Shown here piece after piece: positions 1-38,151 of a stretch of 38,151 bases of DNA. A program made the translations under genes and the position numbers. Each line of letters begins with the position of its first letter. Position 1 is the first letter of the stretch. The notes under the pieces were generated by a model. That model did no database searches. It was not told where the DNA came from and saw nothing but the letters and a program-made list of their open reading frames with translations. Source of the DNA: Flavobacteriales bacterium (GTDB taxonomy: Bacteria; Bacteroidota; Bacteroidia; NORP154); NCBI GenBank assembly GCA_012966015.1, contig DTRI01000094.1:1-38151 (forward strand), read 5' to 3'.

Positions 1-1
1 C

Positions 2-919
2 TTCAATAATCTTAAAGCTCTTACTCCGGGAATGTTCGGATATTCCATTCTAAGAAGCTCACTTGAAAGTCCTTTCTTCAATGATCTTTTTGATTCCCTG
101 TCCAAATTCGATATTCCTGTAGAAGGCCTCCATACCGAAACTGGCCCCGGCGTTTATGAAGCTGCCATCCTTTACGATGAGATACTTCCTGCAGCTGACA
201 GAGCTACGCTGTTCAAGACATCTGTAAAGGAGATCGCCTACAGACATGAGATCATTGCGAGCTTCATGGCCAAATGGAGTAAAGATCTCCCTGGATGCAG
301 TGGCCACGTGCATCAAAGTTTGTGGAATATGAAAAAGACAAGCAACTTATTTTACAATAAATCAGATAAGCATGGCATGAGTGAGCTGATGAAAAGTTAT
401 GTGGCAGGACAGCTGTATTGCCTGCCTCACATTCTGCCCATGTTCGCGCCAACCATTAATAGCTTTAAGAGATTGGTGGAAGGAGCCTGGGCTCCCACAA
501 CACTTACCTGGGGCGTAGATAACCGCACGACAGCACTTAGAGTTCTTAGCAGTAGCAGCAAGGCGGCAAGACTGGAAACTCGTGTTCCTGGATCTGATAC
601 GAATCCGTACATAACAATGGCTGCCAGCCTGGCTAGTGGGCTCTATGGAATTGAGAATAAGCTGAAGCTAAAACAACCCAATACACTGGGCAATGGATAC
701 CGTGATTTCAAATATGGGAAGCTCCCCAACTCCCTGGAGGAGGCCACGAAAGCCATGCGAAAATCTAAGTTAGCCAATGCACTATTCGGCAGTGAATTTG
801 TAGATCACTTTTTGATCACGAGAGAATGGGAATACCGTAACTACAACAAGCAGGTAAAGAAAAAGAGTAAAACCGCCATTAGTAATTGGGAGCTCAAGCG
901 ATACTTTGAAATCATCTAA
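2..919 (+). CDS. Glutamine synthetase family protein (probable gamma-glutamyl-amine ligase), 5' partial
   Basis: This is the C-terminal 305 residues of a glutamine-synthetase-fold ligase; the frame is open to the left edge, so the start lies outside the window. Visible family motifs are the GxxxHVHQS block (about nt 302-319), the NRTTALR block (about nt 521-541) and the RxExRxPGxDxNPY segment, which contribute to the glutamate/ATP site. The HTETGPGVYEAA segment and the absence of an adenylylation-loop-like C terminus make it closer to PuuA/lengsin-like ligases than to the housekeeping GlnA (family knowledge). The next gene starts 3 bp after its stop, and the operon also encodes an alcohol dehydrogenase, a gamma-glutamyl hydrolase and an aldehyde dehydrogenase. 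I therefore infer that it glutamylates an amine or amino alcohol in the cytoplasm. The substrate cannot be read from the sequence, and true glutamine synthesis is the less likely alternative. Confidence 0.87.
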   Translation, partial: FNNLKALTPGMFGYSILRSSLESPFFNDLFDSLSKFDIPVEGLHTETGPGVYEAAILYDEILPAADRATLFKTSVKEIAYRHEIIASFMAKWSKDLPGCSGHVHQSLWNMKKTSNLFYNKSDKHGMSELMKSYVAGQLYCLPHILPMFAPTINSFKRLVEGAWAPTTLTWGVDNRTTALRVLSSSSKAARLETRVPGSDTNPYITMAASLASGLYGIENKLKLKQPNTLGNGYRDFKYGKLPNSLEEATKAMRKSKLANALFGSEFVDHFLITREWEYRNYNKQVKKKSKTAISNWELKRYFEII

Positions 920-922
920 CTT

Positions 923-2071
923 TTGGACACAAGTCAACTATATTCGTTCAGCTTTCCAACTGATGTTAGGTTTGGTGCAGGTGCAGTCAAGGAACTAAGT
1001 GCTTACCTAAAGAAAAACAACCTGTCAGCACCACTTGTTGCTACCGACGCTAACGTAGCTGACCTGGATTTTTTCAAGTCGATTATTGAAGATCTGAGAA
1101 ACGCTAGCCTTAGGCCAACAATTTTTTCAGAGATTCATCCCAATCCAGTAAAATCAGATGTGATCCTGGGTGTTGAGCGATATGAAGCAGCCTCATGTGA
1201 CTCAATAATCGGAATTGGCGGAGGTGCGGGAATGGATGTGGCGCGCGCCATTGCATTGGGTATAAACAACAAAAGGGATCTTTTTGACTATGATGACCTG
1301 ATTGGCGGAGATAAGTATGTCACCGAACCGATTCCCCACTTCATTACCATACCCACTACAGCGGGAACGGGAAGTGAAGTTGGCCGAAGTGCTATTATAT
1401 CAGAAGATGAGACGAAGAAAAAGAGAATTCTGTTTCACCCCACCCTCCTGGCAAAAATGGTATATGCCGATCCGGAGCTGACCTTCGGCCTTCCTGCAAA
1501 CATTACCGCTGCAACCGGAATGGATGCCCTTACGCACAACATGGAGGCCTATCTCGCCAAAGGATTTAATCCACTCTGCGAGGGAATTGCCTTGGAAGGG
1601 ATGCGATTGATTATGGAGTCGCTTGAAACTGCAACGAACAATCCGGATGAAGAATCCAGGGCGAAGATGCTGGTCGCATCTCTAATGGGTGCTATTGCCT
1701 TTCAAAAGGGGCTGGGAATAGTGCACTCCCTGGCACATCCATTGTCCTCGCTTGTTGATATGCACCATGGCCTGGCCAATGCAATCTGTATCAGCAGAGG
1801 GCTGGAGTTCAATATTCCGGGACAAGAAGTTAAGTTTAGCAAAATGGCGCAGGTGATGGAATTAGAGAATCAATCTCCTGAAGGAGTAATCAACGCACTG
1901 AATGAGCTGAAATCAGCTGTTGGCATACCCGATGATTTGGGAAGCCAGGGTATTGTTTCTGATCATATTGAGGAATTGTCAGACCTGGCCATTAATGATT
2001 TTTGTCATCCGAACAATCCTATAGCAGTAAAGCGGGAAGATTTTAAAAGAATATACGAATCTCTTTTGTAA
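923..2071 (+). CDS. Iron-containing (type III) alcohol dehydrogenase
   Basis: A 382-residue NAD(P)-dependent oxidoreductase of the Fe-ADH family, interconverting an alcohol and an aldehyde. The nucleotide-binding GGGAGMD motif lies at residues 99-105 and PTTAGTGSE at 144-152. Metal ligands are D201, H205, H268 and H282, with the same 4/63/14 spacing as E. coli FucO, so the site looks intact. The start is TTG at 923, three bases after the upstream stop. The next in-frame Met falls inside the nucleotide-binding motif, so TTG is the only sensible start. It sits between the glutamyl ligase and the gamma-glutamyl hydrolase. I infer that it oxidises the hydroxyl of a gamma-glutamylated amino alcohol, handing an aldehyde to the dehydrogenase at 2838. 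Reduction in the opposite direction cannot be excluded. Confidence 0.9.
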   Translation: MDTSQLYSFSFPTDVRFGAGAVKELSAYLKKNNLSAPLVATDANVADLDFFKSIIEDLRNASLRPTIFSEIHPNPVKSDVILGVERYEAASCDSIIGIGGGAGMDVARAIALGINNKRDLFDYDDLIGGDKYVTEPIPHFITIPTTAGTGSEVGRSAIISEDETKKKRILFHPTLLAKMVYADPELTFGLPANITAATGMDALTHNMEAYLAKGFNPLCEGIALEGMRLIMESLETATNNPDEESRAKMLVASLMGAIAFQKGLGIVHSLAHPLSSLVDMHHGLANAICISRGLEFNIPGQEVKFSKMAQVMELENQSPEGVINALNELKSAVGIPDDLGSQGIVSDHIEELSDLAINDFCHPNNPIAVKREDFKRIYESLL

Positions 2072-2093
2072 TCGTCAGTAATGAGGTTATAAC

Positions 2094-2837
2094 ATGAAAA
2101 AAATAGGCGTAGCATCGGCATTTATGTATCCTGAACCGGAGCGACTGGTTTTTGGTAAGAAAACCTTGTGCTATTTGGAGAAGGATATGGGGCGCTACCT
2201 ATCTCAAGAGGGTGCCATGCCAATCCTCATACCAGACCTTGAAGATGATGAGTTAAGTGAATTCATTTCTGAAATGGATGGCTTTGTATTTCAGGGTGGA
2301 ACGGATATCGCACCCGAAACTTATGGGGAAGAACCCATTGAAAACGGAAAATGGAAAGGAGATCCAATTCGCGATGTCCATGAGCTTAAGATTATGGAAT
2401 ATGCGGTCAAACATGATAAGCCTGTATTTGGAATCTGCAGAGGATTTCAATTGATGAACGTCTATTTTGGGGGTACGCTGTATCAGGATATCAACACCCA
2501 GCTGCCCAATTCAATTGTTCACCGAGATGCTGAGCTCTACGATCAGCTCAATCATGAAATTGAAATTGGCTCATCCAGTATATTGGGTGAATTGTATGGA
2601 AAAGAAAATGTATTGAGTGTTAATTCCGTTCATCACCAGGGAGTGAAAGAGCTGGGAGAAAACCTCGACATTTTAGCCACATCCAAAGAAGATCAAATCA
2701 TAGAAGCTTTCAAGTGGAACCAATGCGATGCGGGAAAGGTCATGGGGGTACAGTGGCATCCGGAGTTCTTTCACAATTCAAAAGAACCGGTAATCGATGC
2801 GAATTCGATTTATCGTCTGTTTTTAGATTTTTGTTAA
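2094..2837 (+). CDS. Class-I glutamine amidotransferase-like gamma-glutamyl hydrolase (peptidase C26, PuuD-like)
   Basis: A 247-residue cytoplasmic hydrolase of the C26 family, which cleaves gamma-glutamyl amide bonds (as in PuuD, gamma-glutamyl-GABA hydrolase). The nucleophile is C115 in GICRGFQ. H222 and E224 in QWHPEFF complete the triad. The QGGTDIAPETYGEEP segment at 67-81 is characteristic of PuuD-like enzymes. Length matches the family. It begins 22 bp after the alcohol dehydrogenase, and its TAA directly abuts the ATG of the next gene, so the genes are almost certainly co-transcribed. In the inferred pathway it releases glutamate from the oxidised gamma-glutamyl product, recycling the activating group. 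I leave the symbol blank because the neighbouring alcohol dehydrogenase suggests a substrate other than putrescine. Confidence 0.88.
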   Translation: MKKIGVASAFMYPEPERLVFGKKTLCYLEKDMGRYLSQEGAMPILIPDLEDDELSEFISEMDGFVFQGGTDIAPETYGEEPIENGKWKGDPIRDVHELKIMEYAVKHDKPVFGICRGFQLMNVYFGGTLYQDINTQLPNSIVHRDAELYDQLNHEIEIGSSSILGELYGKENVLSVNSVHHQGVKELGENLDILATSKEDQIIEAFKWNQCDAGKVMGVQWHPEFFHNSKEPVIDANSIYRLFLDFC

Positions 2838-4208
2838 ATGGAAATAATTAATCCAGCTACCGAGGAGGTAATTAAAGAGATTCAGGGAGATACTTCCCAA
2901 ACGATTCTCGAAAAGTATGATCAGCTAAGGTTAGGGCAGGTGAGCTGGGCTAACATCCCGCTAGCGGATAGAATTAACATCATTCAAAAATTCAGTGATC
3001 TTCTAAAGACCAATATCGATAAATTGGCTTCTACTCTTACAGAAGAAATGGGTAAGCCTCTGTCCCAGTCTCTCAATGAAATCAAAGGTGCCAGGAAGAG
3101 AATAAAATTTTTTCTGGAAAACTCTGAAATGTGGCTGAGTACTGAAGTCGTACACACCGAAGATAATTTACAGGAAGAGATTAAATATGAACCATTGGGT
3201 GTGATTGCAAACATCTCGGCATGGAATTACCCTTACCTGGTAGGAGTTAATGTTTTCATCCCGGCATTAATAGGGGGCAACGCGGTGCTGTACAAACCTT
3301 CTGAACTCACCGCTCTCACGGGCCTGGAAATCCAGCGACTCATGCATGAAGCGGGAATACCAGAAAATGTTTTTCAAGCTGTCATTGGCGCCAAAGAAGC
3401 TGGAGAGGCTTTACTGGCATTACCATTAGATGGGTATTTCTTTACCGGCTCTTACAAGACCGGCAAATACATCTATGAAAAGGTCGCACCAAAAATGGTA
3501 CAGTGCCAAATGGAGCTGGGTGGTAAGGACCCTCTGTATGTAACTGATGATGTTGAAAATATTCATGAAGTTGCCCAAGCCGCGGCGGGTGGAGCCTTTT
3601 ACAATGCCGGACAAAGCTGTTGTTCTGTAGAGCGCATATACGTTCATGAAAAATCAGTTGATCGATTCATAGACGCGTTTGTTAAAGAAGTTGAATCTTA
3701 TCAAATAGGTGGCCCAACCATTTCTGATGTTTTCATCGGACCACTGGCCAGGGAACCGCAATTGGAATACCTAAAGACCCAGGTAGATGAGGCCATTGAA
3801 CAGGGTGCTGAGCTAAAAACCGGCGGTAAAATTGCAGATTGTACAGGATATTATTTTCAGCCTACCGTACTCTCCAATGTAACACACGATATGCGTGTAA
3901 TGAAAGAGGAATCATTTGGCCCGGTGATTGGAATTCAGTCCGTAGCCAGCGACGACGAAGCAATTTCACTGATGCAAGACACTGTATATGGTTTAACAGC
4001 TTCCGTGTATACCCGTAATAAGGACCGGGCTGATTCGATCATGAAAAAGATGAAGACAGGTTCAGTGTATTGGAATTGCTGTGATCGGGTGAGTGCCAAC
4101 TTACCCTGGTCAGGAAGGGGCAACTCTGGAATTGGATCTACCTTATCCCACCTTGGCATCCGGGCATTTGTACAGCCCAAGGCCTACCATTTCAATGGGC
4201 CTCAATAA
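2838..4208 (+). CDS. NAD(P)-dependent aldehyde dehydrogenase
   Basis: A 456-residue aldehyde dehydrogenase that oxidises an aldehyde to a carboxylate. Key elements are N130 in the SAWNYP motif, K153 in the KPSE cofactor motif, the general base E226 in ELGGKDP, and catalytic Cys at 261 within GQSCC (C262 is adjacent). The C-terminal ESFGPVIGI motif is also present. The size is typical of succinate-semialdehyde-type enzymes. The ATG follows the previous stop with no spacer, making it the last gene of the four-gene operon. I infer that it oxidises a gamma-glutamyl-amino aldehyde, the role PuuC plays in the Puu pathway. Nothing in the sequence fixes the substrate. No clear terminator was seen before the convergent gene ending at 4322. 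Confidence 0.9.
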   Translation: MEIINPATEEVIKEIQGDTSQTILEKYDQLRLGQVSWANIPLADRINIIQKFSDLLKTNIDKLASTLTEEMGKPLSQSLNEIKGARKRIKFFLENSEMWLSTEVVHTEDNLQEEIKYEPLGVIANISAWNYPYLVGVNVFIPALIGGNAVLYKPSELTALTGLEIQRLMHEAGIPENVFQAVIGAKEAGEALLALPLDGYFFTGSYKTGKYIYEKVAPKMVQCQMELGGKDPLYVTDDVENIHEVAQAAAGGAFYNAGQSCCSVERIYVHEKSVDRFIDAFVKEVESYQIGGPTISDVFIGPLAREPQLEYLKTQVDEAIEQGAELKTGGKIADCTGYYFQPTVLSNVTHDMRVMKEESFGPVIGIQSVASDDEAISLMQDTVYGLTASVYTRNKDRADSIMKKMKTGSVYWNCCDRVSANLPWSGRGNSGIGSTLSHLGIRAFVQPKAYHFNGPQ

Positions 4209-4321
4209 GATCTAGAAGAGAATTTTACGAAATTATCAGATAAGCAGCTCTGAGCTTACGCTTTGGAAGCTTGCCAGCTATTTTTCCCTCAGGCATTGCG
4301 ATTAGCGTGAGAGGAGGTTCT

Positions 4322-5248
4322 TTATAATCTTGTATATCCTTTCTCCTTGAGCAGATCGTTGGCGAGGTCTGGGTAATCTGTAATCAGCCCATCCACTCCT
4401 ACATCCAGTAGTTCTATCATGGAGCCTTTGTCATTAACTGTCCACGGAATAACTTTCATGTTATTCTGAGCAGCATACTCCACTAGCTCGGCGTTGACCA
4501 AAAAGAAATTAGGACTGTAGATTTCAGGAATGAAGCCAAGCAGCTTCAGGTTTTCTTCAAAGTCCGAATTTTCTGCAATTAAGAATGCCAACGCTATATC
4601 CGGGAATGTCCTATTGGCAACCATCAATATTCGAGGGTCAAAGGACTGGATGTTACACACTTTTTCAATATTTTTTTCCACGATGACTTCCATCAGCAAA
4701 TCCACGAACTCTGCAGGCTTGGGATGATATTTTTCATCCCATCCCTGCACGCTCTTCGCCTCAATATTGTAGTAAACCAGAGGTAGGGAATTTTTCTCTC
4801 TATACTCTTCAACCGCATCTATTACATCCGAGAGTAAGGGCTTATGTGTCTTCATTTTCGTCTGTTCAGGAAATCGATCGAGAAGCTTGGAACCACAGTC
4901 GAACTTTGCGATGTCTTCGTAATTCATCTTGTACAAATTAAAAGAATCCTCCATGTTCACTCCTATCTCCTGCCCTGTGGAATCGTAGCATATTTCTGGG
5001 GAAAGAAAAGGTTCATGGGAAAGAAGCACCTTTTTATCTTTGGTGATCACCACATCCATCTCCAGGGTCGAAACGCCTATTTCCAACGCTTTTATAAATC
5101 CAGCAATGGTATTTTCCGGCATCAGCCCCCGACAACCCCGGTGACCCTGCAAATCTATTTTGTTTTGTTCCTTCACTCCTTCTGAACAGCTAAAGCTCAA
5201 TACGCTGACAAGTAGCAGCACCAGGATCTTGACAGAATTATTACGCAT
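4322..5248 (-). CDS. Glycerophosphodiester phosphodiesterase lipoprotein (GlpQ-like)
   Basis: A 308-residue GDPD-fold enzyme that hydrolyses glycerophosphodiesters to glycerol-3-phosphate and an alcohol. The N terminus is a lipoprotein signal: hydrophobic residues 8-18 followed by the lipobox LSFSC, with lipidated C21. Catalytic residues are H36 and R37 (HRG), E45 (PENT), the metal ligands E63 and D65 (LEMDV) and H78 (SHEP). The C-terminal GVDGLITDYPD motif is also present. It is therefore probably membrane-anchored outside the cytoplasm. Its start overlaps the end of the upstream monoacylglycerol-lipase-like gene by 8 bp, implying co-transcription and a joint role in dismantling phospholipid remnants. 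The family call is secure; the preferred head group is unknown. Confidence 0.92.
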   Translation of the reverse strand: MRNNSVKILVLLLVSVLSFSCSEGVKEQNKIDLQGHRGCRGLMPENTIAGFIKALEIGVSTLEMDVVITKDKKVLLSHEPFLSPEICYDSTGQEIGVNMEDSFNLYKMNYEDIAKFDCGSKLLDRFPEQTKMKTHKPLLSDVIDAVEEYREKNSLPLVYYNIEAKSVQGWDEKYHPKPAEFVDLLMEVIVEKNIEKVCNIQSFDPRILMVANRTFPDIALAFLIAENSDFEENLKLLGFIPEIYSPNFFLVNAELVEYAAQNNMKVIPWTVNDKGSMIELLDVGVDGLITDYPDLANDLLKEKGYTRL

Positions 5249-6104
5249 CCGCCGGTTCTTCTATGTTGGATTCTGCAGTTTGTTGCAATATCCACGAATT
5301 CCAGCATTCAAGCACTTTCTCTTTTTCCGGATCATTGTGCGGCTCATGCGGCATTCCCTCCCACATCTGGAATGTAGCATTCGGCCCCGCCTGTTCCGCG
5401 AAGTCTTTGGAAGCTGCTGCGGATGTCAATTTATCTATACTTCCGTGTGTTACCAGGGCTGGAATATTCAGCTTGCTCGCATTATCAAGTGCCCAATAGC
5501 CAGCTTCATAAACATTCAAGAACAAGGACGCTGAGATCTTAGAATGCACCAATGGATCTTCCTCGTATGCTTTCACCACTGCCGGATCCCGGCTAAGGTC
5601 ATTGGCATCTAATTCATTGTCCTGTGTGAACGCAGGATAAATTCCTGACATAAACTTTCCAAGCGATACTTTAAAGGCAGGTGGCTCGAATGCTAATTTG
5701 AACCAGCCAGATGAAATTATTGCAGCAGCTAAAGGCTTAGTATCACCTCTAAGTATATAATTTGCCACCAAATTTCCGCCCATACTATGTCCATAAGTGA
5801 TTATTGGGATATGGGGAAACATGTCACGAGCATGTACAACTGACCGGCACACATCCGCCATGAGCACATCATAATTCAGGGCGTGGCCTCTTTTCCCATC
5901 CGATTTACCATGACCCCTGGCATCTGTACCTAAAACAGCTGTATTTCGTGCATTAAAATAGTCGGCTACATGCTGGTAACGCCCTATATGTTCACCGAGT
6001 CCGTGAACAATTAAGAGTACTCTTTCTGGATTTTCTGGAATCCAGCTGGTGCCTCTTAGCAAGGTGCCATCATCTGCGGTAATCTCATAGTTATCCTGAC
6101 GCAT
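5241..6104 (-). CDS. Alpha/beta hydrolase, monoacylglycerol-lipase-like
   Basis: A 287-residue serine hydrolase resembling monoacylglycerol lipase/lysophospholipase (Hydrolase_4). The oxyanion motif is VHGLGEH at about 33-39, and the conserved DARGHGKSDGKRGH segment lies at 61-74. The nucleophile is S107 in GHSMG. The acid is D224 in HGSIDKLT and the base is H253 in GMPHEPHND, which closely matches eukaryotic and bacterial monoglyceride lipases. No signal peptide is seen, so it is likely cytoplasmic. It is the first gene of a two-gene minus-strand unit and overlaps the glycerophosphodiesterase by 8 bp. The natural substrate (monoacylglycerol or lysophospholipid) is inferred from family resemblance and the neighbour. 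Confidence 0.88.
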   Translation of the reverse strand: MRQDNYEITADDGTLLRGTSWIPENPERVLLIVHGLGEHIGRYQHVADYFNARNTAVLGTDARGHGKSDGKRGHALNYDVLMADVCRSVVHARDMFPHIPIITYGHSMGGNLVANYILRGDTKPLAAAIISSGWFKLAFEPPAFKVSLGKFMSGIYPAFTQDNELDANDLSRDPAVVKAYEEDPLVHSKISASLFLNVYEAGYWALDNASKLNIPALVTHGSIDKLTSAAASKDFAEQAGPNATFQMWEGMPHEPHNDPEKEKVLECWNSWILQQTAESNIEEPADA

Positions 6105-6233
6105 AGAATTGTGAAATTAGGGTTGGGAAGCAAAGATAGCAAAGGGCAGAAGAAATATTGCCTTTTGAATAGACGAATAAAATTTCAGCTTCAGGCTAAA
6201 ATGCATGTGCGATGTTTTGGTTGGTTACACAAT

Positions 6234-7211
6234 TTAACGCTCGATGATCAATTTGTTTGTGTACACGCTGTTTTTAGAGGAATATCTGAGGAAATAAAAG
6301 CCTTCATCCAGCGCAGAAAAATTCACCTTCACAATATTATTTGAGTTAGCAACATCGTTAGAAAACACTTCCTGACCCAGGTAATTTAGCAATTGCAAAT
6401 TATAGGACTCACCGGGAAACGGTGACTCCATCTCAAAATTACCGTTACTCGGGTTGGGATAAATTACGAGCTGTTTATCCTGTGGCTTGGATAACTCACC
6501 CGTACCCAGATTCAACAGCAGATTGTCAATGTCAGCTACAATGTCTTTCGGAGCTTTGTGAAACCAACCGTGTTTAACGTACACGGATCCATCCGTATTG
6601 ATCAGGTAAGCGTTGTTTGGAGCATAGGCCATGTTCGTCCAATATTCGTTGCATGGGCCGTCAATAAGAACGGGCACATCAATGGTCATGGCGTTTAACA
6701 TGGTAGATACGATTGTTTTTCTCTCGCCATACGTTGTTGGCTGCCGGTGTAAAATTCCTTCACTTTGGTTGGCAGCTGTGGTCCAAACCTGGCCGCTGTA
6801 TGGGCTTACATCAACATCTGGGTGCGGTTCAACAACGTAAATAATGAATGTCGAGAGCTGGCTGCTGTACGTTGCTTGAATTTGATTGATTACGGGAATC
6901 TTTCCTCTGTACACCGGACAGGTATAGCTCCCACTAATCAGAAGAAGGGGTTTGCCTTTTTGGAGTTCGGTCAATATATCGGTGCCAGCTCCATTCACAT
7001 CATAGAAGTTAAAGTGTAGTAGTGTATCGGCAACCTGTATTCCAGGAGTTTCATACGTTCCATCAGGATCTAGATAAACGCCAATTGTGCAAATAGGGTC
7101 ACCATCACCAGGCAAGGAATTTACACCAATGGTGGGCCCCAGAACAATTTGGGCCATTGCGAAATGAGAGATGGCCAGCGCTATGGCAACAAATGCTAGT
7201 TTGATTTTCAT
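6234..7211 (-). CDS. Secreted deiodinase-like thioredoxin-fold protein with T9SS C-terminal sorting domain
   Basis: A 325-residue exported protein. A Sec signal peptide covers residues 1-20 (cleavage after AMA). Residues about 85-145 and 180-215 resemble the iodothyronine deiodinase fold (PF00837-like). The segment GSYTCPVYR (94-102) aligns with the deiodinase active-site SCTUPPF, with C98 at the selenocysteine position. VVEPHPD (126-132) matches the conserved EAHxxDGW region, and NNAYLINTDGSVYVKHGW matches the terminal beta-hairpin region. Residues about 248-325 form a type-A T9SS sorting domain (YPNPSNGNFEME, LLNYLGQEV, GFYFLRY, KLIIER). The protein should be exported across the outer membrane by T9SS. 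The activity is unknown; a general peroxiredoxin or thiol-oxidoreductase role is as likely as dehalogenation. Confidence 0.72.
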   Translation of the reverse strand: MKIKLAFVAIALAISHFAMAQIVLGPTIGVNSLPGDGDPICTIGVYLDPDGTYETPGIQVADTLLHFNFYDVNGAGTDILTELQKGKPLLLISGSYTCPVYRGKIPVINQIQATYSSQLSTFIIYVVEPHPDVDVSPYSGQVWTTAANQSEGILHRQPTTYGERKTIVSTMLNAMTIDVPVLIDGPCNEYWTNMAYAPNNAYLINTDGSVYVKHGWFHKAPKDIVADIDNLLLNLGTGELSKPQDKQLVIYPNPSNGNFEMESPFPGESYNLQLLNYLGQEVFSNDVANSNNIVKVNFSALDEGFYFLRYSSKNSVYTNKLIIER

Positions 7212-7373
7212 GGTGTGCGATTTAGGGGTTTAGCTGTTTTGCACTGTTGGACATTCGCTAAATTCAAAGGTTTAACGATTATTATCGATGAGCTATAATA
7301 AGTGCATTGCTGATGCTCTAAGTTACAAATTAATGGGCTATTTAAAATTAACTTAATTTTGCCGACCGCTGAA

Positions 7374-7417
7374 TAACCAGCTTTTTCAAAGTTTTGAACT
7401 TTGGAAAAAGCTGGTTA
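7374..7417. repeat. Long near-perfect palindrome upstream of the transposase relic
   Basis: The left arm at 7375-7391 (AACCAGCTTTTTCAAAG) pairs with the right arm at 7399-7416, with one bulged G and a 7-base loop. A further T-A pair closes the stem at 7374/7417, giving 18 bp. It ends 10 bp before the ATG of the RAYT-like remnant. RAYT/IS200-type elements are flanked by REP-type hairpins (family knowledge), so I infer that this is the surviving end of that element. It would also form a strong hairpin in the leader of the transcript reading into lysA, so a regulatory or attenuator role is an alternative. Confidence 0.8.
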
Positions 7418-7427
7418 AACTATAAGG

Positions 7428-7661
7428 ATGTTTATACCTCTAGAACCTGACAAATACTATCATATATGCAATCACGCAAATGACAGCGAAAATCTAAAGG
7501 ATTGGGAATTTTCTTCTTACAACTCCATACTATCTGCACAAGAATCAAATTTAGTCAGCAAAGAGGTGATAATATGGTTTAAAGATCGAGATAACTTTAT
7601 CTATTGCCATGAATCATTGACAACGGATGTTGAGGTTAAATTACAAATTGAAACTCTATGA
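7428..7661 (+). pseudogene. Internally deleted RAYT/Y1 (IS200-like) transposase relic
   Basis: A 77-residue open frame made of two ends of a Bacteroidota REP-associated tyrosine transposase. Residues 1-23 contain the start of such proteins (PLEPDKYYHICNHAND, then SENL). Residues 24-62 match the typical C terminus (KDWEFSSYNSI, EVIIWFKDRDNFI, then H). Everything between is missing, including the HUH motif and the catalytic Tyr helix, so it cannot be an active transposase. The junction lies near 7494-7500. The deletion kept the reading frame, and the TGA stop overlaps the lysA ATG as ATGA. The frame could therefore still be translated and coupled to lysA. The relic call comes from recognising the protein pattern, not from alignment. 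Confidence 0.75.
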
Positions 7662-8890
7662 ATCTAGTAAACAACAGATACGAAACCGGAGGAGTAGACC
7701 TGCTTAACATTGCAGAGGAGTTTGGCACACCTGTTTATGTGTACGACGCTCAAAAGATACGGGATCAATATAAGCTGCTCACTTCTGCATTTTCCGATGT
7801 AAATGTTAAAATTCGTTATGCCTGCAAGGCGCTGACCAATCAGAATATTCTCAGGTTGTTGAAAGGACTCGGATCAGGGTTAGACACCGTTTCTATTGAA
7901 GAGGTGGAGCTGGGAATAAAGGCTGGCTACCAACCTGAAGAAATTATTTTCACACCCAACGGTGTTTCAATTGAGGAGATTAACAAGGCAGTTGAAATTG
8001 GTGTGACCATAAACATAGACAACATTAGCATCCTGGAGCAATTTGGAAATATCCATGGGGCAAAGGTTCCTATCTGTATCAGGTTGAACCCACATATTCT
8101 GGCAGGAGGTAATTATCAAATATCGACCGGGCATATTGACTCTAAATTTGGTATTTCTATTCACCAGCTGCGGCATGTGGAGAGAATAGTAGAATCTACA
8201 GGGTTAAAAGTTAACGGCTTACACATGCACACAGGATCAGAAATAAAGAACATTGACGTATTTTTAAGAGGCGTTGATATTTTATTTGAGTCTACAAGCT
8301 ATTTTAAGGAGCTGGACTTCATCGACCTCGGCAGCGGATTTAAAGTAGCCTCCGCTCCAGATGAAGATGCCACCGACATTATAGCGCTAGGCAAGGCCCT
8401 GTCGCAACGATTCAATGAATTTTGCAAAGAATACGGTAAAGAGCTTGAGCTTTGGTTTGAGCCTGGTAAATTTTTAGTGAGTGAAGCGGGTACCTTCCTG
8501 GCTAAAGTGAATGTGGTTAAACAAACTACAGCCACCGTCTTCGCGGGTGTTGATTCTGGGTTCAATCATTTGATTCGCCCCATGTTTTATAACGCATATC
8601 ATCATATATGTAACATATCCAACGCCGCAGGAGTTGAGAGGATCTATACTGTTTCGGGCTATATCTGCGAAACGGACAATTTTGCCTGGGACAGAAAAAT
8701 TACGGAGATAAAGGAAGGCGACATACTTGCTTTCCAAAATGCAGGCGCCTATGGTTTTGTGATGGCCTCCAACTACAATTCCAGGCTTCGTCCACCGGAG
8801 GTTTTAATAAATAACGGAAAAGCACAGCTGATCAGAAAACGTGAAGAGCTGGAAGATAATCTCAGGAATGAGATAGAAGTTTCACTCTGA
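7658..8890 (+). CDS. lysA: Diaminopimelate decarboxylase
   Basis: A 410-residue fold-III PLP enzyme converting meso-diaminopimelate to lysine, the last step of lysine biosynthesis. The Schiff-base lysine is K57 in RYACKALTN. The HTGSEI motif follows at about residues 189-194, with the glycine-rich DLGSGFK phosphate-binding segment and the substrate motif EPGK (EPGR in many homologues). The C-terminal GYICETDNF block supplies the active-site Cys donated across the dimer. The start at 7658 gives the family's usual N terminus (NNRYETGGVDLLNIA) and overlaps the stop of the transposase relic by ATGA. No promoter was recognised between the relic and the gene, so transcription probably begins upstream of the palindrome at 7374. 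Confidence 0.93.
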   Translation: MNLVNNRYETGGVDLLNIAEEFGTPVYVYDAQKIRDQYKLLTSAFSDVNVKIRYACKALTNQNILRLLKGLGSGLDTVSIEEVELGIKAGYQPEEIIFTPNGVSIEEINKAVEIGVTINIDNISILEQFGNIHGAKVPICIRLNPHILAGGNYQISTGHIDSKFGISIHQLRHVERIVESTGLKVNGLHMHTGSEIKNIDVFLRGVDILFESTSYFKELDFIDLGSGFKVASAPDEDATDIIALGKALSQRFNEFCKEYGKELELWFEPGKFLVSEAGTFLAKVNVVKQTTATVFAGVDSGFNHLIRPMFYNAYHHICNISNAAGVERIYTVSGYICETDNFAWDRKITEIKEGDILAFQNAGAYGFVMASNYNSRLRPPEVLINNGKAQLIRKREELEDNLRNEIEVSL

Positions 8891-8891
8891 C

Positions 8892-9035
8892 TTAATCGAG
8901 TGACCGGGTTGTTACCCAATACCTATACCCAATAATTATATAATCCATTTTACTGAGCTTGTTAAGGTCCTTGTGGCTGTAGCGCGGCAGAATTACCTTA
9001 TTGATTTTGGCGAGTATCTTGAACAGTGGCTTCAT
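8892..9035 (-). CDS. Small conserved basic protein (47 aa; homologues often annotated SsrA-binding protein)
   Basis: A 47-residue protein beginning MKPLFKILAKINKVILP and ending YRYWVTTRSLD; it has many basic residues and no signal peptide. Tiny proteins with this layout (KxLAKINKxILP, then a GxRYWVTTRALD-like tail) are widespread in Bacteroidota genomes and are often labelled SsrA-binding protein in databases. They are far too short to be the classical SmpB, so I treat the function as unknown. The ATG lies 9 bp after the selD stop on the same strand, making it a probable third gene of the selU-selD transcript. The lysA stop on the opposite strand is only 1 bp from its own stop. Coding status rests on the recognised pattern and tight packing. 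Confidence 0.72.
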   Translation of the reverse strand: MKPLFKILAKINKVILPRYSHKDLNKLSKMDYIIIGYRYWVTTRSLD

Positions 9036-9043
9036 GGGCGCTT

Positions 9044-10081
9044 TTATTGAACGCGAATATAAGCTCCTTCATCCATTCTAGCTAATGTGCGACCAATAGA
9101 TGCTAATTCAAGCCCTTGAGCATTCGAAAAGTCTATAAATTCATTTTCACTTCCTTCCTTGACAGCCACCAATAACCCACCGCTTGTTTGAGGATCACAG
9201 AGCACATTTCGCTGCTCATCGTTCAATGCTACTATTTTATTTCCATAGCTCTCCCAGTTTCTCTTTGTACCTCCGGGTATACACTTCAAATCCAAGTATT
9301 TGTAAATACTGGCGATGGTTGGTATTGCCTTATAATGGAGCTCCGCATTAACGGAAGCGCCCTCACATAGCTCCAGTAAGTGCCCTAACAAACCAAATCC
9401 GGTAACATCAGTCATGGCCATAACATATTCCAACTTAGAGAATTCAGCACCCACCGAATTTAACTTTACCATTATATCCCGTGCAATGTTCTTATCCCCG
9501 GGTTCCAACAATTCTTTTTTCTGAGCGGTGGAGAGTATTCCCACACCTAGCGGTTTGGTGAGAAACAAACTGCAGCCAGCAGCTGCCTCTGAATTTCTTT
9601 TGATATTGGCGATATCCACAATGCCAGTCACTGCCAAACCGAATAGCGGCTCTGGGTTATCGATACTGTGACCTCCAGCCAGGGTAATACCTGCCTCTGC
9701 ACACATGGATCGGCTGCCCTCTATTACGTGATTGGCTATTTCTGCCGAAAGCTCATTGATCGGCCAACCGAGTACCGCTATGGCTGTGACTGGAGTACCA
9801 CCCATGGCGTACACATCGCTTATGGCATTGGCTGAAGCAATTCTCCCAAAATCAAACGCATCATCAACTATGGGCATAAAAAAGTCTGTTGTGCTAATGA
9901 TTGCTTTTCCATTTCCAATATCAATTACCGCCGCATCATCTCTGGTGTCACTGCCCACCAACAGATTTGGATCGTCCGGTGCCTGATGGACACTTGCAAG
10001 AATTTCCTCTAACAACAAAGGCGATATTTTACAACCACAGCCAGCACCATGACTGTATTTTGTAAGTTTTATGCTTTCCAT
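9044..10081 (-). CDS. selD: Selenide, water dikinase (selenophosphate synthetase)
   Basis: A 345-residue enzyme that makes selenophosphate from selenide and ATP, supplying selenium for tRNA 2-selenouridine and, where present, selenocysteine. The N terminus contains the catalytic GAGCGCK motif, with C15, C17 and K18 corresponding to C17, C19 and K20 in the E. coli protein. The ATP/Mg-binding DDAAVI (about residues 48-53), GGHSIDNPEP, TDVTGFGLLGH and CDPQTSGGLL motifs are all present. Its ATG lies inside the 3' end of selU (13 bp overlap), which indicates translational coupling. The active-site position is Cys rather than Sec. No selA or selB is visible here, so the local context supports the tRNA modification branch. 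Confidence 0.96.
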   Translation of the reverse strand: MESIKLTKYSHGAGCGCKISPLLLEEILASVHQAPDDPNLLVGSDTRDDAAVIDIGNGKAIISTTDFFMPIVDDAFDFGRIASANAISDVYAMGGTPVTAIAVLGWPINELSAEIANHVIEGSRSMCAEAGITLAGGHSIDNPEPLFGLAVTGIVDIANIKRNSEAAAGCSLFLTKPLGVGILSTAQKKELLEPGDKNIARDIMVKLNSVGAEFSKLEYVMAMTDVTGFGLLGHLLELCEGASVNAELHYKAIPTIASIYKYLDLKCIPGGTKRNWESYGNKIVALNDEQRNVLCDPQTSGGLLVAVKEGSENEFIDFSNAQGLELASIGRTLARMDEGAYIRVQ

Positions 10082-11115
10082 AAATTCATATTATTTTCTT
10101 GAAGAAACTGATCAACGAGCTGAGCGTTAAGGACATGATCACCAGATTTAACTGGCAAAGCATGAACTTGTACAGGCTCTCTTTTATTAAGGCCGAAAGT
10201 ATATGCTTTGTCATAATATTGTAATGCAATCTTCACAAATTCCGTATAATCCTTTGATTCAAGTGCCGCTATAGCATTCTGTGCGTTTAGTCCACCCAGG
10301 CGCTTTCTTATTCTCAGGATTCCATCTCTGAGCTGCTCATCAGGGAAGTTCGTGTATTCCTTTGCAATACGTTCTGCTCGCTGTTCTACGCCCATTTCTA
10401 TAGCCACAACCGGGCTGTTACGTATCTGCGCGTATAGATCATCCGGAATCCGAACCGATCCGATTGCCTGGCTCTCATCCTCAAGAATAACAGGTTTAGA
10501 AATGTTATAGTCCTTCCACGCTTCCCAAAGATCGTTTTGAAATTGCTCCGTAGTTGGTTGGGTATTCTGTCCCAAAGCTCCAAAAGAAGAGCCCTTATGA
10601 CAGGCTAACTCCTCCAAATCAATTGTCTGATGACCACGTTCTGATAATTGCTTTAAGATATCGGTCTTCCCACTACCCGTCATCCCGCCAAGAATCAGCA
10701 ACTTCCAGTTCAGCTTAAAACAATCATACACCTTATTGCGATAAGCCTTGTAACCCCTAACCAACACTTTAACATTGTACCCATTATCAGACAAGTATTC
10801 AGAAAATCGTTCGCTTCTCAACCCTCCGCGCCAACAGTGCACAAGCAGATTTTCATTGTCATCAATTTTGGCAACCGTATCCATAAACTCCTGAATTTTG
10901 GGTTCAACTATGTTTAAAGCGATCTCAATCGCTTTCTCCCGGCCATTTTGCCTAAAGGCCGTTCCAACTATGGCCCGTTCCTCGTTGTTCAATATTGGTA
11001 TATTAATAGCACCTGGAATACAACCGCTTTCAAATTCCCTGGGTGAACGTACGTCTATCACCTTATCCGTCTTCCTTAATTCAATAAATTCTTCTATGTC
11101 CACTTTTATAATCAC
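10069..11115 (-). CDS. selU: tRNA 2-selenouridine synthase
   Basis: A 348-residue protein that replaces sulfur by selenium in the wobble 2-thiouridine of certain tRNAs, using selenophosphate (also called ybbB or mnmH). An N-terminal rhodanese domain (about 1-125) carries the catalytic C94 in the loop HCWRGGLRS. The C-terminal P-loop domain has GGMTGSGKT at 143-151, followed by DLEELACHKGSSFG. It is the first gene of the selU-selD-(47 aa) unit. The region 11116-11242 separates it from a divergent gene. Domain order and length match the family. The ATG at 11115 starts directly with the rhodanese fold, so no alternative start is needed. Confidence 0.96.
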   Translation of the reverse strand: MIIKVDIEEFIELRKTDKVIDVRSPREFESGCIPGAINIPILNNEERAIVGTAFRQNGREKAIEIALNIVEPKIQEFMDTVAKIDDNENLLVHCWRGGLRSERFSEYLSDNGYNVKVLVRGYKAYRNKVYDCFKLNWKLLILGGMTGSGKTDILKQLSERGHQTIDLEELACHKGSSFGALGQNTQPTTEQFQNDLWEAWKDYNISKPVILEDESQAIGSVRIPDDLYAQIRNSPVVAIEMGVEQRAERIAKEYTNFPDEQLRDGILRIRKRLGGLNAQNAIAALESKDYTEFVKIALQYYDKAYTFGLNKREPVQVHALPVKSGDHVLNAQLVDQFLQENNMNLWKA

Positions 11116-11210
11116 CTGGCCATTTATTTAATTGGATCAAAATTAGAAACATTAATGTTTGCGCATAAACTCAAACACCATCTCATTTATTTTTTTATTT
11201 GATATTTCTA

Positions 11211-11218
11211 TACATTTG
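11211..11218 (+). promoter_or_regulatory. Bacteroidota-type -7 promoter element (TACATTTG)
   Basis: TACATTTG matches the phylum's TAnnTTTG -7 consensus and ends 24 bp before the ATG at 11243. No good TTG -33 element is visible at the usual 19-21 bp spacing, so the call is tentative. Confidence 0.45.
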
Positions 11219-11242
11219 TAGCACTCACCAAATATTTAACAA

Positions 11243-12256
11243 ATGAATGCAATCAAAAAAATAATCATTGCAATCGTTGCGTTTGTGGCACTGGTAGCGC
11301 TAATTTCACTTTTTCTACCATCTGAAGTAACTGTTACGAGAACCGCTATAATGAATGTCCCTGCAAAAGTTGTTTTTGAACAAGTGAATGACTTCCACAA
11401 TTGGGTAAACTGGGATCCGTGGCAAGAGAAGGACCCAGCGATGAAAGCCACCTATGAAGGCCCAGAAGCAGGGGAAGGCAGTAAGCGATGTTGGGAAAGT
11501 GATCATGAAGAAGTTGGTAACGGCTGCCTCACTATTTTGGAAAGTGTACCCAATACCTCGATCAAAACCAAATTGGAATTTGAGGGGATGAGCCCTGGAT
11601 TTGGAATCTGGTCGTTTGAAGAAGATGAAGGTGAAACTACAGTTTCATGGGGAATGAAAATGGATATGGGCATGAATCCCATTGGAAAGATCATGGGTTT
11701 GATGATGGATGGCATGATTGGGCCAGACTTTGAAAGAGGACTTGCTACACTAACAGCGCTATGTGAAAACATGCCTGTAGAAGAACCAAAACCTACTATT
11801 GATGCTAAATTGGTTTCAATAGAGTCAATTCCAATTTACTCCATCAAGGATTCGGCAGTGGTTCAGGACCTCGCTGCAAAGATGAATGATTTATATAAAG
11901 AAATTCATGCCTACGTGGAAACAGTAAAAGCTGAAATGACAAGTCCGAAATTGTGCATTTGGCATAAGTGGAACCCTGAAGGCTTTAGTGTTCTCGAATG
12001 TGCTATTCCAGTTGCGGAAACGGGCGAAGGTTCTGAAACCGTTATGGCTGCTGCAACATATTCTGGCAATGCTGTAACAACTACGCATTTAGGATCCTAT
12101 GAAAGTTCTGAAGATGCTTACATTGGCTTAGAGGAATACATCAAAGCCAATGGGTACACAGTCAAGGGGCCTCCCTGGGAGATATACACCGTGGGACCTC
12201 AAGATAATCTCGATACCACAGAATGGATTACACAAATCTATTTCCCAGTAGAATAG
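11243..12256 (+). CDS. SRPBCC-domain and GyrI-like effector-binding domain fusion, membrane-anchored
   Basis: A 337-residue protein with an N-terminal hydrophobic helix (about residues 5-25, a signal anchor or uncleaved signal). An SRPBCC/polyketide-cyclase-type domain follows at about 30-175 (start TVTRTAIMNVPAKVVFEQVNDFHNWVNW split around the helix-grip fold). A GyrI-like/AraC effector-binding domain occupies about 185-335 (AKLVSIESIPIYSIKD, TTHLGSYESS, WEIYTVGP). This two-domain arrangement is common in Bacteroidota, and both folds bind small hydrophobic ligands. No DNA-binding domain is present, so it is not itself a transcription factor. It is transcribed alone, divergently from selU, with a TACATTTG element upstream and a terminator-like hairpin downstream. 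Its function is unknown. Confidence 0.82.
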   Translation: MNAIKKIIIAIVAFVALVALISLFLPSEVTVTRTAIMNVPAKVVFEQVNDFHNWVNWDPWQEKDPAMKATYEGPEAGEGSKRCWESDHEEVGNGCLTILESVPNTSIKTKLEFEGMSPGFGIWSFEEDEGETTVSWGMKMDMGMNPIGKIMGLMMDGMIGPDFERGLATLTALCENMPVEEPKPTIDAKLVSIESIPIYSIKDSAVVQDLAAKMNDLYKEIHAYVETVKAEMTSPKLCIWHKWNPEGFSVLECAIPVAETGEGSETVMAAATYSGNAVTTTHLGSYESSEDAYIGLEEYIKANGYTVKGPPWEIYTVGPQDNLDTTEWITQIYFPVE

Positions 12257-12280
12257 TAGATCTGAAGCTCCATTTAAAAG

Positions 12281-12312
12281 AAGCCTCCTTGAGAAATTGA
12301 GAGGGCTTTTTT
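12281..12312 (+). terminator. Rho-independent-type terminator
   Basis: AAGCC (12281-12285) pairs with GGCTT (12304-12308), with an imperfect extension through TCC and GAG, and is followed by a run of six T. It lies 25 bp after the stop of the SRPBCC/GyrI gene. Confidence 0.6.
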
Positions 12313-12317
12313 AATGT

Positions 12318-12405
12318 TCTTCATTGCGAGCGAGTGCGAAGCCATTTCTAGCTATCGTGAAGAAGAGTTGGAGATTGCTTCAGTCGTTCCTCCTTCGAAA
12401 TGACG
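12318..12405. repeat. Degenerate palindromic dispersed repeat (TCATTGCGAG ... AATGACG type)
   Basis: The left arm near 12321-12350 (TCATTGCGAGCGAGTGCGAA, then GCCATTTC) is an imperfect inverted copy of the right arm near 12371-12405 (GAGATTGCTTCAGTCG, then TTCGAAATGACG). The sequence resembles the TCATTGCGAGxxGAxxGAAGCAATCTC palindromes scattered between genes in many bacterial genomes (recalled, not searched). It separates two convergent genes and contains no ORF. Confidence 0.65.
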
Positions 12406-12412
12406 TTAAATA

Positions 12413-13213
12413 TTAGAACGAGTTGTCTCCACTAAGCACATCGCCTATGCCGCCGAGAATGCTCCCTTCACCTTTGCGCTTTCCGCCCATTTTGGGAGCT
12501 GAAGATATAATCCTATCGGCGAGGCGACTGAAGGGCAATGATTGAATCCAGATGCGTCCATGGCCAGAGAGAGTTGCAAAGAAAAGTCCTTCCCCGCCAA
12601 AGAGCGTGTTCTTGATACCTCCCACAAATTGAATGTCATAGTTTATGGTTTGCTCAAAGGCAACCAGACACCCTGTGTCCACTTTTTGTACTTGTCCAGC
12701 CTCCAATGTCTTTTCAATAATGGTTCCACCTGCATGCACAAAAGCCATTCCGTCACCTTCGAGTTTTTGCATGATAAAGCCCTCACCTCCAAATAATCCA
12801 ACACCAATCTTCTTCTGGAATTCAATGCCAACGCTTACTCCTTTTGCTGCGCATAAAAAGGCATCTTTTTGGCATATTACTTTTCCGTTCATCTGGCTGA
12901 GATCCAAGGCAATGATCTTACCCGGATAGGGAGATGCTAAAAACACATGCTTCTTACCTCGTCCCGTATTGGTGTAAGCGGTTAAAAATAAACTCTCTCC
13001 GGTAAGTACCCGCTTACCTGCTGAGAAAAGTTTATCCATTATCCCTGCATTTTCCTTGGCACCATCTCCAAAAATGGTTTCCATCTCTATTTCAGCATCC
13101 ATCATCATCAGGCTTCCGGCTTCCGCAATAATTGATTCTTGAGGATCTAACTCCAGCTCTACGCATTGCATTTCCTCCCCGATAATCTTATAGTCTATTT
13201 CATGATTGTTCAT
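12413..13213 (-). CDS. TIGR00266 / AIM24 family protein
   Basis: A 266-residue protein of the AIM24/TIGR00266 family, recognisable by the N-terminal EMQCVELELDPQESIIAEAG-type strand, the central glycine-rich beta structure (GVGLFGGEGFIMQKLEGDG at about 138-156) and the tail PFSRLADRIISSAP. No signal peptide or transmembrane helix is evident. The family forms a trimeric beta-structure related to tryptophan-RNA-binding attenuator-like folds; its biochemical role in bacteria is not established. It is followed downstream by the palindromic repeat at 12318-12405. The gene starting at 13768 lies just upstream on the same strand, with an 18 bp gap between the coding regions, so co-transcription is plausible. 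Confidence 0.88.
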   Translation of the reverse strand: MNNHEIDYKIIGEEMQCVELELDPQESIIAEAGSLMMMDAEIEMETIFGDGAKENAGIMDKLFSAGKRVLTGESLFLTAYTNTGRGKKHVFLASPYPGKIIALDLSQMNGKVICQKDAFLCAAKGVSVGIEFQKKIGVGLFGGEGFIMQKLEGDGMAFVHAGGTIIEKTLEAGQVQKVDTGCLVAFEQTINYDIQFVGGIKNTLFGGEGLFFATLSGHGRIWIQSLPFSRLADRIISSAPKMGGKRKGEGSILGGIGDVLSGDNSF

Positions 13214-13231
13214 AGTAACAAATATTTATTA

Positions 13232-13768
13232 TTACCAGTCGCTTGTTTTATTTGGCTCTATGTGTGCCATGCCCTTCTTGAGCTTTTCGATGAGCTCCTC
13301 GACACCTTCCACACAGAGATCTTTTATACCACTCCACATCTCAGCACTCATTACATCATAACCACAGAATGGCTCTTCTCGCTCCAGCTTTCCTCCTGTA
13401 CCAATCCTGTTGGTCTTGTCTGAATGTTTCAGTGAAGTTATTGTGTATTTATATCTCCCTTCCTTTATTTCCAGGTTCAGCATGTAGTGAACAAACCCTC
13501 CTTTTTCTGTTCCACCTGGTTTAGACATGATCTTAAACATGGATTTTGCATTGATCGTTCCATTCATGTCATTCTCAGACTTAATAACATTCGGCGATTT
13601 GTAACTGGAAGCAAACCATGCCTTGGCATTGGCGTACAATTCACCTTTCGATAATCCAGCAACTTTTACCACCTCCGTGAACTCTACCAATCCACTTGTA
13701 CCCCTGGGAAGTTCTTTCTGAGCAAATAGTGGGGAGCTGAACAGTAAAAAAAGAATAATGTATCTCAT
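13232..13768 (-). CDS. Secreted DUF4468 (TBP-like fold) domain protein
   Basis: A 178-residue exported protein. I chose the ATG at 13768 over the one at 13795, because it places a clean signal peptide at the N terminus (MRYIILFLLFSSPLFA, then QKE), whereas the longer start adds nine polar residues. The mature part has the DUF4468 pattern: VVKVAGLSKGELYANAKAW, then a strand around KSENDMNGTI, and MLNLEIKEGRYKYTITSLKH. Proteins with this domain are found in the Bacteroidota envelope and have no established function. It lies 18 bp upstream of the AIM24-family gene on the same strand, suggesting a two-gene unit. Its 5' region faces the divergent VPS10-like gene at 13900. Confidence 0.78.
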   Translation of the reverse strand: MRYIILFLLFSSPLFAQKELPRGTSGLVEFTEVVKVAGLSKGELYANAKAWFASSYKSPNVIKSENDMNGTINAKSMFKIMSKPGGTEKGGFVHYMLNLEIKEGRYKYTITSLKHSDKTNRIGTGGKLEREEPFCGYDVMSAEMWSGIKDLCVEGVEELIEKLKKGMAHIEPNKTSDW

Positions 13769-13899
13769 ATCAATTGCATTTATGTTGAGCTTCAAATATA
13801 AAAAACATAGACGTTCAATTCCAAGACCTTACCAAGCATTTATAAACCTATTGTTCATTTGTTTACCTTAGCCATCCTTCAAAATTAAAACACAAGCAA

Positions 13900-16800
13900 A
13901 TGAGACTTTATTTATCCCTTTTGATTATTCCTTTATTGGTTGTTACATCTGATGCATTATCTCAAAAATCTAAGAAAGGTGATAAGTTCAGTGGTAAATA
14001 CAAGAGCGCCACTTTCAGCGGACTAAAGTTGAGAAGTATTGGGCCTGCCCTCACCTCAGGAAGAATCTCCGATATTGCCGTTAACCCAAATAAAACCAGC
14101 GAATACTATGTAGCAGTTGCTTCTGGTGGTGTATGGAAAACGAGCAATTCAGGAAATACCTACACACCTATTTTCGATGGGCAAGGAAGCTATTCCATCG
14201 GTTGTGTAACTATTGATCCCAACAATCCTCATATCGTTTGGGTAGGTACCGGTGAAAACAACAACCAGCGCAGCGTAGCCTATGGAGATGGTGTGTATAA
14301 ATCTGAGGATGGAGGAAAATCCTGGAACAACATGGGCCTAAAAACCTCTGAGCATATAGGTAAGATCATTGTCAAGCCGGGTAACTCAAATGTGATTTAT
14401 GTAGCCGCCATGGGGCCCTTGTGGAATGCAGGTGGTGAGCGTGGTGTGTACAAGAGCAATAACGGTGGTGAAACCTGGAAACCAATGCTGGAAATTGATG
14501 AACACACCGGAGCCACCGATCTGGTTATGGATCCGAGAAATTCAGATGTATTGTATGCTTCATTCGAGCAGAGAAGGCGACATGTGTTTACTTACATTGG
14601 CGGTGGACCTGGTTCAGGAATCCATAAAACAACCGATGGCGGACAAACATGGAAAAAGTTAACCACTGGATTGCCCAAGGTGGATATGGGAAGAATAGGA
14701 CTGGCCATCTCGCCCGTGAATCCAGATTATATATTTGCCATCATTGAGGCATCGGATAAAAAAGGTGGTTTCTTTAGAAGTACCAATCGTGGAGCGAGCT
14801 GGGACAAGATGAGTGATTACTCGACCAGCGGCAACTATTACCAGGAAATTATCTGTGACCCCAAAGACGTGGACAAGATATTCTCCATGAACACCTGGCT
14901 GCACCACACTGAAGATGGCGGCAAGAACTTTAAAAAGACGGGTGAGAAGAGCAAGCACGTTGACAATCATACGATCTGGATAGACCCAGGTGACACTGAT
15001 CATTGGCTGATTGGATGTGATGGCGGCATTTACGAGACCTGGGATCATGCTGAGAACTGGCAATACAAAGCCAACCTACCCGTCACACAATTCTATAAGC
15101 TGGCAATAGACAATGCCGAGCCCTTTTACAATGTGTATGGGGGAACACAGGACAACAATACACAAGGAGGCCCCTCAAGGACCATCAACAATTCGGGTAT
15201 CGTGAACTCAGATTGGTATATAACGCTTGGCGGAGATGGCTTTGAAGCGGCTATTGATCCCAAAGATCCCAACATAGTTTACTCACAGGCACAGTATGGC
15301 TGGCTGGCGAGGTATGATAAAAAAAGTGGAGAAAAATTAGGGATAAAACCCATGACTGGAAAAGGTGAACCAGGCTTGCGATGGAATTGGGATGCCCCCT
15401 TGCTCATCAGTCCACACAATAACAAGCGTTTATATTTCGCCGCCAATATCCTGTTCCGCAGTGACGACAGAGGCAGCAATTGGAAATCCATTAGCGGTGA
15501 CCTCACCAAGCAGATAGACCGAAATAAGCTCGAAGTAATGGGAAAAGTTTGGAGCATGGATGCTGTAATGAAGAACAAGTCGACAACAATTTATGGGAAC
15601 TGTGTTGCCCTGGATGAATCACCATTGCAAGAGAACCTGATTTATGTAGGTACTGATGATGGCCTGATACAGATTACAGAAAATGCAGGTACCTCGTGGA
15701 CAAAAATGGCTAAATTCCCCGGCATTCCCGAAACTACTTACGTGAACGACATTGTCGCCTCGAAGCATAGCGCTAGCGTAGTCTATGCAACTTTTAATAA
15801 TCACAAGAGAGGCGACTTTAAACCCTACATCCTGAAAAGCGCTGACAAAGGCAAATCCTGGACGGCAATACAGGGTAATTTACCTGCAAGGGGCTCGGTT
15901 TACGCGATTGCTGAAGATCATGAAAATCCGAAGTTGCTTTTTGCGGGAACTGAATTCGGACTATTCTTTACTATTAGTGGAGGCAATGAGTGGACACAAT
16001 TGAAAAGTGGCTTACCCATCATTGCGGTAAGAGACCTTGAAATTCAAAAAAGAGAAAATGACCTGGTTCTGGGAACATTTGGGAGAGGATTTTACATACT
16101 GGATGATTATTCGGCACTGCGCACCTATTCTGATGAGCTGATGAAAAAGGATGCACATATTTTTCCAATAAAAGATGCGCTGATGTATGTGGATTCCAGG
16201 CCCTTGGGAAACAGGGGCAAATCGAGCCAGGGCGAATCTTTCTATAACGCTGAAAATCCTCCTCTCGGAGCTGTATTTACCTTTTTAATGACCGATACGT
16301 TAACTACCCTAAAAGAAACCCGTCAGAAACAGGAAAAGAAATTGAAGAAGGCGGGCACGGCAATCCCCTTCCCTTCACCAGCTGAAATTCGGGTGGAAGA
16401 CAATGAGGAAAAGCCATACTTACTGTTTACCGTACGTGATGGGAAGAGCAATGTGGTCAGAAAAATAAAATCAGAAACGAAGAATGGCATTAACAGAGTT
16501 GTTTGGGATTTTAGATACACGGCCACCACACCCATCAAACTGAAAGAAGACAAGGTGAGCAGATATAGTGAAGCATCGTCTGGGCCGCTCGCTTTACCTG
16601 GAAATTATACGGTGTCCATGTCTAAGAGCGTTAACGGTGTAATCTCAGAATTGGTAGAACCACAGAAATTTGTATGTGTGAAGCTCAACAACACTTCACT
16701 TCCGGCAAAAGACAATGTAGAATTGCTAAAATTTGAAAATCAGGTGAATGAGTTGAGGAGAGCTGTACTGGCAACGCGCAAAGTAAAAAGTGAATCAGAT

Positions 16801-17184
16801 AATCGTTTAGAGCATATCAAGATTGCGGTGAGGTCCGCGCCAGAGGTTCCTATTGAAATGATGGAACAAATTAAAACACTAGAAAAGGAACTTTTAGAAA
16901 TAACCTTAAAGTTAAATGGAGACCACAGTCTTAGAAAACGAGAATTTGAAATACCGTCTTCTATCTCCGATCGGGTTGAAATAATCATATGGAGCATGTG
17001 GCGCGCGACGACAGCACCCACGCAAACCAATAGGGATGGCTATAGAATAGCTGCTGAGGAATTTGGCCCACTGCTGGAGGAATTGAAGGGAGTGGTAAGT
17101 AAGATTGATGCAATTGAAGAAAAGCTTGAAGACTTTAAAGCTCCTTTTACTCCAGGTAGATTTCCAACCTGGAATAATGAGTAG
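13900..17184 (+). CDS. Sortilin/VPS10-type beta-propeller protein (BNR/Asp-box repeats), secreted
   Basis: A 1094-residue exported protein with a signal peptide at 1-22 (MRLYLSLLIIPLLVV, then TSDALSQ). Asp-box motifs of the SxDxGxxW type recur about ten times between residues 80 and 720 (for example SEDGGKSW, SNNGGETW, TTDGGQTW, SADKGKSW), predicting one or two multi-bladed propellers as in sortilin/VPS10 and xyloglucanase-like proteins. From about 780 onward there is an Ig-like beta segment and a charged, probably helical tail. There is no recognisable T9SS sorting domain, so it probably stays periplasmic or surface-associated by another route. Homologues are often labelled glycosyl hydrolase, but no catalytic site is evident, so protein or peptide binding is equally plausible. 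Its stop is 5 bp from the convergent gene ending at 17190. Confidence 0.88.
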   Translation: MRLYLSLLIIPLLVVTSDALSQKSKKGDKFSGKYKSATFSGLKLRSIGPALTSGRISDIAVNPNKTSEYYVAVASGGVWKTSNSGNTYTPIFDGQGSYSIGCVTIDPNNPHIVWVGTGENNNQRSVAYGDGVYKSEDGGKSWNNMGLKTSEHIGKIIVKPGNSNVIYVAAMGPLWNAGGERGVYKSNNGGETWKPMLEIDEHTGATDLVMDPRNSDVLYASFEQRRRHVFTYIGGGPGSGIHKTTDGGQTWKKLTTGLPKVDMGRIGLAISPVNPDYIFAIIEASDKKGGFFRSTNRGASWDKMSDYSTSGNYYQEIICDPKDVDKIFSMNTWLHHTEDGGKNFKKTGEKSKHVDNHTIWIDPGDTDHWLIGCDGGIYETWDHAENWQYKANLPVTQFYKLAIDNAEPFYNVYGGTQDNNTQGGPSRTINNSGIVNSDWYITLGGDGFEAAIDPKDPNIVYSQAQYGWLARYDKKSGEKLGIKPMTGKGEPGLRWNWDAPLLISPHNNKRLYFAANILFRSDDRGSNWKSISGDLTKQIDRNKLEVMGKVWSMDAVMKNKSTTIYGNCVALDESPLQENLIYVGTDDGLIQITENAGTSWTKMAKFPGIPETTYVNDIVASKHSASVVYATFNNHKRGDFKPYILKSADKGKSWTAIQGNLPARGSVYAIAEDHENPKLLFAGTEFGLFFTISGGNEWTQLKSGLPIIAVRDLEIQKRENDLVLGTFGRGFYILDDYSALRTYSDELMKKDAHIFPIKDALMYVDSRPLGNRGKSSQGESFYNAENPPLGAVFTFLMTDTLTTLKETRQKQEKKLKKAGTAIPFPSPAEIRVEDNEEKPYLLFTVRDGKSNVVRKIKSETKNGINRVVWDFRYTATTPIKLKEDKVSRYSEASSGPLALPGNYTVSMSKSVNGVISELVEPQKFVCVKLNNTSLPAKDNVELLKFENQVNELRRAVLATRKVKSESDNRLEHIKIAVRSAPEVPIEMMEQIKTLEKELLEITLKLNGDHSLRKREFEIPSSISDRVEIIIWSMWRATTAPTQTNRDGYRIAAEEFGPLLEELKGVVSKIDAIEEKLEDFKAPFTPGRFPTWNNE

Positions 17185-17189
17185 CAAGG

Positions 17190-17531
17190 CTAATCTTCAA
17201 GCAGGTGCTTTTTTTCAGCTAACCATACGGTTGCATCCTCAATATTTCCAAAAATCTTTGCTTCCCTAACTGGTTTTACTACCCTAAGATAGAATTTTGC
17301 TAATATCTTTATAGGCAGGTTATTCACTATTATCGCCTGAGCCATTCTTCGATTTATCAACTCTTTCTCTTTTGCAAAATATCTCAATGCCTCAGGAGAT
17401 GCATTACCAAACACATTTGAAGCATCAATAAGTGTAAGAAACTTTCTATCAGGGAAAATTGCGAACGCCAGATTGCGGATCCTAATAGCCTCTTCCAAGT
17501 CTACGCTAGCGCCATTCTTGAGCCGAATCAA
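17190..17531 (-). CDS. STAS/SEC14-like small protein, copy A (DUF7793-type); probable 5'-damaged paralogue
   Basis: A 113-residue protein clearly paralogous to the gene at 17945-18361. Shared blocks include FLTLIDAS versus FLLLIDAT, RRMAQAIIVNNLPIKILA versus LRMAQAMVVDNLPIRLFA, and VKPVREAKIFGNIEDA versus KKPAGEVKIFGNIDEA. The family resembles SpoIIAA/STAS-type folds (inferred). The only common start codon is TTG at 17531. However, in-frame homology continues upstream of it (TTLSKFDDDTVL against GSIISKFDTEII) as far as an in-frame stop, with no ATG, GTG or TTG in that stretch. Either the start is unusual (ATT or ATA) or the original start was lost. It may be translated in truncated form or be a pseudogene. 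Confidence 0.6.
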   Translation of the reverse strand: MIRLKNGASVDLEEAIRIRNLAFAIFPDRKFLTLIDASNVFGNASPEALRYFAKEKELINRRMAQAIIVNNLPIKILAKFYLRVVKPVREAKIFGNIEDATVWLAEKKHLLED

Positions 17532-17894
17532 GACAGTATCGTCGTCGAATTTCGATAGAGTCGTCCCTTTAGTATGTCCGACAGGGGAATCTGATATAGT
17601 GAGTGGTGAACTAATCTTTCAGAGCTAATTTAACATGAATTCGTGATAATAAGTGTTTTGCTTGTACTTTATCTGCTGATGCCCCACAATTATCGTTTTT
17701 TTAGTTATACAGTTTTTAAGGCCCAAATGCCTGTTAACTATTCAAAACTATTTAAAACAAAAGCATTTAACCAAATATTCAAACGGCTTTGGGACGAAAA
17801 CATGCTCTGCGGGGACGAACGAAAAGAATTAAATGGTCTGATGGCATTAAAAAGCCTGTTTTAGTTTGTTTTAGATAGGTAAGAAATTGTGTCA

Positions 17895-17950
17895 CATCTA
17901 TTAGCAGTGGAAATTTTTGATTGCCCCAAATTTTATTCGTAGAATCAGCT
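17895..17950 (-). pseudogene. 56-bp remnant of a third STAS/SEC14-like copy fused to the 3' end of copy B
   Basis: The bases 17895-17950 match 18181-18236, an internal segment of copy B encoding the STIKV to LLIDA region, at 49 of 56 positions by direct comparison. Similarity starts and stops sharply. The segment directly follows the C-terminal coding region of copy B and supplies its last Ser codon and TGA stop. This indicates a tandem gene array collapsed by recombination or deletion. The reading frame of the fragment is closed by stops. Confidence 0.85.
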
Positions 17951-18361
17951 CTTGCTCACGAGATGCCTCAGCTCAGACAGCCATGCTATAGCCTCGTCTA
18001 TATTTCCAAAAATTTTTACCTCTCCTGCGGGTTTCTTAACTCTCATATAAATGTTGGCGAACAATCTAATTGGCAAGTTATCTACTACCATGGCTTGTGC
18101 CATTCGTAAGCCTACCAACCTTTCATCATTCGTAAAGTAATCCATAGCATCGGGATCCATTATCCCATATATTTCTGTCGCATCAATTAGCAGAAGAAAT
18201 TTTTGATTGCCACAAACCTTAATCGTAGAATCAGCTATCTCAATTGCTTCATCCAGGGATACATGCGCATCATTCTTAAATTTAATTTTTATTATCTCGG
18301 TATCAAACTTAGAGATAATAGAACCAGTTGTTTCAATCGTAGTAGAGGCGTCCATAAACAA
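17945..18361 (-). CDS. STAS/SEC14-like small protein, copy B (DUF7793-type)
   Basis: A 138-residue soluble protein without a signal peptide. The core runs ISKFDTEIIKIKFKN, then SLDEAIEIADSTIKV, a hydrophobic strand FLLLIDATEIYG, a helix with DYFTNDERLVGLRMAQA, VVDNLPIRLFANIYM, and finally VKIFGNIDEAIAWLSEL. The pattern resembles Bacteroidota STAS/SEC14-like proteins of unknown role, possibly regulatory. Copy A at 17190-17531 is a paralogue with about 110 alignable residues. The C-terminal SKS and the stop codon come from a fused fragment of another copy, so the protein's natural end has been altered. The ATG at 18361 is followed by a second in-frame ATG two codons later; either could be used. 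Confidence 0.72.
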   Translation of the reverse strand: MFMDASTTIETTGSIISKFDTEIIKIKFKNDAHVSLDEAIEIADSTIKVCGNQKFLLLIDATEIYGIMDPDAMDYFTNDERLVGLRMAQAMVVDNLPIRLFANIYMRVKKPAGEVKIFGNIDEAIAWLSELRHLVSKS

Positions 18362-18394
18362 TAGTGATGGTATATGTTAAATAAGATTAATAGG

Positions 18395-18931
18395 TCAATC
18401 TTCTTTTTCAAGAGCGTAGAGGACACCTTCACCTACATCTACCTCATCATCTTCTTCTTCCTCTCTGGGGACTTCAAAATATTTCACAAAGGTCATTCCT
18501 GACTTTTCGATGACATTGATGGATCCCTTGTTTTCTGACATTACTGAAGCTACTATTCTAGTCAGTCCGAGCTCCTCAAACCCATATTTCAAACATGCTT
18601 TGGCAGCCTCCGTCGCGTAGCCATTGCCCCAATTTTTTCTGTACAGCCGAAAGCCAAGATCTATATCACCTGATTCTTCTGTTATCAGGCCACACCAACC
18701 GATGAACTCATTGGTCTCTTTAATGATGCAGGCCCACCTGCCCATGCCATCGTTTTTATAACGATCATAACCCTCTAGAAATACCCTTGCGTCATCAATA
18801 GAATCAAAAGAAGAGGCCTTACCAATATATTTGATCACCTCTGGATCTTGATTGAGATTGTACATATCTCGTGCATCCTCAACCGTGAGTTCCCGCAGAA
18901 TTAACCTGTCCGTTTCTATGATAACGCTCAT
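18395..18931 (-). CDS. GNAT family N-acetyltransferase (RimJ/RimL type)
   Basis: A 178-residue acetyl-CoA-dependent acyltransferase. The start TDRLILRELTVEDA and the acetyl-CoA loop YRKNWGNGYATEAAKA (R/QxxGxG/A motif, about residues 98-113) are typical of the RimJ/RimL/ribosomal-protein or small-molecule acetyltransferase branch. The later ENKGSINVIEKSGMTF motif fits the same family. An acidic insertion near the C terminus (EEEEDDEVDVGEG) is unusual compared with most relatives and may be surface exposed. It is cytoplasmic. It lies 33 bp upstream of copy B on the same strand. The substrate cannot be predicted. Confidence 0.9.
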   Translation of the reverse strand: MSVIIETDRLILRELTVEDARDMYNLNQDPEVIKYIGKASSFDSIDDARVFLEGYDRYKNDGMGRWACIIKETNEFIGWCGLITEESGDIDLGFRLYRKNWGNGYATEAAKACLKYGFEELGLTRIVASVMSENKGSINVIEKSGMTFVKYFEVPREEEEDDEVDVGEGVLYALEKED

Positions 18932-19082
18932 TGTTTCAATGGATTATCTCGCTTGTTTCAATCCTGCCTACAGTTCGAATTTGCTCACTGAAACCCGGCA
19001 GGGCAGGCTTCCTAATTAGGTGCTGGCAACAGCATCTGGATACTTCAATCAATACCCAAAAATACGATCCTTAATCTAATGT

Positions 19083-19334
19083 TCAAATAGAATAATTCCT
19101 GATAGTGTGAGCCAAAATGTTCCCAGCTGCCAACCACTTTTTCAGACAAAGCACCCCTGCTGCATGGTGATACACAACATCGTATCTAAGTGCGCCCACT
19201 CTTGGATTTATGATATAACCGATCATGCCCAGATCATGCAGCAATATCAGTGTGGGAATTATCCACACTAAAAAATCCGTTTGTTCAACAAATATTTCAG
19301 ATAAAAGGAACTGATAAATGCTGCAGAAAAATGC
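19083..19334 (-). pseudogene. Truncated DUF4260 membrane protein remnant
   Basis: An 83-residue open frame lacks an ATG at its 5' end but reads as the body of a DUF4260 protein: FLLSEIFVEQTDFLVW, then LILLHDLGMIGYIINPRVGA, then YDVVYHHAAGVL. The expected C-terminal HxGxDRxLGYGLKY block is missing, replaced by HTIRNYSI and a stop. An in-frame stop at 19335-19337 precedes the homologous part, so the N terminus is lost too. Intact members are four-helix membrane proteins of about 115-125 residues. This copy is probably dead. The rest of the gap 18932-19082 shows no gene. Confidence 0.68.
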
Positions 19335-19398
19335 CTATGGGATGGCTCATACTTTTAACAGTCGTCTATTTGTTCTTCTGTCTTGCCCAACGCTATGC

Positions 19399-21012
19399 TC
19401 ATAAAACAATTATTTTTAAGCTTCCATTGACGTCCCCTGATTGGATTCTGAGAAAATACAGGGCAGGACGCAATTCAACTGACATGCTGCTGCCACTGAA
19501 ACCGCTCTGCCTGAAAACCACTCTTCCACGAATGTCTGTAATCGTGATAAAAGCTGCATTTACAATTTGATTGAATTGAACCCAGCCTCCTACAATGGGA
19601 TTGACCATGGTTATTGATTCAGCTTTTACACCTTCCATTTCGGAAAGAACAACAGTTGCACAAGAATCAGAATTGGAGTTTTGATCTTCGATGATCCCCT
19701 GAGGTGTGAGGTCCTTACCGACAAATCCAGCGTAGCTGCCAGGGTATTTTTCCGCTCTAAAAATCGTATTGTCACCCTGGGCAATGGTATCATATTGATC
19801 GAAAAAGCTGGCGCCAACTGGATTTTTGTAGGTCCACAAGTGATCCCCGTTTTTTGTGATTTCTGATACTTGCCCACGGGAAGATTCACATATTAAGAAG
19901 TTTCCATTGGGCAGTGGGAAAGCACCGCACTTCTTGCCCTCTAACATGGTTACACCGAAAAATGCTCCGTTCCAGGACCATTCAAAATCAGCAGGCAAAA
20001 ATCTATTTGTCTGCTTTTGATAGATACCACCTGATATTTCAGGGGTTATTAAATGAACTGAGCTGAACGTACCGGTACCATCGCCGCCATTGTTGTAAAC
20101 AGATATCTTATCAGCATCCAGGTATCCCGATTCCACCCATCTGCAATCATGTTGCAGGAATAACTGTTGATTGGAAGGGCCACCCTGTCTATAGATCTGT
20201 GGGTTCCCCCAACGCCAAAGGAAATCACCTCCCATATTTGCGTTTCCGCCCGTATGTCCCGCGGCTTCCGCAGTGGTGGTGCTGTGGTCTATGATGTATA
20301 TCTCGCTAAGATGTCTTGCCGAAATAATAATCTGATCCAGAGAAGGATTATAGTCCACAGCATTGACGTGGGTCCAATCACTGTTATGAGAACTGGGAAA
20401 GTTTAAATCGAGCAGTTCGGGGTGGTCTGCGACCACATCGTAATTGAGTTTTGTGCTATCGAGATCCTGAACGAAATGGTCTATGAATTTCCATTCCCAA
20501 ACCACACTGGCATCATTGGTTCCAATAGGCTGTAACTCGACCAGTTTATCCAGCTTGAAAACGGGGCCAACATTGCCTGAGTCTCTTCCCGCAGCAATAA
20601 TCTCCGCTTTAGTATAAGTATCGGTCAGCAAACAGAGTATGTTCCCATTAGGAAGTGGCTCAATATCGTGGTGCTGCCTCAGTCCATTGTCTTTCATAGC
20701 ATAGGACCAGAGTAAGGTATTGTCCCAATCCCGTAGCTCAAGAGAATCGGCGCCTGCACGGAGCAATGTCCCATCTTCCAACAGGTAGCATGTGGAGCCG
20801 GGTGTCTCAGAAAAATTCCATTGATTGACGATTTCTCCACAGTTGTCTATTAGGTACACATTGTTGTTCAGGCCGGGAGTAAACAGGGTGTATCCCTCAG
20901 AAGTATCTGCTTCAGCTAGAAGCAGGCCCAAATTGGGTGCTTGAGCATAGCACATCAGTTCAATGAGCAGGCTCGCAGACAAGGCAACTAATCTATGTGG
21001 ATACGAATTCAT
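19399..21012 (-). CDS. Arylsulfotransferase-like beta-propeller protein with T9SS C-terminal sorting domain
   Basis: A 537-residue exported protein. A signal peptide is present at about 1-24 (LVALSASLLIELMCYA, then QAP). The body has the arylsulfotransferase (ASST) propeller pattern: GYTLFTPGLNNNVYLIDN, CYLLEDGTLLRAG, HHDIEPLPNGNILCL, HVNAVDYNPSLDQIIISAR, FLWRWGNPQIYRQGG, QHDCRWVE and FPLPNGNFLICESSRGQV. In true ASSTs a catalytic His accepts the sulfate group; I cannot confirm which of the several His residues would serve. The C terminus (about 460-537) is a T9SS-type sorting domain (FITITDIRGRVVF, ALYFLRIQSGDVNGSLKIIVL). It should therefore be surface-exposed or released. The family name is secure at the fold level; enzymatic sulfotransfer is not proven. 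Confidence 0.82.
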   Translation of the reverse strand: MNSYPHRLVALSASLLIELMCYAQAPNLGLLLAEADTSEGYTLFTPGLNNNVYLIDNCGEIVNQWNFSETPGSTCYLLEDGTLLRAGADSLELRDWDNTLLWSYAMKDNGLRQHHDIEPLPNGNILCLLTDTYTKAEIIAAGRDSGNVGPVFKLDKLVELQPIGTNDASVVWEWKFIDHFVQDLDSTKLNYDVVADHPELLDLNFPSSHNSDWTHVNAVDYNPSLDQIIISARHLSEIYIIDHSTTTAEAAGHTGGNANMGGDFLWRWGNPQIYRQGGPSNQQLFLQHDCRWVESGYLDADKISVYNNGGDGTGTFSSVHLITPEISGGIYQKQTNRFLPADFEWSWNGAFFGVTMLEGKKCGAFPLPNGNFLICESSRGQVSEITKNGDHLWTYKNPVGASFFDQYDTIAQGDNTIFRAEKYPGSYAGFVGKDLTPQGIIEDQNSNSDSCATVVLSEMEGVKAESITMVNPIVGGWVQFNQIVNAAFITITDIRGRVVFRQSGFSGSSMSVELRPALYFLRIQSGDVNGSLKIIVL

Positions 21013-21070
21013 GTTCTCACGCTTGGTCTAATTTTCACTTCAGGTTCTTCTTTAATCTATTTTACACAAT

Positions 21071-21235
21071 TTATATCTTGGTTAATTTCCATTTCCCGGT
21101 TCTAAAAGCTATTATACACATAATAGCCAGCAATGATTGGGCGATGGCTATGGCGACAAAAACTCCTTTCGGCACCGTTGAAAGCCTGATTAATAACCAT
21201 TCCATAAGCGAAAGTAATATACCTGAAACGTGACA
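21071..21235 (-). pseudogene. C-terminal remnant of a MATE-like efflux transporter
   Basis: A 54-residue open frame bounded upstream by a stop, with no suitable start, reads LLSLMEWLLIRLS, then PKGVFVAIAIAQSLLAIMCI, then FRTGKWKLTKI and a stop. This is the pattern of the last transmembrane helix and basic tail of MATE-family exporters (GVFxAIxIAxxLLAxxxIxxFRxGKWK). Everything upstream of this C terminus is absent. The match is from memory of the family pattern and needs a protein search. Confidence 0.5.
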
Positions 21236-21238
21236 TTA

Positions 21239-21641
21239 TTAATTATTCCCTTGTTTGTCGCTGCCAAAGATCGGGAAATAAAGCTGGATTTATACAAATC
21301 TAAATTGCTTAAGTCTTACGCTTAGATAAATATCCAGACCAAGCGTAATGAAGTGTTTCATAACTTCTATTTATACTGCATGATGAAGAGGTGGGCGCCA
21401 GTTATGAAAGTTGTGACCGGGCGGATGAAGAGCTACTTGTTGTTGGGCTTCAAAGCTTCGAAAATATGAACGGTTAAATGCAGGCTACAACAACTTACAA
21501 TACCAACGCACTGACCCAAAAAATGGCAGACGATGGATTTATCGAATCCATACAGCATTAAAAGGGCCCTCTCCTGAGCATCGGCTACGCTGCAATAACC
21601 ACCATCAGAATTAGTAGCTTTGGCGGATATTAGCTTTACGC
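21239..21641. other. Gene-free stretch
   Basis: About 400 bp with no convincing gene on either strand. Short open frames here lack family resemblance. I saw no tRNA, clear terminator or repeat. The 5' leader of the methyltransferase at 21642 presumably lies at its right end. Confidence 0.5.
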
Positions 21642-22784
21642 ATGCAAATAATTGTAAAAACATTTCAAGGACTTGAAGAGGTGCTGGCGGAAGAGCTGAA
21701 GTTGCTGGGAGCAAAAAATATTGAACCCATCAAAAGGGCTGTTTCCTGCACAGGCGATTTAAAGCTTTTGTATAAGGCCAACCTGCATTTGAGAACGGCA
21801 TTGCGGGTATTGCTCACCATTTCGACATTTGAAGCCAAAGATGAAGAGGCATTATACAGGAACGTACATGATTTTGACTGGACGCAATACATTGATGAGA
21901 GCAGTACAATAGCCGTAGACGGCGTAGTATTTTCAGATCATTTTAAGCATTCTAAATACGTGGCACTCAAGGTCAAGGACGCCATAGTAGATAAATTCCG
22001 GGAAACGACCGGAGAGAGGCCATCCATTGATGTAAACAATCCTGCTTTACGCATTAACGTTCACATTTTTCAGGAGAAGGTGACCATATCATTAGACAGC
22101 TCTGGCAGCTCACTGCATATGAGAGGCTACAGAGCGAGTAATCAGGAGGCTCCATTGAATGAAGTGCTTGCAGCCGGCATGTTATTAGTGGCCGGTTGGA
22201 AACCGAACATTCCATTAATTGATCCCATGTGCGGCTCGGGAACAATATTGATGGAAGCCGGCATGATGGCTTATAACATGGCCCCCGCAATCAGGAAAAA
22301 GCATTTCGGGTTTATGAAATGGCGTGATTACGATGGAAAATTGTGGGAGCGGCTGCACAAGAAGGCGGAAGAAGCCATTGCCACACCTAAAGGTTCTATC
22401 AATGGATCGGACATTTCGGGTGAAGTATTGGACGTTGCCAAAGTTGCCACGCTGGATTTTAAGCTCAACTTCGGGATAAGGCTCATGAAAATGCCCTTCA
22501 ACAGATTATATCCCAAAACTGACCACGGCATGCTAATGCTCAATCCACCTTATGGCAAAAGAATCAAACCGGACGATATCAATGCGCTGTATAAAGACAT
22601 TGGTAACACCTTAAAAAGAACCTTTATTGGATTTGAAGCCTGGATTTTAAGCCCGAATGTTGAGGCACTAAAAAATATTGGCTTGCATCCATCTAAAAAA
22701 CACACCTTGTTTAATGGCCCGCTAGAATGTAAGTTCCAGAAATTCGAGATGTACGAGGGAAGTAAAAAGGTGGCAAAAAACTAA
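21642..22784 (+). CDS. THUMP-domain class I SAM-dependent RNA methyltransferase (RlmL-like)
   Basis: A 380-residue methyltransferase with an N-terminal ferredoxin-like/THUMP RNA-binding region (about 1-155) and a Rossmann-fold catalytic domain. The SAM-binding motif is DPMCGSGT (194-201), GSDIS follows at 255-259, and the N6/N2-type catalytic motif is NPPYG (301-305). This is the architecture of the RlmL half of E. coli RlmKL, which makes m2G2445 in 23S rRNA, without the RlmK fusion. The ATG at 21642 starts directly at the conserved IIVKTFQGLEEVLAEEL segment. It acts in the cytoplasm during ribosome assembly. The exact target base is inferred from the family only. Confidence 0.9.
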   Translation: MQIIVKTFQGLEEVLAEELKLLGAKNIEPIKRAVSCTGDLKLLYKANLHLRTALRVLLTISTFEAKDEEALYRNVHDFDWTQYIDESSTIAVDGVVFSDHFKHSKYVALKVKDAIVDKFRETTGERPSIDVNNPALRINVHIFQEKVTISLDSSGSSLHMRGYRASNQEAPLNEVLAAGMLLVAGWKPNIPLIDPMCGSGTILMEAGMMAYNMAPAIRKKHFGFMKWRDYDGKLWERLHKKAEEAIATPKGSINGSDISGEVLDVAKVATLDFKLNFGIRLMKMPFNRLYPKTDHGMLMLNPPYGKRIKPDDINALYKDIGNTLKRTFIGFEAWILSPNVEALKNIGLHPSKKHTLFNGPLECKFQKFEMYEGSKKVAKN

Positions 22785-22933
22785 ATTATACCCACAGCAA
22801 CATCTTATGTCATTTCTTTCTGCTTGTCATTCTGCTTGGGCCAGATTGCAATATTCTGAGGTATTAATGTTATTTTTATAGTCCTGAAGGCAGCGCTGAT
22901 AAAGAAAACAATCCACGTATTATCTTGTATCTC

Positions 22934-25510
22934 ATGAAAAAAACAGTCTATATTTTGTTATTCGTTTTCATCGTTTCAACTAATTACCTAACTGCACAGG
23001 TAATGATTAACGAATACTCAGCATCAAACCTCAGGAACTTTTTAGACAATAACTCAAAAACGGAAGACTGGATAGAGCTGTATAATCCTACAGGTGCAAC
23101 AATTGACCTGGGAGGAATGTATCTTTCAGACAAGCCGGGCAAACCAACAAAGTGGCTAATACCTTCAGGAATAACCATTCCAGCTGGTGGATTTGCAAGA
23201 TTTTGGTGTTCAGGAAGAGACACAATTGTCGGAACTGATTACCATACCAATTTCAAATTATCACAGACTACAGGTAAGGATTCCGTAGTTCTTTCGACGG
23301 TAACAGGGGTTATTTACGAGAAATGGCCTTTAACAATGACGTTAGTAGAACATTCCAATGCCAGATCAACTGATGGGAGTCCAACCTGGATGACCTGTAC
23401 CAACCCAACGCTGGGCTCATCCAACAATGCCGCTCCTATGTTTACGGGCTATGCGGCCGACCCTACCATGTCGTTGATCGGAGGATTTTATGCTGGAACG
23501 CAAACCATTACAATACAGACAACAGAACCTAATTCCATTCTCTATTACACAACGGATGGAACAGCCCCAACAACTGGTTCTACACAATATGTGTCGGCGC
23601 TTACCATTAGCAGCACGCAAATAGTTAAAGCACGGGTTTACAGCAATGACCCCCAGATTCTACCCGGACGGGTTGAAACAAATACTTACTTTATAGACGA
23701 TACGTTCAGCCTTGCAGTTATATCAGTAGGCGCAGATGAATTGCTCAATCTTGCTAATGCGGTAACAAGTGCCGCGATTCCGATCGGGTCCATAGAGTAC
23801 TTCGATATTAACGGACAACGGGTTGCAACTTCTTATGGTGATCTGAATAGGCATGGCCAGGACTCATGGGTACTTGATCAAAGGAGTATAGACTGGGTTT
23901 CTCGTGATGAGATGGGATATAGCAAAGCCATCTTCGCTCAACTTTTCCATTATTCGACAAGGGATGAATACCAACGTATCATCATGAGAGCATCTGGTGA
24001 CGATAATTACCCTGCACTTGAAGCACCAGCTATTTTCCCTGATAACGCACATACCGGAGCCACACATGTACGCGATGAATACGTTCACACACTGGCCCTG
24101 GAAGGCGGCATGAAAGTAGATGTTCGGGCAGTTGAACGCATCGTCGTCTATTTTAACGGCCAATATTGGGGTGTTTATGGTTTGCGGGAACGGCCAGTGG
24201 ACCACGACTACATCAAGGAGTATTACAATCAGGGTAAATATGATATACAATATCTATCTACCTGGGGAAATACAGAGGCAGAGTACGGAGGTATTACGGC
24301 TTTTTCAGACTGGGGGCTGCTGCGGAATTTTATATTGAACAACGATATGAGCCTGGCCAACAATTACCAGGTCTGCAAGGATAATATTCGACTTACAAGC
24401 CTGATAGACTACATGATTGCCAACCTGAATTCAGTTGCTAAAGACTGGTTGAATTATAATACCGGCTGGTGGAGAGGGCTGGACCCATCCGGCGATCATA
24501 AGAAATGGGGCTATATTCTTTGGGACAATGATGCCACGTTCGATTATTACATCAATTACACTCAAATCCCCAATAGTAACCCGAATGCAGAGCCCTGTGA
24601 TATTGATGATATAGCAGCTTATATGGATCAATTCTTTGACGACGGAAGCGGCAACAATGATGATGTAGGTAAGCACGAAAAGATATTCTTAAAGTTACAA
24701 GCGGAGAATCCGGAGTTTCAACAGCTCTACTATTCACGACAGGCCGATTTGATGAACACGGTATATACCTGCGACAACATGCTGAATACCATCGACAGCA
24801 TGGTTGCGACCATTGCTCCGGAGATGCCGCGACAAATAACACGTTGGGGTGGAAGCATGAGCGAATGGAATTCCAATGTAGCAGATTTGAGAAGCTTTAT
24901 TGAACAGCGTTGTCTCCTGTTAGACGACGGTATGGTCAATTGCTTTAACCTAACTGGCCCCTATCCGCTGACAATAATGGTAGAACCGGCTGGAGCAGGC
25001 ACAGTCGATCTCAACACACTTACATTGACAAACTTTCCCTGGACCGGGAATTATTTTGGGAATATGGATAACCTATTGGAGGCAATTCCTATCGGGGGCA
25101 ATTCCTTCATAGAATGGCAAACTACTTCTGGCAATGTAATAAGCCCTTCGACCGACAGTGCCAGCGCGAGGATCACCCTTATTCAGTCAGATACTTTAAT
25201 CGCGGTGTTTACTCCGCCAGTGGGAATATACAACCCCAAAGCAGGGTTTAGCTTTTCTTCCTATCCAGCAGTTGTGAATACGAACTTAATGGTTAAATAT
25301 GAACTGGATCAGGAAATGGATGTGAGCCTTAAGCTATATTCTTTATACGGTGTTGAGGTAGCTGATTTTCAGAATATCAAGGGACAAAAGGAATCAGGAA
25401 ATCACGAGGAACAGCTTAGCCTGAGCGCTGACCTGGCTCCTGGCGTGTACTTTCTTCAATTCCGTGCGGATGATGCGGAGCAGACCACGAAGATTGTTTT
25501 GGCGAGATAA
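22934..25510 (+). CDS. CotH-kinase-like secreted protein with lamin-tail domain and T9SS sorting domain
   Basis: An 858-residue exported protein. I use the ATG at 22934, because it starts a normal signal peptide (MKKTVYILLFVFIVST, then TAQ); a TTG at 22925 would add three residues. Domains in order: lamin-tail domain at about 22-145 (VMINEYSASN, WIELYNPTG, WCSGRDT), chitobiase/hexosaminidase-type beta domain at about 180-240 (GTQTITIQTTEPNSILYYTTDG), and a CotH-kinase domain at about 290-600 with GVYGLRERP (near nt 24169) and ILWDNDATF (near nt 24520), the metal/ATP-binding-type motifs of that family. The T9SS domain follows at about 775-858 (LKLYSLYGVEVADF, GVYFLQFRAD, KIVLAR). Known CotH proteins phosphorylate secreted proteins; whether this one does is unknown. 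The stop overlaps a converging truncated ORF. Confidence 0.85.
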   Translation: MKKTVYILLFVFIVSTNYLTAQVMINEYSASNLRNFLDNNSKTEDWIELYNPTGATIDLGGMYLSDKPGKPTKWLIPSGITIPAGGFARFWCSGRDTIVGTDYHTNFKLSQTTGKDSVVLSTVTGVIYEKWPLTMTLVEHSNARSTDGSPTWMTCTNPTLGSSNNAAPMFTGYAADPTMSLIGGFYAGTQTITIQTTEPNSILYYTTDGTAPTTGSTQYVSALTISSTQIVKARVYSNDPQILPGRVETNTYFIDDTFSLAVISVGADELLNLANAVTSAAIPIGSIEYFDINGQRVATSYGDLNRHGQDSWVLDQRSIDWVSRDEMGYSKAIFAQLFHYSTRDEYQRIIMRASGDDNYPALEAPAIFPDNAHTGATHVRDEYVHTLALEGGMKVDVRAVERIVVYFNGQYWGVYGLRERPVDHDYIKEYYNQGKYDIQYLSTWGNTEAEYGGITAFSDWGLLRNFILNNDMSLANNYQVCKDNIRLTSLIDYMIANLNSVAKDWLNYNTGWWRGLDPSGDHKKWGYILWDNDATFDYYINYTQIPNSNPNAEPCDIDDIAAYMDQFFDDGSGNNDDVGKHEKIFLKLQAENPEFQQLYYSRQADLMNTVYTCDNMLNTIDSMVATIAPEMPRQITRWGGSMSEWNSNVADLRSFIEQRCLLLDDGMVNCFNLTGPYPLTIMVEPAGAGTVDLNTLTLTNFPWTGNYFGNMDNLLEAIPIGGNSFIEWQTTSGNVISPSTDSASARITLIQSDTLIAVFTPPVGIYNPKAGFSFSSYPAVVNTNLMVKYELDQEMDVSLKLYSLYGVEVADFQNIKGQKESGNHEEQLSLSADLAPGVYFLQFRADDAEQTTKIVLAR

Positions 25511-25731
25511 GCCCTGTACCTTCCCCGGTAATAGTTCATCTCAATTGATACCTCAATTGCCTTTTTTAGTAAGTCTAACTTCTCGTCGATAGCCGTAGCC
25601 TCCATTGATTCATTAATCCAGTCCTTTACAATGTTACTATCAGAGATTGAATTGATGGTCTTCTCAATTTCTGAATAGCCATATAAAAATGACGATAGAA
25701 ACAGTATAAGCGTTGCGACAATATATTTCAT
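25456..25731 (-). pseudogene. 5' fragment of a signal-peptide TPR protein, truncated against the CotH gene
   Basis: From the ATG at 25731 the frame starts with a signal peptide (MKYIVATLILFLSSFLYGYS). An acidic region follows, and then a helix pair resembling the first TPR of Bacteroidota sensor kinases or TPR regulators (AIDEKLDLLKKAIEVSIEM, then NYYRGRYRAY). After about residue 75 the frame runs antisense into the last 55 bp of the CotH-like gene and stops, so the expected remaining repeats and output domain are missing. It is most simply a decayed gene whose 3' part was deleted. A genuine short secreted protein is possible but less likely. Confidence 0.5.
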
Positions 25732-25773
25732 GACTGAAATGTAAGTAAAAAATGACATTTGAACCATATGTAA

Positions 25774-25781
25774 TACCTTTG
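25774..25781 (+). promoter_or_regulatory. -7 promoter element TACCTTTG directly before the rlmN start
   Basis: TACCTTTG matches TAnnTTTG, and only four bases separate it from the ATG at 25786. If it is used, transcription would start at or next to the start codon, giving a leaderless mRNA. A TTG at the usual -33 spacing is not clear. Confidence 0.45.
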
Positions 25782-25785
25782 TTGT

Positions 25786-26844
25786 ATGCAACCAAAATCT
25801 GATATCCTGCTCGTTTCCGTGGAGGAGCTAAAGAAATTTGTTGAGGCGAAGAATCACAAGACCTTCAGGGCCAAGCAAATTTATGAGTGGCTCTGGAAAA
25901 TCGGGGTGCGGTCCTTTTCGGAAATGAACAACATTCCTAAAGAGCTGATAAGTGAGCTAGACGGCCATTATGTTATACTCAGATTAGATATAGAAAGTAC
26001 TCAAAAAAGTGTTGACGGCACGATAAAAACAGCCTTTAAGCTTCATGATGACCACCTTATTGAAGGTGTGCTTATTCCAACATCTAAAAGAACCACGGCG
26101 TGTATTTCTTCTCAGGTAGGCTGTAGTATGACGTGTACTTTTTGTGCCACAGGAAGATTGGAAAGAAAGAGAAACCTCGAGGAATCAGAAATTTTTGATC
26201 AGGTAGTGGCCATTTCGCAACAAGCTAAAGAGCACCACGGTAAAACCCTGAGCAATATTGTTTACATGGGTATGGGTGAACCATTGCTGAATTATGCCAA
26301 CGTTCTGAAGTCTATCAAAAGAATAACAGATCCTAAGGGTCTTGGTATGTCGCCAAAACGTATTACGGTATCGACAGTTGGAATTGCCAAAATGATTAAA
26401 AAGTTAGGTGATGATGATGTGAAATTTAATCTTGCGCTGTCATTACACGCAGCAAACGATGAGAAGCGCAGCAAAATTATTCCTATCAATGAGCAGAATT
26501 CATTGGACACATTAAAGGAGGCCATCATTTATTTTCATGAAAGGACTGGAACCAGGATCACCTATGAATACATCATATTTAAGAATTTTAATGATGAATT
26601 AACAGATGCCCGTGAGCTTGCTGAGTTTTGCAAAATAACACCGTGTAAGGTGAATGTGATTGAGTACAACCCTATAGGTAATACGGAACTTTCACAGGCA
26701 GAAGCAAGAAAAGTAGATGCTTTTGTGGCGCACCTGGAGAGCAGGAACATCATTGTTAACGTGCGGCGCAGCAGAGGTAAAGACATAGATGCCGCATGTG
26801 GACAACTGGCCAATAAAGGTCATAAGAACAAGCAGGCCAATTGA
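25786..26844 (+). CDS. rlmN: Dual-specificity 23S rRNA/tRNA adenine-C2 methyltransferase
   Basis: A 352-residue radical-SAM enzyme that makes 2-methyladenosine at A2503 of 23S rRNA and A37 of some tRNAs. The 4Fe-4S motif CxxxCxxC is C113, C117 and C120 (CSMTCTFC). The mechanistic C-terminal Cys that forms the methylene adduct is C338 in IDAACGQL. The GMGEPLLN motif, the N-terminal FRAKQIYEWLW accessory domain and the RITVSTVG segment are all present. It appears transcribed alone and may be leaderless (see 25774). Length and motif order match the family exactly. Confidence 0.97.
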   Translation: MQPKSDILLVSVEELKKFVEAKNHKTFRAKQIYEWLWKIGVRSFSEMNNIPKELISELDGHYVILRLDIESTQKSVDGTIKTAFKLHDDHLIEGVLIPTSKRTTACISSQVGCSMTCTFCATGRLERKRNLEESEIFDQVVAISQQAKEHHGKTLSNIVYMGMGEPLLNYANVLKSIKRITDPKGLGMSPKRITVSTVGIAKMIKKLGDDDVKFNLALSLHAANDEKRSKIIPINEQNSLDTLKEAIIYFHERTGTRITYEYIIFKNFNDELTDARELAEFCKITPCKVNVIEYNPIGNTELSQAEARKVDAFVAHLESRNIIVNVRRSRGKDIDAACGQLANKGHKNKQAN

Positions 26845-27145
26845 ACATAGTTGGTAGAGGTAAATTATTAGTGGCACCGATACAACTAGTTATCGCAAGG
26901 GCGTAGCACTTGTAGTTTTTCAGCGCCCAAGGCTCCTGGAATAGAACGGCAGAAAATCATATAGAAGAGATTGTTTCATATTTATCCATACACAGGTACT
27001 GAGAAATTGAATTGCACCATCTTCCAGCGCTTAGCCGAAAGGGCGCATACAGGTCTTACAACATAACCAAGAGTTTTCAATACTGGAAATCCAAAATGTG
27101 TACATTTAGAGCCTATAAACTAAGTATTAAAAAACAGATTAGAGA
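26845..27145. other. Intergenic stretch without gene
   Basis: 301 bp between rlmN and the FKBP gene. No ORF with recognisable content is present on either strand. An imperfect dyad near 26889-26920 (ACAACTAGTTATCGC against GCGTAGCACTTGT) is the only structure noticed. A TACATTTA sequence near 27099-27106 could be a -7 element for the FKBP gene. Confidence 0.4.
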
Positions 27146-27628
27146 ATGAGTATTGCGAAAAACAGTGTAGTAACAATGCATTACGCATTGAAGAATGACG
27201 GAGGCGATGACCTGGGAAGCTCTCATGGCCACGAACCTATGGCTTATCTTCACGGTAATGATAACATAGTTCCGGGATTGGAAAAGGAGCTGGACGGAAA
27301 GAAAGCTGGTGATAAGATCAATGCTGTAGTTTCACCAGAAGAAGGGTACGGTATTAGAAATGAAGACGGAATAAGAAAAATAGATAAAGCCAGATTTGAA
27401 GGTGATGAAGAAATAACGGTTGGCATGCAGATACAGGTAGATATGGAAGGAGAAGTATCTGTAGCAAGCGTAACTGATATTGACGAAAAGGAAATTACAC
27501 TTGACTTGAATCATCCATTGGCTGGAGAAACCTTACATTTTGAAATAGAGATTATGGGTGTCCGGGATGCAACAGTAGAAGAGCTGAGCCATGGACACGT
27601 GCATGGCCCTGGTGGACATCATCACTAA
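27146..27628 (+). CDS. FKBP-type peptidyl-prolyl isomerase, SlyD-like
   Basis: A 160-residue prolyl isomerase and chaperone of the SlyD type. The N-terminal half carries the FKBP core (VVTMHYALKNDGGD, then EPMAYLHGNDNIVPGLEKEL). The inserted-in-flap chaperone domain follows at about 70-125 (PEEGYGIRNEDG, then EVSVASVTDIDEKEITLDLNHPLAG), and the core closes with LHFEIEIMGVRDAT. The C-terminal tail HGHVHGPGGHHH is His-rich, like the metal-binding tail of SlyD, which suggests Ni2+ or Zn2+ binding. It has no signal peptide and is cytoplasmic. It is followed by a structured convergent intergenic region before the cold-shock gene. The family call is secure; a metallochaperone role is inferred. Confidence 0.93.
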   Translation: MSIAKNSVVTMHYALKNDGGDDLGSSHGHEPMAYLHGNDNIVPGLEKELDGKKAGDKINAVVSPEEGYGIRNEDGIRKIDKARFEGDEEITVGMQIQVDMEGEVSVASVTDIDEKEITLDLNHPLAGETLHFEIEIMGVRDATVEELSHGHVHGPGGHHH

Positions 27629-27652
27629 TACCATAAACTAAAATAAAAGAAA

Positions 27653-27749
27653 GGGAGAAATCGGCTGTACTGCCTTCTTCTCCTGAAAAATCAGGCATAA
27701 CTCCACACCCAAACACCCATCAAACAAGTGAAAGGTCTTACCCTTTCAC
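27653..27749. other. Two stem-loops between convergent FKBP and cold-shock genes
   Basis: The first hairpin pairs GGAGAA (27654-27659) with TTCTCC (27678-27683), with an inner GGC/GCC stem, and lies 25 bp after the FKBP stop. The second is a perfect 8-bp stem GTGAAAGG (27728-27735) with CCTTTCAC (27742-27749) and a 6-base loop. Neither has a strong T tract, so they may be weak terminators or mRNA 3' structures. The remaining gap up to 27849 shows no gene. Confidence 0.45.
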
Positions 27750-27849
27750 ACTGAGGGCTTAAATAATCTCAGATACCGCAAATCTCCCTATACATGCATC
27801 CACCTACTGGCGGAATGGTCAAAGGGCTTTACAACGCGGTGAAAAAAAG

Positions 27850-28041
27850 CTACTGCTTATTTACGTTAACTGCGACGGGTCCTCGAGGAGTATCTTCGAT
27901 GTCAAAGCTGACCTTATCTCCTTCCCAAAGGGTTGTGTTTGTACCAGACTTGTGAACAAATAGATCCTTTTCCCCTTCATCAGGTGTTATAAATCCAAAT
28001 CCTTTTTGCTCATTAAAAAACTTAACTGTTCCAGTTGCCAT
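27850..28041 (-). CDS. Cold-shock domain protein (CspA family)
   Basis: A 63-residue single cold-shock domain, binding single-stranded nucleic acids. RNP1-like KGFGFI and RNP2-like DLFVHKS motifs are intact, and the start [12 protein letters not shown] is canonical. Such proteins act as RNA chaperones in the cytoplasm. The divergent upstream region of 261 bp could hold a regulatory leader. A TTG-N19-TATTTTCG promoter candidate at 28089-28118 would give a leader of roughly 45-50 nt. Confidence 0.95.
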
Positions 28042-28088
28042 TATAAATGTATTTATTGAATTGTAATGTATTGTATTAAATTATGTCG

Positions 28089-28118
28089 CGAAAATACAAG
28101 TTTTGTTAATATCCACAA
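28089..28118 (-). promoter_or_regulatory. Candidate promoter of the cold-shock gene
   Basis: On the minus strand, TTG (28118-28116), a 19-bp spacer and TATTTTCG (28096-28089) resemble the Bacteroidota -33/-7 consensus TTTG-N19-TAnnTTTG, with one mismatch in the -7 box. It lies about 50 bp upstream of the ATG. Confidence 0.35.
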
Positions 28119-28302
28119 CAAATTACAGACATATTTGAAATTCCTATCTGGGGAGAAAAACAAAACCTATTCAATTTTATTAAGATATTGTTGATAAGTT
28201 GTATTCTTCGCAACAATTACAATGCTCACCTGACCATTGATAATTAACTGAACAGAGGGCATATTTAATTATTATTACGACCTTGGTCAATCAATTTTAG
28301 AT

Positions 28303-28704
28303 ATGTCTGAACAACCCAAATCTGAACAACCCAAAGGAGAGCTTACAATCCAAGTGCTTGCCATGCCAGCGGACACCAATCCATCTGGTGATGTTTTTGG
28401 CGGCTGGTTACTCTCACAAATGGATATTGCGGGAGGTGTTTACTGCAGAAAGATAGCCAAAGGCCGAGTTGTAACGGTGGCACTGGACTCTACCACTTTC
28501 AATTTACCTGTTTTTGTTGGTGATACGCTTTGCTGTTACGTGGAATTGGTAAAAAGGGGCCATACTTCTATCACAGTTAAAATTGAAGCATGGGTAACCC
28601 GGGAATACGATATTGAAAAGAGCATTAAGGTAACGGAAGGCGTTTACACCTATGTTAAAGTAGATCAAGAGCGTCATCCAATACCATTACCTGGCAATGA
28701 ATAA
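28303..28704 (+). CDS. Acyl-CoA thioesterase, hotdog fold (YciA-like)
   Basis: A 133-residue hotdog-fold thioesterase that hydrolyses acyl-CoA to free CoA and acid. The signature NPSGDVFGGWLLSQMDIAGG (about residues 25-44) includes the catalytic Asp/Gly-containing helix region of YciA-type enzymes, and VTVALDSTTFNLPVFVGDTL follows. The N terminus has a perfect 15-bp duplication (28306-28335) encoding SEQPK twice. Its stop overlaps the ATG of the next gene by 8 bp, so they may be co-transcribed even though the products act in different compartments. It is cytoplasmic. Chain-length preference is not predictable. Confidence 0.92.
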   Translation: MSEQPKSEQPKGELTIQVLAMPADTNPSGDVFGGWLLSQMDIAGGVYCRKIAKGRVVTVALDSTTFNLPVFVGDTLCCYVELVKRGHTSITVKIEAWVTREYDIEKSIKVTEGVYTYVKVDQERHPIPLPGNE

Positions 28705-29530
28705 GCTCCACTTCCAAATCGTGCATCTCAATAGACTTAGAATTCTCATTCTGGGAGTGGTAATTGTATTGTCATTAAATAAGAACGCACATTCACAAAC
28801 TCCTCCAGATTTTACGCTCTATGATACAGACAGCGTTTCGTGGAATCTATATTCTTTATTGGGAAGCGGGAAAACCGTCCTCCTGGATTTTTTCTATGCT
28901 TCATGTGTGCCCTGCCAAACATTTACACCTGAAATCGAACAACTATATCAGGATTATGGAGCTGGTACCGGAGATCTAATCGTTCTTGGCATTTCTGATC
29001 GTGACAACAACGCAGTACTGGGCTCATTTGCTGCCGATTACAACGTTACTTATCCAAGCGGGGGCACCAAAGGAAATGGAAATACAATTACTAGTTTGTA
29101 CATGGGCTGGTTCTCCTTCTCGGGTTGGCCACAATATGCGGTAGTCTGCACGGATACAAGCATCTTTTGGGGCGTAACACCCTCAATAGGGATGGCTGCG
29201 CTTCGGAACAAGATAGACACCTGCGATATTGTAACTTCCTCTCGTCAATTAGACCTAAACCACAACATATCTGAGCTAAAGGTATCGGTCTATCCTCAAC
29301 CTGCTGATCAGTCGCTAAGCGTACATATAGAAAATGCTTCCAGGGCCCATCTGAAAATCAAATTATTGAATCTGCTGGGTTCAGTGATTAAAGAATATGA
29401 TTTAAGAAACTATATGGGATCCTCAAGGCTCGTAATAAATACGGCTGAGCTCAATAGCGGCACATACTTAATGCAAGTTGAAGAATTGGGACATACTAGA
29501 CGTAACGTCAAGATTGTAGTTACACATTAG
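28697..29530 (+). CDS. Secreted TlpA/redoxin-like thiol-disulfide protein with T9SS sorting domain
   Basis: A 277-residue exported protein. A hydrophobic signal segment spans about residues 15-33, ending near AHSQ. The thioredoxin-fold domain (about 36-175) has the redox motif CVPC (C70, C73) after LLDFFYAS, as in TlpA/AhpC-TSA-like proteins. The expected cis-Pro appears in SGWPQYAV. Residues about 195-277 form a T9SS C-terminal domain (VYPQPADQSLSVHI, LLNLLGSVI, GTYLMQVEEL, NVKIVV). It would act in or outside the outer membrane, and the redox partner is unknown. The ATG overlaps the thioesterase stop. The next T9SS gene follows after 45 bp with its own TATCTTTG element. Confidence 0.86.
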   Translation: MNKLHFQIVHLNRLRILILGVVIVLSLNKNAHSQTPPDFTLYDTDSVSWNLYSLLGSGKTVLLDFFYASCVPCQTFTPEIEQLYQDYGAGTGDLIVLGISDRDNNAVLGSFAADYNVTYPSGGTKGNGNTITSLYMGWFSFSGWPQYAVVCTDTSIFWGVTPSIGMAALRNKIDTCDIVTSSRQLDLNHNISELKVSVYPQPADQSLSVHIENASRAHLKIKLLNLLGSVIKEYDLRNYMGSSRLVINTAELNSGTYLMQVEELGHTRRNVKIVVTH

Positions 29531-29542
29531 CGGATAATCCAC

Positions 29543-29550
29543 TATCTTTG
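29543..29550 (+). promoter_or_regulatory. -7 promoter element TATCTTTG
   Basis: A perfect TAnnTTTG match 25 bp before the ATG at 29576, in the gap between two T9SS-cargo genes. No clear -33 TTG at standard spacing. Confidence 0.45.
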
Positions 29551-29575
29551 AGACAGTAAAATAAAACATAAGCGC

Positions 29576-31048
29576 ATGAAATATCTTGTGATTTTAGTTA
29601 CACTTTTGTTGAGTAGTTCCTTGAAGGCACAAACACTGACCTGGTCAGCTGAATATCCAGTGACAGGCGGTAATAGTTTTAGCAATGTGAGGCCCAGAAT
29701 TGCTTTAACAACTGGAAACACCCCTATTATTATGTGGGGTGATGACGTGAACAGCGATGTTTATACCGCAAAGTGGACCGGATCGGGATTCACAGCCCCG
29801 CTGAAGATTCACTCGGATAGCATAGACGTCTTCACTTCAAATTGGGCCGGGCCAGAATTTGAGGCTTCCGGAGACACGGTATTTATAGGATTAAAAGTAT
29901 TACCAGAAGCGGATAACGGAGTTTATTCAGTACGGTCTACGGATGGTGGCTTGACATTTGACGACACTGTGCGAATTGAAAATATAGGAGATAGCCTGGC
30001 GCGATTTCCTACAGTAACCATTGCTAATGGCGGAAACCCAGTATTCGCTTACATGAAATTTGATTCTAACTGGATGGACGCTCAATACACTGTAGCACAA
30101 TCTATAGACGGTGGGGATACCTTCGAGCAAGATGTTGAAGCAGGTCTACTAGTAACTGGGGAAGCTTGCGATTGCTGCCCTGCAGCCATCAAAACTGATG
30201 GCCAGAGACAGGTGCTGATGTTCAGAAACAATGACAACAACCTGAGGGAAAACTGGCTGGTTTATTCTGATGATGGCGGAACCTCTTTTATCGCAAGCGC
30301 TGTAGCAGACACCACAAATTGGGAAGTATTCTCCTGCCCATCTTTTGGTCCGGATTTTATTATATCTGGTAATGCCATTCATTCTACCTGGTTAAGTCGT
30401 GGAACGGGAGGAGTCGAGCGTATTTATGTGGGCACATTTGATATCAATACCATGCAAATAACCTTTCAAGATACGATCAGCAGTGGTACACTACCTGTAA
30501 CGAATTTTGAACGGTATTCGAGAATGGCTGGTGAAGCAGACGTGGTTGGAGTAGTGTATCAGCATACTTCTTTTGGAAACACAGATATCATCCTCGCCAG
30601 TTCACAAACTGGCAGTGCCGGTTTGGTAGGTAATATTGATACTGTCAATATCTCGACAACGGGCAATCAGCAAAGTCCTGATATTGCCTATGCCGATGGA
30701 ACCTTTCACATAGTATGGCAGGACGAAACATCGGGAGATGTTATGTATAGAAACGTGACAGTACCGTATACAAACATAGAAAAACCCACTCAAACCACTG
30801 TGGAAGTTACCATTAGTCCCAATCCATTTAATGGATTTGCAATATTAAAAATTGAAGGAGGAAAGCTCAGTACCTATTCCCTGGATATCTATGATGTTTC
30901 AGGAAAGATAATAAGGAGCTACGCAAACCAACGATCAGATCAGTTGATAATAAATAGGGGTGAGCTAGTTGCTGGCACGTATTTTTATAAGGTCAGCAGT
31001 AGCAGTATGGAACATACTGCCAATGGCAAACTTGTTATCTCGGAATAA
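29576..31048 (+). CDS. Secreted sialidase/BNR-type propeller protein with T9SS sorting domain
   Basis: A 490-residue exported protein with a signal peptide (MKYLVILVTLLLSSSLKA, then QT). The body looks like a sialidase-superfamily propeller: RPRIALTTGNTPIIMWG, SVRSTDGGLTFDD, QSIDGGDTFEQD and SDDGGTSFIAS contain Asp-box-like motifs, and IAYADGTFHIVWQD is a blade repeat. An unusual Cys cluster (EACDCCPAA, about residues 199-207) may form disulfides. I did not identify the full Arg triad and Tyr/Glu of active sialidases, so it may be a binding protein. The C terminus (about 410-490) is a type-A T9SS domain (ISPNPFNGFAIL, LDIYDVSGKIIRSY, GTYFYKV, KLVISE). Confidence 0.83.
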   Translation: MKYLVILVTLLLSSSLKAQTLTWSAEYPVTGGNSFSNVRPRIALTTGNTPIIMWGDDVNSDVYTAKWTGSGFTAPLKIHSDSIDVFTSNWAGPEFEASGDTVFIGLKVLPEADNGVYSVRSTDGGLTFDDTVRIENIGDSLARFPTVTIANGGNPVFAYMKFDSNWMDAQYTVAQSIDGGDTFEQDVEAGLLVTGEACDCCPAAIKTDGQRQVLMFRNNDNNLRENWLVYSDDGGTSFIASAVADTTNWEVFSCPSFGPDFIISGNAIHSTWLSRGTGGVERIYVGTFDINTMQITFQDTISSGTLPVTNFERYSRMAGEADVVGVVYQHTSFGNTDIILASSQTGSAGLVGNIDTVNISTTGNQQSPDIAYADGTFHIVWQDETSGDVMYRNVTVPYTNIEKPTQTTVEVTISPNPFNGFAILKIEGGKLSTYSLDIYDVSGKIIRSYANQRSDQLIINRGELVAGTYFYKVSSSSMEHTANGKLVISE

Positions 31049-31078
31049 CCACAATATTTAACCATTTAAAATTCTAAC

Positions 31079-31489
31079 ATGAAAAGATCATCTACTGCTG
31101 TCTGGGAAGGTAGCGGGAAAGAAGGCTCAGGTCATATTTCCTCTGATTCCAACATACTTAACGATACGCCATATTCCTTTTTATCGAGGTTTGAAGATGG
31201 TTCCGGAACCAATCCCGAAGAATTAATTGCTGCGGCTCACGCAGGTTGTTTTGCAATGAAGCTCAGTTTTATATTGGGAGCAGCGGGTTTCACAGCAGAT
31301 AAACTGGAAGCAAAATGTGAGGTAACATTAGACGATGGAGCAATTACATCCTCGCATATTAGCTTAAGTGCTTTTGTCCCTGGAATTGATGAAGACACGT
31401 TTGCCGCTTCAGTGAAGGATGCAGAGGAGAATTGTCCGATTTCCAAGGTGTTGAATACGAATATCACGGTCGATTATTCCTTGAACTAG
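31079..31489 (+). CDS. OsmC-family peroxidase
   Basis: A 136-residue OsmC-type thiol peroxidase that reduces organic hydroperoxides. The redox Cys pair is C57 in AAHAGCFAM and C119 in ENCPISKVL. GTNPEELIAAAHAG is the classic OsmC core, and the N-terminal TAVWEGSGKEGSGHIS fits the OsmC subgroup better than Ohr. It is cytoplasmic. It follows the T9SS gene by 30 bp without a visible terminator, so read-through is possible. Length is normal and both Cys are intact. Confidence 0.94.
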   Translation: MKRSSTAVWEGSGKEGSGHISSDSNILNDTPYSFLSRFEDGSGTNPEELIAAAHAGCFAMKLSFILGAAGFTADKLEAKCEVTLDDGAITSSHISLSAFVPGIDEDTFAASVKDAEENCPISKVLNTNITVDYSLN

Positions 31490-31597
31490 TAAGTAAGAAG
31501 TTTCAAAATCACGAAATTGAACTCTAAACACGTTGGCCACAACCAACCCAGCCATCTTGCGTCTAAATCACAAATATTTATGTCGCGATTCTGATAA

Positions 31598-32293
31598 ATG
31601 AAAAGAAAGAACAGGAAGAAGTTAATAGGCCTGGTGCTACTGACCGGCATGATCGCACTTGCTGGTTTTACTGGTTACGCGTTGCTGAACAACAGCAAAG
31701 TCATCTATTTTTTAGACAGAGTTCAGAGGCAGCTGGAAGCCTATATCGAAAAACCTTCTACTATTGGACTCAATTCATCGCAGCTGACAGAGCTGAACTA
31801 TGGCCAGGAGATTGATGAGATCGCCATAAAATACGGTTTGCCTGCCAACTTTTTAAAAGCGCTTGTTGTACTGGAGTGCTCTGGTAATAAGCCAGTAGAG
31901 TCCCGGTTTGAGAAGCACATATTCACCAAGCTAAAGAATGTAAGAGACAAAAAGGGAAGCTTCTACGAGCGGGTAACAAATGAAATACTACACGATGCCT
32001 CCGATGCAGCGATTGAGAATTTGGCCAGGTCCTGGGGGCCATTTCAGTTGATGGGATATAAGTGCCTGCAATTAAACGTGCTTGTAAATGATATTCGTGG
32101 AGAAGATGCTCTCGATTGGGGCGCCAAATGGATTCAAATGGAATACGGTCATTTACTCAAACAAAAACGATACAAAGACGCATTTCACTACCACAACTCC
32201 GGAAGGATATTCCCGGCCGACGGAATCCCCGCAACTCATGATCCGCAATACGTGGAAAAGGGGCTAAAATACATGAAGTATTTTAGCAATTAA
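31598..32293 (+). CDS. Membrane-anchored lysozyme-like (SLT-type) protein
   Basis: A 231-residue protein with a basic start (MKRKNRKK) and one hydrophobic helix at about 9-29, i.e. a signal anchor or signal peptide, placing it in the periplasm. The rest resembles a lysozyme-like fold: IAIKYGLPANFLKALVVLECSGN has the E of SLT/goose-lysozyme-type enzymes in LECSGN, and ARSWGPFQLMGYKCLQLN matches the GxxQLMG substrate-groove motif. The repeated helix WGAKWIQMEYGHLLKQKRYKDAF with YHNSG completes the fold. It likely cleaves peptidoglycan glycan strands. Activity is inferred. It appears monocistronic; the 222-bp gap downstream shows no gene. Confidence 0.78.
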   Translation: MKRKNRKKLIGLVLLTGMIALAGFTGYALLNNSKVIYFLDRVQRQLEAYIEKPSTIGLNSSQLTELNYGQEIDEIAIKYGLPANFLKALVVLECSGNKPVESRFEKHIFTKLKNVRDKKGSFYERVTNEILHDASDAAIENLARSWGPFQLMGYKCLQLNVLVNDIRGEDALDWGAKWIQMEYGHLLKQKRYKDAFHYHNSGRIFPADGIPATHDPQYVEKGLKYMKYFSN

Positions 32294-32515
32294 GATTTTC
32301 ACTCTTTTTCATGCTGCAAAAGCTTCAGGCAGAAAAACTAATTTCTTACATAGATATTTTTAAGTAATTAATTACTCCCCTCGTTAACAGCACTTAAAAA
32401 GGTTCAAATACTCCCTCAATCTTACGCTTGCAATAAAGCTCGGATTGTTGGCTAGTATCCATTTCTATTTCTCGGTTCCTTTGAAAAATCAAAATAATAA
32501 ATAAAACCAAATGCG

Positions 32516-35431
32516 ATGAAAACAGTTACCCTAACAGACAAAAAAATAACCTGGCGAGCAATGTCGACAATTACGATCACTGTATTGATGATCTTTTCAA
32601 TTGGTATTTCAACAGTCTTTGCTCAAACTACCTATTACTCAAGAACCGATGGCGACTGGAGCAACCCTGATTCATGGTCAACCTCGAGCTGTGCTGGCTC
32701 AGCAGGAGCATCAACACCGACAGCAGCTGATAACGTAATTATTTGTGCTGGTATTGTCATCACCTTGTCACAAAATGTTGCAATAAATGACCTGACAATC
32801 AATAATACCGGTCAGTTAGATGTTACAACTGCAAATTTTAATATCGAGCTTAGTGGGGACTGGGTCAGCTATGGGGACACCATGTCACCGAGCTTCGATG
32901 CCAGATCAGCTACCGTAACATTGAACGGAACATCGCTTCAGCTAATGGAGGGCGAGACGGAATTTTACCACCTTATTATTGACAACAGCGCCGGAGTAAC
33001 AATAAATAGCGGAGTACAGGGTATTGGCGGTACACTAAGACTGACAGATGGACTTCTGAACACTAACGACTCTCTAACGCTAAGGTCGGATACTAACGGA
33101 ACTGCAAGGATTGCTGAAATAACAGGAGGCAGTATAGATGGAGATGTTATCACGGAACGTTACGTTATACAAGGAGACAATAACTGGAGGTTTTTCTCAA
33201 CGCCGGTTGCGGGTGCAACACTTGCAGAATGGCAAGATGACTTTGTCACTTCCGGATTCCCTGGTTCCGATTATCCAGCTTTTGGATTTTCATCAATTTA
33301 CACCTACGATGAGACTGCTTTGGGTCCTGGATCCAACGGTTATGAAGCACCAACAAACATCAGTGACCCAATCAATATCGGTGAAGGATACTGGGTGTAC
33401 CTCGGGCCGCTTCCACTCACATTTGAGGTAAAAGGGCCAGCCAACACTGGAAATTTTTCATTACCGGTATCCTATACATATGATGTGTCTCAACCCCCTG
33501 CTGAAAATGGATGGAATATGGTTGGCAACCCATACGCATCTTCAATAGATTGGGACTCTCCCTACTGGACTAAAACCAACATTGGATCTACAATTTATAT
33601 CTATAAAGATGACGGCTCTTATGCCACCTATCCAGCGGGAGGCCCTGGAACAAATGGGGGAACCAAAGACATTGCATCCTCACAAGGGTTTTGGGTACAA
33701 TCTACGGGATTCAATCCAATACTTACGGCCACAGAAGGTGTTAAGTCTTCTGCTGACGCTTCCTTCCTGAAAAACTCAGGGCCGGCAGCTCACTTAAAAT
33801 TAGACATCAGCAGTAACGGTTATACAGATGAGGCTATCATAAGATTCTATCCAGGGGCATTAGACGGCCTGGATAATCTAGATGGTTATAAATTAGCAAA
33901 TCCCAACCCACAAATACCCAACATATCTACGGTTGTGGATAATGAAAATCTTGTAATCAACAGCATGTCTGACTCAACTGATGAATTCAGCATCCCCATA
34001 AAGGCACTTTTTGAGGATACGGGTACTTACACTATACAAATCACAAAGTCAGGCCTTGTAATTCCTTCTAACTCCATGCTTGTTTTAGAAGATCTACTTA
34101 CCGGCATCATTACAGATCTTACCGTTGATAGTACATGTAAATTCACAGTTAGCAGCCTTTCTAATAGCCCTAGATTCATGCTTCATTTGCAAAAGGGTTT
34201 TACGCTATCCAGCGAAGATGTTAAGTGCAATGGTAAAAACAACGGTTCTGCAGTTGTAACTGTATTCGGCAATGGGCCCTGGGCTTATACCTGGACAAGA
34301 GCCAATGGAGATACAATTATGACAACAACCAACAACGCAAACACTGATAGCATTCAAGGACTGGCTCCAGGATCTTACGCTTTTTACGTAAGTGATTTGG
34401 GCGGATATTACACGGACCTTTACAGTGAGTTTAGCATTAATGAGCCCGCTTCTATTTCAGCTACAGCGCTCCTTTCCGATCCAAGCTGTTATGGAGGAAA
34501 TAATGGCAGCATTCAGATGAATGTATATGGTGGAGTTGGAGTTTATCAGTATTCCTGGTCAAATAGCTCAAGCGAAACCACCAGCGTTATTTCTAACCTG
34601 ACATTTGGCTTGTATCATGTTACCATTTCAGATCAAAATGCTTGTGAGATTATTCACACTTCTCAGGTTAACCAACCCGAAGTGCTGGCTATATTAAACC
34701 AAACAACCAATGTTAGCTGTTTTGGTGACGATGACGGACAGATAGATTTAACTGTTACAGGCGGCACAGCGCCCTATAACTACTCCTGGTCTAACGGCGA
34801 AGCCACTGAAGATGTAACAAATCTCTCTCCCGGTACTTTTGACATTATCATTACGGATAATAATGGATGTTCTGTTAACGGTGCCCTGGCAGTTACAGAA
34901 CCTGAGCAGGTAATTGCTAATTTCAACATCCTGAACAAAATGCTTCAGCTCTCTGATGGAGGAGTAGGTGAATTTGAGAACACGTCAACTGGTGCCACAT
35001 CCTATTTATGGGATTTCAGCGACGGTTCTTACTCAACCGACGAAAATCCAGTTCACGCGTTCACCGCAGCGGGATACTATCAGGTTTCACTAACAGCTTA
35101 TAACGGACCATGTGAAAGTCAAGCATACCAGATAATAGGAATTATCGACAACACCGTTGGTATTAGCGGCATGAATAATAACAATGGCCCCGTTTCTGTT
35201 TCCCAATCCGGGCGAGAGATTCTAATTCGCTTTAATTTTGAGAAGCCAGCGCATGTATCAGTTTCAATACACAATTTGCTGGGACAGGTGATTGTAAGCG
35301 ATGACCGGAGGACAATTACAGGCGAGGTACTAAGCTATACTCTTCAGGGAAAACACCCGGGAATATATTTAGTTAGTGTTGAGTACTTAAATCAGGTATC
35401 GGTTACCAAACTACTCGTTACTGGCAATTGA
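32516..35431 (+). CDS. Large secreted adhesin-like protein with SprB repeats, PKD domain and T9SS sorting domain
   Basis: A 971-residue exported protein. A long signal peptide (hydrophobic at about 18-37, ending VFAQ) is followed by a G8/autotransporter-like beta-helix segment (GDWSNPDSW, NDLTINNTGQLDV, LIIDNSAGVTINSGVQG). A large beta-rich middle follows. Three SprB repeats lie at about 566-800, each starting with a CxGxxxGS/Q core (VKCNGKNNGSA, SCYGGNNGSI, SCFGDDDGQI) and continuing through WSN and a GxY/F turn. A PKD domain follows (ATSYLWDFSDGSYSTDENPVHAF). The last about 80 residues are a T9SS domain (VSIHNLLGQVIV, GIYLVSVEYL, KLLVTGN). SprB repeats are known from the Flavobacterium gliding adhesin. 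An adhesion or gliding role is inferred from the domains alone. Confidence 0.85.
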   Translation: MKTVTLTDKKITWRAMSTITITVLMIFSIGISTVFAQTTYYSRTDGDWSNPDSWSTSSCAGSAGASTPTAADNVIICAGIVITLSQNVAINDLTINNTGQLDVTTANFNIELSGDWVSYGDTMSPSFDARSATVTLNGTSLQLMEGETEFYHLIIDNSAGVTINSGVQGIGGTLRLTDGLLNTNDSLTLRSDTNGTARIAEITGGSIDGDVITERYVIQGDNNWRFFSTPVAGATLAEWQDDFVTSGFPGSDYPAFGFSSIYTYDETALGPGSNGYEAPTNISDPINIGEGYWVYLGPLPLTFEVKGPANTGNFSLPVSYTYDVSQPPAENGWNMVGNPYASSIDWDSPYWTKTNIGSTIYIYKDDGSYATYPAGGPGTNGGTKDIASSQGFWVQSTGFNPILTATEGVKSSADASFLKNSGPAAHLKLDISSNGYTDEAIIRFYPGALDGLDNLDGYKLANPNPQIPNISTVVDNENLVINSMSDSTDEFSIPIKALFEDTGTYTIQITKSGLVIPSNSMLVLEDLLTGIITDLTVDSTCKFTVSSLSNSPRFMLHLQKGFTLSSEDVKCNGKNNGSAVVTVFGNGPWAYTWTRANGDTIMTTTNNANTDSIQGLAPGSYAFYVSDLGGYYTDLYSEFSINEPASISATALLSDPSCYGGNNGSIQMNVYGGVGVYQYSWSNSSSETTSVISNLTFGLYHVTISDQNACEIIHTSQVNQPEVLAILNQTTNVSCFGDDDGQIDLTVTGGTAPYNYSWSNGEATEDVTNLSPGTFDIIITDNNGCSVNGALAVTEPEQVIANFNILNKMLQLSDGGVGEFENTSTGATSYLWDFSDGSYSTDENPVHAFTAAGYYQVSLTAYNGPCESQAYQIIGIIDNTVGISGMNNNNGPVSVSQSGREILIRFNFEKPAHVSVSIHNLLGQVIVSDDRRTITGEVLSYTLQGKHPGIYLVSVEYLNQVSVTKLLVTGN

Positions 35432-35456
35432 CAATCCTCTTAAAAATACACAAAAA

Positions 35457-35535
35457 ACCCCTCGGCAATACATCCCATACATAGCGTAACGCAGGTTGTG
35501 CGCGGCTATGTGCGGGATGCACTGAAACGAGGGGT
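35457..35535 (-). terminator. Long cruciform-type hairpin acting as terminator of the DUF5679 gene
   Basis: The outer stem ACCCCTCG (35457-35464) pairs with CGAGGGGT (35528-35535). The inner stem CATCCCATACATAGC (35471-35485) pairs with 35505-35519 at 13 of 15 positions. Read on the minus strand it ends in GGGG followed by six T, a good intrinsic terminator 27 bp after the zinc-ribbon gene. The size and nested stems are larger than a terminator needs. The inner CACATAGC and GTTGTGCG pattern recalls dispersed intergenic repeats of Bacteroidota (memory only). Confidence 0.7.
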
Positions 35536-35561
35536 AATAGAATGTTGTGTTAAGGTGTTTG

Positions 35562-35708
35562 CTACGCCTTACCCAGAATTCTAAATACTTTTGTACCACA
35601 AGTTCCGCAAGTACCTTTTGCAGCCTTCATTCCGTTCTTCATAACGACTTCTTCTGCGTTTTGAATCTCCACTTGCTTTTTGCATTTCATGCATCGTCCT
35701 TCAGCCAT
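35562..35708 (-). CDS. DUF5679 zinc-ribbon protein (48 aa)
   Basis: A 48-residue protein with two CxxC knuckles: C6/C9 (GRCMKCKKQ) and C34/C37 (GTCGTCGTK). The layout MAEGxCxxCKxxxEIxNAxEVxMKNGxxAxxGTCxxCGTKxFRI matches DUF5679, a short zinc-ribbon family of unknown function found in bacteria and archaea. No signal peptide is present. It is followed by the strong hairpin terminator at 35457-35535 and preceded by a 210-bp gap to the mutase gene. It is therefore probably transcribed alone. Coding is well supported by the intact motif and terminator. Confidence 0.85.
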   Translation of the reverse strand: MAEGRCMKCKKQVEIQNAEEVVMKNGMKAAKGTCGTCGTKVFRILGKA

Positions 35709-35918
35709 AATTTTATGTTTTAGTTATTAATTGATATTAAACACGGCAATAATAGCAATAGTTCTCTAATAGAATAATAAATTCAAAGGAAACTTATACA
35801 CTATGTAAGTTGATAAATAAATTGAAGCGAATGACAAACAAGCGTATTGCAAACACCAACAAAGGAAATAGCAGACGGTAAGCGGTATTTTCAAGAAGTT
35901 TGACGTCAGAAACCAGCA

Positions 35919-38151
35919 CTACATATTTCGGCGGTACTGACCCCCTACCCCAAACAAGGTTTCGGTTATCTGCCCAAGAGAGCAGTATTTACAGGTTTCC
36001 AGGAGCGCCTCGAAAAGATTTCCGTTTTGCACGGCGACCTTTTGAAGATTAGATAAGTGCTCATGCGCCTCAGCATTATTTCGCTTATTCAGCTCACCTA
36101 CCATTTTTATCTGGTACTTCTTCTCACTTTCGGTAGCCCTAATCACCTCCTTAGGTAGTATGGTAGGCGAACCTTCTGAAGACAGAAATGTATTAACCCC
36201 GATCAAAGGAAGTTCTCCCGAGTGCTTTAGGGTCTCGTAGTAAAGGCTCTCCTCCTGTATCTTGCCCCGTTGATACATGGTTTCCATGGCTCCCAACACA
36301 CCGCCTCTTTCGGTAATGCTGTCGAATTCCATCATCACGGCCTCTTCAACCAAATCTGTCAGCTCCTCTATGATGAAGCTGCCCTGAATGGGATTTTCAT
36401 TCTTCGAAAGCCCTAATTCCTTATTAATGATCAATTGAATGGCCATGGCTCTCCTTACACTTTCCTCTGTGGGCGTAGTAATTGCTTCGTCATAAGCATT
36501 GGTGTGCAGCGAGTTGCAATTGTCATATATGGCATAGAGTGCCTGCAATGTTGTTCTTATGTCATTAAACGCTATTTCCTGGGCGTGTAATGAGCGACCG
36601 CTGGTTTGGATGTGGTATTTCAGCTTCTGACTACGCTCACCCACCTGGTACTTCTCTTTCATTGCCTTGGACCAAATCCTTCTGGCTACCCTGCCAATTA
36701 CCGCATATTCTGGATCTATACCGTTGCTGAAGAAGAAGCTGAGGTTGGGGGCAAATTTGTCTATGTCCATACCCCGGCTTGCATAGTACTCCACATAGGT
36801 AAAACCATTGGCCAGCGTAAAAGCAAGCTGCGTAATTGGGTTGGCACCCGCTTCTGCAATGTGGTAACCGCTGATGCTCACGGAATAGAAATTCCGAACG
36901 TTATGATCTATGAAATAGGACTGAACATCACCCATCAATCGCAAGGCAAACTCCGTGCTGAAGATGCAGGTATTCTGCGCCTGGTCCTCTTTTAAAATAT
37001 CCGCCTGAACAGTACCCCTTGTTGACGACAGTGCCTTCTCTTTCAGTTTATTATACACATTTGCCGGAAGTACTTGATCACCCGTAATACCGAGCAGCAT
37101 TAGGCCCAACCCGTCATTTCCTTTGGGTAGCTTTCCGTTGTATGAAGGCCGCTTGGCATTTTTCTTTTTGTAAAAAGCATCGATTTTTTTATTCACCTGC
37201 TTTTCAAGGCCTTTTTCTTTGATATACAGCTCGCATTGCTGATCGATTGCTGTGTTCATGTAATATGCCAATAGCATGGGTGCCGGACCGTTGATGGTCA
37301 TTGATACTGAAGTCCTTGGGTCACAGAGATTGAAGCCACTGTAGAGCTTCTTGGCATCATCGAGGCAGCAAATGCTAACCCCAGAGTTTCCAATCTTTCC
37401 ATAGATATCCGGCCTCGTTTCAGGATCCCTGCCATATAGCGTCACACTGTCGAAAGCCGTTGAAAGTCGTTTTGCAGGCATATCCAGGGAAACATAATGG
37501 AATCTTTTATTCGTCCTCTCCGGGCCGCCTTCCCCGGCGAACATGCGCGTTGGATCTTCTTCTTCTCTTTTGAAAGGGAAAACGCCAGCTGTGAAGGGAA
37601 ACTCCCCTGGGACATTCTCCTGTAAATTCCATTTGAGCACATCGCCCCATGCCTCATAGGTGGGCAACGATATTTTTGGGATCCTGGTGTGTGACAGGGA
37701 CTCTGTGTGCGTTCGAATTTTAAGCTCTTTGTCTCTTACTTTGAAAGTATAAATCTCACCCTTGTAGTTCGCTACCTTCTTAGGCCATCCCTGAATGATC
37801 TCATAGTTTTTAGCGTCGAGTGCCTTAAGCATCTTTTTGTAGCTGGCCTGAAGCTCTTTAACAACTTTGTCTTTCCCCTCCTTCTTCAGAGCATCAATGG
37901 AAAGATTCAATGCATACAGGTCCTGGGCAATCTTCTTTTGTTCATCCGCCCATTCGTTATAGCTTCTAACGGTATCTGAAATCTCACTCAGGTACCTTAC
38001 CCTCTTGGGCGGAATTATGTAGATCTTCTCACTCATTTCCTCAGTACACTCGATACTGCTCCTAAAATTAGCTTCTGTTTTATCCGAAATAGTTTCTATC
38101 AGCTTATTGTACAGCGTATTGGTACCTGGATCATTGAATTGGCTGGCTATA
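35919..38151 (-). CDS. icmF: IcmF-type fused acyl-CoA mutase, C-terminal mutase part, 5' partial at window edge
   Basis: The frame is open to the right window edge, giving 743 codons; the ATG at 38036 is an internal Met, since the preceding in-frame residues ([16 protein letters not shown], then [11 protein letters not shown]) are themselves typical IcmF sequence. The B12-dependent mutase domain is clear: [99 protein letters not shown] and the C-terminal [15 protein letters not shown]. Known IcmF proteins have an N-terminal B12-binding domain and a MeaI-type GTPase chaperone; these would lie outside the window. It interconverts isobutyryl-CoA and n-butyryl-CoA or related acyl-CoAs with adenosylcobalamin. 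GVFPF rather than the methylmalonyl-type YPTMY segment argues against methylmalonyl-CoA specificity. Confidence 0.9.

Follow-up and report, generated by a model that had tools for sequence, protein, structure and literature searches.

A Bacteroidota operon that probably degrades ethanolamine to glycine through gamma-glutamylated intermediates

The window, i.e. the whole stretch of DNA analysed here (38,151 nucleotides), corresponds to the entire contig C94 of a Flavobacteriales bacterium assembly consisting of 421 contigs and 79% complete. The following genes were called in its first part:

2..919, + strand: glutamine synthetase (GS)-superfamily gamma-glutamyl-amine ligase, C-terminal 305 residues (Gln-synt_C, 278 bits; open 5' at the contig end)
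923..2071, + strand: iron-containing alcohol dehydrogenase (Fe-ADH), predicted gamma-glutamylethanolamide dehydrogenase (TTG start; PF00465, 147 bits; C-terminal domain PF25137, 150 bits)
2094..2837, + strand: peptidase C26 / PuuD-type gamma-glutamyl hydrolase, predicted gamma-glutamylglycine hydrolase (PF07722, 188 bits)
2838..4208, + strand: aldehyde dehydrogenase (ALDH), predicted gamma-glutamyl-aminoacetaldehyde dehydrogenase (PF00171, Aldedh, 420 bits)
4322..5248, - strand: glycerophosphodiester phosphodiesterase (GDPD) with a lipoprotein-like signal, VLSFSC (PF03009, 112 bits)
5241..6104, - strand: alpha/beta hydrolase, monoglyceride-lipase-like (Hydrolase_4, PF12146, 213 bits), overlapping the GDPD gene

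The ligase, Fe-ADH, C26 and ALDH genes lie on the same strand with intergenic gaps of 3, 22 and 0 bp, and their Pfam matches are all well above the Pfam cut-offs. ORF calls and Pfam thus agree with the first-pass annotation, which had described this four-gene block at 2-4208 with the same gaps. The same block recurs in named Bacteroidota, ruling out a chance arrangement. As read by eye, the metal-ligand motifs of the Fe-ADH (GMDALTH and VHSLAHPL..MHHG), the ALDH motifs (NISAWNY, ELGGK and GQSC) and the C26 motifs (GICRG and GVQWHPE) are intact. In the truncated ligase, the GS catalytic residues E212, E220, H269, R321, R339, R344, R355, E357 and R359 are conserved, so that the catalytic residues, claimed earlier to be intact, are conserved wherever they are present; E129 and E131 fall in the missing part and are invariant in 80 relatives. 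PDB relatives of the C26 protein include PuuD (6vtv) and Lin1909 (3fij). For the ALDH, a stringent PDB search gave no matches. The GDPD and lipase-like genes (4322-6104) are convergent to the operon. Further along, the PLP decarboxylase at 7658-8890 might have connected the locus with polyamines, but it proved to be LysA (diaminopimelate decarboxylase; 385 bits, cut-off 298) and is apparently unrelated to the operon, so this link was discarded.

The start of the ligase lies elsewhere in the same genome. Residues 1-86 are encoded at the end of contig C334 (positions 2-259, minus strand), together with a permease gene absent from the window, and a stretch of about 70 ligase residues falls into the gap between C334 and C94; the join of the two contigs is presumed, the junction itself being unsequenced. 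The C334 permease scores 437 bits against TIGR00908, the NCBIfam ethanolamine permease (cut-off 381.75), and shares 91% identity with its counterpart in a genus relative, where the permease gene directly precedes that of the ligase. In close relatives (ligase identity 88% and 85%), a 439-residue gene directly upstream of the ligase scores 436 bits against the same model, and its cut-off is likewise exceeded in three relatives that are more distant, again by the gene upstream of the ligase. TIGR00908 is a curated sequence model, with transport predicted from sequence. Ligase and above-threshold permease occur together in 8 of 9 genomes, compared with a frequency of 10 in 40 over the whole set (p = 5e-6, uncorrected for relatedness). 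Looking upstream for transporters, as had been proposed, therefore yielded an ethanolamine-type permease linked to the operon, on C334 and in relatives. No amine oxidase was seen upstream of the ligase on C334 or in close relatives. The gene in this position passes TIGR00908 and is not an amine oxidase or PuuB, in line with the earlier statement that the operon lacks such an enzyme.

The ligase falls outside the housekeeping glutamine synthetases. The truncated protein scores 178 bits against TIGR00653 (cut-off 429) and 164 bits against TIGR03105 (cut-off 470), and a full-length relative, with 206 and 185 bits respectively, also remains below both cut-offs. Where E. coli GS has its ammonium-site Glu327, all 80 ligases have a Trp, which is consistent with an amine substrate without being diagnostic, as the type III GS-like GlnT has a Trp too. 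In both FastTree and IQ-TREE analyses the ligase joins IpuC and homologues from Proteobacteria (support 1.0 and 100/100), so that the placement in a GS-superfamily tree proposed earlier shows no grouping with GlnA, GlnT or type III GS. It is also separate from PuuA and from the ethanolamine-type clade of Ruegeria and 5DM3, the Chromohalobacter salexigens protein. A topology constrained to unite the Bacteroidota ligases with 5DM3 and its clade fails the AU test (p = 5e-7). In this tree 5DM3, 11zs and 8wwu (the latter being NpaA1) are represented by aligned segments only; the tree also contains a Streptomyces plasmid ligase (L155), considered at first as a stand-in for GlnA4, but its gene context shows that it is not GlnA4.

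A scan of GTDB representatives provided 80 loci, picked by ligase similarity and not phylogenetically independent, nearly all of which carry titles of Bacteroidota groups, including Pedobacter, Chitinophaga, Spirosoma, Emticicia and Cyclobacterium. Only three gene families recur around the ligase in most of them: the Fe-ADH (59/80), the permease (57/80) and the C26/ALDH genes (52/80). After setting aside eight ligase loci with a second gene context, the permease is present in 54 of the 64 loci with enough upstream sequence, and all five genes (permease-ligase-FeADH-C26-ALDH) are found in 37 of the 49 loci with both flanks. Comparing gene order across Bacteroidota thus bears out that the set is conserved together. 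Several loci have the ligase and permease without the remaining operon genes nearby. The C26 proteins of the Bacteroidota operons form two groups, and in seven of the 80 loci (L072, L073, L074, L078, L081, L082 and L107; one Pfam-checked) C26 and ALDH share a single reading frame of about 500-706 residues. EutB was detected in none of the 40 genomes searched (own genome and relatives; E. coli as positive control), so the EutBC ethanolamine pathway was not recognised there.

The second context comprises eight ligases of the same subfamily in Mucilaginibacter, Spirosoma, Persicitalea and Fodinibius (L146:5522-11438; L139, L136-L138, L142; L100, L143). A 345-residue ORF lies directly downstream in all eight loci, a HAD-IIA phosphatase is present in seven and a GSII-like glutamine synthetase is located upstream in five. 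The ORF has no Pfam match. Its motif VDWNIGNF...WDYDWF resembles APH-fold kinases, and its structural model (pLDDT 57, low confidence) gives amicoumacin and aminopropanol kinases as best matches.

The two dehydrogenases point to known ethanolamine operons. Both the Fe-ADH and the ALDH group with enzymes of the Ruegeria, Salipiger and Aminobacter operons, with support 1.0 each in a small outgroup set. These operons carry an N-formylglutamate amidohydrolase (FGase), and that of Ruegeria also a TRAP transporter. An operon with FGase and TRAP genes is also reported from Phaeobacter; its proteins increase during growth on phosphorylethanolamine, and ethanolamine is bound by EtoX (PMC10132767). A gamma-glutamylation pathway for ethanolamine is known from Chromohalobacter salexigens and from the EtoX operon of Phaeobacter sp. 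MED193 (PMC10132767). The present operon shares with it a ligase, an alcohol dehydrogenase, an aldehyde dehydrogenase, a gamma-glutamylglycine hydrolase and ethanolamine uptake, the activities here being predicted, and its Fe-ADH and ALDH are closest to these systems among the sampled sequences. However, compared with Chromohalobacter and Roseobacter, its ligase is excluded from the 5DM3/Ruegeria clade, a C26 protein takes the place of the FGase, the transporter is an APC permease and not TRAP, and the gene order differs; it therefore does not belong to the EtoX-type operon lineage. In Legionella lytica, a ligase of the window's side of the tree is accompanied by an ALDH, an Fe-ADH and a class I amidotransferase, from which it follows that pathway partners have been exchanged. 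Two further arrangements were observed: in a Bacteroidota relative (G007, L032:7542-13462) a ligase sister to the 5DM3/Ruegeria clade adjoins an ethanolamine permease and TRAP genes, and a Shinella plasmid operon (L149:2531-9134) combines a divergent ligase and a Pot-type ABC transporter with an Fe-ADH close to that of the window.

Other glutamylation pathways resemble the operon in part. GlnA4 of Streptomyces coelicolor catalyses the first step of a described ethanolamine route (PMC6529630). As here, glutamylation of ethanolamine is followed by a predicted dehydrogenase, aldehyde dehydrogenase and amidohydrolase, but the genes listed for the GlnA4 cluster include a short-chain dehydrogenase and lack an Fe-ADH (PMC6529630). 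The nearest annotated ligase is IpuC (tree support 100) of the isopropylamine pathway, encoded on pTC1 of Paenarthrobacter aurescens TC1. That locus likewise has C26-type amidotransferases and an ALDH nearby, but it contains a cytochrome P450, ferredoxin, ferredoxin reductase and an SDR, and no Fe-ADH.

Taken together, the locus and its relatives contain a non-housekeeping GS-superfamily ligase, alcohol and aldehyde dehydrogenases and a gamma-glutamyl hydrolase that is a C26 protein and not an FGase. The operon very probably encodes a gamma-glutamyl catabolic route from ethanolamine to glycine. The permease on C334 would import ethanolamine, which the ligase would join to glutamate at the expense of ATP, giving gamma-glutamylethanolamide. 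The Fe-ADH would oxidise the hydroxyl group of this compound to the aldehyde, the ALDH would convert the aldehyde to gamma-glutamylglycine, and the C26 hydrolase would finally release glycine and regenerate glutamate. Gene identities, motifs, operon conservation, the permease model match, ligase lineage and fusions were computed; from these we infer all substrates, the order of reactions, the product and the link to the GDPD. The first-pass annotation had suggested that an amino alcohol is protected as its gamma-glutamyl amide, oxidised twice and released as an amino acid. This idea is supported, and ethanolamine is favoured among its candidates because the upstream gene passes the ethanolamine permease model.

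The neighbouring GDPD suggests where the ethanolamine comes from. Being of the lipoprotein type, it may free ethanolamine from glycerophosphoethanolamine outside the cytoplasm, prior to import, pointing to phospholipid as the possible supply. Three relatives from the same family (L024, L025 and L026) have the GDPD gene beside the operon too, and two of them (L025 and L026) also conserve the alpha/beta hydrolase; among the 80 loci, the GDPD was not found as a recurrent ligase neighbour beyond the window's family.

The same chemistry might act on another amino alcohol, with alaninol, 1-amino-2-propanol or 3-aminopropanol yielding alanine, another amino acid or beta-alanine. The ligase does not fall within the ethanolamine lineage of Chromohalobacter and Roseobacter and is closer to IpuC, annotated as a gamma-glutamylisopropylamide synthetase, so its specificity could differ. 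Furthermore, amine ligases of the superfamily can be broad, and one report announces a broad-substrate glutamylating enzyme (PMC11335346); the literature search returned no paper on the substrate range of IpuC. However, the operon permease passes a curated ethanolamine model, a GDPD able to yield ethanolamine adjoins the operon in the family, and both dehydrogenases cluster with those of ethanolamine-type operons, making a different amino alcohol unlikely, though the most credible of the alternatives.

Far less probable is a polyamine pathway of the Puu type, acting on putrescine with the Fe-ADH in place of the amine oxidase. The ligase, ALDH and C26 hydrolase superfamilies are indeed common to E. 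coli Puu, but that pathway uses the amine oxidase PuuB, a homologue of which was not seen in the 80 loci, and an alcohol dehydrogenase would not be expected to oxidise a terminal amine. In addition, the ligases score only 139-199 bits against the gamma-glutamylputrescine synthetase model NF045547 (cut-off 650), PuuA branches apart, and the nearby PLP decarboxylase is LysA and not an ornithine decarboxylase, so the Puu pathway is disfavoured. Gamma-glutamylethanolamide or a relative could also be an end product (storage, osmolyte or signal), with the oxidoreductases serving something else. The eight same-lineage ligases without oxidoreductases, found beside the GSII-like gene, the APH-like ORF and the HAD phosphatase, would fit this idea. 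For the window's clade, the tight, conserved Fe-ADH/C26/ALDH order and the single-frame C26-ALDH genes make linear catabolism more likely, and such an end product is very improbable.

With ethanolamine catabolism as the preferred reading, the chemistry is not new; it is the ligase lineage, hydrolase family and transporter that set the Bacteroidota version apart. The first-pass annotation's description as a little-described route stands in part: no description of an ethanolamine-to-glycine gamma-glutamyl route in Bacteroidota or Pedobacter was found in the literature searched, but the chemistry itself is known in Chromohalobacter, Phaeobacter and, for the first step, Streptomyces (PMC10132767, PMC6529630). 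Eut-independent use of ethanolamine is attributed to Proteobacteria and Actinobacteria in a recent review, which makes no mention of Bacteroidota (PMC9397018). There is an even chance that the route was put together independently in Bacteroidota, with a ligase of the IpuC lineage and a C26 protein of the PuuD type in place of the proteobacterial ligase and FGase, hydrolase and ALDH joined in some lineages, and phospholipid head groups fed in via the lipoprotein GDPD. The Bacteroidota version is widespread in the phylum, and since a ligase match is present in 42 of 396 genomes drawn from Bacteroidota (a count that includes other-context ligases), surveys of ethanolamine use that rely on eut genes or on EtoX as a TRAP marker would overlook carriers. 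The locus also provides a concrete test of how amine specificity changes in GS-like ligases.
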